From Acidobacteriota bacterium (GTDB taxonomy: Bacteria > Acidobacteriota > Blastocatellia > HR10), in assembly GCA_030550025.1 (NCBI GenBank), contig JAUQQC010000001.1, positions 310,001-374,000 on the forward strand: a stretch of DNA of 64,000 nt, given 5' to 3'. The notes beneath the pieces are model-generated. The model did not search any database and was not told the DNA's origin. It was given only the letters and a program-made list of their open reading frames with translations. A program made the position numbers and the translations under genes. This document shows, one piece after another, positions 1-64,000 of this stretch. Numbering within the stretch: position 1 is the first letter of the stretch; each line of letters opens with the position of its first letter.

Positions 1-45
1 ATGGGCGCGTCCGTGCTAGAGAAGTCGTGAAGGAGGGAGAGAGGA

Positions 46-1152
46 ATGCGACGGGGACGTCAGGTGTTCGCCCTGGCGGAACGCAAGCGGCAGAGAGGCG
101 CGTTCGCGGAAGCGTTGGATCTCTATCGCGAAGCGCAGCGCGCGTTCGCGCGCGAAGGAGACGAACGAGGGCTCATGGAGTGCGCGCTGGCGCAAGGGCA
201 TTGTCTGCGACTCCTCGGACGATTCCGGCAGGCCCGGCGCGCGTATCGGCGCGCGGCGCGCCTGGCGCGCGAGTTCGGCGCAGATCAGAGCGTGGCCGAT
301 GCGCTCGTCGGAGAGGGGATGGCTGCGCGAGCGCTCGGGGAATTGTCCGGGACCCTTCGCCTCTTTCACGAAGCCGAGCGCTTGTATCGGAGCTGGGGAG
401 ATGCTCTCGGGCGCGCGTATCTTTTGTGGGCGCGCGGAGGAACGTTCCGCCTGCAGGGCGATCTACGCGCTGCCTATCGGAGCTTCCACAAAGCGTGGCA
501 GTGGTACGAGCGCGCGGGAGATCGCGTGGGCGCCGCTTACGCCTTGTGCGGGCTCGGCGGCGTCTCGCGCGTGATGGGGCGATACACCGCCTCGTTCGAG
601 TTCTATACGGAGGCGAACGATCGGTTCCGACGCCTGCGCGACACATTCGGCCGCGCGTATTCCTTCTGCGGCATCGCCAACGCGCATCGGATGCGAGGGG
701 AATACGAGCGCGCCCTTGAGTTCTTCGGTCAGGCGACGGCGCTCTACCGCGCGATCGGCGATGAGGTGAGCTATGCCTATACGCTCTGGGGCGAAGCGAC
801 GGCCTATAAGATGCTCGGCCTCCATGAGCGCGCCCGCGCGGGTTTCCGCGAGGCCGGTCGGCTCTTCCGAAAGACGCGCGATATGCGGGGGAGGATTTAC
901 GTGTGGCTCGGAGAGGGTGAGCTTCGCTTGCTTCATGGCAGGCCGAAGCAGGCCGAGCGCCATTTCCGCATGGCGCTGGAGACGGCACGCCGGTTCGGAT
1001 TCCGCTTGGAGGAACTTCACGCGCGCCTCTTCCTTCAGTTGCTCCGACGAGAGAATGGGCGATCGGTCTCCTTCGATCCCCTCATTCGGAGATACCGCGC
1101 TTTGGGGACGACGTTTTTGCGCAATCCTTCGCTTCCCCTGAATCTGCCTTAG
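46..1152 (+). CDS. TPR-repeat protein, probable scaffold
   Basis: This 368-residue protein consists almost entirely of tetratricopeptide-like helical hairpins of about 40 residues, running from near residue 5 to about residue 330. The repeats are recognisable by recurring GRAY, GAAY and SYAY segments, by aromatic-Gly-x-A positions and by repeated A-L-x-F/L-Y/F-x-x-A helices. No signal peptide, transmembrane segment or catalytic domain is visible, so it is probably a cytosolic protein-interaction module. The ATG at 46 is preceded by a purine-rich GAGGGAGAGAGG ribosome-binding stretch. It converges with the histidine kinase gene, with only 17 bases between the stop codons. Partner and pathway cannot be told from the sequence. 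It could also be the sensor part of a regulator whose effector is outside the window. Confidence 0.8.
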   Translation: MRRGRQVFALAERKRQRGAFAEALDLYREAQRAFAREGDERGLMECALAQGHCLRLLGRFRQARRAYRRAARLAREFGADQSVADALVGEGMAARALGELSGTLRLFHEAERLYRSWGDALGRAYLLWARGGTFRLQGDLRAAYRSFHKAWQWYERAGDRVGAAYALCGLGGVSRVMGRYTASFEFYTEANDRFRRLRDTFGRAYSFCGIANAHRMRGEYERALEFFGQATALYRAIGDEVSYAYTLWGEATAYKMLGLHERARAGFREAGRLFRKTRDMRGRIYVWLGEGELRLLHGRPKQAERHFRMALETARRFGFRLEELHARLFLQLLRRENGRSVSFDPLIRRYRALGTTFLRNPSLPLNLP

Positions 1153-1169
1153 TGCGATCGCTTCTCCCT

Positions 1170-3572
1170 TCAGCGGGATTGAGGAGAGCGATCCGTGGGG
1201 ATCGAATCTCTGGCTCCCACTGTGGGGGAGAGAGGGAGTTCGATGACGAACGTCGCCCCCTGGCCTTCTTCGCTGAGGGCGTAAATCTCGCCCCCATGTT
1301 CCTTGATGATCCCATAGCAGATGGAGAGCCCGAGGCCAGTCCCGACTCCCGGAGGCTTCGTCGTGAAAAACGGGTCGAAGATACGCGAGAGGTGGGAAGC
1401 CGGAATGCCGGGGCCGTCATCGGTGAAGCGAATTTCGATCGCTTCCTGAGAGGAGCCTTCGCCGCTCGATCGTTTCACGCGCGTCTCGACAAGGAGCGTC
1501 CCGTGCCCGCGCGCTTGTCGGACAGCGTGTTCCGCATTGAGGATGATGTTGGAGAAGACTTGTTCGAGGAGGTTGCGATCCGCCCAGATGCGAGGGAGAT
1601 CCGGCGCGAGATTCATGACCACGCGAAGCGGGCTCGAGGGCGTGCGCGCGCGATATGCATCGAGCGCAGCGCGAAGAGCGTCGTTAACGTCCATGGCGAT
1701 CTTCTCTGGGCGATAGAAGCGGGCGAAGGCGAGCAAGTTCTGGACGACCTTCTTCGCGCGCTGCGCCTGCTCGATGATCGTCCGGAGGTCGTGCCGTGCG
1801 CTCTCACTCATGGGCTCGTGGGCGAGCAGCAGCTCAGCATATCCGAGCACGCTAGTGAGCGGGTTATTCAACTCGTGCGCGATGCCCGAGACGAACTGTT
1901 CGAGGGCGGCGAGCTTCTCGGCCTGAAGACGTCGCTCAAGGGGCGACCGTTCGCCTCCTCCACCGCTCAGGATCATGCACACGGCCGGCTTCCCCTCGTA
2001 TTCGACCGGCACGCTCCGGACCTGGAGGGCGATATCCCCCCCACTCCTTCGTGCGAGTCGGAATTCGATCACGGCGCTCGTCTCCGATGGCCGTTCCGAT
2101 TCGAGAAGTGTGCGCACGCGATCTCGATCCTCTTCCCGGACGAGAGCCAAGAAGTCCGAGAAGGCCGACAATTCTCCAACGGGGAGCCCCACAAGCTCTG
2201 CCAAACAACGATTCGCATATCGAACCCGCCGATCCTGTACGATCGCGATCCCCTCCCCGAGGGCTTCGATCACCGTCCGATGGAGGCGTTCCGATTCGAT
2301 CGCTTGCTCGAGCTGTCTCCGGAGGGCTTCCACAAAACGCGCATTCTCCAGGTGCGCGGAGAGATGTTCGGCGATCAGGCGAAGGGCGGTGACGTCGTCT
2401 TCGGTGAATGCATAGGGACGATCGCTCTCTATGCTCAAGACCCCGATGAGGCGGCCATCGGCTTTGATCGGCAGGTCGAATTCCGATCGCGTCTCCGCGT
2501 GGTAGCGCACAAAGCGGGGCTCGATGGCGACATCGTTCGCCAAGAGAACTTCTCCGTGACGCGCGACCCATCCGAGTGTGCCCACGTAGATGCTCTGCCG
2601 GTATCCGAGAGGGGCCGGTCGGGCATATCGGCTCTGCGTCGCCACGAGGATCAGCTCCTCGGCCGATTCATCGAGCTTGAAGAGCGAAACGTTCGGAAAG
2701 CCGAACATCTCCTGAATCAAACGACAAGCTTCGGTGAACAGTTCATCTTCGCTCTCCGGCGCAGCCATCCCTCCTCCGCGCGAGGTCCCACGCAGAGAAC
2801 GGACTAGGAGCGTCGTCGCGAGGCGACCGACGCGTTGCCACTGCTCGACCCGTTGGCGCTCGCGCTGAGCGCGCTCCGTCAGCTCTCGGTATCGGCGCGC
2901 GTTCTCGATCGCCGTCCCCAAGAGGCTTCCGAGCGCTGAGAAAAACGCCGAGCGATATTCCGTCGGGAGATCGCAAAGAGCATTCGCGCCAGTGGTGCTC
3001 GTGAGCGCGTTTGCCGAAGAAGGCGCTCCTTCACCGGCAGCGGTCGCCGGGTGATTTCGGCTCGCGAGCAGGAGAACCCCTATCGTTTGCTCCCCGGCGC
3101 GGAGGGGGATGAGCGCGAAGAGGTGAAAACCCGCGCGTCGGATCAGGTGCCGGTAGGGTAGCGGTTCGACGGCCGAGACTTCGAGAAAGAGCGATTCTCC
3201 GACGGCGGCGACATCGGCGATCGGGCCTTCGCCGACGGGAGCCCGCTCGAGCAGCTCGACGAAGCTCGGAGGAATACCCCGCGAGAGCCGAAGGCGGAGA
3301 GCCTGAAGAGGCTCCGCGCGATCCGCAGCGCGCAGGGGGACGTCCTCCCGCAGATAGATCGCCCCGGCCTCAAACGAGAGGAGTTCGAGGAGGCGTCCGA
3401 CCACGTTCTGAAGCAAGGCGTCAAGGTCATGGATGCGGGAGGCGGCCGCCGCGGCGATGTTCAAGATCGCGAGCTGCCGGGTGTGCTCCAGGATCTCGAT
3501 CGTCCGTTGGAGGATTCGTTCGGGCGTTGCCAGGCACATGAGCCGATCGTCGTGGGGCAATGAACCGATCAT
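1170..3572 (-). CDS. Cytosolic GAF-GAF-PAS sensor histidine kinase
   Basis: An 800-residue hybrid-free sensor kinase without transmembrane segments. In order it shows a GAF-like domain (about 45-225), a second GAF (about 275-410), a PAS domain (about 430-540), a HisKA dimerisation helix pair with H-box SGIAHELNNP (phospho-acceptor His about 566), and a HATPase_c domain with N-box (about 674-682), G1 motif DDGPGIP (about 719) and G2 motif GVGTGLGLS (about 742). The architecture is that of NtrB-like soluble kinases that sense small ligands or redox state. No receiver domain or response regulator gene is adjacent, so its partner is unknown. The ATG at 3572 follows a strong GAGGGAGGGAT site. The gene stands alone and converges with the TPR gene. 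Confidence 0.92.
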   Translation of the reverse strand: MIGSLPHDDRLMCLATPERILQRTIEILEHTRQLAILNIAAAAASRIHDLDALLQNVVGRLLELLSFEAGAIYLREDVPLRAADRAEPLQALRLRLSRGIPPSFVELLERAPVGEGPIADVAAVGESLFLEVSAVEPLPYRHLIRRAGFHLFALIPLRAGEQTIGVLLLASRNHPATAAGEGAPSSANALTSTTGANALCDLPTEYRSAFFSALGSLLGTAIENARRYRELTERAQRERQRVEQWQRVGRLATTLLVRSLRGTSRGGGMAAPESEDELFTEACRLIQEMFGFPNVSLFKLDESAEELILVATQSRYARPAPLGYRQSIYVGTLGWVARHGEVLLANDVAIEPRFVRYHAETRSEFDLPIKADGRLIGVLSIESDRPYAFTEDDVTALRLIAEHLSAHLENARFVEALRRQLEQAIESERLHRTVIEALGEGIAIVQDRRVRYANRCLAELVGLPVGELSAFSDFLALVREEDRDRVRTLLESERPSETSAVIEFRLARRSGGDIALQVRSVPVEYEGKPAVCMILSGGGGERSPLERRLQAEKLAALEQFVSGIAHELNNPLTSVLGYAELLLAHEPMSESARHDLRTIIEQAQRAKKVVQNLLAFARFYRPEKIAMDVNDALRAALDAYRARTPSSPLRVVMNLAPDLPRIWADRNLLEQVFSNIILNAEHAVRQARGHGTLLVETRVKRSSGEGSSQEAIEIRFTDDGPGIPASHLSRIFDPFFTTKPPGVGTGLGLSICYGIIKEHGGEIYALSEEGQGATFVIELPLSPTVGARDSIPTDRSPQSR

Positions 3573-3780
3573 ATCCCTCCCTCACTGCCGCTCGAATGAG
3601 AATTCCGCGCGAAGCTCCGTCCAGGTGGAGGCGCCATCTGATCCGCACTCTCGCGTTCGGCCACATCGCGAGCGTAGTATGAGGGGAATCGCCCCCATCC
3701 GTCAAGAGGATTTTCACGCGGGAAAGCGCCCGCCCCTTCTTCGCAGATCGGCCTGGGGCGCATCGAAGGGGAGAGTGTGG

Positions 3781-3809
3781 TTGACAATCTCCGGACCATG
3801 TGATACACG
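3781..3809 (+). promoter_or_regulatory. Candidate sigma70-type promoter for the CDGSH gene
   Basis: A perfect TTGACA at 3781-3786 is followed after 17 bases by TACACG at 3804-3809, a weak -10. It is the only good promoter-like pair in the 416-base stretch between the kinase start and the CDGSH gene. Transcription would start near 3816. Confidence 0.45.
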
Positions 3810-3842
3810 TGATGTTCACTTGAAACGAGCGAGGCGAGGTCG

Positions 3843-3992
3843 ATGGGAGCCCATCCTCTCGTGACGAAGCAGAAGAGGCAAACGCCCGAGGCGCAGAGCG
3901 TGCGCGTGGCATCTCAAAGGCCTCTCGCACCGAGAGTCAGACCGTCGTTCTCTACGATCCCGATATTTTCCGTCCAGGAGGTCGACCCATGA
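3843..3992 (+). CDS. Possible 49-residue small protein coupled to the CDGSH gene
   Basis: An ATG at 3843, preceded by a GAGGCGAGGT ribosome-binding-like stretch, opens a 49-codon frame. Its TGA stop at 3990-3992 overlaps the ATG of the CDGSH gene in the ATGA arrangement. The peptide is basic (many Arg, Lys and Gln) in its first two thirds, with a short hydrophobic patch (IPIF) near the end, and has no recognised domain. It lies just downstream of a TTGACA promoter candidate. The overlap is what one expects of a translationally coupled leader or small gene, but a frame of this length in GC-rich DNA may be accidental. The CDGSH gene also has its own AGGAGGT site inside this frame. Confidence 0.35.
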   Translation: MGAHPLVTKQKRQTPEAQSVRVASQRPLAPRVRPSFSTIPIFSVQEVDP

Positions 3993-4225
3993 GTGAGCCG
4001 ATCATTGCATTCAAGAAACCCGCGGTTTTGACCTTGGAGCCAGGGACCTATTATTGGTGCCGATGCGGACGATCGCAAAATCAGCCGTTTTGCGATGGAT
4101 CGCATAAGGGGACGGAGTTCACGCCGATTCGATTCGAGATCACGGAATCGCGACAAGTCGCTCTCTGCCAGTGCAAGCATACGAAAAACGCGCCCTATTG
4201 CGATGGGACGCATAAGACCCTATGA
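3989..4225 (+). CDS. Double CDGSH-type iron-sulfur protein
   Basis: A 78-residue protein with two CDGSH-type zinc-finger-like motifs. The first is CRCGRSQNQPFCDGSH and the second is CQCKHTKNAPYCDGTH. Each has the C-x-C-x(8)-C-x3-H spacing that binds a [2Fe-2S] cluster through three cysteines and one histidine (mitoNEET family; bacterial members often carry two motifs). The second motif has Thr in place of Ser, which is common. There is no membrane anchor, so it is cytosolic and probably has an electron- or cluster-transfer role. The start at 3989 is fixed by AGGAGGT eight bases upstream. Its stop lies 11 bases before the YceI start, so the two are probably co-transcribed. Confidence 0.9.
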   Translation: MSEPIIAFKKPAVLTLEPGTYYWCRCGRSQNQPFCDGSHKGTEFTPIRFEITESRQVALCQCKHTKNAPYCDGTHKTL

Positions 4226-4236
4226 GAGGAGGAGGT

Positions 4237-4845
4237 ATGAGGATCTCTCGCGTTCTGGCGATCGTCGTAATCGCGCTGACGTCGTTTTCCCGCGTTTGGG
4301 GGGCGGATGAGTTCGTCATTGATCCCGTGCATAGTTCGATCGAATTCTCCGTCCGTCATATGATGGTGACGAACGTGCGCGGGCGGTTCCGGGAATTCTC
4401 CGGCACGATCTTCTACGACGAGAAGGACGTCACGAAGTCGTCAGTGCGCGTCGCGATCAAGACGGCGAGCATTGATACGGGGAACACCGACCGCGACAAC
4501 CATCTGCGGAGTCCTGACTTCTTCGACGCGGCGAAATACCCGGAGATCACCTTCGTGAGCACGCGGATCGAGAAGCGCGGTGACGAGTACGTCTGCATCG
4601 GAACGCTGACAATCCGTGGGGTCTCGCGTGAGGTGGCGATCCCCTTCCGAATCCTCGGCGTCGTGAGAGACCAGCGGGGGAACACGCGGCTGGGAGTCGA
4701 AGCTGGGCTCACGATCAATCGGCTCGATTACGGCGTCTCCTGGAGTCGCGCCCTCGAGGGCGGGGGATTGGTCGTCGGGAACGACGTCAAGGTCGAGCTG
4801 AACGTTCAAGCCATCAAGCGAGCTGCCCCTGCAGCTTCTCGTTGA
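4237..4845 (+). CDS. YceI-family periplasmic lipid-binding protein
   Basis: A 202-residue exported protein. An N-terminal signal peptide (about residues 1-21, hydrophobic core VLAIVVIALTSF, likely cleavage after VWGA) precedes a complete YceI beta-barrel domain. Hallmarks are DPVHSSIEFSVRHMMVTNVRG near the mature N-terminus, the N-x-D-R-D-N-H-L-R-S-x-D-F-F-D segment, and a conserved L-T-I-x-G-V strand. YceI proteins bind polyprenoid lipids in the periplasm, so a link with quinone or isoprenoid handling is plausible. An in-frame ATG at 4222 overlaps the CDGSH stop as ATGA. I prefer 4237 because the purine stretch GGAGGAGG lies just in front of it and the signal peptide begins there, but 4222 remains possible. 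Confidence 0.9.
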   Translation: MRISRVLAIVVIALTSFSRVWGADEFVIDPVHSSIEFSVRHMMVTNVRGRFREFSGTIFYDEKDVTKSSVRVAIKTASIDTGNTDRDNHLRSPDFFDAAKYPEITFVSTRIEKRGDEYVCIGTLTIRGVSREVAIPFRILGVVRDQRGNTRLGVEAGLTINRLDYGVSWSRALEGGGLVVGNDVKVELNVQAIKRAAPAASR

Positions 4846-4967
4846 TGTTCGAACGACTCGTGCGTCGGTGAGGAGCCGCGCGCCTATGGGCGCGGGGGAT
4901 TTAGCGTCTCCCAAATGGGTCAGAGCCTTTAAGGCCATCGCGGTGGGGGGACTGTTCACAAATTAGC

Positions 4968-4996
4968 TTGCTTTTCGCTCCAAAGCTGTATATACT
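4968..4996 (+). promoter_or_regulatory. Promoter of the TonB-dependent receptor gene
   Basis: TTGCTT at 4968-4973 and TATACT at 4991-4996 are separated by exactly 17 bases, a good sigma70-type pair. Transcription would begin at about 5003, giving a leader of about 46 bases. The TTG inside the -35 hexamer is in frame with the receptor gene but is not a translation start. Confidence 0.7.
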
Positions 4997-5002
4997 CAGG
5001 AC

Positions 5003-5024
5003 GGCTTTTCCTGTGAGAAAAGCC
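5003..5024 (+). promoter_or_regulatory. Hairpin at the 5' end of the receptor mRNA
   Basis: GGCTTTTC (5003-5010) and GAAAAGCC (5017-5024) form a perfect 8-bp stem with a six-base loop. Because the predicted transcription start is at about 5003, this stem would sit at the extreme 5' end of the mRNA, 25 bases upstream of the ATG. Such structures usually stabilise transcripts against RNA pyrophosphohydrolase and RNase E. Confidence 0.5.
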
Positions 5025-5048
5025 ATAACTCAACCTAGGGAGGGGATT

Positions 5049-8000
5049 ATGGGTGAAAGGAAAGTCTCTCCATGGGCCGTCTTTTTGGGGGCGATCCTCA
5101 TCCTCGGGATGGCCTTTCATATAGCGCGTGCTCAGCATCCGACGGGAAGCATTGAGGGAACGGTCACGGATCCGGCCGGAGCGGTCATTCCTAATGCGAC
5201 GGTGAAGATCACGGAGGTGGCGACGGGGCGCACGATCACGTTGGTGACCAATGAAGCGGGAGTTTATATCGCGCGGAATCTCTTGCCGGGAGCGTACAGG
5301 ATTGAGATCTCGGCTCCGGGGTTCATGACGGGGATCCTCGAGGTGACTGTCTTCGTCGGGCAGGTGACCCGAGGAGATCTCTCGTTGAAGGTCGCGGGAG
5401 TGGCGGCTGAAGTCGAAGTCGTAGCTGTCCCTGAAGCGCAGGTGGACACCGTTCGTCATCAGGTGGATGGAGTGATCCGAGCGCGGCAAATCGATCAGCT
5501 TCCCCTCAATGCGCGCAACTTTCTGGAGTTGGGCCGTCTGGAGCCCGGGGTGATCGTTCGCGATGGGGGAACCATTGACCCCACGAAGGTGAATGCCTAT
5601 CGCGTCGTCGGCATCGCCGGTCGTGGGGGGACGGGAACCCGCATTCAAATTGACGGCATTGACGTCACCGACGAGATGGTGGGTTCGACCGTATTGAACC
5701 TCTCCGATGATGCGGTCGCGGAATTCCAGTTGACGCGTTCCTCTCTCGATCTCTCGACCTCGCTGACCGCTTCGGGGGCCGTCAGCATCGTGACCCGCAG
5801 CGGCGGGAATGAGGTGCATGGGAGCTTCTTCTATTTCGGGCGCAATCAGCGTCTCTCGGCGATCCCGCAACCGACAAGTCCAAGGCCGAATCCTCCCTTC
5901 CATCGGCATCAGTTGGGGTATCGCGCGGGCGGTCCATTCGTGAAGGACAAGCTGTTTTGGTTCTCCAATTGGGAGCGCTTTTATCAAGCGGACGAATTCG
6001 AGATCGCCCCGGGGCGAGGCGTGGCCGTGTGGTTCCCACAGATGGCGGGTCGAACGAGCCTTCCCCTTGGGATTCGCTATGTGACCGAGCGCGTGGATTG
6101 GAATATCGGCAGCGCCGCGCGCGCCTTCTATCGTTTCAGCCACAGTTGGGATGAGTCCACGGGAGGGACTGGGCCTTCCCCGTTCCAGAACGTGGATTGG
6201 ACGAACGTCTCGGTCGTGGGGTTGGATGTCACGAAGGGACGAGTGACCCATTCCTATCGCTTCGGCTACGTCAACTTCAACAATCGTATTGAGAGCCGGG
6301 AGCTGAAGCCCTGGACCTTCCCTCGCACGTCGCAAGGGATCCCGTATTTCATCGACTTCACGGGGCTTGGCCCGAACTCGCTGGCGCCGCAGGCGACCTA
6401 TCAGGACAACTACGACAATAAGTACGATGGCAGCTGGGCCTACGGCAGCCATACGTTTCGGTTCGGCGGGCAAATCACGCGGTTCATTCAAGGCGTCTTC
6501 GCGAATTTCGCTGGTCCCTTGCAGATCAACGGGGACTTCACGACCAGTCCCGGAGGCACGCGCGATCAGGTGATCGCGCGCGGTGGGAATCCTCAAGACC
6601 CCCTGGAGTATCCCCTGGTGAATTTCACCATGGGACCCCAGAACGGATTCTTCACCGTCGCGCCGGCGCATGGCATGCCCCATGGCGGACACTTCAACAC
6701 GCGATTGGCATGGTATGTCGGCGATACCTGGCGCGTGCGGCGGACCTTCACCCTCAACTATGGCGTCCGGTGGAACTACGACACCGGATATTTCAACGAT
6801 GAGGTGAAGCGGGTGAAGATTCGACGGCCGGCTGTGCTCTCGCTCTTCACTCCTGCTGGCACGCGTTCGCCGAAGATGCCGAAGGACCGCTTCAGTCCGA
6901 CGTTCGGGTTCGCCTGGGATCCGATCGGAGATGCCAAGACCTCGATCCGCGGCGGCTTCTATCTCGCGTATGAGATCAACATCAAGAACAACACGCTCTT
7001 CGACCAGTTCGCCTTGATCCCTCCGGGGATTGGCCCCGATGTATACGACATCACCTTCGTCGCGGGCCCCGATGGAAGACCGATTGACATCGGGCCGCAG
7101 CCGGGATTCCCACAGGGCTTTCCCGGGGGGGATTACACCGCGCTCGCCGGGAGGAGGATCAAGGACGTGCTAGACATCCTCGGCAAGATCTACCTCGCCG
7201 TGCAAGCGGCCTACGCCGGTTATCAATTCGATCCCACGCGGGGGCCTTCGCTCTTCGAACTGAGTCGCGGGGTCACGTTCGGTTTCCTCATCCCGGGCGA
7301 CTTCCGTATCCCGTACTCGATGCAGTTCAACATCGGGGTGCAGCGGGAGTTGGCACCGGGAACGGTCCTGACCGTTGATTACATTCGCAATCGAGGAGTT
7401 GGCATGCCGTTCCTCGGGGTGGACACGGAGTGCCGGCGCTGTGCGGATACGCTCGATGTGGCGGCCGCGCGCGCTCAAGTGAATCGCGTGCTCGGCGGCT
7501 TGACCGTGGATCAGTGGATCGCGGCCAATCCCGGTCGAACGATCGCGGCTTTCGGCCTGGCGAGCGATGCGATCTTCACCGGACGCACACGGGAGTTCAC
7601 TCGCGCGCGCATCATGCAGGGCGGATTCTCCCTCTACCAAGGCCTGCAGGCGAAGCTCGTCGGCCGACTCACGAACAAGCTCGGTTTCGTTCGCGACCTC
7701 AGCTATTCCATCTCGTACGCCTTGGGGCGCAGCGAGGCGACGAATGGCTCCAATCGCGTTGAGTTCCTCAACAATGCGATCAACAAGCGGAACATGAATG
7801 CGAAGGAGGTCTTCGGTCCGATCGGATTGGATCGCACGCACATTTTGACGGCCGGCGTCATCCTCACGATCCCCGGAGGCATCCGATTCAGCCAGATCTG
7901 GGCTTTCCAAACGGCCGGCCCGGTGAATCTCTTCGTCCCGACCCTCGGAGCGGTCACAGGAGCGAACACGCTCTTCACGACCGATTTGAATGGAGATGGG

Positions 8001-8522
8001 AGCATTGGGACCGTCCCTCAGGTGGATGTCTTGCCGGGCACGCGCATCGGCGATTTCGGGAGGAAGATCAAGAGTTGGCGCGACCTGAATCGCATCCTCC
8101 AAGCCTTCAATCAGAACTTCGCGGGTAAGCTGACGCCGGCCGGTCAAGCGCTCGTGCGCGCGGGGATCTTCACCGAGGAGCAGCTCCGCAAATTGGGCGC
8201 GGTCATTCAGCCGATCCCGCTCGTGCCGGAGAATAATCCCTGGCCCTTCCATAACGTGTTCGATCTCGATCTGCGAATCACGCGGCCCATCGTGATCGAG
8301 GATGCGAAGTTCGTGAAGAACCTCCGGATCGAACCGTATTTCGATGCGTTCAGTGTCTTCAACCGAAGGAGCGTCGGCGGGTATCCGGGAACGCTCGGAG
8401 CGGGATTCGGAGCCTTCAACTTCGATTACGCGGGCACGGGGCGGTTGGGCGAGCTGCGCGATGCTCGAGGGTACTTGCAAGGACCGCGGATCGTGCAGTT
8501 CGGTTTCCGCGTCGAATTCTGA
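5049..8522 (+). CDS. Oar-like TonB-dependent outer-membrane receptor
   Basis: A 1157-residue outer-membrane protein. It has a signal peptide (about 1-28, ending near ARAQ), then a carboxypeptidase-regulatory-like Ig domain (about 31-115, beginning GSIEGTVTDPAGAVIPNATV), a plug domain (about 130-240), and a long beta-barrel ending in the C-terminal aromatic signature GFRVEF. The size and order match the Oar/TonB-dependent receptors that are expanded in Acidobacteriota and probably take up large substrates with TonB-ExbBD energy. No substrate-binding lipoprotein or enzyme cluster is adjacent, so the substrate is unknown. The start at 5049 follows a GGGAGGGG site and gives the signal peptide. 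A frame running back to 4968 would begin inside the promoter. Confidence 0.93.
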   Translation: MGERKVSPWAVFLGAILILGMAFHIARAQHPTGSIEGTVTDPAGAVIPNATVKITEVATGRTITLVTNEAGVYIARNLLPGAYRIEISAPGFMTGILEVTVFVGQVTRGDLSLKVAGVAAEVEVVAVPEAQVDTVRHQVDGVIRARQIDQLPLNARNFLELGRLEPGVIVRDGGTIDPTKVNAYRVVGIAGRGGTGTRIQIDGIDVTDEMVGSTVLNLSDDAVAEFQLTRSSLDLSTSLTASGAVSIVTRSGGNEVHGSFFYFGRNQRLSAIPQPTSPRPNPPFHRHQLGYRAGGPFVKDKLFWFSNWERFYQADEFEIAPGRGVAVWFPQMAGRTSLPLGIRYVTERVDWNIGSAARAFYRFSHSWDESTGGTGPSPFQNVDWTNVSVVGLDVTKGRVTHSYRFGYVNFNNRIESRELKPWTFPRTSQGIPYFIDFTGLGPNSLAPQATYQDNYDNKYDGSWAYGSHTFRFGGQITRFIQGVFANFAGPLQINGDFTTSPGGTRDQVIARGGNPQDPLEYPLVNFTMGPQNGFFTVAPAHGMPHGGHFNTRLAWYVGDTWRVRRTFTLNYGVRWNYDTGYFNDEVKRVKIRRPAVLSLFTPAGTRSPKMPKDRFSPTFGFAWDPIGDAKTSIRGGFYLAYEINIKNNTLFDQFALIPPGIGPDVYDITFVAGPDGRPIDIGPQPGFPQGFPGGDYTALAGRRIKDVLDILGKIYLAVQAAYAGYQFDPTRGPSLFELSRGVTFGFLIPGDFRIPYSMQFNIGVQRELAPGTVLTVDYIRNRGVGMPFLGVDTECRRCADTLDVAAARAQVNRVLGGLTVDQWIAANPGRTIAAFGLASDAIFTGRTREFTRARIMQGGFSLYQGLQAKLVGRLTNKLGFVRDLSYSISYALGRSEATNGSNRVEFLNNAINKRNMNAKEVFGPIGLDRTHILTAGVILTIPGGIRFSQIWAFQTAGPVNLFVPTLGAVTGANTLFTTDLNGDGSIGTVPQVDVLPGTRIGDFGRKIKSWRDLNRILQAFNQNFAGKLTPAGQALVRAGIFTEEQLRKLGAVIQPIPLVPENNPWPFHNVFDLDLRITRPIVIEDAKFVKNLRIEPYFDAFSVFNRRSVGGYPGTLGAGFGAFNFDYAGTGRLGELRDARGYLQGPRIVQFGFRVEF

Positions 8523-8531
8523 TGGTTCATT

Positions 8532-8565
8532 GGGAGATCGGCGGGCGAAGGCTCACCGATCTCCC
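8532..8565. terminator. Terminator-like hairpin between convergent genes
   Basis: GGGAGATCGG (8532-8541) and CCGATCTCCC (8556-8565) form a perfect 10-bp stem with a 14-base loop, lying nine bases after the receptor stop and just before the hydrolase stop on the other strand. There is no T-run on either side, so this may be a transcript-stabilising 3' hairpin rather than a classical intrinsic terminator. Confidence 0.5.
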
Positions 8566-8580
8566 CTGATCTCCGCGCGC

Positions 8581-10239
8581 TCATCTCCTTTTCAGATATT
8601 TCTGCAACCACTCAGTGAGGGTGGTGAGGAATTCCGAATCGAGCCGCTTGGTGAACTTCCCATATTCCGAGAGATCTCCGGTCTCGGCCTGCTGGAAAAG
8701 GTGATTGAGCCTGGGAAAGATTTTCACCTCGTACGGGACCTTCCCACGCTCTTCGAGCGCGCGGGCGAAGGCCTCGGCATGATGGGGGAAGACTTGCGTG
8801 TCCTTCCCCCCTTGGAGGATGAGGATTGGGCACGCGAGGCGCTCCAAAAGCGCCAGCGGTCGAAGCCGCACGAATTCTCGAAACCACGGCGAACGCGCCA
8901 CGGCCAAGGACGCGCGCGCTTCGGGAGGGAAAGCGCGTTCGATCTCCTCCCATCCGCGATCGGTCTTGACCGCTTCGAGGATCTTCTTCTGCAGGGCGAT
9001 GCGCTCTTGCCGATCCTTCTCCGGCAAGTTCCTGAGGAGATAGGCTTGCTGTTCCAGAATGACCTCTTCGCCGCTTGTGGCGGGACCGGCCATGAGGACG
9101 AGGGCCCGAAGGGAGGGATCGCGCGCGGCCACAAGTAGGGCGACGATGGCTCCTTCGCTGTGGCCGATGAGGGCGATGCGGTCCGGCGCGATCTCCGGTC
9201 GCGCGCGGAGGAATCGAACGGCGGCCTGCGCATCATCGGCGAAATCGTAGGTCGTCGCCGTCTCGTAGCGTCCTCCCGATCGCCCGACCCCACGCTTATC
9301 GTAGCGAAGGACGGCGAACCCTTGCGGCGTCAGATGCTCGGCGATCTGCGCGAAGACCTTCACGCCCGCGACGTTTTGATCGCGCTCGTGCGGACCGGAA
9401 CCGGCAATGAGGACAACGGCCGGCAAGGGGTGCGCGCGCTCTTTCGGAAGCGTGAGCGTTCCCGCCAACGTGATCTCTCCAGAAGGAAAGGTCACTTCCC
9501 AGGCATCGTACTCTTGCGGTGCCGTGCGCTCGGTTGGTCTCTCATATCCCTCACGATAGACCTCGATGAAGAGGGGGCCGGGGATGACGAGCTTGATCAC
9601 GCGACGCGCGTCGTCCACCCACATCTCCATCGAGATCGTCTGTCCCGTTGGTTGAACGAGCGCGAGTTCCAGGTGAATCAGGTCATCCATCCGATTGGCG
9701 AAGGAGATGCGTTCGCGCCCTTTGACGCGCACCGTGAGCGGCAGTTCGATTTGCGGGAGGACGTAAACGCGAACATCTTGAGGTTCAGTTCGAGAGAAAT
9801 CCACGCGCTGTGCCAAGACTTCGTAGAGGAAGAAGGGGACGTTTGAGAGCACCACGATCGCGTCCGGCGAGACAGCGTCTTCTTTCGTCGTCGTCGTTCC
9901 TCCCACGGTGATCTCGCTCCGTGCCTTCCCTTCGGCGAACGTCGCGCGCACTTCCTGTTCTAAAGGACCAACCTTCGCTCTCACCTGCGCCTCCCGAGGA
10001 CGATGCTGGGCATCGGTGATCAGCGTGAAGGAATCGATCGTGATCGAGAACGAACGGAGTTCGAGCGAGGCGCGTCCCGTCCACGTGATCCGTCCTTCTG
10101 CCTTCGTCACGGAGAACGCCTCGCGCCCGGCCGGGTGCTCGTTCACATAGATATGAAAGCCACCAGCGGCTTGGGCGGTGGGCCATCTTGCCCCGTCCAT
10201 CCCTGCGAGGAGAAGCAGAAGGAGCTTGTGGATGAGCAT
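8581..10239 (-). CDS. Exported alpha/beta hydrolase (serine esterase/peptidase-like)
   Basis: A 552-residue protein with an N-terminal signal peptide (MLIHKLLLLLLAG..., cleavage near AQAA at about 24). A beta-rich domain of unknown function (about 28-220) is followed by an alpha/beta hydrolase domain (about 245-550). Visible catalytic features are an oxyanion segment GSGPHERDQN, the nucleophile elbow GHSEGA, a likely acid in GGKDTQ, and the catalytic His in LNHLFQ. This is the arrangement of the prolyl-oligopeptidase/dienelactone-hydrolase-like family found in many periplasmic bacterial hydrolases. The substrate cannot be inferred. The start at 10239 has GGGAGGAAAG ahead of it. It is the last gene of the minus-strand series HD-TtuB-TtuA, 45 bases after TtuA, and may be co-transcribed with them. 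Confidence 0.85.
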   Translation of the reverse strand: MLIHKLLLLLLAGMDGARWPTAQAAGGFHIYVNEHPAGREAFSVTKAEGRITWTGRASLELRSFSITIDSFTLITDAQHRPREAQVRAKVGPLEQEVRATFAEGKARSEITVGGTTTTKEDAVSPDAIVVLSNVPFFLYEVLAQRVDFSRTEPQDVRVYVLPQIELPLTVRVKGRERISFANRMDDLIHLELALVQPTGQTISMEMWVDDARRVIKLVIPGPLFIEVYREGYERPTERTAPQEYDAWEVTFPSGEITLAGTLTLPKERAHPLPAVVLIAGSGPHERDQNVAGVKVFAQIAEHLTPQGFAVLRYDKRGVGRSGGRYETATTYDFADDAQAAVRFLRARPEIAPDRIALIGHSEGAIVALLVAARDPSLRALVLMAGPATSGEEVILEQQAYLLRNLPEKDRQERIALQKKILEAVKTDRGWEEIERAFPPEARASLAVARSPWFREFVRLRPLALLERLACPILILQGGKDTQVFPHHAEAFARALEERGKVPYEVKIFPRLNHLFQQAETGDLSEYGKFTKRLDSEFLTTLTEWLQKYLKRR

Positions 10240-10284
10240 CGTTGCTTTCCTCCCGAAAGGATCGGGACCGTCGGGTGAGGACGT

Positions 10285-11286
10285 TCACGATCCCGGATGG
10301 TGGAGCGAGAGCTCTTCATGTTCGATCGGCCGAACGCCCGCTGCTTCGGAAGCTGCGACCTTTCGCACTGGGACTGCGGCGCTGCGTCGCCGCTCTACGT
10401 GTTCGACCAATCGGCAGTATGCGCAGACTTCGGTCGTCGTCGGCTGGCCACAGCGTGAGCAGGGGACAAGCGCCGTAGCCTCGGCTTCCGCAAAGAGCGC
10501 GCGAATCTGATAGAAGCCGTCGAGGAAGCGCCGTTTCGTGCCTGGCGCTTGATGCTCCAACTGCGCGAGGAGGTCCTTGTACGAGAGCGTCGTCGCCCCA
10601 AGCGCATAGGGGCACTCGTCGCGGACGTAGGCGATCCGATTCACTAGGGCATAAACGGTCGTTTGCTTCTCGGTGAAATAGACGAAGGGCTTGACCTTCT
10701 TCTTCAATCCCTCTCGTTCGTCCAGGACCGGATATTGGCGAGCGAGATACCCGCGATTCCAATTGAGGACGTTCGAGAAGAGCACCGCAACTTCATCATC
10801 GAGGTTATGTCCGGTAGCGATCACATTGTACTCGGCTTCCAGAGCGTAGCGATTCATGAAATACCGTTTGATCAATCCGCACGCTGAGCACGCTTCGCGG
10901 GCCGTCAGGTCTTTGATCTCCGGAATCGGTGCGCCGACCTCTTCGGCCACGCTGACGACGTGCAATCGCCGACCGATCCGCTCGGCAAGCTCGAAGCATC
11001 GTTGCTTCGATTGCTCCGAATAGTTATTGCTGCCGACGATTCCCAGGTCAATATAGAAGCCATCGGCTTCATATCCAAGCGCATTGAGCGCATGCCAGAG
11101 CGAGAGACTGTCTTTCCCGCCGGAGACGGCAACCAAGACGCGATCCCGGCGGGAGAACATCTTGAACTTACGGATCGTGCGCTCTGTGTAGTCGAGAAAC
11201 CACGGCGAGTAGCACGCGGAGCAGAGCGCCAGCCGGTGCTCTGGCATGTAGATGATGGCTTTCTTCAGACACTTTCGGCACTTCAT
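10285..11286 (-). CDS. ttuA: TtuA-like tRNA 2-thiouridine (T54) synthetase
   Basis: A 333-residue member of the TtcA/Ncs6 adenine-nucleotide hydrolase group (TIGR00269-like). It has an N-terminal zinc finger with two Cys pairs (CRKC at about 3-6 and CSAC at about 22-25), the PP-loop motif SGGKDS (about 54), and a central CSAC pair plus a Cys in DECPYA that match the three cysteines holding the [4Fe-4S] cluster in TtuA. It ends with a C-terminal zinc finger, CSRC...CAYC. TtuA adenylates U54 of tRNA and inserts sulfur delivered as a thiocarboxylate on TtuB, which stabilises tRNA at high temperature. Its ATG overlaps the stop of the ubiquitin-like carrier gene (ATGA), strong support for this assignment over TtcA. 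A generic Ncs6-like role remains possible. Confidence 0.82.
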   Translation of the reverse strand: MKCRKCLKKAIIYMPEHRLALCSACYSPWFLDYTERTIRKFKMFSRRDRVLVAVSGGKDSLSLWHALNALGYEADGFYIDLGIVGSNNYSEQSKQRCFELAERIGRRLHVVSVAEEVGAPIPEIKDLTAREACSACGLIKRYFMNRYALEAEYNVIATGHNLDDEVAVLFSNVLNWNRGYLARQYPVLDEREGLKKKVKPFVYFTEKQTTVYALVNRIAYVRDECPYALGATTLSYKDLLAQLEHQAPGTKRRFLDGFYQIRALFAEAEATALVPCSRCGQPTTTEVCAYCRLVEHVERRRSAAVPVRKVAASEAAGVRPIEHEELSLHHPGS

Positions 11287-11480
11287 GGGCTGACGCCTCC
11301 AGAGACGACGCGGATCAGCTCGACCTCATCTTCGACCTCGAGCCATTCGTCTTCGGTCACGATCTCATCGTTCCTCACGACGACGACGGTCTCGGGCAAG
11401 AGGTCGAGCTTCTCGAGCAGCTTGCGCACGCTCATGCGCTCGGTGAATTCGTATTCCTGCTGGCCGTATCGAACTTTCAT
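11283..11480 (-). CDS. ttuB: TtuB-like ubiquitin-fold sulfur carrier
   Basis: A 65-residue beta-grasp protein of the ThiS/MoaD/TtuB type. It should be adenylated by an E1 enzyme, charged with sulfur as a C-terminal thiocarboxylate, and used by TtuA, whose gene it overlaps. The conserved acidic EDEVELIRVVSGG segment is present. The Gly-Gly is not terminal: it is followed by Val-Ser-Pro before the stop, and the Pro codon and TGA form part of the ATGA overlap with ttuA. Carriers with such tails need a peptidase to expose the diglycine. No strong ribosome-binding site precedes the ATG at 11480, and the gap to the HD gene is only 21 bases. Confidence 0.8.
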   Translation of the reverse strand: MKVRYGQQEYEFTERMSVRKLLEKLDLLPETVVVVRNDEIVTEDEWLEVEDEVELIRVVSGGVSP

Positions 11481-11501
11481 GTGCGCGAACGACGGGCGCG
11501 T

Positions 11502-12209
11502 TCATCGGCGACTCGCGCCGTGTAGCTCGACGTTGTTAGCCACGAGGCGGAACTGGCAGCCGAGAAATTCGACGGCCTTTCGCGTCAGGATCATGCGTTC
11601 GGTGAAGATCTCGAAGAACTCCATGACGCTTCCAATGGACGGATCCACCTCCAATTCCAAGGTGATGACCTTCTGGTCTGGATCCACGGCGAGCGTGCTG
11701 CGGGTGACCGAGTAATTGATACGATCGTGGATGTCGAATTGTTTGGGATCGGTCAAGCGAACGCGCGACCGGTGCACATCGGCCTTATCGGCGATGATGA
11801 CGGCGGCGCTCACCGGGCTCACGGGCAGACCGTCGGATTCGTCGTGATGGCCGATGGCCGCCATCACGATGCCGATGTAGCGCGGAGGCATCTTCATGGC
11901 CGTCAGAATCTGCATGGCCATGAGCGCGCCCGATTGGGCGTGCACGTTACGATTGATGACGTTGCCCGCGTCATGGAAGAAGCCGGCGATGGCCGCCAGC
12001 TCCGGCAGAGGCGGTTCGTATCCGAGTTTCTGCAGGATCTCGCGCGCCCATTTCCCCGTTTTCTTTGCGTGTCGGATGCCGTGCTCCGTGTAGCCGATGG
12101 CCTCCAGCACGGCGTCGGCCGCTTCGACATAAGCCAGGGCCGTCTCATCCTGCAGCAAATCCTCCAACGTCACAATCTGCTGGATCGGCTCGATCAGTTT
12201 CGTTGACAT
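11502..12209 (-). CDS. HD-domain metal-dependent phosphohydrolase
   Basis: A 235-residue cytosolic protein with an HD domain. A histidine in YTEHGIRHA, the HD pair in GFFHDAGN and a later GHHDES provide the metal-binding H...HD...H/D pattern. HD proteins hydrolyse phosphate esters of nucleotides or related compounds, but the substrate here is unknown. A C-terminal segment (about 160-235) is beta-rich and outside the HD core. I chose the ATG at 12209 because GAGGGG lies five bases upstream and the domain begins soon afterwards. A frame extends further upstream with no ribosome site. It is the first gene of the operon leading into ttuB and ttuA, which may suggest a link with RNA modification, though position is the only evidence. 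Confidence 0.85.
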   Translation of the reverse strand: MSTKLIEPIQQIVTLEDLLQDETALAYVEAADAVLEAIGYTEHGIRHAKKTGKWAREILQKLGYEPPLPELAAIAGFFHDAGNVINRNVHAQSGALMAMQILTAMKMPPRYIGIVMAAIGHHDESDGLPVSPVSAAVIIADKADVHRSRVRLTDPKQFDIHDRINYSVTRSTLAVDPDQKVITLELEVDPSIGSVMEFFEIFTERMILTRKAVEFLGCQFRLVANNVELHGASRR

Positions 12210-12251
12210 GCTTGCCCCTCGCTCTCCCGGATTCGGCACGACACGATGTAA

Positions 12252-12281
12252 ATAATACGCCGCTTCACCAGGAGGGCGCAA
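12252..12281 (-). promoter_or_regulatory. Promoter for the HD-ttuB-ttuA operon
   Basis: Read on the minus strand, TTGCGC (12276-12281) and TATTAT (12252-12257, five of six consensus bases) are spaced by 18 bases. The -35 lies near the stop of the upstream metallopeptidase gene, so this series can be transcribed independently of it. Confidence 0.5.
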
Positions 12282-12289
12282 ATGGCGGC

Positions 12290-14773
12290 TCACTTCGTGG
12301 CTTTTTCCTCCTTCGTGCAGAGGACGTCTTCAAGAGCATTCAGAAGGACACGTTCCGGAGGGGTCGCCAGCGTCACCTCGGTCTCGACCGAGCTGTTCCC
12401 CTGTACGGTTGCCATGCCCAGGCGCACGAGCTTTCCCTCGCCGTAGTCGAGATAGACGGGGACGAGCATGCGGAAATCGTCAGGCACGCGGCTTTGGGCG
12501 ATCTTGAGCCAGAGCCGATACCTTCCGTCGGGGGTCGGGCGAAGCCAATAGTGGAGCGCGTAGTGTGGGAGGGCTGTTCCATAGACCCACTGTCGGAAGA
12601 ACCACTCCATGCGTCCATTCCCCTCGAGGTCCATCTCCGGCGTCATGTGTTTCTCGACTAGGCGTTGGAAGTCGCGGGTCGAGGCCGCGCGATGTGCGTA
12701 GGTGCGGGTGAACTCGCGCATCAGGGCGATGAAGCGATCATCGCCTTCTCCCAAAGGGGCGCGCGGATCGCGCAGCATCATGCGCAACATGTGCAGGACG
12801 AAGGCGCCCTTCGCGTAGGCGAGCCGTTCGTAAGCGCCGGTTGTTCGTCCCGTGTTCAAGCGCGCGCCTAGGATGAGCGGGCCGACCCGATAGGGTTCGA
12901 GGCTCGTACGATTCACGCCAAGCAGCGCCTTTCGTGTGATCAGCTCGCGTTGGTTCTTCCAGAAGTCGAGGAAGCGCTTCAAGCGCCGCTGCGGATCGGC
13001 GTGGAAGGCGAACTGTAGATAGAGCGCGGCCGAGAAATCCGAGAAGCCCTCGGACATCCACTGGTCGCGATAGGTCTTCCAGCTCACGATGTGTCCCCAC
13101 CACTGGTGGGCGACTTCGTGCGCGCCGACGATATCGGTGAACTCCGAGAAGCGCACGGGCAGGCCGAGCGCGCGTCGCTGCGTACCGTCCAAGAATGCCG
13201 TGTAGGGAAGATAGACGAGCATCGGCCAACTCTGCCCGAAGAACGCGGCCGGTTGCTGCGAGAGTGCGATGCGCCCGTAGGGATTCGGCCCGAAATAGCG
13301 GGTGAAGATGCGTACGGCGTTAAGCGCCTCGACGAGCATGTTCTCGGCCAAGCCACTTGTGGTCAAGCTCCCCATCGGCAACTCCAGGCGAATGCCCTGT
13401 CGTTCCAGTTGCTCCGCCAACAACTGCACACGGCGAATCTCATCCGGCTCGGTCGGATTCGTATAGACTTCGAGGACGATCCCGTCCTCGCTTCGTTGTC
13501 GCGTTTGGAACAGGCCGACGTTGAATCCGGCGACCGTTATGGGCCATTCGCTCGTCCAGCGCGATGTCTCTGGAACCCGCTCGCGCGGCTGTCCCGTAGC
13601 GACGATCATATGGTCTTTCGGGATCGCGAATATGATCTCGAATGTCGCGCGATCGCCGAAAGTCATCTGCCAATTATTCGGATACCAGGTGGACCGCGCT
13701 TCGGGGACGAGGATGTAATTGCCGGGACCGCTGGGACGCACCGCCCCACGGCCGCCATAGCGGAGGAACACCGTGCGCGGCACGCCAACCGGAAGCGGCT
13801 CCGGGAAGATCACGGCCAGCGCGTTTCCTTCCTCTTCGTCCACCTGAAGGAACGGAAGGGGAGTCTTCTGGGCGTCCCAGGCGCGTTCGACCCGCAGCTT
13901 CGGGAAGAGGGCGAAGCGAATGACGCGCAGATGCGGCTGAAGGGGAATGAAGGTGACTTCGGCCGTGACGTCCAAATGTCCGCCGCGATCCACGCGGACC
14001 TGGAGGCGATAGTGCGCAAGGTCGTACTCGCGATGATCTTTCTCTTCGGTGTCGGCGGGAGCTAGCTCCGCACTGCGATGAAAGAGCGCCCAGATGCCTT
14101 GGGTCGTCTCCTCATAGCTCGCCAGGCCCACTTCTTCAGCGCTCGGCAACGAGGGGGCGAACCCGAGCGGGTCCACGCCGAAGACGAGCTTCGGATGCTT
14201 CTTCCCCTTGAGAAAGGCCAGGAAGAATCCTTCACGTTGAGGCGCGTAGAGATCCGCCAGTAGACGCATCTCGAGCGCTTGCTTCAGCTGACGTCGCACC
14301 ACGTGTTGATGTTCGCGGAACCGATCAAGGATCGGCTTCGGCGGTGGGGCGTGGGTAATCGCGAGCCGCCGACGCAACTCTTCGCCCGTCCGATCGGTGA
14401 AGTAGATGACGGCTTCCTCGAAGGTCTCGCGCAGCTCGCCCGTGCCCGTCAGATGCGCGAGAAATTGCCGCTCGACCTCAAGCGGAGGGGAGAGCGCGAA
14501 TGCTCCCTCACCCACGAAGATGGCTCCGAGCGTGCGTCCCATCACCGGTGCGAAGAAATAGAAGGTCCCTCGGTGGAAGATGAAGTGGCCGGCATCGCGC
14601 CACAGTTCCACCTCTTCGACGATCGCGCGTTCCTCGCCCGGTTGCATCTGGCGCAATGCGAGATAGATGGGGTCAGCGGCCGAAGCCTCCCCTTGCTGCT
14701 TGCTCGTCACAAGGGGAAGAGAGTGCGTCCAGAGGACCAGAAGAGGGAGAACGAGCCGAAGGAACCGGGACAT
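12290..14773 (-). CDS. M1-type zinc metallopeptidase, exported
   Basis: An 827-residue exported protein with a signal peptide (MSRFLRLVLPLLVLW..., about 1-22). A beta-saddle-like N-terminal region leads to a gluzincin domain with HEVAHQWWGH and, 18 residues later, the Glu of WMSEGFSDF, the HExxH-x18-E zinc site of family M1. The GxMEN exopeptidase motif that normally lies about 35 residues before HExxH is not recognisable. The equivalent stretch reads FFGQSWPMLVYLP. The amino-group-binding Glu of true aminopeptidases therefore seems to be lost, and the enzyme may act differently. The ATG at 14773 follows AGAGGAG; the frame is open far upstream but carries no signal peptide there. It lies 10 bases after another metallopeptidase gene and is probably co-transcribed with it. 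Confidence 0.85.
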   Translation of the reverse strand: MSRFLRLVLPLLVLWTHSLPLVTSKQQGEASAADPIYLALRQMQPGEERAIVEEVELWRDAGHFIFHRGTFYFFAPVMGRTLGAIFVGEGAFALSPPLEVERQFLAHLTGTGELRETFEEAVIYFTDRTGEELRRRLAITHAPPPKPILDRFREHQHVVRRQLKQALEMRLLADLYAPQREGFFLAFLKGKKHPKLVFGVDPLGFAPSLPSAEEVGLASYEETTQGIWALFHRSAELAPADTEEKDHREYDLAHYRLQVRVDRGGHLDVTAEVTFIPLQPHLRVIRFALFPKLRVERAWDAQKTPLPFLQVDEEEGNALAVIFPEPLPVGVPRTVFLRYGGRGAVRPSGPGNYILVPEARSTWYPNNWQMTFGDRATFEIIFAIPKDHMIVATGQPRERVPETSRWTSEWPITVAGFNVGLFQTRQRSEDGIVLEVYTNPTEPDEIRRVQLLAEQLERQGIRLELPMGSLTTSGLAENMLVEALNAVRIFTRYFGPNPYGRIALSQQPAAFFGQSWPMLVYLPYTAFLDGTQRRALGLPVRFSEFTDIVGAHEVAHQWWGHIVSWKTYRDQWMSEGFSDFSAALYLQFAFHADPQRRLKRFLDFWKNQRELITRKALLGVNRTSLEPYRVGPLILGARLNTGRTTGAYERLAYAKGAFVLHMLRMMLRDPRAPLGEGDDRFIALMREFTRTYAHRAASTRDFQRLVEKHMTPEMDLEGNGRMEWFFRQWVYGTALPHYALHYWLRPTPDGRYRLWLKIAQSRVPDDFRMLVPVYLDYGEGKLVRLGMATVQGNSSVETEVTLATPPERVLLNALEDVLCTKEEKATK

Positions 14774-14783
14774 ACAACTCCTC

Positions 14784-16217
14784 TCATCGAGCCTCGCGCA
14801 GCTTTGAGACGACGGCCGCGCGAAGCGGCATCGCGGGAGAGTACTCGCGCGTTCCCCCTTGTCGAGAGGGGAGCTTCCGACCCGCCCAGAGGACGCGCTG
14901 CAATCGGGGCCACCGATCCGCCCACTGGTTCGGCAGGCCTTCCACGACGAGCACATCCGTTCCGCGGCGCTCGATATGGACACGCCCTTCCTCCGTCTCC
15001 CAAGCTCGCCATGAGGCGTTCGGCTCCTGAGGGATCTCGCGCGCCGTCTTATAGCGGCGCGTCGTACGACGCGCGTAGGCCTCGGCGAATTCGCGCGCTT
15101 CGGCCTCGTTCTCCCATGTGGAGAGATGAATGAGCACGAGATGTCCCGTGCGCGCGTCCTCATAGAGCGCGAACTGGTCGCCCTCCCAACCTTCAGCTGC
15201 TCGTGCGGCCGTCGGCTTGTCCAAATACTCGCGGAGGATGAGGAGGTATCCGAACTCTCCGTTGCGATCGGTCAAGCGTTTTCGCACGGACTGGCCAAGC
15301 AGATGGCGAACGTCGCTCAAACGAATGCGAACCGGGCGATCGCGGGAGAGGAACTTCTCCGGATGAAGGATCTGCTCGGTCGAATCCGGCGGGTCAGCGT
15401 ATGCGCGAGAGACGCGCGCCCATGAACCTCGCTGCACGAGGTGCTGGATGAAGGCCGTTCCGTAGATGTAGGGGAAGAGCAGACTCTCGCGCACAGCAGC
15501 CGGAGCGCTGTGCAGGACTCGACTGCGCTCGTCATCCATCATCCGAAGCTGCTCGAAGATGGCCGTGAGGGGGACGGGAATCGAGGTCAAGTCCATGCCC
15601 TGGGGCTTCAACATGTAGGTGAGCATTACTCCCATAGCCTCTCCCTCGATCAACGCCTGCACGGCGAGGTCGCGATCGCTCTCGCCCTTTGGGCCTTCCT
15701 CAAAGCGGGTGAGATCGAAGTGCTGATCTTGAAGCGCATGGACCAGCTCATGCACCATGACCAGGCGCTGTTCCTCAAGCGTCAGCCAGTCGGCCAGATA
15801 GAGCGTCTTCGTCTTCGGGCGATAATATCCGGCGACCTGCTCGGTCAGGATCCGCAGCAGCAGATCGCGATAGTCAAATCCTCGCGGCGCGAGACCGAAG
15901 GCGATGAGGGCCTTCGCCGCCGCGTCGAAGTCTTCGGGGGAGATCCGCTTGTTGAAATCGTCCACTAAGTGGCGTTCGATCTCCGCGCGGGACTGAAGGC
16001 CGGCCCTGACCGAGCGGCGAACCGGAAGTCCGCGAAGGCGGCTGACTTCGGCCAGGATCTCCTCGACCAGGTTCAAAGCGTTCGGACGAGTCGTTTGCTC
16101 CACCGCTGAAGGGCGCTCTGGGGAGGAAGCGGCCGACATCAGAAGGAGCAGGAGACCTCCGGCCGCCCATGCGATTCGGTGTCGTGAGCGATCCGAGACG
16201 GGGCTTCGTTTTGACAT
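14784..16217 (-). CDS. Putative exported zinc metalloprotease with HELVHALQD motif
   Basis: A 477-residue protein with an N-terminal hydrophobic signal segment (about 16-33, WAAGGLLLLLMSAASS). A zincin-like motif, VMVHELVHALQDQHFDL, lies at about residue 170. The HExxH is preceded by a segment with YYRPKTKTLYLAD, as in several uncharacterised acidobacterial proteins. I do not recognise a characterised family, so protease activity is inferred from HExxH only. The C-terminal half (about 270-477) has no clear motif. The start at 16217 is chosen because AAGGTG precedes it and the signal sequence follows; an upstream in-frame extension reaches into the divergent gene. It forms a two-gene unit with the M1-type peptidase behind a good promoter. 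Confidence 0.72.
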   Translation of the reverse strand: MSKRSPVSDRSRHRIAWAAGGLLLLLMSAASSPERPSAVEQTTRPNALNLVEEILAEVSRLRGLPVRRSVRAGLQSRAEIERHLVDDFNKRISPEDFDAAAKALIAFGLAPRGFDYRDLLLRILTEQVAGYYRPKTKTLYLADWLTLEEQRLVMVHELVHALQDQHFDLTRFEEGPKGESDRDLAVQALIEGEAMGVMLTYMLKPQGMDLTSIPVPLTAIFEQLRMMDDERSRVLHSAPAAVRESLLFPYIYGTAFIQHLVQRGSWARVSRAYADPPDSTEQILHPEKFLSRDRPVRIRLSDVRHLLGQSVRKRLTDRNGEFGYLLILREYLDKPTAARAAEGWEGDQFALYEDARTGHLVLIHLSTWENEAEAREFAEAYARRTTRRYKTAREIPQEPNASWRAWETEEGRVHIERRGTDVLVVEGLPNQWADRWPRLQRVLWAGRKLPSRQGGTREYSPAMPLRAAVVSKLREAR

Positions 16218-16248
16218 CCTCGCACCTTTCGCTCTACATTTCACTCCG

Positions 16249-16277
16249 TTTGTAGCCGAAGTCGGGAAGTTTGTCAA
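16249..16277 (-). promoter_or_regulatory. Promoter for the two-metallopeptidase operon
   Basis: On the minus strand a perfect TTGACA (16272-16277) is followed after 17 bases by TACAAA (16249-16254). The start site would be near 16242, about 25 bases before the ATG at 16217. Confidence 0.68.
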
Positions 16278-16305
16278 ACGTCTGCTTTCGCGAGGGGAGA
16301 AGGGC

Positions 16306-16734
16306 ATGGACGAAGAGCGTCGCGATCCGGTCGAAGTGGCGACGCGCGTGCGTTATGCGGAGACCGATCAGATGGGCGTAGCCTATTACGCGAACCATTT
16401 CATCTGGTTCGAAGTCGGGCGGAGCGAGTTCTGTCGACAACGCGGGTTTGCCTATCGGCAGCTCGAGGAAGAGTTCGGTTTCTATCTGGTCGTGGTCGAA
16501 GCGCGGTGTCGGTATCTGGCGCCGGCTCGGTATGACGATGAGATCGTCATCCGCACGTGGCTCGGGGAGATGCGCAAACGTTCACTGAGCTTTCGCTACG
16601 AGATCTTCAAACGGGAGGATGGGCGGAAGCTCGCCGAGGGGGAGACGGTTCACGTCCTCGTGGATCGTGAAGGACGAGCGCGCGCGCTCCCGCCGATTTT
16701 GGTCGAGCGCTTGGGTCGCGGAGGAGGTGCTTGA
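16306..16734 (+). CDS. Acyl-CoA thioesterase (YbgC/4HBT hot-dog family)
   Basis: A 142-residue hot-dog-fold thioesterase. The signature RVRYAETDQMGVAYYANHFIWFE contains the catalytic Asp of the 4-hydroxybenzoyl-CoA thioesterase/YbgC type (D in ETDQMG) and the conserved YxNHxxWFE. The rest follows the family to the end at about residue 135. It should hydrolyse short- or branched-chain acyl-CoA in the cytosol. In many bacteria ybgC lies with tol-pal, but no tol genes are present here. The start at 16306 is preceded by GAGGGGAGAAGGG and lies 88 bases from the divergent metallopeptidase start. Confidence 0.93.
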   Translation: MDEERRDPVEVATRVRYAETDQMGVAYYANHFIWFEVGRSEFCRQRGFAYRQLEEEFGFYLVVVEARCRYLAPARYDDEIVIRTWLGEMRKRSLSFRYEIFKREDGRKLAEGETVHVLVDREGRARALPPILVERLGRGGGA

Positions 16735-16759
16735 CAGCTCAAAGGGGGCACGGCATATT
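16731..16759 (+). promoter_or_regulatory. Promoter of the RodZ-like gene, overlapping the thioesterase stop
   Basis: TTGACA at 16731-16736 contains the TGA stop (16732-16734) of the thioesterase gene. CATATT at 16754-16759 lies 17 bases downstream. The RodZ-like ATG at 16783 is about 16 bases beyond the expected start site. Confidence 0.5.
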
Positions 16760-16782
16760 TTAACAACGTCGGGGAGGGGGAC

Positions 16783-17658
16783 ATGGAAACGGAACGGCTG
16801 ACGCTCGGCCAGGAGTTGAAACGTCGTCGCGAGGCCCGAGGGATCGAGCTGCAGGACATCTCGAACGCCACGCGGGTGGCCGTGCGTTTCCTCCGTGCCA
16901 TCGAGGAAGATGATTTCCAGTCCCTGCCGGGAGGACTCTTCACTCGCTCCTTTATCCGAACCTATGCCCGCCATGTGGGGATGGATGAGGAGGAGGCGAT
17001 CGCTCGGTACTACGAGCAGACGGGACAGACGCGGGAGGACATCCCGCGATACCCCTTCACGACCATAGCAGCCGAACGCGCGCGCTCCATTTTCTGGACC
17101 CGATTCGTCGTCGCCCTTTTCGTCGTGGGCGTCTTGGCGTTGGGTGGATATGGGGGGTGGCATTATTGGCAACGGGAGGGGAGGCATCTGTGGGAGAGCT
17201 GGAGAGCGAAGCGCGCGCCAGTTGTCAAGCACGAGGAACCGAGTCCGGTTCGCGCTCAAGAGCCGATTCCCACTCCGGAACCTCCATCGGGGCCTCCCGC
17301 CGACGTCGCTCCTGCGGCTCCGTCGGCTTCTGTGAGCTTGGAGGGGGCGGCGGCCGCCGCTTCTCATGAGCCGGCTTCGAACGCGCCTGCCGAACCATTG
17401 GAAATTCGGCTGGAAGCGATAGGCAATTGCTGGATCTCGGTTCAGGTGGACGATGAGCCGAAGCCTCAACAAGAGATGCTGCGCGCCGGCGATGTCCGCA
17501 TATTCACGCCGAAGAAACAGGTGCGCTTGTCGGTGGGGAGTGTTCCCGCTTTGAAAGTGACGATCAATGGGCAGCCGGCGCAACTACCCTCGGTCGGCCA
17601 CGTCGCCCGCGGGGTGATCATCACGCCGGAGAACGCGCGGCAGTTCATCACACCGTGA
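16783..17658 (+). CDS. RodZ-like membrane protein with N-terminal HTH
   Basis: A 291-residue protein of the RodZ/YmfM type. It has a cro/CI-like helix-turn-helix (about 6-75, LGQELKRRREARGIELQDIS...), a helical extension containing SFIRTYARHVGMD, one transmembrane segment (about 105-128), a Pro/Ala/Glu-rich periplasmic linker (about 140-200), and a C-terminal beta-rich DUF4115-like domain (about 205-285) with the characteristic NCWISVQVD start. RodZ links MreB filaments to the cell-wall elongation machinery. No mre or pbp genes are nearby. The start has GGGGAGGGGG upstream. Related proteins with the same layout are annotated simply as helix-turn-helix domain proteins. Confidence 0.88.
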   Translation: METERLTLGQELKRRREARGIELQDISNATRVAVRFLRAIEEDDFQSLPGGLFTRSFIRTYARHVGMDEEEAIARYYEQTGQTREDIPRYPFTTIAAERARSIFWTRFVVALFVVGVLALGGYGGWHYWQREGRHLWESWRAKRAPVVKHEEPSPVRAQEPIPTPEPPSGPPADVAPAAPSASVSLEGAAAAASHEPASNAPAEPLEIRLEAIGNCWISVQVDDEPKPQQEMLRAGDVRIFTPKKQVRLSVGSVPALKVTINGQPAQLPSVGHVARGVIITPENARQFITP

Positions 17659-17754
17659 GCAGCGAGAGAAAAATTTCCCTCTCGGCGGGGCGTCGCCCAA
17701 GGCTCAATGTGCATCTAAAGGGGTGGCGTTTCACTTTGCGATGAGGAGGCGACG

Positions 17755-18435
17755 ATGATGAGGCGCTTTATCGCACTGGGTCTGCTGGCTACATTCGCGC
17801 TTTTGGTTGGGCCGCTCGCCTCAAGTGAGCGGCAAGCCGCTCGCTCGCTGCGCATCGCGGCCGGGCAGGAGAGCGTTCGGGTTCCCGTGGATACGCTCTT
17901 TCGGCTGCGGCTGCGACAGGGGCTCAGCTCTCGAACGGCCCAGAAGGGAGACACGTTCACGGCAGAGGTCATCGCCCCCGTCGTCATCGGCGATGTGGTG
18001 GCCGTACCTGTCGGAAGCCTGGTGACCGGGCGCGTGACCTCGGTCACGCGAGCCGCGCGGCGGCGGAGCGGCACGATCGCCGTCTCGTTCGAGGAGCTTC
18101 AGCTCCCGTCGGGGCAGAAGTATAAGATCTACGGCTCGCTCGCAAGCTTGGAGACCGCTGAAGGAGAGAAGCGGCAGGTCGGAGAGGAAGGAGAGGTCAG
18201 AGGCGGATCGTCCATTAAGCGGGATGTCGTCTTCATCGGCGGCGGAGCCGGTGTGGGAGCCGTCATCGGCGCGGCCGCCGGTGGAGGGAAAGGCGCCGGC
18301 GTGGGCGCCGCGATCGGCGCGGGCTTGGGAACGGCCGCTGCGCTCCTGCGCAAAGGGGCTGAAGTCGAAGTCCCCTCGGGAACGGAGATCGGCATGGTGC
18401 TGGACCGCGAGCTGATCGTGTCGAGGTCGCGGTGA
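17755..18435 (+). CDS. Exported glycine-zipper protein of unknown function
   Basis: A 226-residue protein with a signal peptide (about 1-24, core ALGLLATFALLVGPLA). A beta-rich domain (about 45-140) has a stretch resembling assembly/SH3-like folds with repeated GDV-x-x-VPVGS and GRV-x-SV segments. A glycine-zipper segment (about 160-205) follows, with GGGAGVGAVIGAAAGGG and GAAIGAGLG repeats that can insert into or oligomerise at a membrane. The last residues form another short beta segment. I do not recognise a named family. The ATG at 17755 has GGAGG six bases upstream; a second ATG follows directly. It lies 96 bases after the RodZ-like gene, which suggests a cell-envelope context. Confidence 0.72.
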   Translation: MMRRFIALGLLATFALLVGPLASSERQAARSLRIAAGQESVRVPVDTLFRLRLRQGLSSRTAQKGDTFTAEVIAPVVIGDVVAVPVGSLVTGRVTSVTRAARRRSGTIAVSFEELQLPSGQKYKIYGSLASLETAEGEKRQVGEEGEVRGGSSIKRDVVFIGGGAGVGAVIGAAAGGGKGAGVGAAIGAGLGTAAALLRKGAEVEVPSGTEIGMVLDRELIVSRSR

Positions 18436-18448
18436 ACCCTTCGCTTGT

Positions 18449-18471
18449 GAGGGGGGGATGTGTCCCCCCTC
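18449..18471 (+). promoter_or_regulatory. G/C hairpin in front of the DHS-like gene
   Basis: GAGGGGGG (18449-18456) and CCCCCCTC (18464-18471) form a perfect 8-bp stem with a seven-base loop. No T-run follows. Its first strand is the only Shine-Dalgarno-like sequence for the ATG at 18458, which lies inside the hairpin, so the stem could control that start. Confidence 0.5.
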
Positions 18472-19438
18472 GGCCACTCGTCGGATGAGCATCTACGAGC
18501 AACGTCCGATCGATCTCACGTCGCTTCGCACCTATCGTCTCGCTGAGCGTCCCAGTAAAGTCACCGTTCGCGATTTCGCGAGGCCTCATGAGCCGGGGGC
18601 TTCGGTGAAGGCTTTTCTCGATACCCTTCCACGCCTGCTCGCCGGTGAGGACTTCCGGGCCGTCGTCGAGAGCATTCATCGGGCGCGACGGCAAGGGAAG
18701 CCAGTCCTCATGGGGTTGGGAGGACACGTCATCAAGTGCGGCTTGGCGCCAATCCTCAACGATCTTCTCCAGCGGCGGATGATCACTGGCGTGGCCATGA
18801 CGGGAGCTGGAGTGATTCACGATTTCGAGATCGCGCTCTGCGGGGCGACCTCTGAGGATGTGGAGGCGTCGCTCGGAGAAGGGCGATTTGGCATGGCTGA
18901 GGAGACGGGCCGATTGATCAATGAAGCCATCGGCGAAGGGTTCCGGGATGGCTTGGGACTGGGCGAAGCCGTCGGGCGCGCCCTGCATCGGCTCAATCCC
19001 CCCTATAAGACCTTCTCGCTGCTCTATGTGGCCTATGCCGAGCGCGTGCCGGTGACCGTGCACATCAGCCTCGGTGCGGATATCACACACGTACATCCTT
19101 CGGCGAGCGGCGAAGCCATCGGTGCCACCAGCCATCGCGATTTCCGCCTCTTCTGTTCTCTCGTGCGGGAGATGGATGGCGGCGGCGTCTATCTCAACGT
19201 GGGCTCAGCCGTGATGCTGCCGGAGGTCTTTTTGAAGGCCGTCACCGTCGTGCGTAATCTCGGCGTGAAGCTCCACGATATCACGACGGCGAACTTCGAC
19301 TTCATCCAGCACTATCGCCCGGTGACGAACGTCGTGCGACGCCCGGTCGCCGGCGTAGGACGAGGCTTCGCCCTGACGGGCCATCACGAGATTTTGATCC
19401 CGCTTTTGGCCGCCGCGCTCATCGAAGGGAGCGACTGA
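18458..19438 (+). CDS. Deoxyhypusine-synthase-like protein
   Basis: A protein of 326 residues (317 if the second ATG at 18485 is used) resembling the deoxyhypusine synthase fold. The resemblance shows in GLGGHVIKCGLAPILNDLL followed by MTGAGVIHDFEIAL (compare the TTAGG-x-E-E-D region of DHS), VPVTVHISLGADITHVHP, and a later strand-helix with LNVGSAVMLPEVFLKA. In eukaryotes and archaea DHS uses NAD and spermidine to modify eIF5A; bacterial relatives may make homospermidine or be uncharacterised. The lysine expected in a G-G-V-x-K-H context is not at the usual place, so the reaction is uncertain. The ATG at 18458 has GAGGGG before it but sits in a hairpin; the ATG at 18485 has no clear site. 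Confidence 0.62.
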   Translation: MCPPSATRRMSIYEQRPIDLTSLRTYRLAERPSKVTVRDFARPHEPGASVKAFLDTLPRLLAGEDFRAVVESIHRARRQGKPVLMGLGGHVIKCGLAPILNDLLQRRMITGVAMTGAGVIHDFEIALCGATSEDVEASLGEGRFGMAEETGRLINEAIGEGFRDGLGLGEAVGRALHRLNPPYKTFSLLYVAYAERVPVTVHISLGADITHVHPSASGEAIGATSHRDFRLFCSLVREMDGGGVYLNVGSAVMLPEVFLKAVTVVRNLGVKLHDITTANFDFIQHYRPVTNVVRRPVAGVGRGFALTGHHEILIPLLAAALIEGSD

Positions 19439-19442
19439 ATCC

Positions 19443-20033
19443 TCAGACCTTTGGTGGAACCAACCCGGTTTGGTCTTGATACTTCCCCTGTCGGTCTTCG
19501 TAGGAGACCTCGCACTCTTCGTCGCTCTCGATGAAGATGATCTGTCCGATACCTTCCTCGGCGTAGATGCGGACGGGTAGATCGGCGGAGTTCGAGATCT
19601 CCAGCACCAGGCGACCCCGCCAACAGGGTTCGAGCGGCGTCGCATTGATGATGACCCCTGAGCGCGCGTAAGTGCTCTTGCCGAAGGCCAAGCCAATCAC
19701 CCGTCGCGGGATGTTGAACGTCTCGACCGTGACGCCGAGGGCATAGGAGAGTGGGGGAAGGAGCCAGTACTGCGATCCGTCCTCGGCCGTGCGCAACGGT
19801 GCCTCGATCAAACTGCTCGTGTCGAAATTCTTGGGATCGATCTCTCGCCCCTTGATCGGCGAGAAGATGAAGAAGCCATCCTTGGCGAGGCGGATATCGT
19901 ACCCGTAGCTAGAAAGACCCGCGCTGATGATCCGCCGACCTTCGACTTCGCGAATCAGACGCTCCTCGAAAGGCACGATCATGCCGTATTCCAGGGCCAT
20001 GCGACGAATCCACTTGTCCGATTTCACCGGCAT
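19443..20033 (-). CDS. dcd: dCTP deaminase
   Basis: A 196-residue enzyme that deaminates dCTP to dUTP for thymidylate synthesis. It shows the full family pattern: SSYGYDIRL near residue 45, the FGKSTYARSGV nucleotide-binding motif at about 115, and GRLVLEISN with the catalytic Glu at about 140. The length equals the usual 190-200. Whether it is mono- or bifunctional (deaminase plus dUTPase) cannot be decided here. The ATG at 20033 is preceded by GGGAGGT. Its stop is only five bases from the stop of the convergent DHS-like gene. It lies 16 bases after the HEAT-like gene and is probably co-transcribed with it. Confidence 0.95.
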   Translation of the reverse strand: MPVKSDKWIRRMALEYGMIVPFEERLIREVEGRRIISAGLSSYGYDIRLAKDGFFIFSPIKGREIDPKNFDTSSLIEAPLRTAEDGSQYWLLPPLSYALGVTVETFNIPRRVIGLAFGKSTYARSGVIINATPLEPCWRGRLVLEISNSADLPVRIYAEEGIGQIIFIESDEECEVSYEDRQGKYQDQTGLVPPKV

Positions 20034-20049
20034 GGCGACCTCCCGAAGC

Positions 20050-21588
20050 TCAGGTGGAGATATGAGGCGATGGAGAAGCGGAGTGGCCGATATTCGCCAT
20101 CACCTGTTCGATCGTCATCCGCGCCAATTCGGCGAAGAAGGGGATGCGCCAGAGCGATCGTCGTCGGTCGCACAAGGCATCCCAAAGGGCCAACGTCGTC
20201 TTCCAGACCGAACGGGAAGGGGGCCGGCGATGAGCGCGGAGAAGACAAAGCTTGGTCGTCAACGCGAGTCGCCGGATCAGGATCTCGCGGTTGGGTTCGA
20301 GGATCTCCTCGATGAACGCGCGCACGGTCTTCCGCGTCAGACGGACGCGCCCGCTCGCCCGGTGAAGCCCTCGCTGCACGACGAAGTCATACGCGGCGGG
20401 CACATCGAACCACCATTCGGAGAATGGGAGAAAGGTGAGCAATTGATCCGATGTCGTCAAAAGTTCCGCGCGATGCCGGCGCACCTCAGCGAGCAGAAAC
20501 GGCGGGAACTCCAGACGGTATTCCTCCGGCGTGAGCTCGTCTTCTCCGAAGATCCGCCGGCGGAAGGCGAACTCCGGGCAGATGAGGGCACGGTGGCGTC
20601 GCGCGGCGAACAGTGCGTCGCGGACGAGCGCGCGCGCGTCATCGTAGTCCACCGCGATGAGCGACATCTCGCGGCGCAGGATCATCACCGCGTTGCGATA
20701 AGTGCGTTCGGTGAGCCCGCGAACGCTATAGCATTCCTTGATCCCCTCGCGTTCATTCAGCGTGAACAAAGCCACCTCGTATCGGCCGTCCTTCCCCTCG
20801 CGAGCGATCAACAACAGTTGACTCCCATAGCCGTCAATGTGTGTGAGCCAGCATTCGCGCACCGGTCCGCTCGCGGAGAACAAGGGCTGCGCCGCGAACC
20901 CCGCGGCCTGCAGCTTCCGAAGCGCACGCTCGATCTCTCCCCACAACGTCTGCCGATGATTGAAGAGCGTCTTCAAGACGAAGACGGCGCGCCCCGAAGG
21001 GATGCAAGCGATCTCGGCGATGGCCATCCGCGCCAATTCCACATCGTGGGATTCCGCCACCGTGGCCAGAAGCGGCAGCGCTCGTTCGTCCCCTCTCTCG
21101 CCGAAATGCCTCAGCCATCGTCGCTGCGATTCCCGATCCCATTTCGCGAGCTCCTCGACAATCGAGCCAATGGCGTTCTCGTCCTGATCGAGGCCATCCA
21201 GCATCCATTCAGTGAGCGTATGGGTGATCGCTTGTGGATCCTTGAAGGCGACCACGAGATTCGGCGAGGAGAAATCTATCCCATGGCGGAAGAGGAAAGG
21301 AAGAAGCTCGATCTTGACCTCATCCGCGACATGGGGATCGCGCATGACCTCCAGGACGCGTTCGACGACCGTAGGGTCTTCTAGCTTCTCAATAACGAAA
21401 ACGATGAGGGAGGCGAGTTCCGAATCCTGCGTGCTGCGCAGTTTCTTGAACAAGAGCGGGATGGCGCGCGTGTCTTCGCGCTCGATCCGTCGCGCCAGCT
21501 CGGCGATGCGCGCATCCCACTGATCTGGGGTCAACGTGCTCTTCAACAGCCGATCCAACTCGCTCACGATCCGGAAGTAACTGTGCAT
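20050..21588 (-). CDS. Hypothetical protein with HEAT-like helical N-terminus
   Basis: A 512-residue cytosolic protein not assigned to a known family. The first about 240 residues are alpha-helical repeats of HEAT/PBS-lyase appearance (for example ERVLEVMRDPHVADEVKIELL and ALPLLATVAESHDVELARMA). The remainder is mixed alpha/beta with many Arg and aromatic residues and no recognised catalytic motif. A block at about 245-345 has strands such as ECWLTHIDGYGSQLLLIA. It precedes dcd by 16 bases and has a promoter about 180 bases upstream with two hairpins in the leader. The start at 21588 has an AGGGAG site. Possible roles are in nucleic-acid or protein binding, but nothing in the sequence proves one. 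Confidence 0.7.
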   Translation of the reverse strand: MHSYFRIVSELDRLLKSTLTPDQWDARIAELARRIEREDTRAIPLLFKKLRSTQDSELASLIVFVIEKLEDPTVVERVLEVMRDPHVADEVKIELLPFLFRHGIDFSSPNLVVAFKDPQAITHTLTEWMLDGLDQDENAIGSIVEELAKWDRESQRRWLRHFGERGDERALPLLATVAESHDVELARMAIAEIACIPSGRAVFVLKTLFNHRQTLWGEIERALRKLQAAGFAAQPLFSASGPVRECWLTHIDGYGSQLLLIAREGKDGRYEVALFTLNEREGIKECYSVRGLTERTYRNAVMILRREMSLIAVDYDDARALVRDALFAARRHRALICPEFAFRRRIFGEDELTPEEYRLEFPPFLLAEVRRHRAELLTTSDQLLTFLPFSEWWFDVPAAYDFVVQRGLHRASGRVRLTRKTVRAFIEEILEPNREILIRRLALTTKLCLLRAHRRPPSRSVWKTTLALWDALCDRRRSLWRIPFFAELARMTIEQVMANIGHSASPSPHIST

Positions 21589-21638
21589 AGGTCGCTCCCT
21601 TAGCTCGATCCTCAGCGACGGTGCCTCGCATCCGCCCA

Positions 21639-21718
21639 GGAGGCTTCGGACAACGGCCGAGGCCTCCGGAGATGGCGACGCGAAAGATCCTCACCGCGAC
21701 CGGAGCGATCGCGCTCCG
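21639..21718 (-). promoter_or_regulatory. Two hairpins in the leader of the HEAT-like gene
   Basis: Between promoter and start codon two stems can form. GGAGGCTTCGG (21639-21649) pairs with CCGAGGCCTCC (21657-21667), 11 bp with one G-U. CGGAGCG (21701-21707) pairs with CGCTCCG (21712-21718) around a four-base loop. No known riboswitch core was recognised. Confidence 0.4.
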
Positions 21719-21770
21719 ATCCTTGTGCCAGTCATGCTCACGTTGTCTCTGTCGCATCGGCACCCTGCGA

Positions 21771-21799
21771 ATTAGAGTACGATCCGGCCACGACGTCAA
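21771..21799 (-). promoter_or_regulatory. Promoter of the HEAT-like gene and dcd
   Basis: On the minus strand TTGACG (21794-21799) and TCTAAT (21771-21776) are spaced by 17 bases, each five of six consensus. The start would be near 21764, leaving a leader of about 175 bases. The pair lies 11 bases below the stop of the LigD phosphoesterase gene. Confidence 0.58.
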
Positions 21800-21810
21800 G
21801 CGCCTCCGCC

Positions 21811-22407
21811 TCATCCGAAATCAGCGCACGAGAGCACGGGCGCATTCGGATCTCGCTCGACGTCTTCGAGCGTGCGCCCGGAGAGCACCGAGCAAGGTTC
21901 CATCTCCGTGATCGCCGGCGCCTCGCGCGCTTCCGCATCGCGCTCTTTGATGAGCAGCCACTCCTTCTCCCCACGCCCCTTCAAGCGGATGAGCGCCCAT
22001 CGTCCGCGCAGCTTTCGCCCATATAAGACGAACTTCAGCGTCCCCATCTGGAGCGCGCGCGCCGGATCCTCGCCCGGCGACTGCATCTCCCATCGCCCGT
22101 AATCCCATACAATGACGGTCCCCGCGCCGTAATGTCCCGGTGGGATCTTCCCCTCGAACGTCGCATACCCCAGAGGATGATCCTCCGTCTGGACGGCGAG
22201 TCGTCGCTCGCGCGGCGAGAGCGAAGGCCCTTTGGGAAGGGCCCAGGAGGCGAGCACGCCCTCTATCTCAAGACGGAAGTCATAATGCAGACGCGAGGCC
22301 CGATGCTTCTGCACGACGAAGATCGGAGGGGCGAGTTCGGGAAAAGGGCGATGCACATCTCCCGTGTGGGCTGAAGTCTTCCGATATCCCGCTGACGTTG
22401 CGTTCAT
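21811..22407 (-). CDS. Stand-alone LigD-type 3'-phosphoesterase
   Basis: A 198-residue protein equal to the 3'-phosphoesterase (PE) domain of bacterial DNA ligase D. Hallmarks are FVVQKHRASRLHYDFRLE near residue 30, with the metal-binding His and Asp, WALPKGPS, and the segment GxxPPGHYGAGTVxxWDxG at about 95-115. PE domains trim 3' ribonucleotides or phosphates at broken DNA ends during non-homologous end joining. No ligase, primase-polymerase or Ku is in the window, so it is either a stand-alone repair nuclease or works with a distant system. Its ATG overlaps the OsmC stop (ATGA), so the two are translated together. The C-terminal 30 residues are acidic and unmatched. Confidence 0.88.
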   Translation of the reverse strand: MNATSAGYRKTSAHTGDVHRPFPELAPPIFVVQKHRASRLHYDFRLEIEGVLASWALPKGPSLSPRERRLAVQTEDHPLGYATFEGKIPPGHYGAGTVIVWDYGRWEMQSPGEDPARALQMGTLKFVLYGRKLRGRWALIRLKGRGEKEWLLIKERDAEAREAPAITEMEPCSVLSGRTLEDVERDPNAPVLSCADFG

Positions 22408-22820
22408 ATGCCGTCTTCCTCGATCTCATAGGTCATGGTGACGGTCGTCGCGGCGCCGAGCATCGCCGAGACGCTACAGTACTTTGTCTCGGAGAGGCGA
22501 ATGGCTTCTTGCACTGCTTTCTCGGAGATCTGGCGCCCGCGCACGATGTGGCGCACGACGATGTCTTGCCAAATGCGAGGATATTCCTCCCGTTGTTCGG
22601 CGAAGACGCGTACTTCGTAGTGCGTGACTACCTGCCGCTTCTTCTTCAAGATCGTCGCGACGTCCGTCCCCGTGCACGCGCCCAAGGCGAGCAGCAGCAG
22701 CTGCATAGGGCCGGGAGCGCTATCCCGCTCCCGATCGGCGTCAATGACGATGGCCCGACCGCTCGGCGAATGGCCGATGAAGAGCCGCTCGTCGGCGAGG
22801 ATGACTCGAACCTCCGGCAT
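22404..22820 (-). CDS. OsmC-family peroxiredoxin-like protein
   Basis: A 138-residue OsmC/Ohr-family protein. The two active cysteines lie in LLALGACTGTD (about 49) and ETKYCSVSAML (about 112), with the typical helix between them. Such enzymes reduce organic hydroperoxides or, in the wider OsmC group, have an unassigned thiol function. The start at 22820 is preceded by AAAGGAGGTACG, a very strong ribosome site. The stop overlaps the phosphoesterase start, which suggests joint response to oxidative DNA damage (inference). It is close in size to the short OsmC types such as YhfA. Confidence 0.92.
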   Translation of the reverse strand: MPEVRVILADERLFIGHSPSGRAIVIDADRERDSAPGPMQLLLLALGACTGTDVATILKKKRQVVTHYEVRVFAEQREEYPRIWQDIVVRHIVRGRQISEKAVQEAIRLSETKYCSVSAMLGAATTVTMTYEIEEDGI

Positions 22821-22895
22821 ACGCGCGTACCTCCTTTCAGAAGCTTCTTCTCCGGAGCACGAAGCAGCGATCCACGGCGATCCAGGATGATCCGC

Positions 22896-24983
22896 TCATG
22901 GCTTCCACCGCACGAGTCCGGCTTCGATGAGATTCTGCACATACCGCTCGACGCGCTCCAGCGTCACTGTCCCATAGTAATGGGCCCCGGCGCGACGCGC
23001 CTCCGCATCCACGGCATTGTAGATATCCAGGACCGATCGCGAGCCGTCAATGAAGTTGAGGACCTCGAATGCCATCAGCGGATGCAGACCCTCCACATTG
23101 CGGACGCGATTGCGCCGCTCCAGGAATTCCGCGGGGCCAGCCGCGAGAACGGGGACCTTGCGCGTCAGTTCCTCCTCTCTCGGCGAGGGCACCAGCGCGG
23201 GAACGCGCGCCTGTCCCGTGATCGCCACATAATATCGCTCCACGTTTGAGAGCGCTTGTGCTTCTCGCTCCGCGAGCAGGGTCTTGAGGCGTTCGACGAG
23301 TTCCCGCACCTCAGGAACGGGTCGGAGGATCGACTCAAGCGCCGTGCGTTCGCGCCATCCGGCTTGCCGGATTTGATTCCGCGCGCGCCCGAGGGCGAAC
23401 GTCTTGTCTGGCTCATGCAGGATCAGCTCGAATGCCAGCCGTTCGTCGAAAGCCATTCGTTCGAGCGCCCGCGTGTAGACCTCCGTCGCGAGCAACCGCC
23501 CGCGCTCGGCATCCAGCGAAGCGATGAAATAGGCGATGGCTGCCGCTGCGAACGTATTCCGTTGCAGCTGCGTGCGGTCAATGTTCCAGAGATCATCGTC
23601 CGTCGTGTGAATGTAGTTGTCGGGCCAATTCGTGAAGGTGATTCCCGGAACGCCGATCGGCGCTTCGTTGAACGTCATGTGATCGGTGTTGTTGTGAAAA
23701 GGGATCATCTGCGCATTGTACCGATGGCGCGTCCCCAAGTGCGCGAGGATCGGCTTGGGGTAGGGAACGGGCGATCCCGCTTGGAATTGCGCCAGATGCG
23801 AAGTGTTCGCCGCGACGACGAACTCGACGACGCGCTCGGCGACGTCCGTCAGGAAATGGCTGCGCGAGAATGGGACGCGCGTGATGTTCTGAACCCGCAG
23901 CAGGTCCTGTCCCTGATTGGCGCCGATCATGTCGAGGTTGATATTAACGAGCATCCGCTTCGGCTCGTCCGGATGGTCGGCGAAGTATTGGCGCTCGCTG
24001 GAGATCTCGGTCACCCACCAGAAGCGAATGTTACGGCGCGGTCGTCGAAGTTTTCCTTCCTGGATCAGCTTCCTGAGCGCGCGCGCGATCTCCAGAAGGC
24101 CCGCGCATCCGCTCGCATCATCGTTGGCGGAGAATTTCTCTTCCTGAAGATGCGCCGTCAACACGACGTCCTGGTCCGAGATCTCCGTTCCACGAATGAA
24201 CCCCTCGACCATAACCTGCCACTTTTCCGGGAGCACTTCGGCTTCGATCCGCGCATGAACCTTGACCGGCCCTTGTGCGAGGCGGCGGCGGAGGGTCAAG
24301 CCTTGGCGTAGCGAGAGCGAGAAGGCGAACGTCCCCTCCTTCCCATCCGGGCTTCGGAGGGGGATGCGCACCCATCGGATCTGATCGGGGAAGTTGACGC
24401 TATTGAGCGGATATTCGGTCGCCGAGGGGTCGGGATAATACACGATCCCTAGCGCGCCGCGCTTCCACACGGCTTCCTCCATCACGCGATCGAGCGATCC
24501 ATAGGCGAGCACGATCTTCCCTCGTACCTCCTTGCCAGCATAGTCGGACTCTTGCAAGCCCGCCCCGACGTCGACCAACTCCGCGCGAACATCCACCGAG
24601 CGGCTGTTATCGGCCAAGTGGACGTGAGCTTGAAGGAAATCGGCCAGGCGCTCCCATTCCGGCTCGACCATCCAGAGTTCCGCACGCCGCACGCTCCATG
24701 CTTCCAGTGGATACGGTTGTTTGATCAGTCTCACATCCTCCAAACCGTATTCGCGCGCTTTTCGCTCCGTGTATTCCGCCACGCGCATGAGCCCTTCCGT
24801 CCCCCCTCGCGGTCGGTGAAAGAGCGTGAAGTAGCGGATGTGTTCGTAGGCGATGTCCCCGGAGATCTCGTTGACGAGAGCGCGATATTCCGCGTCGGAG
24901 AGAAGCGGCAACGTCTGCGCCGGAACCGAGGAGAACGCCAAAAGGAGAATGAGAATTCCTGCCATACCGTGTCGCTTCTGCAT
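22896..24983 (-). CDS. Exported M28-family metallopeptidase with C-terminal winged-helix-like tail
   Basis: A 695-residue exported protein. A signal peptide (about 1-23, MAGILILLLAFSSVPAQ) is followed by a protease-associated-like insert and an M28 zinc peptidase domain. Plausible metal ligands lie in LTAHLQEEKFSANDDASG (His and Asp), in the Glu of WVTEISS, the Asp of LDMIGAN and the His of YIHTTDDD. The peptidase core ends near residue 520. A C-terminal part (about 630-695, with FIDGSRSVLDIYNAVDAEA) resembles a small winged-helix/PqqD-like fold, unusual for M28. The ATG at 24983 has AGGAGGG six bases upstream. It probably degrades peptides outside the cytoplasm. Confidence 0.86.
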   Translation of the reverse strand: MQKRHGMAGILILLLAFSSVPAQTLPLLSDAEYRALVNEISGDIAYEHIRYFTLFHRPRGGTEGLMRVAEYTERKAREYGLEDVRLIKQPYPLEAWSVRRAELWMVEPEWERLADFLQAHVHLADNSRSVDVRAELVDVGAGLQESDYAGKEVRGKIVLAYGSLDRVMEEAVWKRGALGIVYYPDPSATEYPLNSVNFPDQIRWVRIPLRSPDGKEGTFAFSLSLRQGLTLRRRLAQGPVKVHARIEAEVLPEKWQVMVEGFIRGTEISDQDVVLTAHLQEEKFSANDDASGCAGLLEIARALRKLIQEGKLRRPRRNIRFWWVTEISSERQYFADHPDEPKRMLVNINLDMIGANQGQDLLRVQNITRVPFSRSHFLTDVAERVVEFVVAANTSHLAQFQAGSPVPYPKPILAHLGTRHRYNAQMIPFHNNTDHMTFNEAPIGVPGITFTNWPDNYIHTTDDDLWNIDRTQLQRNTFAAAAIAYFIASLDAERGRLLATEVYTRALERMAFDERLAFELILHEPDKTFALGRARNQIRQAGWRERTALESILRPVPEVRELVERLKTLLAEREAQALSNVERYYVAITGQARVPALVPSPREEELTRKVPVLAAGPAEFLERRNRVRNVEGLHPLMAFEVLNFIDGSRSVLDIYNAVDAEARRAGAHYYGTVTLERVERYVQNLIEAGLVRWKP

Positions 24984-25019
24984 CGTCGTCCCTCCTGATC
25001 GGTGAATCATGGCGGCACA

Positions 25020-25049
25020 ATAATACGCGCCCGTGCGGTGTTCGGACAA
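25020..25049 (-). promoter_or_regulatory. Promoter of the M28 peptidase gene
   Basis: On the minus strand TTGTCC (25044-25049) and TATTAT (25020-25025) are separated by 18 bases, in the 97-base gap after the ThiF-like gene. This suggests the peptidase is transcribed separately from the sulfur-carrier operon. Confidence 0.48.
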
Positions 25050-25080
25050 GGGGAGGCCAACCGGCAGCGTTCGAGGGATC

Positions 25081-26109
25081 TCAGATTCCGATGTATCGGG
25101 CGTAGAGGCTCCGAGCTAGCGCCATGTCCTCCGTGCCTTTGATGATACAATGCCCGTCCGGGAAGAGAGTCAGCTCGTAGCCGTTCACGCGAAAGACGAG
25201 GAGGAATTCCTTGAGCGTCACCTCACCAAGCGGCTTCAGGCGTTCGGCGATCTCCCGCAGGTCGAGCGAGACGTCGCCGAGACCCGAAATGTGAACGGCA
25301 TTTCGCCCGCATAGTGTCAGGGCCGATTGGCGCAGGCTCGCTTCCAGGAACTCGAATCGCCGATGTCGGCAGGCCGGACAATCCGCGCGCTCACGCACCT
25401 TCTGCAGACTCACGCGATGGAAGGACGTCTCCCACACGTCCACCTGAATCACCCCCCCATGTAACTTCTCGATGCTCCCAGTGAGCAGCTTGAGCGCCTC
25501 CGTCACCTGGATCGAGGCGACGGTGAGGATGACGGGGAGGATGATGCCCGCCGTATCGCACGTCGGGGAGGAAGCAGGCGGGGGGATCTTCTCGAATACG
25601 CACCGCAAGCACGGCGTAACGCCAGGACGGATCGTCATCGTGAGCCCGTAGGAGCCGACGGCCGCGCCGTAGATCCACGGCTTCCCGTGTTTGACGCACG
25701 CATCGTTGATGAGATAGCGCGTCTCGAAATTGTCCGTGCCGTCGAGGACGACGTCCACATCGGTAATCAACCGCTCGATGTTCTTGTAGTTCACGTCGGC
25801 GACGACGGGCTCCGTCTGAACGTCGGCGTTAATGCGCGCGATGCGCCGGGCGCAGGCGATGGCCTTCGGGAGCCGTTCGGCAGCGTCGCGCTCCTCGAAC
25901 ATAATTTGCCGCTGCAGGTTAGACTCCTCGACGAAATCGCGATCCACCAGGCGCAGGAATCCCACGCCCGCACGCGCGAGCATCTCAGCCTGCGCCGCGC
26001 CGAGCGCTCCGCAACCGATGATGATGGCGCGACTCCGGAGCAGTCGCTCTTGTCCGGACTCGCCGATCTCCCGAAAGAGAATTTGCCGCGAATATTTCTC
26101 CCGGTTCAT
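25081..26109 (-). CDS. ThiF/MoeB-type E1 adenylyltransferase with extra C-terminal domain
   Basis: A 342-residue E1-like enzyme that adenylates the C-terminal glycine of a ubiquitin-like sulfur carrier. Visible are [20 protein letters not shown] (ATP-binding Rossmann motif, about 28), [12 protein letters not shown] (about 56), [16 protein letters not shown] (about 123) and two zinc-binding Cys pairs, CLRC and CPAC. The last about 75 residues form an additional alpha/beta domain without a recognised name. This is not the rhodanese domain found on many MoeB proteins, which here is a separate gene 43 bases upstream. In Thermus one such enzyme serves several carriers, so it may also activate TtuB. 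The start at 26109 follows GGGAGGGGT. Confidence 0.88.
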
Positions 26110-26152
26110 ACCCCTCCCGATCGAAGAAGCTATCGGATTTCTCCTTCGTCCG

Positions 26153-26524
26153 TCAACTCCCTGCCCCACGCACTCCATACAGCGGAAGCGGGAGACCCAC
26201 GCGCGCGGCCCACGCCCGAATCCCCCCGCGCAGAATTATGCCCCGATAGCAATAGAGGTCGGCACGCGGGTCCAGCTCGCTCGCCCGCCACGGAAGCTCG
26301 GGCCAGCGGATGAGCCACGAGCCAGGAATTCGGCAATAGGCGTGTTCGTCCGGCTGCCGCACGTCCACCAAAAGGATGGCACCCGGACCCTCCTCCAGAA
26401 GGGCTTTCAATTCCTCGGGCTCGATCCCTTTCGGCCGCGCGCGAGCGCACGGGGCCAGGTCAACAACGGAGGACGGACTCGCTCCCACCCGCGATGGCGG
26501 GAATGATGGAAACTTCCGTGCCAT
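26153..26524 (-). CDS. Shortened rhodanese-like sulfurtransferase domain protein
   Basis: A protein of up to 123 residues with a single rhodanese domain. [19 protein letters not shown] and the active-site start DLYCYRG (Cys about 92) are present. Next, where rhodaneses carry a loop completion, a helix and a strand, the sequence runs directly into [16 protein letters not shown], so roughly 15-20 residues are missing in frame. The catalytic Cys remains but its loop is atypical. The ATG at 26524 overlaps the end of the carrier gene by 65 bases. A GTG at 26488 would reduce the overlap, and the domain starts only at about residue 33. It would normally load persulfide sulfur onto the carrier. It may be degenerate. 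Confidence 0.68.
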
Positions 26525-26756
26525 CTCGCACCTCGGTCGCCAGTCCGCTCAGAAAGCGAATATCCTCGCCATCCACGTAGATGTTCACAAACCGCCGGAG
26601 CTGTCCATCGGGTTCGCGCAAACGCTCGGTGATGCCCGGATACTGTCGTTCCAATTGCTCTAACAGTTCGCCGACAGTTCCAGCCGACAGTTCGATCACA
26701 TCACGGTTCTCTGTAAAACGTCGGAGCGGTTGCGGAATCCGGACCGTCACGCTCAT
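26460..26756 (-). CDS. MoaD/ThiS/CysO-like sulfur carrier with C-terminal tail
   Basis: A 98-residue beta-grasp protein. A ubiquitin-like fold is indicated by VRIPQPLRRFTENRDVIEL, GTVGELLEQLERQYPG (helix), FVNIYVDGEDIR and the C-terminal [11 protein letters not shown]. The diglycine, where sulfur is attached as a thiocarboxylate, is followed by seven more residues, SESVLRC, confirmed by reading the codons up to the TGA at 26460. It resembles CysO/HcyS-type carriers that feed sulfur to PLP enzymes, and its gene lies 25 bases after a threonine-synthase-like gene. The start at 26756 has AGGAGGG upstream. The upstream in-frame extension is low-complexity arginine-rich and rejected. MoaD for molybdopterin is less likely because no moa genes are near. 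Confidence 0.82.
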   Translation of the reverse strand: MSVTVRIPQPLRRFTENRDVIELSAGTVGELLEQLERQYPGITERLREPDGQLRRFVNIYVDGEDIRFLSGLATEVRDGTEVSIIPAIAGGSESVLRC

Positions 26757-26781
26757 CGTCTCGTGCCCTCCTGACAGGGAT

Positions 26782-28044
26782 TCATATTCCTTCTCGGAGC
26801 AGTCGTTCCACTTCGGCGATCTTCGGCGCGATGGTGATGGGAGGCGATGCCGTGAGCGCCTCCATCGTCTTGAGGCCATTTCCGGTAATGGTCAAGATGA
26901 TCGTCTCATCGGGAGAGAGACGCCCTTGCTCGGCGAGCTTCTTCGTCACGGCGACGGTTACCCCTCCGGCCGTCTCCGTGAAGATCCCTTCCGTCTCGGC
27001 CAGCAGGCGAATGCCTTCGCGGATCTCCTCATCGGTAGCATCCTCGGCCCAACCGCCGCTCTCGCGGATAGCTCGCATGGCGAAATAGCCATCGGCAGGA
27101 TCGCCGATGGCCAGCGAATGCGCGATCGTCCGCGGTTTCACCGGACGAATTTCCTCGCTCCCTTCTCTGATGGCCGCGACAATCGGATTACACCCTCGCG
27201 CCTGGGCTCCGAATAAGCGGGGACGCGCCGGGGGGATCAGACCCAGGTGTTGCAGCTCCGCGAACGATTTGTGAATCTTCGTCAGAAGCGAACCTCCGGC
27301 CATCGGGACGACCACGGCATCGGGAGCGCGCCAACCCAACTGCTCAGCGATCTCAAAGCCTACGGTCTTAGAGCCCTCCGAATAGAAGGGGCGAAGATTG
27401 ACATTAACCAACCCCCAGTTCAAGGTGTAGACGATCTCGCTGCAGAGACGATTGACGTCATCGTAGGTGCCGCGAATGGCGATCACCCGCGCCCCATAGA
27501 TCTGCGTGCCGAGGATTTTCGCTTGTTCGAGCATCTCCGGGATGAAGACGTAGGCCTTCAATCCCGCCCGCGCGGCATTGGCAGCGACCGAGTTGGCCAG
27601 ATTTCCCGTCGAGGCGCACCCCACCGTGTCGAAGCCGAATTCGCATGCTTTGGAGAGCGAGACAGCGACGACACGATCTTTGAACGAGAGCGTGGGATGG
27701 CATACGCCATCATTCTTGATGTAGAGGTTCTTTAGTCCGAGCGCGGCGCCCAATCGCGGGGCCGGCACAAGCGGCGTGTATCCGGTCTCGGCCCCCACGC
27801 GCGGCGGGACGCCCAAGGGCAGCAGCTCCCGGTATCGCCACATCGTCGGGGGACGCGAGGCGATAAGCTCACGGGAGATCACACGCACGAGCGCGGCGTA
27901 GTCGTACTCTACTTCCAGAGGGCCGAAGCACTCTTCGCAAATCGCTACCGGCCGCTCTGGATACTCTGCGCGACAGAGCCGACACCGCAATCCGGTCACG
28001 TAACTTCGCGTTTCCGCCTCGACGGTGTTAGTGGCTTGTGCCAT
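26782..28044 (-). CDS. thrC: Threonine-synthase-like PLP enzyme
   Basis: A 420-residue fold-type II PLP enzyme of the threonine synthase group. An N-terminal zinc-ribbon-like segment (CRLC...CEEC, about 18-40) precedes the catalytic region with the PLP lysine in HPTLSFKDR (about 122), the phosphate-binding-like GCASTGNLANS and AGGSLLTK. Threonine synthase converts O-phosphohomoserine to threonine. Relatives with the same fold add sulfide or a carrier thiocarboxylate instead. The direct link to a sulfur carrier, a rhodanese and an E1 makes a sulfur-transfer reaction a real alternative, so the symbol is tentative. The ATG at 28044 has GAGGAGAG; the frame upstream is open but lacks a ribosome site. 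A structured leader of about 120 bases precedes it. Confidence 0.85.
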   Translation of the reverse strand: MAQATNTVEAETRSYVTGLRCRLCRAEYPERPVAICEECFGPLEVEYDYAALVRVISRELIASRPPTMWRYRELLPLGVPPRVGAETGYTPLVPAPRLGAALGLKNLYIKNDGVCHPTLSFKDRVVAVSLSKACEFGFDTVGCASTGNLANSVAANAARAGLKAYVFIPEMLEQAKILGTQIYGARVIAIRGTYDDVNRLCSEIVYTLNWGLVNVNLRPFYSEGSKTVGFEIAEQLGWRAPDAVVVPMAGGSLLTKIHKSFAELQHLGLIPPARPRLFGAQARGCNPIVAAIREGSEEIRPVKPRTIAHSLAIGDPADGYFAMRAIRESGGWAEDATDEEIREGIRLLAETEGIFTETAGGVTVAVTKKLAEQGRLSPDETIILTITGNGLKTMEALTASPPITIAPKIAEVERLLREGI

Positions 28045-28379
28045 GTTCTCTCCTCGACGAAAACCCCGCACCCGCAGGCGTAGAATGCATCTGTCCGCCG
28101 GACTCGCTCCAGGCGGTTCGTCCTCTTTCAGAGCATCGGTTGCGATAAATCGCCGCGCACATGTAAATGGCAAAGATTATGCGCTCAAGCCGAATCTGTC
28201 AAGGCCCGTCTATGACAGGCAGGGAGATCGCCTTTCGGCTCGAAGTGGTAGACGAACAACGCAAGGGTAGGATTGAACCGCGCGGTGATCAAAGGCGAAG
28301 GCGTGTGAAATTCCACGCTTCAGCCGTCCGCGCGCTCGTGCAGTGGCCGAGCCCGGTATCGTCAGGGGCGGGCGTCATT
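28045..28379. other. Intergenic region between threonine dehydratase and the thrC-like gene
   Basis: The 335 bases contain a promoter for the thrC-like operon, its leader of about 120 bases with short stems (28095-28099 with 28112-28116, and 28142-28145 with 28150-28153), and, next to the dehydratase stop, a five-base stem at 28301-28318. I found no tRNA, no convincing small gene and no recognised riboswitch. Confidence 0.6.
28174..28202 (-). promoter_or_regulatory. Candidate promoter of the thrC-carrier-rhodanese-E1 operon
   Basis: A perfect TTGACA read on the minus strand (28197-28202) is followed 17 bases on by TAATCT (28174-28179). CATAAT with a short 15-base spacer overlaps it. Transcription would start near 28167, 123 bases before the ATG. 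Confidence 0.42.
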
Positions 28380-29342
28380 TCACGTGGCGAGAAGTTGCCG
28401 CAGGGCCGAGAGTGTGATGTTGCCCCCGGAGAGGTCGAGCGCGACCTTGCGCCCACGCAATCGGTCTCGGATTCGAAGAGCGGCGGCCAAAGGGGCAGCT
28501 CCGGCGGCTTCGACGAGATTATGCGTGGCCTCCATCATGAGGAGCATGGCGCGGCGGATCTCCTCCTCACTGACGAGGATGAAATCGGCGAGGTTCTCGC
28601 GCAGGATAGTGAGCGGCAGCTCAAAGCCGACGCGCGTCGCCAACCCTTCGGCGAACGTGTTCATGAAGTCGGTCGCGACGACCCGCCCTTGGCGCCAGGA
28701 GAGATAGGCAGCCGGGGCAGCTTCGGATTGGACGCCGATGACTTCGATCTCCGGATTGAGGGCGCGGGCGGCGATGGAGATGCCGGAGGCGCCGCTGCCG
28801 CCACCGACGGGAACGAGGATGACTTCGACATCGGGCAAGTCCTCGACGATCTCCAATCCGATCGTCCCCACGCCGGCGATCAAATGTGGCTCGTTTGCCG
28901 AGTGGATGTACCGATACCCTTCACGTTCGGCCAACGCTCCGACATATTCGCGCGCTTCGTCGAAATCTCTTCCGTGAACGATGATCTCTGCGCCGAGGCG
29001 TTCGATGGCTCGCACCTTATCGGGATTGCTGCCGACGGGTACAACGATGCGCGCCCGCACGCCGAAGAGTCGCGCCGCCCAGGCGATGGACTGACCGTGA
29101 TTCCCCGTTGAAGCCGTGATGACGCCGCGCCGCCGTTCCTCCTCGCTCAAGCGCGCGAGGAGATTCACTCCGCCGCGCACTTTGAAGGCCCCGATCGGCT
29201 GATGGTTCTCATATTTCACGTACACCTCCGCATCGAGCAACTCGCTCAGCCCCGCGCACGGATACAATGGCGTGCGGGGAAGGTACCGGCGGATGAGCTG
29301 TTCGGCGTCGAGGATATCGAGAATCGTCGGAATGGCGTGCAT
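28380..29342 (-). CDS. Threonine/serine dehydratase (PLP-dependent)
   Basis: A 320-residue fold-type II PLP enzyme of the threonine ammonia-lyase/serine racemase family. The PLP lysine lies in GAFKVRGG (about 52), followed by the Asn-containing loop TASTGNHGQS (about 80), the phosphate-binding VPVGGGSGASG (about 180) and a C-terminal SGGN motif. No C-terminal ACT regulatory domain is present, so this is a catabolic-type or unregulated enzyme rather than biosynthetic IlvA. It deaminates threonine to 2-oxobutyrate and serine to pyruvate. The ATG at 29342 follows GGGAGGGAG. The gene is upstream of, and on the same strand as, the threonine-synthase-like gene but 335 bases apart, with its own promoter. 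Confidence 0.92.
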   Translation of the reverse strand: MHAIPTILDILDAEQLIRRYLPRTPLYPCAGLSELLDAEVYVKYENHQPIGAFKVRGGVNLLARLSEEERRRGVITASTGNHGQSIAWAARLFGVRARIVVPVGSNPDKVRAIERLGAEIIVHGRDFDEAREYVGALAEREGYRYIHSANEPHLIAGVGTIGLEIVEDLPDVEVILVPVGGGSGASGISIAARALNPEIEVIGVQSEAAPAAYLSWRQGRVVATDFMNTFAEGLATRVGFELPLTILRENLADFILVSEEEIRRAMLLMMEATHNLVEAAGAAPLAAALRIRDRLRGRKVALDLSGGNITLSALRQLLAT

Positions 29343-29376
29343 GAGTTTTCTCCCTCCCGGCAAAGATCAGCGCTTG

Positions 29377-29405
29377 ATTGTGCCATATGGAGGCGAAGAT
29401 GCCAA
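29377..29405 (-). promoter_or_regulatory. Promoter of the threonine dehydratase gene
   Basis: On the minus strand TTGGCA (29400-29405) and CACAAT (29377-29382) are spaced by 17 bases. The divergent AddB promoter begins five bases away, so both operons share a compact control region of 133 bases. Confidence 0.55.
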
Positions 29406-29409
29406 CGGC

Positions 29410-29438
29410 TGGGCATCGGGCTGGATTCGCGATACAAT
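29410..29438 (+). promoter_or_regulatory. Promoter of the addBA operon
   Basis: TGGGCA (29410-29415) and TACAAT (29433-29438, five of six consensus) are spaced by 17 bases. The expected start at about 29445 lies beyond the ATG at 29437, which is therefore excluded as a start codon and supports the GTG at 29476. Confidence 0.5.
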
Positions 29439-29475
29439 GAAGGGCGACGAGGCGGCATCGAGAGGGGGGAAAGCC

Positions 29476-32400
29476 GTGGGCCGCATCGAGATCTGGTTCG
29501 AACCGGTCTTGGGACGGAACCGAGAGGCCTTCGTTTCCCGCTGTCAGGACGCGCTGCGCGCCGGACGCGAGCAGACGTTCCTCTATCTGGTGGCGACGCG
29601 CCCGCTTTGGGAGGACGTCGTGCGTCGGATTGTGGATGGTGAGCGCGTGACGGCCTGTGGAGAACTGCGCGTGTTTCTTTTCGACGGACTCGTGCGACGG
29701 CTCCTTCAGGAGAGCCAGCAAGCTCCTCTTCTCCTCGAAGAGGGGGAGCGCGGCGTCATCGTCGAACGTCTGCTTGCGGAGCTGAACGCTCTGGGGGCGC
29801 TCCGGCATATGCGAGAGATCGCCCATCTGCCCGGCTGTGCCCGTTCGGTCGCGCGATTGCTCGGCGAATTGCAGCGGGCGGACATGTCGGCGGAGGAGTT
29901 CGCCGAATTCGTCTCGCAGGCGGCTCGCCCCGATGCCCGCGATCACGACGTGGCGTTGATCTACACAGCCTATGCGCGCGTTTTGGGTGAGATCGCGGCC
30001 CTCGACCCGGATGGCGCCTATCGGGGCGCTTTGGAACTTTTCCGCCAGCGCTCGGATCTCCCCCCTTGGCTGCGTGAGACGCGCGTGCTTTTGATTGAAG
30101 GTTTCTTCGACTTCACGCCCGTTCAGAAGAAGCTGCTGCGGTACCTGATCGAGCGCGTCCCCGAGACCATCGTGAGCTTGGTCTTCGATCCCGAGAATCC
30201 GTCCGTCTTTCAAGAGCCGCTCGCCGATACGCTTCGATTCCTTCACTCGATGGGGGGGGCTGTCGTCGTGGAGCAGAAGACGGAGGTGCTCCCCTATGAC
30301 GTGCGCCTTCGACCTTTGCGGCGGCTCTTCGCCGGTGAGGAGAATACGGGCGAATGTGGGGGACGAACCACTGGAGACGAGCCGCCGATCACGATCCTCG
30401 CGGCAATGGGGTTCGCCGAAGAGGTTCGGGAGATCGCCCGCCTCATCAAGCGGCTCATTCATGATGAGGGGTATCGGGCATCGGAGATCGCCGTGATCGC
30501 GCGCGACGTCGCCTATCTGCGGGCGCTTGGCGAGGAACTGCCGCGCCTGGACATCCCCATTGCGCTCGATGTGCGGGAGCCGCTGACCGCCGTCCCCATC
30601 GTCAAGGCTGCGGTGCGCGTCTTGGAGGCGCGCGTGGGACAGGAGATGGCCGCCGTGTATGCCGCGCTGCTCAAAAGCGACTATCTCGATCCATTCAGCT
30701 CGTACGATCGCGATGCCATCGAGAGCGCGATGCGCGTTGTGGGCGTGGATCTGAACATCCGCGAGTTTCAGAAACGGGCGCGCGACCTTCGGCGGATCAA
30801 GGAGCATCAAGCGCACACGCTCACGGCGCGGACGGTAGATCTCGAAGAGGTGCAGCAAGAGCTGGCACGGCTTCGGCGCGCGGGGGCGGCGCTCGAGGCG
30901 ATGCTTGAAGCTGTGGACGGCATGCGGCGCGCGCTCGCGCACATCCCCGAGCGGGGGAGGATCCCTGATTTCGTGGAGGGGTTCCGACGCGCGCTTGACG
31001 CCTTCGGGCTGCGAGAACGCGTGCAACGCGAGCTTCTCGAGGCGAAGCGAGATGAAGCGGCGTGGCGGCGGCTCGCGCGCGATCTGCGTGGATGGCAGGC
31101 CTTGGAGGAATGCTTAGATCGGCTCCTGCAGCTCAGCGAGCGCGCCGATCGCGCGTTGGCGGCGCGCGCGCTTGGGGGAGAGCACGAGGACCAGGCTGCG
31201 ATCGTCGCCGCGGCCATGCTCCGGCGGCCGCTCGATGTCAGGGAATTTCGCGATCTCTTCGTGCATTGGCTCGAGCAGGTGGAATTTCGTCGGGAGCGCG
31301 GCGATCCCAGGGGAGTGCGCTTGCTGGAGGCCACGCAAGCGCGCGGTCTCGCCTTTCGCATCGTCATCCTGCCGGGCCTCATTGAGGGGGGATTCCCCCG
31401 CGCGCCCGAACGCGATTGGATCTATTCGGTCGCCGAGCGGGAACGATTGGCAGCCGCTGGTCTTTTCCTCGAAGACCTCTCGCCGCGTCGCTTCGAGGCC
31501 AAAGAGGCGCACTTCTTTTATCACGCCGTCTGTCAAGCGACTGAGCGCGTATACCTGACCTATCCGCGCGCGGGAGCGACGGGCGAGGAGACCGTCCCCT
31601 CTCCTTTCCTCGACGACGTGCGCGAAGTCTACGGCGAAGCCGAAGGCGGGACTCCGGCGATCCGCGTTCACGAGGCGGATCCGACGACATACGACGTGCG
31701 CGCCATTGCGGCGCTCGACGATGGACGTCGGGCGCTCCTGGCGAGCTTCTATCAAACGACGCCGGACGACGCCCTTGCGCTCCACCTCTATAATGAAGCG
31801 CTTCGAGCCGGGTGGGTGGATCGGCTCCTCCTTCACCGCGCGGCGATCGAACGTCGGCGGGAGCGTGGGGAGTTGGGGCCGTTCACCGGCGTGCTCACCG
31901 ATGCGACCCTGCGTCAGCATCTCCAGGTGCGATTCGGCCCAAAGCGCGTGTATTCTCCGAGCCAGTTGAATGCGTATGGTCAATGTCCGTTCCGATTCTT
32001 CGCGCAGCGCGTGTTGCGCCTGGAGAAGCGAGAGGAAGCTTCGCTCGATCTTGTCGCCTTGGATCGCGGGTATTTGCTGCACGCCATTCTGCATGACTTC
32101 TTCGAGCGACATGCGCGGGGATCGCTCGTGCCCGAGCGGCGTCACGAGTATCGCGAAGAGATGGCGCGTGTGGCCGAGCGCATCTTCTTCGAATACGAGC
32201 AGAAGGCGCTTCCGATCAATCGCGCCCTCTGGGAGTTGGAGAAGGCCGAGATCCTCGACACGCTGGTCCAATTCCTCGATGCCGAGATCGCGTATCAGCG
32301 GCAGACCGAAGGGCGCATGCGCCCGTACTGGTTGGAGCTGGGATTCGGTATGGGATCGGAGGACAGAGATCGCTGTCATCCCGACTCTCGACGAGAACCG

Positions 32401-32955
32401 CTTGTGCTGCGCCGCGCGAAGGCATCTTCGGGACACGCTCGAACCGTCCTCGAGGAGGATCGCCTCCAGATTCGTGGACGCATTGATCGCGTGGATCGGT
32501 CGGATGAAGGCCATTACATCGCCTACGATTATAAATCGGGGAGTGGGGCTTCCGTAGAGGAGATCGAAGAGGGCGTTGATTTGCAACTCCCCCTGTATAT
32601 CCTCGCGCTGGAACGGCTATTTCTTCAGCCGGATGAAGAGGTCATTGGTGGGGGATATTATTCGATTCGCACGGGGAAGCGCACGCGGGGCCTCTATCGG
32701 CGGGAAGCGGCAGCGTTGACGGCCATCAGCGAGCGCGCGCGTTCCTCACTGCCGACGCCGGAGTGGGAGGAACGGCTCGCGCGCGCTGAGCGCTTCGCCT
32801 GGCAATATGTCGACGGGATGCGATGTGGGGACTTTCGCGTCTGGCCGAAGAGCGTGCGCGTATGCCAGCGCTGCGAATTTCAGGCCGTGTGTCGCTTCGA
32901 TCCCTATCAGGCGCGCTTCGTGATGAAAGAGAGTCCATCTCCCTCCGAGGACTAG
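29476..32955 (+). CDS. addB: AddB-like ATP-dependent nuclease subunit
   Basis: A 1159-residue protein with an inactive helicase-like N-terminus and a PD-(D/E)xK nuclease at the C-terminus. The nuclease region begins SPSQLNAYGQCPFRFFAQ (first Fe-S Cys). It has the catalytic GRIDRVD...AYDYKSG (D and K) and ends with VCQRCEFQAVC, a C-x2-C-x5-C that with the first Cys would ligate a [4Fe-4S] cluster as in AddB. With AddA it processes double-strand breaks for RecA-dependent recombination. I place the start at GTG 29476, which has GAGGGGGG about eight bases upstream and gives an N-terminus GRIEIWFEP. An ATG at 29437 lies inside the -10 hexamer. AddA starts two bases after the stop. Confidence 0.88.
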   Translation: MGRIEIWFEPVLGRNREAFVSRCQDALRAGREQTFLYLVATRPLWEDVVRRIVDGERVTACGELRVFLFDGLVRRLLQESQQAPLLLEEGERGVIVERLLAELNALGALRHMREIAHLPGCARSVARLLGELQRADMSAEEFAEFVSQAARPDARDHDVALIYTAYARVLGEIAALDPDGAYRGALELFRQRSDLPPWLRETRVLLIEGFFDFTPVQKKLLRYLIERVPETIVSLVFDPENPSVFQEPLADTLRFLHSMGGAVVVEQKTEVLPYDVRLRPLRRLFAGEENTGECGGRTTGDEPPITILAAMGFAEEVREIARLIKRLIHDEGYRASEIAVIARDVAYLRALGEELPRLDIPIALDVREPLTAVPIVKAAVRVLEARVGQEMAAVYAALLKSDYLDPFSSYDRDAIESAMRVVGVDLNIREFQKRARDLRRIKEHQAHTLTARTVDLEEVQQELARLRRAGAALEAMLEAVDGMRRALAHIPERGRIPDFVEGFRRALDAFGLRERVQRELLEAKRDEAAWRRLARDLRGWQALEECLDRLLQLSERADRALAARALGGEHEDQAAIVAAAMLRRPLDVREFRDLFVHWLEQVEFRRERGDPRGVRLLEATQARGLAFRIVILPGLIEGGFPRAPERDWIYSVAERERLAAAGLFLEDLSPRRFEAKEAHFFYHAVCQATERVYLTYPRAGATGEETVPSPFLDDVREVYGEAEGGTPAIRVHEADPTTYDVRAIAALDDGRRALLASFYQTTPDDALALHLYNEALRAGWVDRLLLHRAAIERRRERGELGPFTGVLTDATLRQHLQVRFGPKRVYSPSQLNAYGQCPFRFFAQRVLRLEKREEASLDLVALDRGYLLHAILHDFFERHARGSLVPERRHEYREEMARVAERIFFEYEQKALPINRALWELEKAEILDTLVQFLDAEIAYQRQTEGRMRPYWLELGFGMGSEDRDRCHPDSRREPLVLRRAKASSGHARTVLEEDRLQIRGRIDRVDRSDEGHYIAYDYKSGSGASVEEIEEGVDLQLPLYILALERLFLQPDEEVIGGGYYSIRTGKRTRGLYRREAAALTAISERARSSLPTPEWEERLARAERFAWQYVDGMRCGDFRVWPKSVRVCQRCEFQAVCRFDPYQARFVMKESPSPSED

Positions 32956-32957
32956 GG

Positions 32958-35900
32958 ATGACGCGCGAGCACCTCACTCCCGATCAACGTCGCGCTGTAG
33001 AGACGCTCGATCGGTCACTCCTTGTGACGGCCGGGCCGGGGGCTGGAAAGACGCGGGTGCTCGTCGAGCGCGTCCTTCGGATCCTCGAGAGCGGCCTCGC
33101 TAGCATGGAAGAGATCGTCGCCATCACGTTCACCAACAAGGCGGCCAACGAGATGAAGACGAAGATTCGCCTCGCCCTGAGGGAACTGGCGCGGCGCGCC
33201 CCCTCGCGGCGGTGGCAGGAGGCGAAGCGGCAGTTGGAGACGGCGGCGATCTCCACGATTCACGGATTCTGCGCGCGCCTGTTGCGCGCGTATCCGGTCG
33301 AAGCTCAAGTGGATCCGGAGTTCATCATCCTCGACGAATTCCGAAGTCGCGTGCTTCTCATGCGAGCTGTTGAGGAGGTCATTGAGGAGAACCTTGAGGC
33401 GGAAGACGCGGTCATCGGGCGCTTGGTCATCGGGTATTCGCGGCGCGGGCTCATCGAGGCGATCGCCGATCTCTACATGATGGTGCGCACCTTGGGCATG
33501 TCCCTGGAACAGGTCATCGCGCTGACCGAGCGCGAGCGGCGCACTTCGGCCGAGTATCGGGCGGCGGTCGAACGGCTCGGGAAGATCGTGGAGAGACTCG
33601 AGGTCTTCCCGAAACCGACCGAGCGCATGGCCGCGCAGATCGCAGACTTCGTTCGCGCCTATCGGTTATACGGGCCGCTCCTGCGTCTGGAGCCGCGGAT
33701 CGAAGACGCTCCCGTGTTGGAAGAGTGTTTGCGAGCGTTACGAGACGCGCGGGTCGAAAAGCGTGGGCGCATGAGCGAGCTGGCTGCGGAAGTGGACGCT
33801 TGTTTGGAAGAGATCGAGCTGACGTTCTATGACGCGGGTGCAGGAGAGGTGATCGCCGCCCTCGGTCACCTCCTGCAGCAGGTTGACGAACGCTACATGG
33901 CGCTCAAGCGCGAGATGATCGGCCTCGATTATGAGGATCTGCAGTGGAAGGCGCGCGAGTTACTGCGCACGCACGCTACGATCGCGGACTCCCTCCGACG
34001 GGAGATCAAGTTCCTCCTCGTGGATGAGTTCCAAGACACGAATGCCCTGCAGAAGGAGATCATTGATCTCTTACGGGGAGGGGGGGATCGGCCCCAACTC
34101 TTCATCGTCGGCGATGCCAAGCAATCCATCTACAACTTTCGCGGGGCGGCGGTCGAGGTCTTTCTGAGGGCGCAGCGGGAATTGCGGGAGCAAGGTGGCG
34201 CGCACGTTGAGTTGGAGCGCAATTTTCGGAGCACGGCAGGACTTGTGCGCTTCTTCAACGCGTTCTTCGCTCGTCTCATGCGTGTGGAGGAAGGAGCGTG
34301 GCCGGCGGAGGTGCTCGAAGCCTTAGGGCGAACGCCTTTCGTCGAGAGCGTGGCACAGCGCGAGGGGAACGTAGCGGCGCCCATCGAGTTGCTTCTGGAG
34401 ATCGGTCCACATATTCGCACGGCGGAAGATGCGCGCCGATGGGAGGCCCGGCGGCTGGCCGAGCGCATCGCGCGCATGGTGGGCGAGGGGGAGCAGCTCG
34501 TGGGGGAAGAGGTGGGAGATGGGCGCGAGCGCGCGCGCGCGGTCCGCTACGGCGATGTGGCGTTGCTCTTCCGCGCGATGACCGATGTGAAGGTCTACGA
34601 GCGCGCTCTGCGCGAGCGCGGCATCCCGTACTACGTGCTCGCGGGGCGTGGCTTTTACGAGCGCGAGGAGATCCGCGATTTGCTCTCGCTGCTTCAATTT
34701 TTGGAGAACGCGACCGACGAAGTGGCGCTGGCGGCGGTTTTACGCTCGCCGCTCTTCGGTCTGTCGGATGAAGCGCTCTTCTGGCTGCGGCAAGCGGCGG
34801 AGGCGTCGAGCGAGGGATGGCTCGATCCCCATCCGCTTCTGACGAGTTTGCGACATCACGAGCGCGTATTGGGGATCGCGGCGGAAGAGCGTCCACGCGT
34901 CACTCGCGCAGCGGAAGTGCTCACGCATCTGCTTCGTCTGCGGGATCGGCTCTCTCTGGTGGAATTACTCCAGGAGATCCTCGCACTCACGCAGTTTGAT
35001 GCCATTCAAGCAACGGCCTTCGACGGCCATCAGCGCGTGGCCAACATCCGAAAACTCATCGAGCTGGCTCGCGGGTTTGAGGCGAGCGGGCCACATGCGC
35101 TCAGCGATTTCACGGCTTTCGTCCAGCAATTCGCGGAGATGGCTGAGGAGAGCGAGGCCCAGGTGACAACTGAGACCGCCGATGCGGTGCGGTTGCTGAC
35201 CGTGCATAAGGCCAAGGGCCTGGAGTTCCCCGTCGTCATCATCCCGGACTTGGGGCGTCCCTTCCGGAGGGACGCGCCGCCTTTGATCTTCGACCGTGCT
35301 GCGGGCATCGGGGTGAAGGTCCCAGATCACCGCGGGCGGCTTCACGACACGTGGTCGCGACGGCGCGTTCTCGAAGTCCTTCAGCTGCGCGAGTATTTCG
35401 AGCATCAACGACTGCTCTTCGTCGCGATGACGCGCGCGCGCGATTACCTTATTCTCTCCGGCGCTGCCGAGCGTCTCAGCGGTCAAGGGGAATGGGCCGA
35501 CGCGGCGCCTCTCCTTCCCGGAGCGAGTTGGCTCGAATGGGTTGTGCGCGTCTTGGAGCTCCCGGACGTCGAAGCGCTTCCCGAGCAGTACGAGTGGAAC
35601 GGCGTGAAGATTCGGATCGCTTTAGGCACGGGAGAAGCCCGCGAGAGGGAAGTGGCCGCTTCGGAGACGTTGGTCGCTCGCTATCCGCAACTCGAGCGCG
35701 GCGAACCCATTTCGTCATCGCTTCTGCCTCCGCTCTCCGAGAGCCAACGCGAAGCGATGGAGCGCGTGCGGCATCGTCTGGCTCCTCCTCCGATGGACGT
35801 GAGCGCGAACGTCTTCCCGATCGCCGTCACGCGCGTGCTCGCGCTCCATCGCTGTCCGCTGCAGTTCTATTTCGAGAGCGTCCTCGACCTGCCGGCGTGG

Positions 35901-36671
35901 GATGAGGGCTGGGATGCGCCGACGCTCTCGGAGGAGGCGACGCGCGTTCCGGCGACGCTTCGCGGGCGCATCGTCCATCGCTTTTGCGAAGAGTACGACG
36001 GATCGGAGCCGTGGGAGGTCATGCTCGATCGCCTCGTCGAGGAGATGGTCGTCCGGGAGTCCGACATATTGGGACGAGTATCGGCCGGGCCCGCTCGGGC
36101 GACGGATCGGGAGGCGGAGGCCTCATGGGATGAACGCGTGCGGGTTTATCGAGAGAGAGTCATGAGGGATGTGCGCTCGCTCGTTGAAACCTATGTGCGG
36201 AGCGACTTCTATCGCGCGATCGAGGCGATCCTGTGGGGGGAGAAGCCGGGGCGCGTCCAGAGCGAGCGGGAAGTCCTCTACCGCACGAGGTGGGGGATCG
36301 TGCGGGGGCGATTGGATAAGGTGATCTGGATGGAGGACGGGACGGCATGGATCGTCGACTTCAAGACGAATCGCGTCGGTGGGGACCTCGGGGCGCTCTT
36401 CGAAGAGTATGCGCTGCAAATGCGGATCTACGCGCTCGCGGTTCAGCAAGCATGGCGACCGCGCGCGGTTCGTGCGGAGCTGTATTTCCTCGATCCCGAT
36501 GTGCGCGTGCCCGTGCCGGTGGAGGCGTTCGACGAGACAGCGGCGCTTCTGGAGCATTTGACCGAAGAGATCGCACGGGCTCGAACGCTGGCGGACTTTC
36601 CGGCGCGTCCCGATCCCGCTCGGTGTCGGCGTTGTCCGTGCGCGGGCTTCTGTCCCGAGCGCGCGATCTGA
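32958..36671 (+). CDS. addA: AddA-like UvrD-family helicase-nuclease
   Basis: A 1237-residue superfamily 1 helicase with a C-terminal RecB-type nuclease. Motif I AGPGAGKTRVLVERV is near residue 26 and motif Ia is AITFTNKAANEMK. Motif II is DEFQDTN (about 356), followed by GDAKQSIYNFRGA, VHKAKGLEFPVV and VAMTRARD. The nuclease domain shows GRLDKV...WIVDFKTN (catalytic D and K). Unusually, a Cys in LHRCPLQFYFES and a terminal CRRCPCAGFC repeat the four-cysteine Fe-S pattern of AddB. It forms one operon with addB, with a two-base gap. The helicase drives DNA unwinding and the nuclease cuts one strand. The cysteine cluster is uncommon for AddA. Confidence 0.93.
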   Translation: MTREHLTPDQRRAVETLDRSLLVTAGPGAGKTRVLVERVLRILESGLASMEEIVAITFTNKAANEMKTKIRLALRELARRAPSRRWQEAKRQLETAAISTIHGFCARLLRAYPVEAQVDPEFIILDEFRSRVLLMRAVEEVIEENLEAEDAVIGRLVIGYSRRGLIEAIADLYMMVRTLGMSLEQVIALTERERRTSAEYRAAVERLGKIVERLEVFPKPTERMAAQIADFVRAYRLYGPLLRLEPRIEDAPVLEECLRALRDARVEKRGRMSELAAEVDACLEEIELTFYDAGAGEVIAALGHLLQQVDERYMALKREMIGLDYEDLQWKARELLRTHATIADSLRREIKFLLVDEFQDTNALQKEIIDLLRGGGDRPQLFIVGDAKQSIYNFRGAAVEVFLRAQRELREQGGAHVELERNFRSTAGLVRFFNAFFARLMRVEEGAWPAEVLEALGRTPFVESVAQREGNVAAPIELLLEIGPHIRTAEDARRWEARRLAERIARMVGEGEQLVGEEVGDGRERARAVRYGDVALLFRAMTDVKVYERALRERGIPYYVLAGRGFYEREEIRDLLSLLQFLENATDEVALAAVLRSPLFGLSDEALFWLRQAAEASSEGWLDPHPLLTSLRHHERVLGIAAEERPRVTRAAEVLTHLLRLRDRLSLVELLQEILALTQFDAIQATAFDGHQRVANIRKLIELARGFEASGPHALSDFTAFVQQFAEMAEESEAQVTTETADAVRLLTVHKAKGLEFPVVIIPDLGRPFRRDAPPLIFDRAAGIGVKVPDHRGRLHDTWSRRRVLEVLQLREYFEHQRLLFVAMTRARDYLILSGAAERLSGQGEWADAAPLLPGASWLEWVVRVLELPDVEALPEQYEWNGVKIRIALGTGEAREREVAASETLVARYPQLERGEPISSSLLPPLSESQREAMERVRHRLAPPPMDVSANVFPIAVTRVLALHRCPLQFYFESVLDLPAWDEGWDAPTLSEEATRVPATLRGRIVHRFCEEYDGSEPWEVMLDRLVEEMVVRESDILGRVSAGPARATDREAEASWDERVRVYRERVMRDVRSLVETYVRSDFYRAIEAILWGEKPGRVQSEREVLYRTRWGIVRGRLDKVIWMEDGTAWIVDFKTNRVGGDLGALFEEYALQMRIYALAVQQAWRPRAVRAELYFLDPDVRVPVPVEAFDETAALLEHLTEEIARARTLADFPARPDPARCRRCPCAGFCPERAI

Positions 36672-36689
36672 GCGGGGTGTCCCCTTGGT

Positions 36690-36719
36690 TTGACAGGAGC
36701 GCGCGCACTGACATACACT
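36690..36719 (+). promoter_or_regulatory. Promoter of the VWFA gene pair
   Basis: TTGACA (36690-36695) and TACACT (36714-36719) are spaced by 18 bases, 18 bases after the AddA stop and 12 bases before the VWFA start. A very short leader results. Confidence 0.45.
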
Positions 36720-36730
36720 GAGATCGTCCT

Positions 36731-37684
36731 ATGAGTTGGTGGAAACGATCGGTCAGCGCACTCGCCGTTCTCGCCGTGATCGGAAACGGGCTCGTCTTCT
36801 CGCAACGCCCATCGCCAGCGGCGTCTCCGTCGCAGGAAGAGGTGCGGCTGGGTACGATCGGCGTCAACCTGCCGGTCACGGTTTATGATAAGGATGGCCG
36901 CCTGGTGACTGATCTCACGGTCGAAGATTTCGAGGTGCGCGAGGATGGCGTCCCGCAGCGCATCCTCTCGTTCTCGAAGGAGAACGAGCTGCCGCTCAGC
37001 GTCGCGTTGGTCATGGACACGAGCAACAGCGTTCGCCCGAAGCTGAAGTTCGAGAAGGAGGCGACGATCGCGTTCCTTGATGGGATCATTCGTCCGAAGA
37101 GAGATCGCGCGCTCTTTGTCACGTTCGGTTCGGTGATCGAGTTGCATCAAGACTTCACGGACGATGTGGAGGATTTGAAAGCGGCGATCCAAGCCGTGAA
37201 GGCTGGGGGAGCCACGCCGCTTTATGATGCCCTCTATCGCGTGATCGAAGAGAAGATGGCGATGGCATCGGGGCGCCGTGTCCTCGTCCTCATCTCCGAT
37301 GGGGAGGATAATGCGAGCGAGCGCACGTTGGAGGAAGTCATCGAGCTGGCGCAGCGCCATGAGGTCGTCATCTACGCCATTGGAACGGCACATGCTGGCG
37401 GCTTCGGGGTGACGATGGGGATGGTGGATGCCCCAGGGACGAAAGAATTGCGACGCATCGCTGAGGAGACCGGCGGTCGCGCCTTTTTCCCTCAGAAAGT
37501 GCTCGATCTTGAACGCAATTTCTCCGAGATCAGCACGGAGTTGCGTAGCCAGTACTATCTCTTCTACGTCTCCAGCAATCAGAATCGCGATGGGCGATTC
37601 CGAAAGATTGAGGTGCGCGTCGCCGGTCGCAAGGACCTGCGGGCGCGCACTAAGCGCGGGTATAAGGCCCCTCAGGCCTCGTGA
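36731..37684 (+). CDS. VWFA-related acidobacterial protein, first copy
   Basis: A 317-residue exported protein with a signal peptide (about 1-24, core ALAVLAVIGNGLVF). An N-terminal beta domain (about 38-90, including VYDKDGRLVTDLTVEDFEV) is followed by a von Willebrand factor A domain (about 95-280) with the metal-site motif DTSNS, the Thr in GATPLYDA and the Asp in SDGEDN. The combination corresponds to the VWFA-related acidobacterial domain (TIGR03436 type), a marker of this phylum. It is probably a secreted adhesion or assembly protein of unknown partner. Its stop overlaps the GTG start of a second copy. Confidence 0.92.
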   Translation: MSWWKRSVSALAVLAVIGNGLVFSQRPSPAASPSQEEVRLGTIGVNLPVTVYDKDGRLVTDLTVEDFEVREDGVPQRILSFSKENELPLSVALVMDTSNSVRPKLKFEKEATIAFLDGIIRPKRDRALFVTFGSVIELHQDFTDDVEDLKAAIQAVKAGGATPLYDALYRVIEEKMAMASGRRVLVLISDGEDNASERTLEEVIELAQRHEVVIYAIGTAHAGGFGVTMGMVDAPGTKELRRIAEETGGRAFFPQKVLDLERNFSEISTELRSQYYLFYVSSNQNRDGRFRKIEVRVAGRKDLRARTKRGYKAPQAS

Positions 37685-38748
37685 ACGAGATGTCGTGCCG
37701 CGGCTTCATGCCTAGCTTTGAGAAGAGAGGAGGACGTTGCTTCGCGATCGGCTTTCTCCTCATCGGACTCGGGCTCGCGCCAGCCTCTCCTTCGCCGTTC
37801 GGAGGCCGATCGGGCGGAAGGGAAGGCGGGGTTCAGGAAAGCACCCCTCGCGACTTCGGCGAGCGCTCCGCGCAGAAGCCCAAGCGCGCGACCGCTGAGG
37901 AGCCGGACGAGCAAGTACATTTGAACGCTCGGTTGGTCAACGTCTTCTTCACGGCCACCGATCGGCGTCGTGCTATCGTCACTGATCTTCGACGCGAAGA
38001 GGTGCGGGTCTTCGAGGATGGTCGAGAGCAAGAGATCTTCACCTTCGTGCGTCAAACGGACCTGCCGCTGACAATCGCGTTGCTCATTGATGTCAGTGCG
38101 AGTCAACAATACACCTTGCCGGAGGAAAAGGCGGCGGCCGCGCGGTTCATCCGCTCCATCGTGCGCCCGGGAAGGGACGTTGTCGCCATCGTAGCGTTCC
38201 GCGATGAGGTGCGGATCATTGAGGATTTCACATCAACGATCTCGCGACTGGAGGTGGCGCTGAACCGCGTGCGCTATGTGCCGCCGACGGGGCGCGATCC
38301 GCGCTTCGGCGGCACCTCACTCTACGATTCGATCGTGCTCGTTGCGCGCGAGCTTCTGGCCGAGCAACCGGGACGCCGCACAATCCTCCTGCTCACCGAT
38401 GGCGAAGACACGACGAGCCTGTATCGGCTTCACGATGCCATTGCCGAAGCGTTGCGCGTGGAAGCGACGATTTACGCCATTGGCATCGGCGATCGGTATC
38501 GGTTCGGAATCAACAGCGGCGTGCTTCGGCGGTTGACGCAGGAGACGGGCGGACGGGCTTATTTCCCGAAGAACGCCCGTGATTTGACGCGCGCCTTTCG
38601 AGAGATCGAAACGGAATTACGGAGCCAATATTTGGTCGCCTATTACCCTTCCGATCCCACCCCTAATGGGCGGTTTCGCCAAATCGAAATCCGCGTTCCG
38701 ACGCGCAAGGGCCTTCACATCCGTCATCGGCGCGGATATATCCTCTAG
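37681..38748 (+). CDS. VWFA-related acidobacterial protein, second copy
   Basis: A protein of up to 355 residues parallel to the preceding one. After a hydrophobic signal region (about 20-40) and a charged linker come a beta domain (NVFFTATDRRRAIVTDLRRE) and a VWFA domain with DVSAS, GTSLYDSI and TDGEDT. The C-terminal SQYLVAYYPSD resembles the first copy's SQYYLFYVSSN, so the two arose by duplication. GTG 37681 overlaps the upstream TGA; ATG codons at 37690 and 37708 are alternatives, and the latter gives a more typical signal sequence. The domain order is the same as in copy one. Convergent atpC ends three bases away. Confidence 0.88.
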   Translation: MNEMSCRGFMPSFEKRGGRCFAIGFLLIGLGLAPASPSPFGGRSGGREGGVQESTPRDFGERSAQKPKRATAEEPDEQVHLNARLVNVFFTATDRRRAIVTDLRREEVRVFEDGREQEIFTFVRQTDLPLTIALLIDVSASQQYTLPEEKAAAARFIRSIVRPGRDVVAIVAFRDEVRIIEDFTSTISRLEVALNRVRYVPPTGRDPRFGGTSLYDSIVLVARELLAEQPGRRTILLLTDGEDTTSLYRLHDAIAEALRVEATIYAIGIGDRYRFGINSGVLRRLTQETGGRAYFPKNARDLTRAFREIETELRSQYLVAYYPSDPTPNGRFRQIEIRVPTRKGLHIRHRRGYIL

Positions 38749-38751
38749 GGC

Positions 38752-39168
38752 TCACTCCTCTTCGAGACCTTTCCCAGCAACGCGCAAGCGCACGAGCGCC
38801 CGCTGCAGACGGGCTTGAGCGCGCAGGAATTCGATCTCGCTCGTGCTCTGCCGCATCTCGCGCAGAGCGCGTTCGCGCGAGCGGCGCGCGCGCTCGACGT
38901 CAATCTCCTCGGGGCGCTCGGCGGTGTCGGCGAGGACGGTCACTTTGTCGGGGAGCACCTCCACATATCCTCCGCGCACGGCGAGCAAATGCCGCTCGTT
39001 CCCGATCCGATAGCTCACGATCCCCGTCTGCAGCAAGCTGAGCAGGTACGTATGTTCGGGAAGAATGCCCAACTCTCCTCCGAGGCCGGGGACCGTGACT
39101 TCATCCACCCACTCTTCGAGCACCAAGCGCTCGGGCGTCACGACCTCCAGTTTGATCTTTCCCTTCAT
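38752..39168 (-). CDS. atpC: ATP synthase F1 subunit epsilon
   Basis: A 138-residue F1 epsilon subunit. The N-terminal beta-barrel shows KIKLEVVTPERLVLEEWVDEV, VPGLGGELGILPEHTYLL (the LGILPxH motif) and the C-terminal two-helix part (about 88-135), which regulates ATP hydrolysis. The start at 39168 is 10 bases after atpD, with a GGACGGAG site. It is the second gene of a two-gene unit. The other ATP synthase genes are not in the window. Confidence 0.95.
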   Translation of the reverse strand: MKGKIKLEVVTPERLVLEEWVDEVTVPGLGGELGILPEHTYLLSLLQTGIVSYRIGNERHLLAVRGGYVEVLPDKVTVLADTAERPEEIDVERARRSRERALREMRQSTSEIEFLRAQARLQRALVRLRVAGKGLEEE

Positions 39169-39178
39169 CGTCTCCGTC

Positions 39179-40874
<1,696 letters not shown>

Positions 40875-40894
40875 ACCCTCAGCACCCGTGCGCA

Positions 40895-40923
40895 AGGATA
40901 CCACGACTTCCCCATTCTGTCCA
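40895..40923 (-). promoter_or_regulatory. Promoter of the tRNA-Arg gene
   Basis: On the minus strand TGGACA (40918-40923) and TATCCT (40895-40900) are spaced by 17 bases. The start lies about 14 bases upstream of the mature tRNA, leaving a short 5' leader for RNase P. Confidence 0.58.
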
Positions 40924-40968
40924 GCCGCCCCGGAGTCAGAGCGGCGCGACCATCACCGAGTTCCGGCT

Positions 40969-41751
40969 TCATCTCTTCGCGATCAAAGCGCGCACGCGTT
41001 CCAGGTCCTCTGGTGTATCTACGCCAATGGAGCGTTCGGCGACGGGCACGACCTTGATTCGAACACCGTGTTCCAGAGCGCGGAGTTGCTCCAATTGCTC
41101 GGCCTCTTCCAGAGGCGTTGGCGGCCATGCCGCCAATTGTCGCAGCAGCTCGCGCCGATAGACATACAGGCCCGTGTGCCGGCGATAGAGCCCAAGCAAC
41201 GAGGGTTCCGCACGAAGCGCCGCCTCAAGCGAACCCGCTCGTCGAACAGCCTCGCGCGGAAAGGGGATCGGCTGGCGAGAGAAATAGAGGGCGAATCCCT
41301 CGTGATCTGTGACGACCTTGACGACGTTCGGATTAAGGACCTCTTCGGCACTCTCCATAGGTTCGCTCGTCGTCGCCATGAGGATATGGGGATTAGTGAG
41401 CACGGGTTCGAGGGCAGCAGCGATCACTGTGGGCTCAAGGAGTGGCTCGTCGCCCTGAACGTTGACGACGATTTCAGCTTCCAGATGCATGGCGGCTTCG
41501 GCCACGCGTTCGGTTCCGCTCCGGTGATGCGGGGAAGTCAGAACGGCCTCTCCTCCAGCTTGCTGGACGACCGCTGCGATGCGCTCATCGTCGGTCGCCA
41601 CGAGAACGCGCGCGACGTGGGGGACGCATCGGGCGCGTTCGTAAACGTGCAGGATCATCGGGCGCCCACCGATCGTCAGAAGCGGTTTCCCGGGCAGCCG
41701 CTGCGCGGCATATCGCGCCGGGATGATGACGACGACTCGCTCGCGCGCCAC
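40969..41751 (-). CDS. kdsB: CMP-KDO synthetase (3-deoxy-manno-octulosonate cytidylyltransferase)
   Basis: A 260-residue nucleotidyltransferase. It has IIPARYAAQRLPGKPLL (nucleotide-binding N-terminus), VATDDERI, the HRSGTERVAEA segment, VVNVQGDEPLL (metal site), and the C-terminal IGVDTPEDLERV. It activates KDO for lipopolysaccharide inner core, so the cell has a Gram-negative envelope. The start codon is uncertain: GTG 41751 yields the family-typical N-terminus just before IIPARY, but has no clear ribosome site. The frame remains open upstream to about 41940, with a TTG and other GTG options. The gene lies upstream of tRNA-Arg on the same strand. Confidence 0.93.
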   Translation of the reverse strand: MARERVVVIIPARYAAQRLPGKPLLTIGGRPMILHVYERARCVPHVARVLVATDDERIAAVVQQAGGEAVLTSPHHRSGTERVAEAAMHLEAEIVVNVQGDEPLLEPTVIAAALEPVLTNPHILMATTSEPMESAEEVLNPNVVKVVTDHEGFALYFSRQPIPFPREAVRRAGSLEAALRAEPSLLGLYRRHTGLYVYRRELLRQLAAWPPTPLEEAEQLEQLRALEHGVRIKVVPVAERSIGVDTPEDLERVRALIAKR

Positions 41752-42139
41752 GTCGTGGAGAATAGAGGACGCTCGGCGACGGGTCAAGGAGAAAGGACCT
41801 TTGGGTACAGGTAAGCCGAAAAACGGGGAACACAAACGGAAGCGCTGCGCTGTCCACGAGCCCATCCAAACGAATAGCTCCGCTCCGTCCTGTACGGGCG
41901 ATGGCGCCTCGGGGCCTTGAGGACTCGGATCACCGGTCACCCTCTCCCTGTCAGGTGCCGGTCCAGGTATAGAGGCTCGGCGCGTTTCATCCGTTGCCAG
42001 ACCGAACGCTCTTGTGTAAAATCTCGCTTAATTCATCGGGAGCAAGCGGGGCATCTCATGGACATCATCGGCGTGGGAGGCTATGAGCGCGGAGAAGACC
42101 GAAGAAGGCGTTAGTGTGGCCAGGGGGTAAAGCGTTCGT
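41752..42139. other. Region between kdsB and the respiratory operon
   Basis: The 388 bases between the divergent starts hold the ACIII promoter at 41994-42022, a leader of about 110 bases, and two very short frames (42058-42114, 18 codons, and 42083-42130, 15 codons) that are probably chance. No RNA gene was recognised. Part of it (41752-41940) is an open frame upstream of kdsB and could belong to that gene. Confidence 0.5.
41994..42022 (+). promoter_or_regulatory. Promoter of the ACIII-caa3 respiratory operon
   Basis: TTGCCA (41994-41999) and TAAAAT (42017-42022) are spaced by exactly 17 bases, five of six consensus at each. Transcription would start near 42029, 110 bases before actA. No other comparable promoter was noticed before 54.5 kb. 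Confidence 0.72.
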
Positions 42140-42799
42140 ATGGCGCAGATCTTCCATCGCAGCACGAACCTCATCGCGAGGGTGAGCATTCTCGGTGCGG
42201 TGTTCATCATCGCGGCGGTGACATGGGCGTTGGCAGCACTCAATCGGTCCCCTTATGTGACGCAGGTGGGCGTAGCACGAGAACAGCCCGTTCCGTTCAG
42301 CCATAAGCATCATGTGAAACAGCTCGGCATTGATTGCCGTTACTGCCACACTTCGGTCGAGGAAGGTCGTTTTGCCGGGATTCCCCCGACGGAGACCTGC
42401 ATGACCTGTCATTCGCAAATTCATGCGACGAGCCCTATGTTGGAGCCCGTGCGCGAGAGCTGGCGCACGAATCGGCCGATCCCGTGGACGCGCGTCTACG
42501 ATCTGCCGGATTTCGTTTACTTCGACCACTCGATCCATGTGAAGAAGGGCGTTGCATGCGTCACCTGTCACGGTCCGGTGGATGAGATGCCGCTCGTATG
42601 GAAGGCGAGCACGTTGCATATGGAATGGTGCCTGGAGTGTCATCGGCAGCCGGAGCGATACATCCGTCCACGCGAGTATGTCTTCCGCACGGATTGGGCG
42701 CCGCGCGAGGATCAACGGGAGTTAGGACGACGGCTCGTTCGGGAGTACAAGATCGATCGGCCGGAGAGATTGACGGATTGCTCCGTGTGCCATCGGTGA
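42140..42799 (+). CDS. actA: Alternative complex III pentahaem cytochrome c subunit
   Basis: A 219-residue membrane-anchored cytochrome c with five CxxCH haem motifs: CRYCH, CMTCH, CVTCH, CLECH and CSVCH. An N-terminal transmembrane anchor (about 12-34) precedes the haem domain, which has the HKHH and DHSIHVKKG histidines typical of this subunit for bis-His ligation. ActA receives electrons in the quinol:electron-acceptor oxidoreductase alternative complex III. The gene heads an operon actABCDEF. The closest upstream purine stretch is AGGGGG, 14 bases ahead and rather distant, so the ATG at 42140 is chosen mainly from the family N-terminus. Confidence 0.97.
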   Translation: MAQIFHRSTNLIARVSILGAVFIIAAVTWALAALNRSPYVTQVGVAREQPVPFSHKHHVKQLGIDCRYCHTSVEEGRFAGIPPTETCMTCHSQIHATSPMLEPVRESWRTNRPIPWTRVYDLPDFVYFDHSIHVKKGVACVTCHGPVDEMPLVWKASTLHMEWCLECHRQPERYIRPREYVFRTDWAPREDQRELGRRLVREYKIDRPERLTDCSVCHR

Positions 42800-42804
42800 G
42801 GGGG

Positions 42805-45800
42805 ATGGAAGTGGTGGAGAAAGGGAGCGGAGCACCTTGGAATATAGCCGCGCTGCGGGAGCGTTTGGCCGAGCAGCGCGGTCGGGTCTTTTGGCGGAGT
42901 TTGGAGGAGCTGGCGGAGGATCAGGCATTCGTTCAATTTTTGAAGAGCGAATTTCCGACGCCGCCTCCGGCGGAGGTGGATCGGCGCACGTTCTTGAAGC
43001 TGATGGGAGCGTCGCTCGCGCTCGCGGGGCTCTCTTCGGCGTGCACGCGGCAGCCGACCGAGCAGATCTTCCCTTATACGCGGGCGCCGGAGGAGATCAT
43101 TCCCGGCAGGCCGCTCTTCTATGCGACGGCGGTGACACTTGGGGGATTCGCCTACGGTGTGCTCGTCGAGAGCCACATGGGACGGCCGACCAAGATCGAG
43201 GGGAATCCGCAGCATCCGGCGAGCTTGGGCGCAACGGACGTCTTCGCGCAAGCTTCGATTCTCACGCTCTATGATCCCGATCGTTCGCAAGTCGTCTTGT
43301 ATCGCGGAGGGATCAATGCATGGGCGGCGTTCTGGGGGGCGTTAACGATCGAGCGGGAGCGATGGCGAATGACGCGCGGGGCTGGCATGCGCATTCTGAC
43401 GGAGACGGTGACCTCGCCGACGCTGGCGGATCAACTGCGGCAAGTGCTCGCCCTCTTTCCGGAAGCGCGGTGGCATCAGTACGAACCCGTCTCGCGGGAT
43501 CATCAGAAGGTGGGAGCGCGTCTGGCCTTCGGTCGCGTCGTCGAGGCACAGTATCGCCTGCGAGAGGCGCGCGTGGTGCTCTCGCTGGAGGCGGATTTTC
43601 TGGCGTGGGGGCCGGACCATCTTCGACAGGCGCGCGAGTTCATCGCGCGACGGCGTGCGGAGACGGAACCGGCCGAGTGGAATCGCCTCTACGTGTTTGA
43701 GAGCACGCCATCACTGACGGGCGCGATGGCCGATCATCGGTTCCCAGTGCGATCGAGTGCGATCGAGGCGATCGCGCGGGCGCTCGCGCGACGATTAGGG
43801 CTGCCGGTGCCGGAGCCAGACTTGGCGTCCTTTGGGATTGATCCGCGCCTTGTGGAGGCGCTCGCGCGCGATCTGGAGCGGCATCGCGGAGAGAGCCTCG
43901 TGCTCGTTGGCGAGACGCAGCCGCCGCTTGTGCACGCGCTCGGACATGCGCTGAACCAAGTGTTGGGAAATGTCGGACGAACGGTCATCTATGTTGAGCC
44001 TGTGGAAGCGGAGCCGATCGAACACGTGGCGTCGCTCCGGGAGCTGGCCGAGGATATGGAGGCCGGGCGCGTGGACGCGCTCTTCATCTTGGGGGCGAAT
44101 CCGGTGTACACGGCGCCGGTTGATCTCGATTTCGCTGAACGGATGGATCGCGTTCGCCTGCGCGTCCATCTGGGGCTATATGAGGATGAGACGGCGCAGC
44201 TCTGCCACTGGCATCTCCCGGAGAGTCATTTCCTGGAGGCCTGGAGCGATGGGCGCGCGCCAGATGGGACGGTCACCATCCTGCAGCCGCTCATTGCGCC
44301 GCTTTACGAGACGCGCTCGGCACACGAAGTGTTAGCCGCGCTCCTTGGGCAAGCCGAGCGTCCCGGCTATGAGATCGTGCGCGAGTATTGGCGACGGCAG
44401 TTCCAGGCGGGTCGAGTCGGGGGATTCTCCGATTTCGAGACGTTTTGGCGAATGGCGCTGCACGAAGGAGTGGTCCCCGGGACGAACCCTCCCCCCACCT
44501 CGGTCTCCTTACAATGGGCGGCGATCGCGGTGGAGTTGGCGAAGCGTCCAGCGCGCGCCCCTGAAGGGATTGAGATCGTCTTCCGTCCGGATCCAACCGT
44601 TTGGGATGGGCGCTTCGCGAATAATGGATGGTTGCAGGAGTTGCCGAAGCCCATCACGAAGCTGACGTGGGAGAACGCGGCGATGATCTCGCCGGCGTTG
44701 GCCGAACGCTTGGGGGTGAAGAACGGAGAGGTCATCGAGTTGCAGCGTGGAGATCGTCGAGTGCTCGCCCCGGTGTGGATCCTGCCGGGACAGGCGCCGG
44801 AGACGGTGACCGTGCACCTCGGCTATGGGCGATGGCGCGCCGGACGCGTGGGGTCGCATTTGGGGGTCAACGCCTATCGCCTGCGCACATCGGAAGCGCC
44901 CTGGTTCGAGGTGGGGATCGAGATTCGCCGAACCGATCGCCATCATGAGCTTGTCAGCACGCAGGATCATCACAGCATGGAAGGGCGACATTTGGTGCGC
45001 GTGGCGACGCTCGATGACTATCGGCGGAACCCGCGATTCGTGAAAGAGCTCGGACATGATCCACCGCCTGATCTCACGCTCTATCCCGAGCATCGGTACG
45101 ACGGCTATTCCTGGGGGATGGTCATCGACCTGAACGCTTGCATCGGCTGCAATGCGTGCATCATCGCCTGTCAGGCCGAGAACAATATCCCCGTCGTCGG
45201 GAAGCGCGAGGTGAAAATCGGGCGCGAGATGCATTGGATTCGCATCGACCGATATTTCGAGGGGCGCGATCTGGAGCGCCCGGACATCTACCATCAGCCC
45301 GTCCTCTGCATGCATTGCGACCATGCGCCATGCGAGGTCGTGTGTCCGACGGGAGCGACGGTTCATAGCCACGAGGGCTTGAACCAGATGACCTACAATC
45401 GGTGCGTGGGGACGCGCTATTGCTCGAACAATTGTCCGTACAAAGTGCGCCGGTTCAATTTCCGACTCTACGCGGACTGGGCGACGGAGACATTGAAGAT
45501 GCAACGGAATCCCGATGTGACCGTGCGCAGTCGCGGCGTCATGGAGAAGTGCACCTACTGCGTGCAGCGAATCAATGCCGCGCGCATCGAGGCGAAGAAG
45601 CAGGATCGGGCAATTCGGGATGGGGAAGTCGTGACGGCGTGTCAGCAGGCCTGTCCGACCGAGGCGATCGTCTTCGGGAACCTGAACGATCCCGAGAGTC
45701 GCGTGGCGCGGTGGAAGGCGCATGTGCTCAACTACGGGATTCTGACCGAATTGAACACGCGACCGCGCACGACCTATCTGGCGCGATTGCGCAATCCGAA

Positions 45801-45840
45801 TCCGGAAGTGGCGGCGCTTTTGGAAGAGGGGAAGTCATGA
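42805..45840 (+). CDS. actB: Alternative complex III iron-sulfur/molybdopterin-like subunit
   Basis: A 1011-residue fused protein. A twin-arginine-type region [21 protein letters not shown] (about 65-85) is followed by a molybdopterin-oxidoreductase-like domain (about 90-740) that lacks a clear cofactor-binding Cys. A ferredoxin-like domain (about 765-980) follows with four cysteine clusters, including [24 protein letters not shown] and CTYC, for three [4Fe-4S] and one [3Fe-4S] cluster. In ACIII it links quinol oxidation to the haem subunits. Start 42805 follows GTGAGGGGG; alternatives are GTG at 42811 or 42814. The stop overlaps actC in an ATGA. Confidence 0.97.
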
Positions 45841-47267
45841 GCGAAGAGAAGGGGCCAAGGGTGGAGATGGCGACGCCGTTTGATCCGCGTGCGGCGATCT
45901 TGGCGCCCGGGCACACGTACGCTTCGATCACGGATAAGATCAGTGCCCTCGTGCTCACGCGGCGCACACCGCGCGGATGGTTTTTGGGGTTCACGATCGC
46001 GTTCCTTTTGCTCATGCTCTTGCTGTTCACGGCGGCATATCTGCTGGCGACGGGAGTGGGCATTTGGGGCGTCACGGTCCCCGTCGGTTGGGGATTCGAC
46101 ATCATCAACTTCGTCTGGTGGATTGGGATCGGGCATGCGGGGACACTGATCTCTGCGATCCTTCTGCTGCTGCGGCAGCGGTGGCGGACCTCGATCAATC
46201 GCTTCGCCGAAGCCATGACGCTCTTCGCCGTCGCGTGCGCCGGACTCTATCCCTTGCTGCACATGGGGCGACCGTGGCTCTTCTACTGGCTCCTGCCCTA
46301 TCCGAACACGATGGGGACGTGGCCGCAGCCGCGCAGCCCCTTGGTGTGGGACGTCTTCGCCATCACGACGTATGCGACGGTCTCGTTCTTGTTCTGGTTC
46401 ATTGGTTTGATCCCCGATCTGGCGACATTGCGGGATCGGGCGCGGCGGCGGTTCTGGCGCATTCTCTACGGATTCCTGGCCATGGGATGGCGAGGATCGG
46501 CGCGCCATTGGGCGCGGTATGAGATGGCGTATCTGCTGCTGGCGGGATTGGCGACGCCGCTGGTCGTCTCCGTGCATACGGTCGTGAGCTTTGATTTCGC
46601 CATCTCGATCATCCCGGGATGGCATGCCACGATCTTCCCGCCGTATTTCGTCGCCGGAGCGATTTATTCCGGTTTCGCCATGGTGGTGACGTTGGCCATT
46701 CCGCTCCGAAAGTTCTATGAGCTCGAGGACTTCATCACGATGAAGCATCTGGACAATATGGCCAAGATCATGCTCGCGACGGGATTGATCGTCGGCTATG
46801 GTTACATGATGGAAGCCTTCATGGCGTGGTACAGCGGGAATCCGTATGAGCGCTATATGATCCTCAATCGGTTGCGCGGTCCGTATGCGCCCGTCTACTG
46901 GGCGCTGCTTGTGTGCAATGTCGGGGTATTACAGGCGCTCTGGTCGGCGCGCGTGCGACGGAACGTGCGGGCGCTCTTTGCGATCGCGCTCGTCGTGAAC
47001 GTGGGGATGTGGTTGGAACGATTCGTCATCGTCGTGACGAGCTTGCATCGGGATTTCCTTCCCTCGTCGTGGGGGATGTATCGGCCGACGATCTTCGATT
47101 GGACGATGTTCCTGGGCTCGATCGGGCTCTTCCTGACGTTGATGTTTCTGTTCATTCGATTGCTGCCGGTCATCTCGATCTTCGAGATGCGGGCGCTATT
47201 GCCGGAGACGGCTCCGACCCCGGGCGGGGGGACGATGCGGCCGGCGGAAGCGCCGACGACGTCGTGA
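45837..47267 (+). CDS. actC: Alternative complex III NrfD-like membrane subunit
   Basis: A 476-residue integral membrane protein of the NrfD/PsrC type with about ten transmembrane helices, starting at about residue 45. It contains [14 protein letters not shown] and the conserved [19 protein letters not shown] segment of quinol-binding ACIII subunits. It is where menaquinol or ubiquinol is oxidised. The ATG at 45837 overlaps the actB stop. ActF is its paralogue in the same operon. It is followed by actD after 15 bases. Confidence 0.97.
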
Positions 47268-47282
47268 GCGAGGGGGGATTAC

Positions 47283-47822
47283 ATGTCCGAACGTACGGAC
47301 CTCTACGGATTGCTGGCCGAGTTCGATGCTCCGGAGAAGGTCGTGGCAGCGGCGCAACGCGCATACGCCGAGGGGTATCGGCAGATGGATGCCTACACGC
47401 CTTTCCCCGTCGAGGGCCTGGCTGAGGCCATTGGCTTTCACCGCACGCGCTTGCCGATGATCGTCTTGCTCGGCGGGCTCTTCGGCGGCGCGCTCGGCTA
47501 CGCCCTCCTTTACTATGCCGAGGTCATTGACTATCCACTGATCGTCGGCGGGAAGCCCTTTCACAGCTGGCCGGCGTTCATTCCCATCGTCTTTGAGACG
47601 ACGATCTTCTTCGCTGCGCTCTCGGCCGTTTTGGGCATGCTCGCGCTGAACGGGTTGCCGATGCCGTATCATCCGGTCTTCAACGTACCGCGCTTCGCAC
47701 TGGCCAGTCGCGATCGCTTCTTCCTTCTGATCGAAGCGCGCGATCCGAAGTTCGATCGGGAAGCCACGCGCCGCTTCTTGGAGGCGCTCGGGGCTGATGG
47801 AGTTTGGGAGGTGGAGCCGTGA
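47283..47822 (+). CDS. actD: Alternative complex III subunit ActD (DUF3341)
   Basis: A 179-residue membrane protein with a soluble ferredoxin-like N-terminal part (LYGLLAEFDAPEKVVAAAQRAY) and two transmembrane helices (about 58-78 and 97-120). It also has the conserved PMPYHPVFN segment and a C-terminal EARDPKFD region. It matches DUF3341, the ActD subunit. The stop overlaps actE in a GTGA. It is a structural subunit without cofactors. Confidence 0.95.
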   Translation: MSERTDLYGLLAEFDAPEKVVAAAQRAYAEGYRQMDAYTPFPVEGLAEAIGFHRTRLPMIVLLGGLFGGALGYALLYYAEVIDYPLIVGGKPFHSWPAFIPIVFETTIFFAALSAVLGMLALNGLPMPYHPVFNVPRFALASRDRFFLLIEARDPKFDREATRRFLEALGADGVWEVEP

Positions 47823-48430
47823 GGGAGGTCACTCGGCGTGCAAGCGTATGCGCACGAGGCTGGTTGGGGATGGGATTTCTCCTCGTGCTCGCTCTCGCCG
47901 GGAGCGCGTGTCGCCAAGATATGCATGATCAACCGAGATATAAGCCGTTGGCCGGAAGTGCCTTCTTTGAGGATGGTCGGGCGTCGCGTCCCTTGGTCGA
48001 GGGGACGATCCCCCGCGGCTATGTGAAGACGGATGGGCATCTGTATACGGGCAAGGTGAATGGTCGGCTCGCGGAGACGTTCCCCTTTCCCATCACGCGT
48101 CCGGTCCTCGAGCGCGGGAGGGAGCGTTACGACATCTTCTGTGCGCCATGCCACGGGCGCGATGGCTATGGCGAGGGGATCATCGTTCAGCGAGGATTCC
48201 GTCGGCCGCCGTCGTTTCATACGGAGCGCTTGCGACAGGCTCCGGTCGGCCATTTCTTCGACGTCATCACCAATGGCTTCGGGACGATGTACGGCTATGC
48301 ATCGCGCATTCGGCCGGAGGATCGTTGGGCGATCGTCGCCTACGTTCGTGCCTTGCAGCTCAGCCAGAACGCGACGCTTTCGGATGTGCCGCCGGCCGAG
48401 CGTCGCCGCTTGATCGGAGGGGGGGAATGA
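47819..48430 (+). CDS. actE: Alternative complex III monohaem cytochrome c subunit
   Basis: A 203-residue protein. An N-terminal hydrophobic segment ends in LAGSAC, a possible lipobox, so it may be a lipoprotein. It has one haem motif, CAPCHG, at about residue 110 and a later Met (in GTMYGYA) as a likely axial ligand. The preceding ACIII signature FFEDGRASRPLVEGTIPRG is complete. GTG 47819 is the likely start: it overlaps the actD stop and has GGAGGTGG upstream. ActE passes electrons towards the oxidase in the same operon. Confidence 0.95.
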   Translation: MREVTRRASVCARGWLGMGFLLVLALAGSACRQDMHDQPRYKPLAGSAFFEDGRASRPLVEGTIPRGYVKTDGHLYTGKVNGRLAETFPFPITRPVLERGRERYDIFCAPCHGRDGYGEGIIVQRGFRRPPSFHTERLRQAPVGHFFDVITNGFGTMYGYASRIRPEDRWAIVAYVRALQLSQNATLSDVPPAERRRLIGGGE

Positions 48431-49581
48431 TGAAGCTCGAAACGCTGCCGCGTCGCGCCGTGAGCGTTGGCCTCGCAGGACTCTCGCTGGCGCTCATCGC
48501 GGCTTTCGGAGACCCCGAGCACTTCTGGCCATCGTATCTCTTCGCCCACCTCTTCTGGCTCGGGCTCTCGATCGGTTCGGCAGCTGTGGTGATGCTGCAT
48601 CATCTGACCGGTGGCCGTTGGGGATTCGCCATCCGCCGCGTCTTGGAAGCGGGAGCGCGAACGATCCCGCTGATGGCGGTGCTCTTCGTCCCCATCTTCT
48701 TCGGACTCTCCCACCTTTACGAGTGGACGCATGCGGAGGTCGTCGCCGCCGACGAGGTCCTTCGACACAAGAGCCGATATTTAAACGTCCCCTTCTTCTC
48801 CCTTCGCGCCGTCCTCTATTTCGTCGTGTGGATCGCGCTGGCGCATCTGGTGACGAAATGGTCCTACGGACAGGATCGCACAGGGGATCCCCGACTGAGC
48901 CAGCGGATACGAACACTCGCTGGGCCGGGCCTCGTCCTCTATGGAGGGACGATCACCTTCGCAGCGGTGGATTGGGTGATGTCGTTGGAACCACACTGGT
49001 ATTCGACGATCTACGGGATCAAGTTCATCCTCGGGCAAGTACTCACAGCGTTCGCCGCAGCGATCCTCCTCGCGGCGTGGCTCTCGCGCACTCGGCCGCT
49101 GTCAGAAATTGCGACGAGCGATGCGTTCCACGATTTGGGAAACCTCCTTCTCGCGTTCGTGATGCTATGGGCGTATGTCACCTTCTCGCAGTTCCTCATC
49201 ATCTGGTCGGGGAACCTGCCGGAGGAAATCCCGTGGTATTTGCGCCGAACGCAGGGGCGATGGGAGGTGGTGGCCGGACTGATGGTCGTCTTCCATTTCT
49301 TGATCCCGTTTCTGTTGTTGCTCTCTCGCGCGGTGAAGCGAAACGTGCGGACGCTCGCGGCCCTGTCGGGGATGATTTTGATCATGCGCGTGGTGGACCT
49401 CTATTGGATCATCATGCCAGCGTTCGAGGAGCGGGGGATTGGGCTCCATTGGTCGAACGCGGCCGCGTTTTTCGGAATCGGGGGGCTCTGGTTCGCTCTC
49501 TGGGCGAGGGAAGCGGCGCGGCATGAGCTGATCCCGGTCCACGATCTCGGAGGATTGGGGGAGCGAGCTTCTCATGGGTGA
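48427..49581 (+). CDS. actF: Alternative complex III membrane subunit ActF
   Basis: A 384-residue integral membrane protein with about ten transmembrane helices, paralogous to ActC. It has the ActF-type segments LSHLYEWTHAE, VDWVMSLEPHWYSTIYG and FSQFLIIWSGNLPEEIPWY. It completes ActABCDEF. The ATG at 48427 overlaps the actE stop. The gene overlaps the next one by eight bases, so translation is coupled along this stretch. Confidence 0.95.
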   Translation: MMKLETLPRRAVSVGLAGLSLALIAAFGDPEHFWPSYLFAHLFWLGLSIGSAAVVMLHHLTGGRWGFAIRRVLEAGARTIPLMAVLFVPIFFGLSHLYEWTHAEVVAADEVLRHKSRYLNVPFFSLRAVLYFVVWIALAHLVTKWSYGQDRTGDPRLSQRIRTLAGPGLVLYGGTITFAAVDWVMSLEPHWYSTIYGIKFILGQVLTAFAAAILLAAWLSRTRPLSEIATSDAFHDLGNLLLAFVMLWAYVTFSQFLIIWSGNLPEEIPWYLRRTQGRWEVVAGLMVVFHFLIPFLLLLSRAVKRNVRTLAALSGMILIMRVVDLYWIIMPAFEERGIGLHWSNAAAFFGIGGLWFALWAREAARHELIPVHDLGGLGERASHG

Positions 49582-50032
49582 GACGACCGAACCGCGCTAT
49601 GAGAAACGGGATGTGAGCCTGCGACTGATCGTGGGCGTGATCTCAGGGTTAGCTGCCCTGACGGTGGGGGCCGTCCTCCTCATGTACGGGAGTTTCGCCT
49701 TCTTCCAGAAGCGTGCCGAACGAGCCATGGAGCCGCCTTCGCCCCTCCGCCAGGAGCGCGTGTTACCGCCTCCGCCGCGACTGCAGGTCGCTCCGGAACT
49801 GGAGTTGCAAGCGCTGCGTCAGCGGGAGGAGGAGCGGCTGAATACTTACGGATGGATCGATCGGGAAGCGGGCGTCGTTCGCATCCCGATCGAACAGGCG
49901 ATGGAGCTTCTCTTAAAACGTGGTGTCCTGGTTCGCCCTCGCGGCGAGGCGAGGGGATCTCCTTCACCTCCCGAAGGGGATCCTCGCGTTGGAGGGGACA
50001 CGGTGCGGGAGAACAGGGGAGAAGGACGATGA
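49574..50032 (+). CDS. Small single-span membrane protein in the ACIII operon
   Basis: A 152-residue protein with one transmembrane helix (about 19-43). A long Pro/Arg/Glu-rich tail includes RQEEERLNTYGWIDREAGVVRIPIEQAMELL (that is, NTYGW and RIPIEQAM), a motif seen in cytochrome-oxidase-linked small proteins, and ends in low-complexity sequence. It begins inside actF and ends overlapping the SCO gene (ATGA), so it is part of the respiratory operon. Its position resembles ActG of some ACIII complexes, but I cannot show homology. It may be an assembly factor or structural subunit. Confidence 0.8.
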   Translation: MGETTEPRYEKRDVSLRLIVGVISGLAALTVGAVLLMYGSFAFFQKRAERAMEPPSPLRQERVLPPPPRLQVAPELELQALRQREEERLNTYGWIDREAGVVRIPIEQAMELLLKRGVLVRPRGEARGSPSPPEGDPRVGGDTVRENRGEGR

Positions 50033-50886
50033 GGATCTCAAGGAGTCGCGTTCGCGCGAGGTCGTGGGCGAGCCTCGGCCTGATGTTGGCCTGGAGCTTT
50101 GGGTTTTCGCTCATCGGCCAGGGACGAGGGCAAAGCCTGCCGTCGGGGCAACCGACGCCGATCCTGCGACAGGTCGGCATTGACCAGAAGCTCGATGCGC
50201 AAATTCCGCTCGATCTCGTTTTCCGCGATGAACAAGGGCGTGCCGTCTCGCTCCGCGAATATTTCGGCGAGAAGCCGGTCATTCTCGCGCTCGTCTACTA
50301 CGAATGTCCGATGCTCTGCACGCTCATTTTGAACGGATTGTTACGGAGCCTGCGCGCGCTCTCCCTCACTGTGGGGAAGGACTTCACGGTCCTGACCGTC
50401 AGCTTCGATCCGCGCGAAGGACCAGAGCTGGCGGCGGCCAAGAAGCGCGCGTACGTGCGAAGCTATGGGCGTCCAGAGGCTGAATGGGGATGGCACTTCC
50501 TGACTGGGGAGGAAGCGGCGATTCGGCGGCTGACGGAAGCCGTCGGCTTCCGCTACGCCTTCGACCCGGAGACCGGACAGTTCGCGCACGCCAGCGGGAT
50601 CATGGTCCTCACGCCGCAGGGACGTATCGCTCGATACTTCTATGGAATCGAGTATGCCCCGCGAGACCTGCGCTTCGGTTTGATCGAAGCGGCGCAAGGG
50701 AGAATCGGCTCGCCGGTGGATCAGATCTTGCTCTACTGTTACCACTATGATCCGAAGACGGGCAAATATAGCCTGCTTGTCATGAACGTCCTTCGGCTGG
50801 CCGGTGTGGCGACCGTGCTCGCTCTGGGGGGATTCATGTTCGTGATGTTCCGCCGAGATCGGCGAAAGAAGCGGGTGTTGGAATAA
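50029..50886 (+). CDS. SCO1/SenC-type copper chaperone
   Basis: A 285-residue protein with an N-terminal signal or anchor (about 14-32). The SCO thioredoxin-fold domain shows GEKPVILALVYYECPMLCTL (CxxxC copper motif), TVSFDPREGP and the later His in FAHASGIMVL, followed by a C-terminal transmembrane helix (about 255-275). SCO proteins deliver copper to the CuA site of subunit II, encoded next. The ATG at 50029 overlaps the preceding TGA and has GAAGGA upstream. The gap to coxB is 11 bases. Confidence 0.94.
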   Translation: MRISRSRVRARSWASLGLMLAWSFGFSLIGQGRGQSLPSGQPTPILRQVGIDQKLDAQIPLDLVFRDEQGRAVSLREYFGEKPVILALVYYECPMLCTLILNGLLRSLRALSLTVGKDFTVLTVSFDPREGPELAAAKKRAYVRSYGRPEAEWGWHFLTGEEAAIRRLTEAVGFRYAFDPETGQFAHASGIMVLTPQGRIARYFYGIEYAPRDLRFGLIEAAQGRIGSPVDQILLYCYHYDPKTGKYSLLVMNVLRLAGVATVLALGGFMFVMFRRDRRKKRVLE

Positions 50887-50897
50887 AGGGGGGAGTC

Positions 50898-51857
50898 ATG
50901 TGGGAGAACTTTCCGCTTCTGCCTAAGCGCGCTTCCACATTCGCGCCTGGGGTGGATGCGCTCTACGGATTCCTGGTCGGTATGAGCCTTTTCTTCATCG
51001 CCCTCATCTTCATCTTGATCACGGTCTTCGCGATCAAATATCGGCGGCGTTCGGCAGAGGAGGTGCCGCCGCCGGTGCGTGGTTCGCTCCTGCTGGAGAT
51101 CATTTGGATCGTTGTCCCCTTGGGGCTGGTACTGGCGATCTTCGGTTGGGGAGCGGCGTTGTATTTCAAGATGTACGGGCGCGCGCCCGCGGAAGCGCTC
51201 GAAGTCTACGTCGTCGGGAAGCAGTGGATGTGGCACATTCAACATCCGACCGGTCAGCGGGAGATCAACGAGCTACACATTCCGGCCGGTCGCCCGATTA
51301 AACTGACGATGACGACCGAGGACGTGATCCACAGCTTCTACATCCCCGACTTTCGCGTGAAGAAGGACGTCGTGCCGGGCCGATACACGAGCGTGTGGTT
51401 CGAGGCGACACGGCCGGGGCGATATCGCCTCTTCTGTGCCGAATATTGCGGCACGAAGCACTCGGAGATGACCGGGTGGGTTATCGTCATGGAACCGGTT
51501 GAGTATCAGAATTGGCTGAGCAGCGGAGGCGGTGGACGCGTGGAATCGCTCGCGCAAGCCGGGGAGCGCCTCTTTCAACAGTTGGCCTGTGACGCCTGTC
51601 ATCGCGAGGATGAAGGGGGGCTTGGCCCACCGCTGCGTGGGCTCTTCGGGCGTCCGGTGATGCTCGCCGATGGGCGGACGGTCGTGGCCGATGAAGCATA
51701 TCTGCGAGAATCCATCTTGAATCCGGACGCGAAGATCGTCGCCGGGTTTCCCTCGCCGTCGAGCATGCCGACCTATCAAGGGCAGATCACCGAAGAGCAA
51801 TTGTTGCAGCTTGTGGCTTATCTCAAGTCGCTTGGGGAAGGGGGAGGACAGCGATGA
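50898..51857 (+). CDS. coxB: caa3 oxidase subunit II with fused cytochrome c
   Basis: A 319-residue subunit II. Two N-terminal transmembrane helices (about 23-45 and 65-90) are followed by the cupredoxin domain with the CuA ligands [12 protein letters not shown] plus an upstream His in [10 protein letters not shown], and a C-terminal cytochrome c domain with CDACHRED. The haem c identifies the caa3 class, in which electrons arrive directly from ACIII or a soluble cytochrome. The stop overlaps the subunit I start (ATGA). Confidence 0.97.
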
Positions 51858-53488
51858 GTGCACCGATGGTGGAATCGCCGCGCGCCTGGCGCGTGAACTA
51901 TCTGAACGTGAGCTACGGGATCCGATCGTGGCTCTTCACGACCGACCATAAGCGGATCGCGCTGCTGTATTTGGTCTCGGTCACGCTCTTTTTCTTCCTC
52001 GGCGGATTCTTCGCCGTTTTGATTCGCTTGGAGTTGATGACGCCGCCGGGGGATCTGGTGCAATCGGAGACATACAATCGGCTCTTCACGATGCACGGCG
52101 TCATCATGATCTTCTTCTTCCTCATCCCGGCCATTCCGGCTGTGCTTGGGAATTTCTTGGTCCCGCTCATGATCGGGGCGCGGGATCTGGCCTTCCCGCG
52201 CTTGAACCTGTTGAGCTGGTACATCTACACGTTGGGGGGAGCGTTCACGCTGGCGGCGGCCATCTTCGGTGGGGTGGACACGGGATGGACGTTCTACACG
52301 CCCTACAGCAGCACGTATTCCAACTCGAACGTTATGCTCACGGCCGTGGGGATCTTCATCACGGGGTTCTCTTCGATCCTGACGGGACTGAACTTCTTGG
52401 TGACCATTCATAAGATGCGAGCGCCGGGGATGACGTGGTTTCGGCTTCCGCTCTTCATCTGGGCGCACTATGCGACGAGCATCATTATGATCCTGGGGAC
52501 GCCGGTGGTCGCCATCGCCATTCTGCTCGTGGGCTTGGAGCGGTTGTTCCACATCGGGATCTTCGATCCGAAGCTCGGGGGCGATCCCTTGCTCTTTCAG
52601 CATCTGTTTTGGTTCTACTCGCATCCGGCCGTGTACATCATGATCCTCCCGGCCATGGGGGTCATCAATGAATTGATCACCTGCTTCTCTCGGCGACGCA
52701 TTTTCGGATATTCCTTCATCGCCTTCTCCAGCATCGCCATCGCGACTCTCGGATTCCTCGTCTGGGGGCACCACATGTTTACGAGCGGGCAGTCCGTCTA
52801 TGCCGGCATGGTGTTCTCGGCGCTCACGATGCTCGTGGCGATTCCCTCGGCGGTGAAGGTGTTCAACTGGACGGCCACGCTGTATAAGGGCTCGGTCTCC
52901 TATCAGGCGCCGATGCTTTATGCGCTCGGTTTCATCGGGCTCTTCACGATCGGCGGGCTGACGGGGATCTTCCTGGCGACGCTGGCGGTGGACGTGCACG
53001 TGCACGACACGTATTTCGTCGTTGCGCATTTCCACTATATTATGGTCGGTGGGACGATCATGGCCTATTTGGGGGGATTGCACTATTGGTGGCCGAAGAT
53101 GACGGGGAAGATTTACCCGGAAGGATGGGCGCGCTTTGCCGCGCTTGTGATCTTCGTGGGGTTCAATCTCACGTTCTTCCCACAGTTCGTCCTCGGGTAT
53201 CTGGGGATGCCGCGCCGGTATCATGTGTATCCGGACGAATTCCAGGTGCTGAACGTCATGTCCTCGGCCGGTGCGTCGATTCTGGGTGTCGGGTACCTCA
53301 TCCCGATGATCTACTTCATCTGGTCGTTGCGCTATGGACCGATGGCGCCGGAGAACCCGTGGGGGGCGAAAGGCTTGGAGTGGCTCGTGCCTTCGCCGCC
53401 GCCTCCGCATAATTTCGACGTGACGCCAGTAGTCACGGGCGAGCCTTACGATTACTCGCCCGAATCGGAGAGAGAGCATGCGCGCTGA
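51854..53488 (+). CDS. coxA: caa3 oxidase subunit I (A2 type)
   Basis: A 544-residue haem-copper oxidase subunit I with twelve transmembrane helices. His ligands lie in FTMHGVIM (low-spin haem), WGHHMFTSG (CuB pair) and [11 protein letters not shown] (haem ligands). The active-site segment reads [13 protein letters not shown], that is, YSHPxVY. The Glu of the A1 D-channel (HPEVY) is replaced by Ala and preceded by Tyr-Ser, the signature of A2-type oxidases as in Rhodothermus and Thermus. It reduces oxygen to water and pumps protons. The gene overlaps both neighbours. Confidence 0.98.
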
Positions 53489-54173
53489 GATGTCCTCGAC
53501 CTCACCTTCGACGGCTTCGGCGACGTCCATCGCGTCGGGACGTTCGCCGCTCGCGCATCATTTCGACGACCTGGAGCAACAGTTCGAGGCCTCCACGCTC
53601 GGAATGTGGGTGTTCCTCATCACCGAGGTCATGTTCTTCGGCGGCCTGTTCGCCAGTTACGCCCTCTACCGGGCGCTTTATCCAGAAGGGTTTGCCGTGG
53701 CAAGCCGGCATCTCGATTATCGGCTCGGCGCCTTGAATACGGCGGTGCTCATCTGCAGCAGCCTGACGATGGCGCTCGCCGTGCGCAGCGCGCAACTGGG
53801 GCGGTCGCGTGCACTGCGGCTCTTTTTGGCCTTGACGATGGCCTTGGGATTGGTTTTTCTCGGAGTGAAGGTCATCGAGTACTCGCATAAGATTCACGAG
53901 CACCTTGTACCCGGGCCATCCTTCCGCTTTGAGGGCCCACAGGCGCGCGCGGCGCAGCTCTTCTTCTCCTTCTACTTCGCGATGACTGGGCTGCATGCTC
54001 TCCACATGGTCGTGGGGATCGGCGTGCTCGCCGTCCTCTGGATTCTGGCGTGGCGCGGGCGCTTCTCGCCGCAGTATTACACGCCGGTGGAGGTCGCCGG
54101 ACTCTACTGGCATTTCGTGGACGTCGTGTGGATTTATCTCTTCCCGTTGCTGTATCTGATCAGCCGGACATAA
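53478..54173 (+). CDS. coxC: Cytochrome oxidase subunit III
   Basis: A 231-residue subunit III with a soluble Ser/Thr-rich N-terminus (about 1-30) and five transmembrane helices. It includes [33 protein letters not shown] and [18 protein letters not shown], all family signatures. It starts at ATG 53478, inside the end of coxA, with a GGAGAGAGAG site. It stabilises the proton-uptake pathway of the oxidase. Confidence 0.97.
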
Positions 54174-54187
54174 GAGAGGGAGGAGCT

Positions 54188-54514
54188 ATGGCGCATTCGC
54201 CGATCGTTCCGCAGCGCGTATATTGGCTCGTCTTCACCACGCTGCTGCTGCTGACGCTTGTGACGGTGGATGTGGCCTTTTATGATCTCGGATGGTTGAA
54301 CATCTACTTGGCACTCGCCCTGGCGACGACCAAAGCGCTGCTGGTCGTCCTCTACTTCATGCATCTGAAGTACAGCGCGCGCTTGATCTGGGGATTTGTC
54401 GGCGCCGCACTCTTTTGGTTCCTCTTGCTGGTTGGTTTGACGGGGGCCGACATCTTCACGCGCGATTGGGTGCCGGAGCCGCCCGGATGGACGTCGGGCG
54501 AGAATGTTCCGTGA
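54188..54514 (+). CDS. coxD: Cytochrome oxidase subunit IV
   Basis: A 108-residue membrane protein of the bacterial COX IV type with three predicted transmembrane helices (about 11-31, 37-60 and 65-88). It has the motif TKALLVVLYFMHLKYSARL. It starts at 54188 behind GGGAGGAGCT and is the last gene of the operon; a gap with a new promoter follows. Confidence 0.93.
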   Translation: MAHSPIVPQRVYWLVFTTLLLLTLVTVDVAFYDLGWLNIYLALALATTKALLVVLYFMHLKYSARLIWGFVGAALFWFLLLVGLTGADIFTRDWVPEPPGWTSGENVP

Positions 54515-54556
54515 TGGACTTCGTTCGGAGACCCCTGCGAGCGTCGAGCGCCGTCG

Positions 54557-54586
54557 TTGACAGCCTCCGTCCCCCTGGCGTAGATT
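54557..54586 (+). promoter_or_regulatory. Promoter of the hisIE-trpE-cyclophilin-trpG operon
   Basis: TTGACA (54557-54562) and TAGATT (54581-54586) are spaced by 18 bases, in the 119-base gap after coxD. Transcription would start near 54593, about 40 bases before the ATG at 54634. Confidence 0.5.
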
Positions 54587-54633
54587 TCCCAAGGATTTTC
54601 TGAGGGAGCAACGCGATCGAGGCGAAGGGGGGT

Positions 54634-55317
54634 ATGGTAATCCAAGGGCTGCGCTTCGACGAACGCGGCTTGATTCCTGCGATCATTCAGGATCATGAGA
54701 CGGGGCGCATCCTCATGCTCGCCTATATGAACGCCGAGGCCTTAGCGCTCACGCTGCGGACGGGGGAGACGTACACCTGGAGCGCGCGCGCTCGGCGCGT
54801 GCAGCGCGAGGTCGGAGCCGAGGGGAATGCGCAGCGCGTCGTGGACGTCATCGTAGATTGCGATGGGGATGCCTTGATCGTGAAGGTGGATCCGCGTGGT
54901 CCGGCCTGTCGCACGGGCGAAGAGACGTGCTTCTTTCGGGAGATCGCGGAGCTGGAGGAGAAGCGGGACGAAGTCTCGGTCGTGGGGCTCGCTTCGATGG
55001 AGATGGGGATTCTGCTCGCCGAGTTGTTCGAGTTCATCCAGGAGCGGAATCGCGAGCGTCCGGAGAATTCGTACACGGCCCTCTTGCTCAGCGGCGGCGT
55101 GGATGTCATCCTGCGGCGGCTGGGTGAACAGCTCATGGACATGGCCATTGCGGCCAAGGCGGGATCGAAGAAGGAGCTCAGCAGTAAGATCGCCGATCTC
55201 TTCTATCACCTGCTCGTGCTCATGGCTGATCGAGAGCTGAATCCGAGGGACATTCTCTTCGAGTTGCGGAGTCGCACGGGGCGAGCGAGCGAGAGCCGCG
55301 TCTTGCCGTCGAGGTGA
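54634..55317 (+). CDS. HisIE-like bifunctional histidine-pathway protein with altered active sites
   Basis: A 227-residue protein with the two-domain layout of HisIE (phosphoribosyl-AMP cyclohydrolase, about 1-110; phosphoribosyl-ATP pyrophosphatase, about 120-210). The HisI part keeps the zinc cysteines in DCDGDA, GPACRTG and ETCFF. The family segment resembling WSRS+xxLWxKGExSG is replaced by WSARARRVQREVGAEGNAQ. In the HisE part the metal-binding pattern EExxE...ExxD reads EQLMD...KIAD, so several acidic positions are lost. This may be a repurposed or inactive paralogue, which is why I give no symbol. The ATG at 54634 follows GAAGGGGGGT. It stands directly before trpE (four bases). Confidence 0.7.
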   Translation: MVIQGLRFDERGLIPAIIQDHETGRILMLAYMNAEALALTLRTGETYTWSARARRVQREVGAEGNAQRVVDVIVDCDGDALIVKVDPRGPACRTGEETCFFREIAELEEKRDEVSVVGLASMEMGILLAELFEFIQERNRERPENSYTALLLSGGVDVILRRLGEQLMDMAIAAKAGSKKELSSKIADLFYHLLVLMADRELNPRDILFELRSRTGRASESRVLPSR

Positions 55318-55321
55318 ACGC

Positions 55322-56806
55322 ATGGGGATGATTCGACCGACGTTCGCGGAGGTGCGCGATCTGGCGCGGCGGGGGAACGTCATCCCTGTGACGAAGGCCA
55401 TCGCGGCCGATATGCTCACGCCCGTCTCGGCGTTCCTACGCCTTCGCGCTCAGGCGCGGTTCCCCTTCCTACTCGAATCGGTCGAAGGAGGGGAGAAGAT
55501 CGCCCGCTATTCCTTCATCGGGGCGAATCCTCATACGGTCGTTCGCGCGCAAGAGGATCGCTGTGTGATCGAGACGGCTCACGAACGGGTCGAGCGCGGC
55601 GACGCTTTCCTCGATCTCTTGCGGGAGCTGACGGCTTCGTACCACCCGGTGACGTGGCCGGGTCTGCCGCCCTTCACGGCGGGAGCGGTCGGCTACATGG
55701 CTTACGACGCCGTGCGGTGGTTCGAGCGCATTCCGGCGCGCGCGCGGAACGATCTACCGCTCGATCTCGCCCAGGTGATGTTTTACTCGACCTTGTTGGC
55801 CTTCGATCACGCGCGCCATCAGATTCTTCTCATCGCCAACGTCTTCACCGGCGGACGCGAACATCGGCTGCGAGAGAAGTACGAACGGGCCGTTGCCGAG
55901 ATCGAAGAGATGGAAGTGTTGCTGCAGCGCTCCGTGGAGATCCCGAGAACGAGTGCGCCGGCTCATTCGCTCTTTGTGCGTTCCAATATGAGTCCGGACG
56001 AATTCGAGCAGCGGGTACAGCAGGCGAAGGACTACATCGCGCGCGGCGACGCCTTTCAGATCGTTCTCTCGCAGCGGTTCGAGATCGAGGTGGGCGATCT
56101 CGATCCGTTTCAGGTGTATCGAGCGCTGCGGATGATCAATCCCTCGCCCTATATGTTCTACATGGAGCTGGACGGGATGCATCTGATCGGCGCATCGCCG
56201 GAGATGCTCGTGCGGCTTGTGGGGGAGGAGATCACTTACCGTCCGATTGCGGGAACGCGCCCGCGGGGAGCGACCGAGGCGGAGGATCGCGCGCTGGAAA
56301 CCGACTTGCTCGCGGATGAGAAAGAGAGGGCTGAGCATGTGATGCTCGTGGATCTGGGGCGCAATGATGTTGGGCGCGTGGCCGCCTCTGGCTCGGTGGA
56401 GGTCACCGACCTGATGGTCGTCGAACGATATTCGCACGTCATGCATTTGGTCTCGACGATTCGTGGGCGACGTCGGCCGGACAAGGATCGCTTCGATGTG
56501 CTGGCGGCATGTTTTCCGGCTGGCACGGTCACCGGCGCTCCGAAGATTCGCGCCATGGAGATCATTGATGAATTGGAGCCGACACGGCGCGGTATCTACG
56601 CTGGGACCGTCTTCTACGCCGACTATTCTGGGAACCTGGATTCCTGCATCGTCATTCGCACGGCGCTCATCCGGCACGGGCGGGCCTATGTCCAAGCCGG
56701 TGCTGGGATCGTCGCCGATTCCATTCCCGAGCGGGAATATCAGGAGACGGTGAACAAAGCCCGTTCGGTGATCCGCGCCATCGAGATGGCGAACACGGAG
56801 CTATGA
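55322..56806 (+). CDS. trpE: Anthranilate synthase component I
   Basis: A 494-residue chorismate-utilising enzyme. The N-terminal LLESVEGGEKIARYSFIG contains the tryptophan feedback motif LLES. The catalytic C-terminus has IARGDAFQIVLSQRFE, PSPYMFYMELDGMHLIGASPEMLVR, RPIAGTRPRG and CFPAGTVTGAPKIRAMEII. It converts chorismate to anthranilate with ammonia from TrpG, encoded two genes downstream. The start is ATG 55322 (or 55328). Its stop overlaps the cyclophilin gene by ATGA. The retained LLES and length favour TrpE over aminodeoxychorismate synthase PabB. Confidence 0.95.
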   Translation: MGMIRPTFAEVRDLARRGNVIPVTKAIAADMLTPVSAFLRLRAQARFPFLLESVEGGEKIARYSFIGANPHTVVRAQEDRCVIETAHERVERGDAFLDLLRELTASYHPVTWPGLPPFTAGAVGYMAYDAVRWFERIPARARNDLPLDLAQVMFYSTLLAFDHARHQILLIANVFTGGREHRLREKYERAVAEIEEMEVLLQRSVEIPRTSAPAHSLFVRSNMSPDEFEQRVQQAKDYIARGDAFQIVLSQRFEIEVGDLDPFQVYRALRMINPSPYMFYMELDGMHLIGASPEMLVRLVGEEITYRPIAGTRPRGATEAEDRALETDLLADEKERAEHVMLVDLGRNDVGRVAASGSVEVTDLMVVERYSHVMHLVSTIRGRRRPDKDRFDVLAACFPAGTVTGAPKIRAMEIIDELEPTRRGIYAGTVFYADYSGNLDSCIVIRTALIRHGRAYVQAGAGIVADSIPEREYQETVNKARSVIRAIEMANTEL

Positions 56807-57951
56807 GGACGCGGGAGATCACTCTCCTGGTGTTGGCGCTCTCGGTTGTGGCGCCGCCTTCCGGGGGCGTTGCTCAACGACAGCGTCCCCGTGCGGAAGC
56901 GCCGCCGCCTCCGGAACGGATTGACGTCGAGGAATTGAAGGACCTCCAAGCCGTCATTGAGACGGAGTTCGGGGCCATCGTGATCGAATTCTTCGCCCAG
57001 GATGCGCCGCGGCATGTCGCGTATTTCGTCCATCTGGCGCGGCAGGGGTTTTACGATGGGACGACGTTCCATCGTATCCTGCCGAAGAGCTTGATCCAAG
57101 GAGGAGATCCCCTGAGTCGCGATCCGCGCGCGCCGCGCGAAGCGTTGGGGCGAGGGGGATTGGATCGGTTGCCTCCGGAGTTCAACGAGCACCCCTTCAC
57201 CCGGGGGGTGGTGGGCGCGGTCTTACGCCCGGGGAATCCGAATAGCGCGGGCTCGCAATTCTTCATCTGCGTCACGGATCAGGGGCAACTCGATCGAAAA
57301 TTCACGGCCTTCGGGCGCGTCGTCGAAGGGATGGACGTGGTGGAGAAGATCGCCGAGACGCCGACCGAGGCCGAGGGGTTAGCCAAGCAGCGCATCGTGA
57401 TGAAATCCGTGCGAATTCGCCCGTCGCCACTCGCGCGCCTGGAGGAGTTGAAGAAATATCGCGTCGTTTTGGAGAGCCCCTTGGGGAACCTCACGATCGC
57501 CGTGATGCCGGAGGTCGCGCCGCGCCATGCGCGGCATTTCGTCACGCTCGCCGGCGGCGGCTTCTATGACGGGACGACGTTCCATCGCATCTATCCCGGA
57601 TATATGCTGCTTGGCGGCGATCCGCTGACGCGCAGCGAGGATCGGTCGCTCTGGGGGCGTGGTTGGTCGGGCGAATTCCTTCCGGCCGAGATCAGCCGGA
57701 TCGAGTTCGATCGTGGGATCGTGGGCATGCTCCAGATGAAGCCGGGAGATCCGAATTCGGGCAGCGCCATCTTCTTCATTTGCCTCGGGCGTGCGCCACA
57801 TCTGGATGGGAAATACACGGCCTTCGGGCGCGTCGTCGAAGGGATGGATGTCTTGGAGAAGTTCGAGAAGCTGGAGACCGATGCGCAGAAAGCCCCGGTG
57901 ACCAAAGTGCCGATCCGCTTCCGCGTCGTGCGCGTGGAGGAAGGGCGATGA
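56803..57951 (+). CDS. Two-domain cyclophilin-type peptidyl-prolyl isomerase
   Basis: A 382-residue protein with a weak N-terminal signal or anchor (about 5-25) and two cyclophilin domains in tandem. Domain 1 (about 45-200) has the segments [12 protein letters not shown] and GGDPLSRDP; domain 2 (about 220-378) has [12 protein letters not shown] and GGDPLTRSE. Each carries the catalytic Arg of FHRI. Domain 1 also has [11 protein letters not shown] and domain 2 has [11 protein letters not shown], typical of the fold. It would isomerise prolyl bonds in exported or membrane proteins. It lies inside the trp operon, with ATGA overlaps on both sides, for no obvious metabolic reason. Confidence 0.9.
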
Positions 57952-58529
57952 TCCTCGTCATTGATAACTACGACTCGTTCACCTTCAATCTCGTGCAATA
58001 TCTGGCCGAGTTCGGAGTAGAGGTGGAGGTCGTTCGGAACGATCGGATTCGCGTGGAGGAGGTCGCGGCGCGTTCGCCGCGGGCGATTGTGATCTCACCG
58101 GGACCGGGCACGCCGGAAGAGGCTGGGATCACATTGGACGTGATCCGAACGTTCGCCGGGCGTATCCCCATCCTCGGCGTCTGTTTGGGACATCAGGCCA
58201 TCGGACAAGCCTTCGGCGGGCGCATCGTGCGCGCGCCCGTACTCATGCACGGGAAGACGAGTATGATCGTGCACGATGGCCGCACGATCTTTCGCGATCT
58301 CCCGAATCCCTTTCCGGCCACGCGCTATCACTCGCTCGTGGTGGAGCGCGAATCGGTACCACCATGTTTGGAGATCTCGGCGACGTCTTCCGACGGCTTG
58401 ATTATGGGGTTGCGACATCGAGAGTTCTTGTGCGAGGGCGTGCAGTTCCATCCTGAATCCATCATGACGGGGCAGGCCGGAAAGCTCTTGCTCCGGAATT
58501 TCCTCGCGCTGTGCGGGTACCGCTTGTGA
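57948..58529 (+). CDS. trpG: Anthranilate/aminodeoxychorismate synthase glutamine amidotransferase
   Basis: A 193-residue class I glutamine amidotransferase. It has the start [19 protein letters not shown], the oxyanion PGPGTP, the nucleophile [10 protein letters not shown] (Cys at about 80) and the catalytic His-Glu pair in VQFHPESI. It supplies ammonia to TrpE or PabB; the operon with trpE favours trpG, but one protein may serve both. The ATG at 57948 overlaps the cyclophilin stop, with AGGAAGGG upstream. Confidence 0.95.
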
Positions 58530-58589
58530 TCTCCCCGTCGCGCGGCGAGGCTGCCCTTCGCATGCGAGCGTGGTGGTGGCTTCACGGCC

Positions 58590-58619
58590 TTGCGCGATCC
58601 TCACGCTGGAGGCTATGAT
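58590..58619 (+). promoter_or_regulatory. Candidate promoter of the rhomboid gene
   Basis: TTGCGC (58590-58595) and TATGAT (58614-58619, five of six) are spaced by 18 bases. The leader of about 100 bases includes a 21-codon frame (58648-58713) behind an AAGGAG site, which is probably not a real gene. Confidence 0.4.
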
Positions 58620-58726
58620 CTTCTCTTGACTCGAAGGAGCCGTGAGCATGAGGCGGTGCGATGTCGATGTGAACGTCCGCCTCTTCGGGCGTGCGCGACG
58701 CGTGCCCGCGTGAAGCGAGGGAGGCG

Positions 58727-59449
58727 ATGATACCCATTCGCGATGACATTCCCTCTCGACGCTATCCCATCGTCACCATCGCCCTGATCGTCGTCAATGT
58801 CCTCGCCTTCTTTTACGAATTGCTCTTGGGACCGGAGGAGCTCCAGCAGTTTTTTTATGCCTATGCCGTCGTCCCGATGAAATATTTCGCGCGGGGATAT
58901 TACGACTGGTGGGGAACCTTTCGCGAGTACGAGACGTCGGAGCTGGTCCTTCCGATCTTCACGGCGATGTTCCTGCATGGCGGGTGGTTGCATCTTGGGG
59001 GCAACATGCTCTATCTCTGGATCTTCGGAGACAACGTTGAGGACCGGATGGGGCACTTTCGGTTTCTGATCTTCTATCTCTTATGCGGTGTACTGGCGAC
59101 GGTGGCGCATGTCATGACCAACGCCGATTCGCACGTTCCGAGTTTGGGGGCGAGCGGCGCGATTAGCGGCGTGCTTGGAGCCTATTTCATGCTCTATCCG
59201 GGCGCGCGCGTGGTGACGCTGGTGCCGATTTGGATCTTCTTACACTTCATCGAGATCCCGGCCTTCTTCTTTCTCGGCTTCTGGTTCGTGCAACAATTCT
59301 TCTACGGGACATTGAGTCTCGGCGTCGAATCGGCGCAGACGGGCGGCGTCGCGTGGTGGGCGCACATTGGAGGATTCGTTGCCGGAGCCGTCTTGGTGCA
59401 CGTCTTCAAGCGGCGCGATTATTTTCGCGTACGGCCCCTCTCCTGGTGA
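58727..59449 (+). CDS. Rhomboid-family intramembrane serine protease
   Basis: A 240-residue membrane protein with about six helices. The catalytic Ser is in LGASGAISGVLGAY (GxSG) and the catalytic His in WWAHIGGFVAGA. The motif HGGWLHLGGNMLYLWIFG matches the L1 loop family. These enzymes cut transmembrane segments. An in-frame GTG upstream at 58691 is rejected in favour of ATG 58727 because GAGGGAGG lies just ahead. The substrate is unknown. Confidence 0.93.
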   Translation: MIPIRDDIPSRRYPIVTIALIVVNVLAFFYELLLGPEELQQFFYAYAVVPMKYFARGYYDWWGTFREYETSELVLPIFTAMFLHGGWLHLGGNMLYLWIFGDNVEDRMGHFRFLIFYLLCGVLATVAHVMTNADSHVPSLGASGAISGVLGAYFMLYPGARVVTLVPIWIFLHFIEIPAFFFLGFWFVQQFFYGTLSLGVESAQTGGVAWWAHIGGFVAGAVLVHVFKRRDYFRVRPLSW

Positions 59450-59510
59450 GGCGGTCGCTCGTCGGGGCCAAGGGGGGAAGCGTCGTGGGCACACGGTCGG
59501 AGGATGAGCT

Positions 59511-60776
59511 ATGGAGGATCGGGAGCGCAGCACGGGATCACCACTGCTTGTCGAGGAACGGCTGCACACGTTGATTCATACATTCCGGTTAGTGAGCGTC
59601 TCGCTCGACCTCGGCGAGATCTTGCAAGGGATCTTGCGTGCGGTGAAGCAGCTCATCCCGTATGATGCGGCGGGCGTTTTCATCTTCGATCCCTCGACGG
59701 GACTCCTCCACGGGTACGAGACGGTGGGATATCCGGAGGATTTAGCGCGCGCCGGTCCGCTTCATTGCTGCGAGGGGATTGTCGGGCACGTCTTGCAGAC
59801 GAGTCGGGGGCGCGTCGTCCCCGATGTCACGGTGGACCCCTATTACGTCCGAGCGCGCGAGGAGACGCGATCGGAATTGGCCGCGCCTTTGATCGGGAGT
59901 GGGGGGAAGACCATCGGGGTGATCAACCTGGAGTCGGATACGCCGAACGCGTACAGCGAGGCGGACCTGGAGTTGCTCACGCTCTTCGCGAGCTTGGTGG
60001 CGATCGCCATCGAGAAGGCCAACCTCCATCGGGAGATGCTGGAGAAGCGGCGTCTGGAGAGCGAATTGCGCATCGCTCGGCAGGTCATGGAGGCCCTTAT
60101 GCCCGCGCGCGCGCCCGTGGTGAGGAATTTCGAGATCTTCGGACGCATGATCCCTTCAGCTGAGGTCGGCGGCGATTACTACGACTTCATTGATGTGGCC
60201 GACGGGCGCCTGGGCATTGTGATCGCCGACGTCTCGGGTAAGGGAGTTCCGGCCGCGTTGATCATGGCGACGTTCCGCGCCTCCTTGCACGCGCTCCTGG
60301 GGAACGACTTCGCCTTGCGGGCGGTCTTCTCCCGGTTGAATCGGCTGCTTTTGGAGAGCACGCATGATCGCCACTTCGTCACCGCGTTCTATGGGGAATT
60401 GGATGCCGAGGGGCGTCGGATGTTCTATTTGAACGCCGGGCATAATCCGCCGCTCTTCATCCGCGAGGGCGAGCCGGTGCGGTTGCTCTCCACCGGTGGC
60501 ATTCCACTGGGGGTCTTGAAGAACGCCGCTTTCTCCGAGGACATCGTGTATTTCATGCCGGGGGATAGCCTGGTCCTCTATACCGACGGCGTCACCGAGG
60601 CTGAGAATGCAGAAGGCGAACCTTATGGCGTGCATCGGCTCGAGCAAGTGGTTCGGCGCCACCTCCGACGTTCCGCTCCCGAATTGTGCGACGCTATAAT
60701 TGAGGACGTGCGACAGCATGCGGATCCCGAAACGCGATCCGATGATCTGACGGTCGTCGTGGTTCGCGCTGTGTGA
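59511..60776 (+). CDS. GAF-SpoIIE/PP2C serine phosphatase
   Basis: A 421-residue soluble protein. A GAF domain (about 20-175) is followed by a coiled-coil linker (about 175-205, EKANLHREMLEKRRLESEL) and a SpoIIE/RsbU-type PP2C phosphatase domain (about 210-420). The phosphatase domain has AEVGGDYYDF, IADVSGKGVPAALIMA, and the later aspartates in LYTDGVTEAEN and ETRSDDLTVVVV that bind two metals. Such proteins dephosphorylate anti-sigma antagonists in a partner-switching cascade. No RsbV or RsbW gene is nearby. The start has GGAGGATGAGCT. Confidence 0.94.
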   Translation: MEDRERSTGSPLLVEERLHTLIHTFRLVSVSLDLGEILQGILRAVKQLIPYDAAGVFIFDPSTGLLHGYETVGYPEDLARAGPLHCCEGIVGHVLQTSRGRVVPDVTVDPYYVRAREETRSELAAPLIGSGGKTIGVINLESDTPNAYSEADLELLTLFASLVAIAIEKANLHREMLEKRRLESELRIARQVMEALMPARAPVVRNFEIFGRMIPSAEVGGDYYDFIDVADGRLGIVIADVSGKGVPAALIMATFRASLHALLGNDFALRAVFSRLNRLLLESTHDRHFVTAFYGELDAEGRRMFYLNAGHNPPLFIREGEPVRLLSTGGIPLGVLKNAAFSEDIVYFMPGDSLVLYTDGVTEAENAEGEPYGVHRLEQVVRRHLRRSAPELCDAIIEDVRQHADPETRSDDLTVVVVRAV

Positions 60777-60797
60777 GCCTGGGAGAGGGGCAAGACG

Positions 60798-61154
60798 ATG
60801 GCGGAGAGACGCGATCTGCTCTGGTTGCTCATGCGCGGTGAACGGGCCTCCGAGATGGCCTGGAGCCCGGCCGCCGATGTCTATCGAACGCCTTATGGAT
60901 GGTTGGTGAAGGTGGAATTGGCGGGCGTGAATCTGGAGGATGTGGAGATCTCGCTCGATGGGGCGGACCTCTATATTCGGGGTGTGCGTCGCGACACGGA
61001 GTTGGGTGAATGCTTGGAGTGCTACCAGATGGAATTGGTCTACAGTCGCTTCGAACGCATCGTCTCGTTCCCTCGCATTCCGAATCCTCGGCGCATCGAG
61101 ACCGACTATCTCAATGGGCTGCTCATCATCCGACTGGTTTGCGAGGGGGGATGA
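60798..61154 (+). CDS. Short Hsp20-family small heat-shock protein
   Basis: A 118-residue alpha-crystallin-type protein. The beta-sandwich (about 23-115) shows PAADVYRTPYGWLVKVELAG, DVEISLDGADLYIRG and a conserved NGLLIIRL strand in place of the usual GVL-x-I-x-x-P. The C-terminal I-x-I/V tail used for oligomer assembly is missing: the protein stops just after LLIIRLVCEGG. It may therefore form only dimers. It precedes lon by 15 bases, fitting a protein-quality-control pair. Confidence 0.9.
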   Translation: MAERRDLLWLLMRGERASEMAWSPAADVYRTPYGWLVKVELAGVNLEDVEISLDGADLYIRGVRRDTELGECLECYQMELVYSRFERIVSFPRIPNPRRIETDYLNGLLIIRLVCEGG

Positions 61155-61169
61155 AAGGAGGAGAGCGCG

Positions 61170-63635
61170 GTGAAAGAGAGCACGAACGCGGTGCTTAAGG
61201 AGGAGATGGCGGCGTCCGGACGAAAGGTTCTGGAGTTGCCTGTATTGCCGCTTCGCAACACGGTGGTCTTCCCGTTCATGCCGGTTCCGTTGGTGGTGGG
61301 GCGGCGGCGGTCGGTCGCGGCCGTGGAATTGGCGGTGGCCACGGAGGAGCGATGGCTCGTCACGGTGGCCCAACGGCGTCAAGTGGAGGATGAGCCAACG
61401 CCGGAGGATCTCTATACGGTTGGCACGCTCGTGGTCGTCAAGAAGATGCTGCGCACCTCTGAGGACACGATTCAAATCCTTGTTCAGGGGATGGAGCGGG
61501 TGCGCGTCCTGGAGTATCGCCAAGGCGAGCGATACCTGTTGGCCCGAGTCGAAGTCATGGAGTTGCCCGAGGAGGAGAGCATTGAAATCGAGGCTCTGCA
61601 TCGGAACATCCTCGATCTCCTTCAGCGCGGGCTGAACTTATTGCCGAATGTGCCGCAAGAGGTCGCCACGGCCATCACGACTTCGACGGACGATCCGGTC
61701 CGGTTGGCGTTCACGCTGGCCGCGCTCTTGAACCTCGACGTGGAGAAGGAGCAGGCGCTTTTGGAAGCACCGACCCGCCGCGAGCTGCTACGATTGATCC
61801 ACCGATACCTCGCGCGTGAGATCGAGATCTTGGAGTTGCGGCGGAAGGTCGCCGGAGAGGCACAAGCTGAGATGGATCGCGCCCAGCGGGAGTATTTCTT
61901 GCGCCAGCAGTTGAAGGCGATCCAGCGAGAGTTGGGCGAGGAAGAGCCAGAGATGGCCGAGGTCAATCTCCTGCGGGAGCGATTGGAGGCGACCGATCTC
62001 CCTGATGAGGTGCGGGCCGAAGCCGAACGCGAATTGCGTCGCATGGAACGACTGCCGGCGACGGCGCCGGATTATCACGTCATCCGCACGTATCTGGAAT
62101 GGATTCTGGAGCTGCCCTGGCGTAAGAGCACGGAGGACAATCTCGATCTGGAGCACGCGCGCCAGATCTTAGACGAAGACCATTATGACCTGGAGGAAGT
62201 GAAGGATCGCATCCTCGAATTCTTGGCCGTGCTCAAGCTCAAGCCGGGGGCCAAGAGTCCGATCCTCTGCTTCGTCGGACCGCCGGGCGTGGGGAAGACG
62301 AGTCTGGGACAATCCATCGCGCGCGCTCTGGGACGGAAGTTCGAGCGCATGAGCCTGGGGGGCGTCCGCGATGAAGCGGAGCTGCGGGGGCATCGTCGAA
62401 CGTATGTGGGAGCCTTGCCCGGACGCATCATTCAAGCGTTGCGTCGCGCCGGGACAAATAACCCTGTTCTCATGCTCGATGAAGTGGATAAGCTCGGGGT
62501 GGATTTCCGCGGAGATCCAGCGGCGGCTCTCTTGGAAGTGCTCGATCCGCAGCAGAACCATACGTTTCGAGACCACTATCTCGACTTACCGTTCGATCTC
62601 TCGCGCGTCTTCTTCATCTGCACGGCGAATACGCTGGCGACAGTCCCTCCGGCCTTGCGCGATCGTATGGAGGTCATCCCTCTGCCGGGGTACAGCGAGG
62701 AGCAGAAGTTCGAGATCGCACGTCGGTTCTTATTGCCGCGGCAGATCCATGAGAACGGGCTGCAGCCGGAGCAGCTGACGCTCACCGATGAGGCCTTGCG
62801 GCACATCATCTCTCGGTACACGCGCGAGGCCGGCGTGCGTCAACTCGAACGCAGCATCGGGCAGATCGCGCGCAAGGTCGCGCGAAAGATCGCCGAGGGG
62901 AAAGTGACGGCCGTCCGCGTGGACGTCGCAGAAGTGAAAGAGTACCTTGGGCCGGAGAGGTTCTTCTCCGAGCAAGCGCGGAAGGTATTGCCTCCGGGGG
63001 TAGCACCGGGGCTGGCATGGACGGAGACTGGTGGGGAAGTCATCTACGTCGAAGCGACTTTACTGCCCGGTGGTAAGGGGTTGACGCTCACGGGACAGTT
63101 GGGCGAAGTCATGCAAGAATCGGCGCGCGCTGCTCAAAGCTATCTCTGGGCGCATGCGCGCGAGTTGGGGATCGCGCCCTCACTCTTTGAGAAAAATGGC
63201 GTGCATCTGCATGTTCCAGCGGGAGCGGTGCCGAAGGATGGTCCCTCGGCCGGCGTGACGATGGTCGCCGCACTGGCCTCGCTCTACTTGAGGCGCCCCG
63301 TGCGCGCCGATGTGGCGATGACCGGAGAGATCACGCTCTCGGGCCTGGTGCTTCCCATCGGAGGGGTGAAGGAGAAAGTTCTGGCCGCACGGCGCGCCGG
63401 CATCAAGACGGTCATCCTTCCCAAACCGAATCTTCAAGAGCTGGACGAGTTGCCCCCGGAGGTGCGGAGCGATCTCACGATCCTTCCCGTCGAGACGATT
63501 GATGAGGTCCTGCGACATGTTTTCGTGAAATCCCCAACGGGGGATCGTAACGGGCATAAGCGACGACTCGCCGTGGGCGCTCGAAGTGGGCGCGCGCAGA
63601 AGGCTATCAGAAGGACCGTGAAGTCCCGGGCGTGA
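61170..63635 (+). CDS. lon: Lon ATP-dependent protease
   Basis: An 821-residue LonA protease. It has an N-terminal substrate-binding domain (about 20-220), a coiled-coil linker, and an AAA+ domain with Walker A GPPGVGKT (about 370) and Walker [10 protein letters not shown]. The C-terminal Ser-Lys protease has GPSAGVTM (Ser about 693) and [14 protein letters not shown]. The last about 45 residues are basic, extra relative to E. coli. The GTG at 61170 has AAAGGAGGAGAG upstream. An ATG at 61206 with AAGGAGG is an alternative. It degrades unfolded and regulatory proteins in the cytosol. Confidence 0.97.
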
Positions 63636-63674
63636 CGGATGCTCTTGATCCGCCACGCCTGGAGACGCCGAGGC

Positions 63675-64000
63675 TCATGGGAGGTCCAGACCGAGCACCT
63701 TCCGAATGGTCCGTCGGGGCTCCGGACCGAGATCCACTTCGACCAGGCCGAGGGAGAGGAAAGCCGGGGCCGCTTGTTGATCCTCCACGAATCGTTCCAG
63801 ACCTGCGAGCCTCCGCTTCTGAGCCTCCGTCAAGAGGCTGAAGAACCCATTCCGGAACGTGTCCTGGACATTCTCGATTTGAGCGCGCGTACCTCGCAGC
63901 GCGATGACGACGCTCCCAACGGCGACCGGATCAGGGCTCGGCGCTTGGAGCAAACGAGAGAGCTCCGCCGATTGAGCGGCGAGGGCCCGAAGCAAAGGAG
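63675..64000 (-). CDS. Spy/CpxP-like periplasmic protein, partial
   Basis: The last bases encode the C-terminal about 108 codons of a gene whose start lies beyond the window. The sequence is helical, with DTFRNGFFSLLTEAQKRRLAGLERF resembling the LTxxQ helix repeats of Spy/CpxP-type periplasmic chaperones. No stop or clear start occurs before the edge. It is convergent with lon, 39 bases between stops. Identification is tentative because the N-terminal half is missing. Confidence 0.5.
   Translation of the reverse strand, partial: PLLRALAAQSAELSRLLQAPSPDPVAVGSVVIALRGTRAQIENVQDTFRNGFFSLLTEAQKRRLAGLERFVEDQQAAPAFLSLGLVEVDLGPEPRRTIRKVLGLDLP

What the first reader, a model, noticed from the sequence alone, without database searches (positions are those of the whole stretch)
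26460..26756. Second ubiquitin-like carrier also has a post-diglycine tail (SESVLRC)
The carrier of the thrC-like operon ends GG followed by seven residues, again through overlap with its neighbour. Two carriers in one window with masked diglycine make a shared trimming peptidase likely (inference). The tail ends in Cys, which could itself take part in persulfide chemistry.
Basis: partly seen in the sequence, partly recalled or inferred. Interest (0 to 1): 0.55.

Follow-up and report, generated by a model that had tools for sequence, protein, structure and literature searches.

The report
Sulfur carrier with a removable cap
A small bacterial sulfur-carrying protein is made with a short, apparently useless cap over its working end, and comparison of many relatives suggests that one cutting enzyme, kept to free another carrier from a fused protein, lets most carriers in such cells drift into having caps.

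Summary
The carrier at 26460-26756 (minus strand) is a CysO/ThiS-like protein that ends GG-SESVLRC. It is not a frameshift: four congeners have in-frame caps too (SGHFLLR, SAL, GAL, NEHAPSL). Cap length and the final Cys are not conserved, and 12 of 21 same-class orthologues end exactly at GG, so the persulfide idea fails.

The cap is not special to this operon. All five ThiS-family carriers of this genome have a masked diglycine (two fusions, three short caps), and the genome has two JAMM peptidases of different clades. Type 1 sits beside a CysO::MoeB::rhodanese fusion; type 2 stands elsewhere.

Over 58 Blastocatellia genomes, type 2 tracks masking. A MoaD::MoaE fusion is in 26 of 26 genomes with type 2 and in 3 of 31 without it (MoaD unseen in one more). 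ThiS caps: 18 of 26 against 0 of 30. Fifteen of the genomes served as a prediction test.

Best reading: a general JAMM, needed to free MoaD, trims any carrier; exact C-termini are then no longer selected and caps drift in. Capped carriers with JAMM trimming are known (QbsE/QbsD, PtmS2/PtmS3/PtmS1). The link between one JAMM clade and capping of several paralogous carriers is the new part. Cleavage was not shown.

The parts
26460..26756 (-). ThiS/MoaD/CysO-like sulfur carrier, 98 aa, ends GG-SESVLRC
   Evidence: beta-grasp model with mean pLDDT 90.8
26463..26483 (-). seven-residue cap SESVLRC after the diglycine
   Evidence: last block of residues modelled with mean pLDDT 49, i.e. probably disordered; not conserved in congeners
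26484..26489 (-). diglycine (GG), invariant in the 50-sequence alignment
   Evidence: G90, G91 invariant
26782..28044 (-). threonine-synthase-like PLP enzyme, a paralogue (one of three ThrC over cut-off in this genome)
26153..26524 (-). rhodanese-like ORF overlapping the carrier's 3' end; about 24 residues around the active loop missing against congeners
25081..26109 (-). MoeB/ThiF-type E1 adenylyltransferase, the likely activator of the carrier
11283..11480 (-). second capped carrier in the window, TtuB-like, ends SGG-VSP
10285..11286 (-). TtuA-like tRNA 2-thiolation enzyme, partner of the VSP-capped carrier

Best explanation
The carrier is made as a precursor whose diglycine is masked by a short, selectively neutral cap. 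A JAMM metallopeptidase encoded elsewhere in the genome (most likely the type-2 JAMM at G000:C7:80014-80346, possibly also the type-1 JAMM at C18:22616-22960) cuts after the second Gly. The operon's MoeB/ThiF E1 then adenylates the free Gly, sulfur is loaded as a thiocarboxylate, and the carrier hands sulfur to the ThrC-like PLP enzyme beside it, in the manner of CysO and CysM. Caps exist because the type-2 JAMM, kept in the cell to split the MoaD::MoaE fusion, makes the exact stop position of every carrier unimportant, so stop codons drift. Shown here by sequence: the cap, its lack of conservation, the JAMMs, their two clades, and the co-occurrence. Inferred: the cleavage, which JAMM does it, thiocarboxylation, and the ThrC-like partner's reaction.
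For: Five of five PF02597 carriers in G000 are masked: MoaD::MoaE fusion, ThiS GGG-A, TtuB-like GG-VSP, this carrier, and a CysO::MoeB::rhodanese fusion. Two strong JAMMs fall in two clades split with 100/100 support. In all 58 class genomes read, type-2 JAMM goes with MoaD::MoaE fusion (26 of 26 against 3 of 31; MoaD not seen in G048) and with ThiS caps (18 of 26 against 0 of 30; no complete ThiS in G004, G054); permutation within families gives 0 of 200,000 and p 1.5e-5. In the 15 genomes scored for JAMM before their ThiS and MoaD were read, fusion was 10 of 10 against 0 of 4 and ThiS caps 6 of 10 against 0 of 5. In 80 loci of the collection scan, strong JAB is in the genome for 47 of 51 capped and 14 of 29 bare carriers; a JAMM lies in the same locus for 27 of 51 capped and 1 of 29 bare. 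In 15 genomes without strong JAB, 42 of 42 carriers end exactly at GG. In seven f4 genomes the type-2 JAMM match lies 71-230 bp from the MoaD::MoaE match. Literature: DRJAMM cleaves MoaD-MoaE (PMC8832034, passages); deletion of JAMM gene ptmS1 abolished the pathway that uses capped carriers (PMC6006322, section 7).
Against: No cleavage was measured. Co-occurrence is clustered by lineage: Verrucomicrobia supply 13 of the 15 bare, JAB-less loci, and genomes of one genus are not independent. JAMM is not sufficient: thrC-linked carriers are bare in 10 of 16 type-2 genomes that have one, and the Cyanobacteria and Actinobacteria read are bare although 7 of 8 have JAB. Exceptions: caps without a strong JAB in 4 of 51 (L042, L076, L096, L106), MoaD fusion without type 2 in G004, G054, G056 (73, 83, 87% complete), and caps with type 1 only in G018 and G043 (GG-C). 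The G013 JAMM sits on a long branch. The window's operon itself has no JAMM gene.
Confidence: 0.75

Rival explanations
1. The type-1 (Mec-like) JAMM of the cysM-JAMM-CysO::MoeB::rhodanese operon is the trimmer of this carrier, and type 2 serves MoaD::MoaE only.
For: The carrier is closest to CysO among solved structures (3dwg, E 6.4e-23) and to the CysO part of the fusion (42% identity). G004, G018 and G043 have capped thrC carriers with only type 1 found.
Against: Type-1-only genomes have no ThiS cap (0 of 16 in which ThiS was read, counted) and only 3 of 17 have any capped stand-alone carrier; G004 is 73% complete and G043 83%.
Confidence: 0.3
2. The cap is a functional tail: a regulatory tag or, with its Cys, part of persulfide chemistry.
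For: A cap is present in all five species of the genus read and is a loose end in the model.
Against: Length 3 to 7 and unrelated letters in congeners whose proteins are 87-94% identical overall; the Cys is in this genome only.
Confidence: 0.05
3. The capped carrier is a dead or non-sulfur protein, e.g. used only for protein conjugation after processing, or decaying together with the eroded rhodanese beside it.
For: The rhodanese ORF has lost about 24 residues round its active loop; other Ub-like carriers double as modifiers (TtuB, PMC3980101).
Against: The carrier body and GG are strongly conserved (15 invariant columns in 50 sequences); the E1 and ThrC-like neighbours are intact.
Confidence: 0.1
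4. Sequencing or assembly error, or the wrong stop.
For: None found.
Against: Four separately assembled congeners have in-frame caps.
Confidence: 0.01

Closest known systems
Capped sulfur carriers PtmS2 (GG-MV) and PtmS3 (GG-C) with the JAMM PtmS1 of Streptomyces platensis (PMC6006322), and QbsE/QbsD
   Same: ThiS/MoaD-like carrier with residues after GG; one JAMM in the genome serves capped carriers; JAMM deletion stops the pathway (section 7 read).
   Different: There, two other carriers of the genome are bare GG; here all five ThiS-family carriers are masked, ThiS among them, and the JAMM is not beside this carrier.
CysO/CysM/Mec of Mycobacterium tuberculosis
   Same: Closest solved relative of the carrier (3dwg); carrier beside a PLP enzyme.
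   Different: CysO's solved chain ends where the match ends, at GG; here there is a cap, the PLP enzyme is ThrC-like, and no JAMM lies in the operon.
MoaD-MoaE fusions: DRJAMM of Deinococcus radiodurans (PMC8832034) and MoaX of M. tuberculosis (PMC4326299)
   Same: The masked diglycine inside a fusion must be cut to work; this genome has such a fusion and a JAMM.
   Different: The present case adds short caps on stand-alone carriers in the same genomes.
TtuA/TtuB/TtuC of Thermus thermophilus (PMC3980101)
   Same: The other capped carrier of the window lies beside a TtuA-like gene; in Thermus one E1 serves TtuB, MoaD and ThiS, and a JAMM mutant loses about half the thiouridine (passages).
   Different: No cap on TtuB is mentioned in the passages read.

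Membership tests
capped sulfur carriers (QbsE/PtmS2 kind) | ThiS/MoaD beta-grasp protein | tested here: met
   PF02597 E 2.8e-17; model
capped sulfur carriers (QbsE/PtmS2 kind) | residues after the C-terminal diglycine | tested here: met
   GG-SESVLRC
capped sulfur carriers (QbsE/PtmS2 kind) | a JAMM metallopeptidase in the genome | tested here: met
   two strong Prok-JAB, C18 and C7
capped sulfur carriers (QbsE/PtmS2 kind) | JAMM gene clustered with the carrier | tested here: not met
   none in the window operon; met in 28 of 80 other loci. An arrangement of known cases, not a requirement: PMC6006322 says PtmS2 may be complemented by PtmS3
capped sulfur carriers (QbsE/PtmS2 kind) | removal of the cap by the JAMM | not testable with these tools
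   needs enzyme assay
CysO | sequence kinship with M. tuberculosis CysO | tested here: met
   3dwg_C E 6.4e-23 over residues 1-91
CysO | operon with cysM and mec, bare GG end (operon recalled; end) | tested here: not met
   thrC-like/rhodanese/moeB operon and a cap
threonine synthase (ThrC, the partner) | over the TIGR00260 cut-off | tested here: met
   283.1 bits against 167.1
threonine synthase (ThrC, the partner) | the genome's only ThrC | tested here: not met
   one of three in G000; 31 of 38 genomes have two or more, and the four read without the thrC-linked carrier have one
DRJAMM-like MoaD-MoaE protease (type-2 JAMM) | co-occurs with and lies beside MoaD::MoaE fusions | tested here: met
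   26 of 26 genomes; 71-230 bp between matches in seven f4 genomes; direct kinship with DR_0402 not tested

The most novel reading that the evidence does not exclude
In Blastocatellia one housekeeping JAMM (type 2) is a general carrier-maturation peptidase. Once MoaD was fused to MoaE, this enzyme became indispensable, the exact C-terminus of every other carrier stopped being selected, and caps accumulated neutrally until thiamine, molybdenum cofactor, tRNA 2-thiolation and the ThrC-linked pathway all came to depend on one protease. This would be a one-way evolutionary ratchet.
Probability: 0.5. Interest if true: 0.65.

Novelty: new variant of a known kind. Interest (0 to 1): 0.5.

Why it matters
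If true, one protease becomes a single point of control for several sulfur pathways, and the end of a sulfur carrier (bare or capped) can be read from sequence as a signature of which JAMM an organism keeps. It also gives a clean natural case of neutral complexity: losing the need for an exact protein end because a processing enzyme is present for another reason. The ThrC paralogue tied to a CysO-like carrier in many phyla points to an undescribed sulfur-transfer reaction of amino-acid metabolism (inference).

Tried and rejected
Terminal-Cys chemistry: rejected, the Cys is not conserved. Overlap as cause of the cap: rejected, G002 has a cap without the rhodanese ORF. Assembly frameshift: rejected (the G005 row of that alignment was taken from the wrong strand and is ignored). 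A simple 'any JAMM implies caps' rule: rejected, since 53 of 57 relatives have some PF14464 match and many are bare; separating two JAMM clades explained this. One JAMM of G014 (C87), which I first labelled type 2, falls in the type-1 clade; it was relabelled and G014 keeps its own type-2 copy (C24). The Wolinella HcyS/HcyD paper is not held. Searches of the library for a genome-wide link between JAMM and capping listed nothing that says so; only titles and starts of abstracts were seen there, plus passages of the papers cited.

Full report
WHAT IS THERE. The minus strand of 25081-28044 holds thrC-like, carrier, rhodanese-like ORF, moeB/thiF. The carrier reads [13 protein letters not shown]-stop; its ThiS match ends at the second Gly. 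Its closest solved relative is M. tuberculosis CysO (3dwg; the name CysO is recalled, the entry calls it cfp10A). A model from 50 orthologues has mean pLDDT 90.8; the last block, residues 91-98, averages 49, so the cap is probably a loose end.

THE CAP IS NOT CONSERVED. Congeners carry SGHFLLR, SAL, GAL and NEHAPSL; G005 (same family) KG. Of 21 same-class thrC-linked carriers, 9 are capped and 12 end exactly at GG (loci L009-L029). Of 80 loci from genome contigs, 51 are capped by 1 to 80 residues and 29 bare; two of the 80 (L039, L040) are congeners. The long cases L056 (29, with unread letters), L065 (45) and L090 (80) are counted as capped. GG is invariant in the alignment of 50. The terminal Cys is in no congener.

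ALL FIVE CARRIERS OF THE GENOME ARE MASKED. PF02597 gives five places: MoaD::MoaE fusion (C23:120801), ThiS ending GGG-A (C13), this carrier, the CysO::MoeB::rhodanese fusion (C18:23071), and the TtuB-like carrier ending GG-VSP in this same window beside a TtuA-like gene. Prok-JAB gives three places, two strong: C18:22616, between a cysM-like gene and the CysO fusion, and C7:80014; the third (C3, 33 bits) is weak.

TWO JAMM CLADES. Strong JAMM domains, 26 type-2 and 24 type-1 rows, split with 100/100 support (a first tree with 42 rows). Type 1 includes the copies next to CysO fusions; type 2 lies elsewhere, and in seven f4 genomes 71-230 bp from the MoaD::MoaE match. The remaining strong rows were assigned by adjacency to the CysO fusion and not put on a tree.

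CO-OCCURRENCE. Carriers were read in all 58 genomes G000-G057. Type 2 is found in 26, type 1 only in 17, no strong JAMM in 15. MoaD::MoaE fusion: 26 of 26 with type 2; 3 of 31 without (G004, G054, G056: 73, 83, 87% complete; G056's congener G035 has type 2); MoaD not seen in G048. ThiS caps: 18 of 26 with type 2; 0 of 30 without (G004 and G054 gave no complete ThiS). Permuting type-2 status within families: 0 of 200,000 and p 1.5e-5. Families f5, f6 and f8 each hold both states and agree. Any capped stand-alone carrier: 21 of 26 with type 2, 3 of 17 with type 1 only, 0 of 15 with none (my count). Two ORFs of the last group end VG-WKRPYG without GG and are left out, as is one ThiS cut by a contig end.

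PREDICTION TEST. After 43 genomes, type-2 status of the other 15 was fixed (four also by the tree) and noted before their ThiS and MoaD were fetched; six of the ten type-2 calls were confirmed by sequence afterwards. Their thrC-linked carriers had been seen. Result: fusion 10 of 10 with type 2 against 0 of 4 (Fisher 0.001), ThiS caps 6 of 10 against 0 of 5 (Fisher 0.044).

OTHER PHYLA. Capped thrC-linked carriers lie in genomes with strong JAB in 47 of 51 cases, bare ones in 14 of 29 (Fisher 1.8e-5, not corrected for kinship). A JAMM lies in the same locus for 27 of 51 capped and 1 of 29 bare; locus lengths differ, so these are lower bounds. I read all PF02597 carriers in the 19 genomes without strong JAB: in 15 of them 42 of 42 end exactly at GG; the other four are the exceptions, with 5 of 7 capped. 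Thirteen of the 15 are Verrucomicrobia, so this is few independent events.

MECHANISM. Known chemistry asks for a free C-terminal Gly (PMC6006322 section 7). The cap must therefore be cut, or the protein is not a sulfur carrier. JAMMs do this for MoaD-MoaE (PMC8832034, passages) and are needed for capped carriers (PMC6006322); MoaX must be cut at its GG, there by a protease then unidentified (PMC4326299, passages). Iyer et al. 2006 already proposed that JABs free fused ThiS/MoaD (PMC1779556, passages). The step I add is that where such an enzyme is kept, ordinary carriers lose their exact ends.

PARTNER. The ThrC-like enzyme passes the TIGR00260 cut-off but is one of three such in this genome. 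Of 38 genomes searched, 31 have two or more; the seven with one are G020, G027, G034, G055 (no thrC-linked carrier), G062 (its carrier has no thrC beside it), G089 (its thrC is cut by the contig end) and G132 (a true exception). So it is probably a paralogue with its own, sulfur-related job. What it makes is not known.

VERDICT. The carrier is a new case of a known kind, capped and probably JAMM-trimmed. The tie between one JAMM clade and capping of several paralogous carriers, ThiS included, is a variant I did not find in the searches made. No cleavage has been shown.

Noticed in passing
window 26153-26524 (-): The rhodanese ORF lacks about 24 residues, including part of the active loop, that congeners L010-L012 have; G002 and G005 show no rhodanese ORF there.
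   Followed up: partly
window 10285-11480 (-): TtuA-like gene overlapping a TtuB-like carrier that is itself capped (VSP); congeners have caps RAGV, VSP, VGT, FVGV.
   Followed up: yes
L016, L019, L054, L088: thrC-linked carriers that end GG plus a single Cys, as PtmS3 of Streptomyces does; a GG-Cys end resembles the carrier-cysteine adduct that Mec is known (recalled) to cut.
   Followed up: no
L006 1893-3345: CysO::MoeB::rhodanese triple fusion downstream of cysM-like and JAMM genes; widespread in the class.
   Followed up: partly
L309-L314, L231: ThiS-like ORFs of genus g16 that end VG-WKRPYG(A/T)(I/V), conserved and without a diglycine.
   Followed up: no
L355 3289-5401: The type-2 JAMM of this genome lies downstream of a large ORF that looks like BshC (recalled, no family search run).
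   Followed up: no
G099:C101:5617-6217 (L142, L144); G066:C374 (L149): Two thrC-type carriers in one Verrucomicrobia genome, PAIAGG and PAFAGG forms, in tandem in G099.
   Followed up: no
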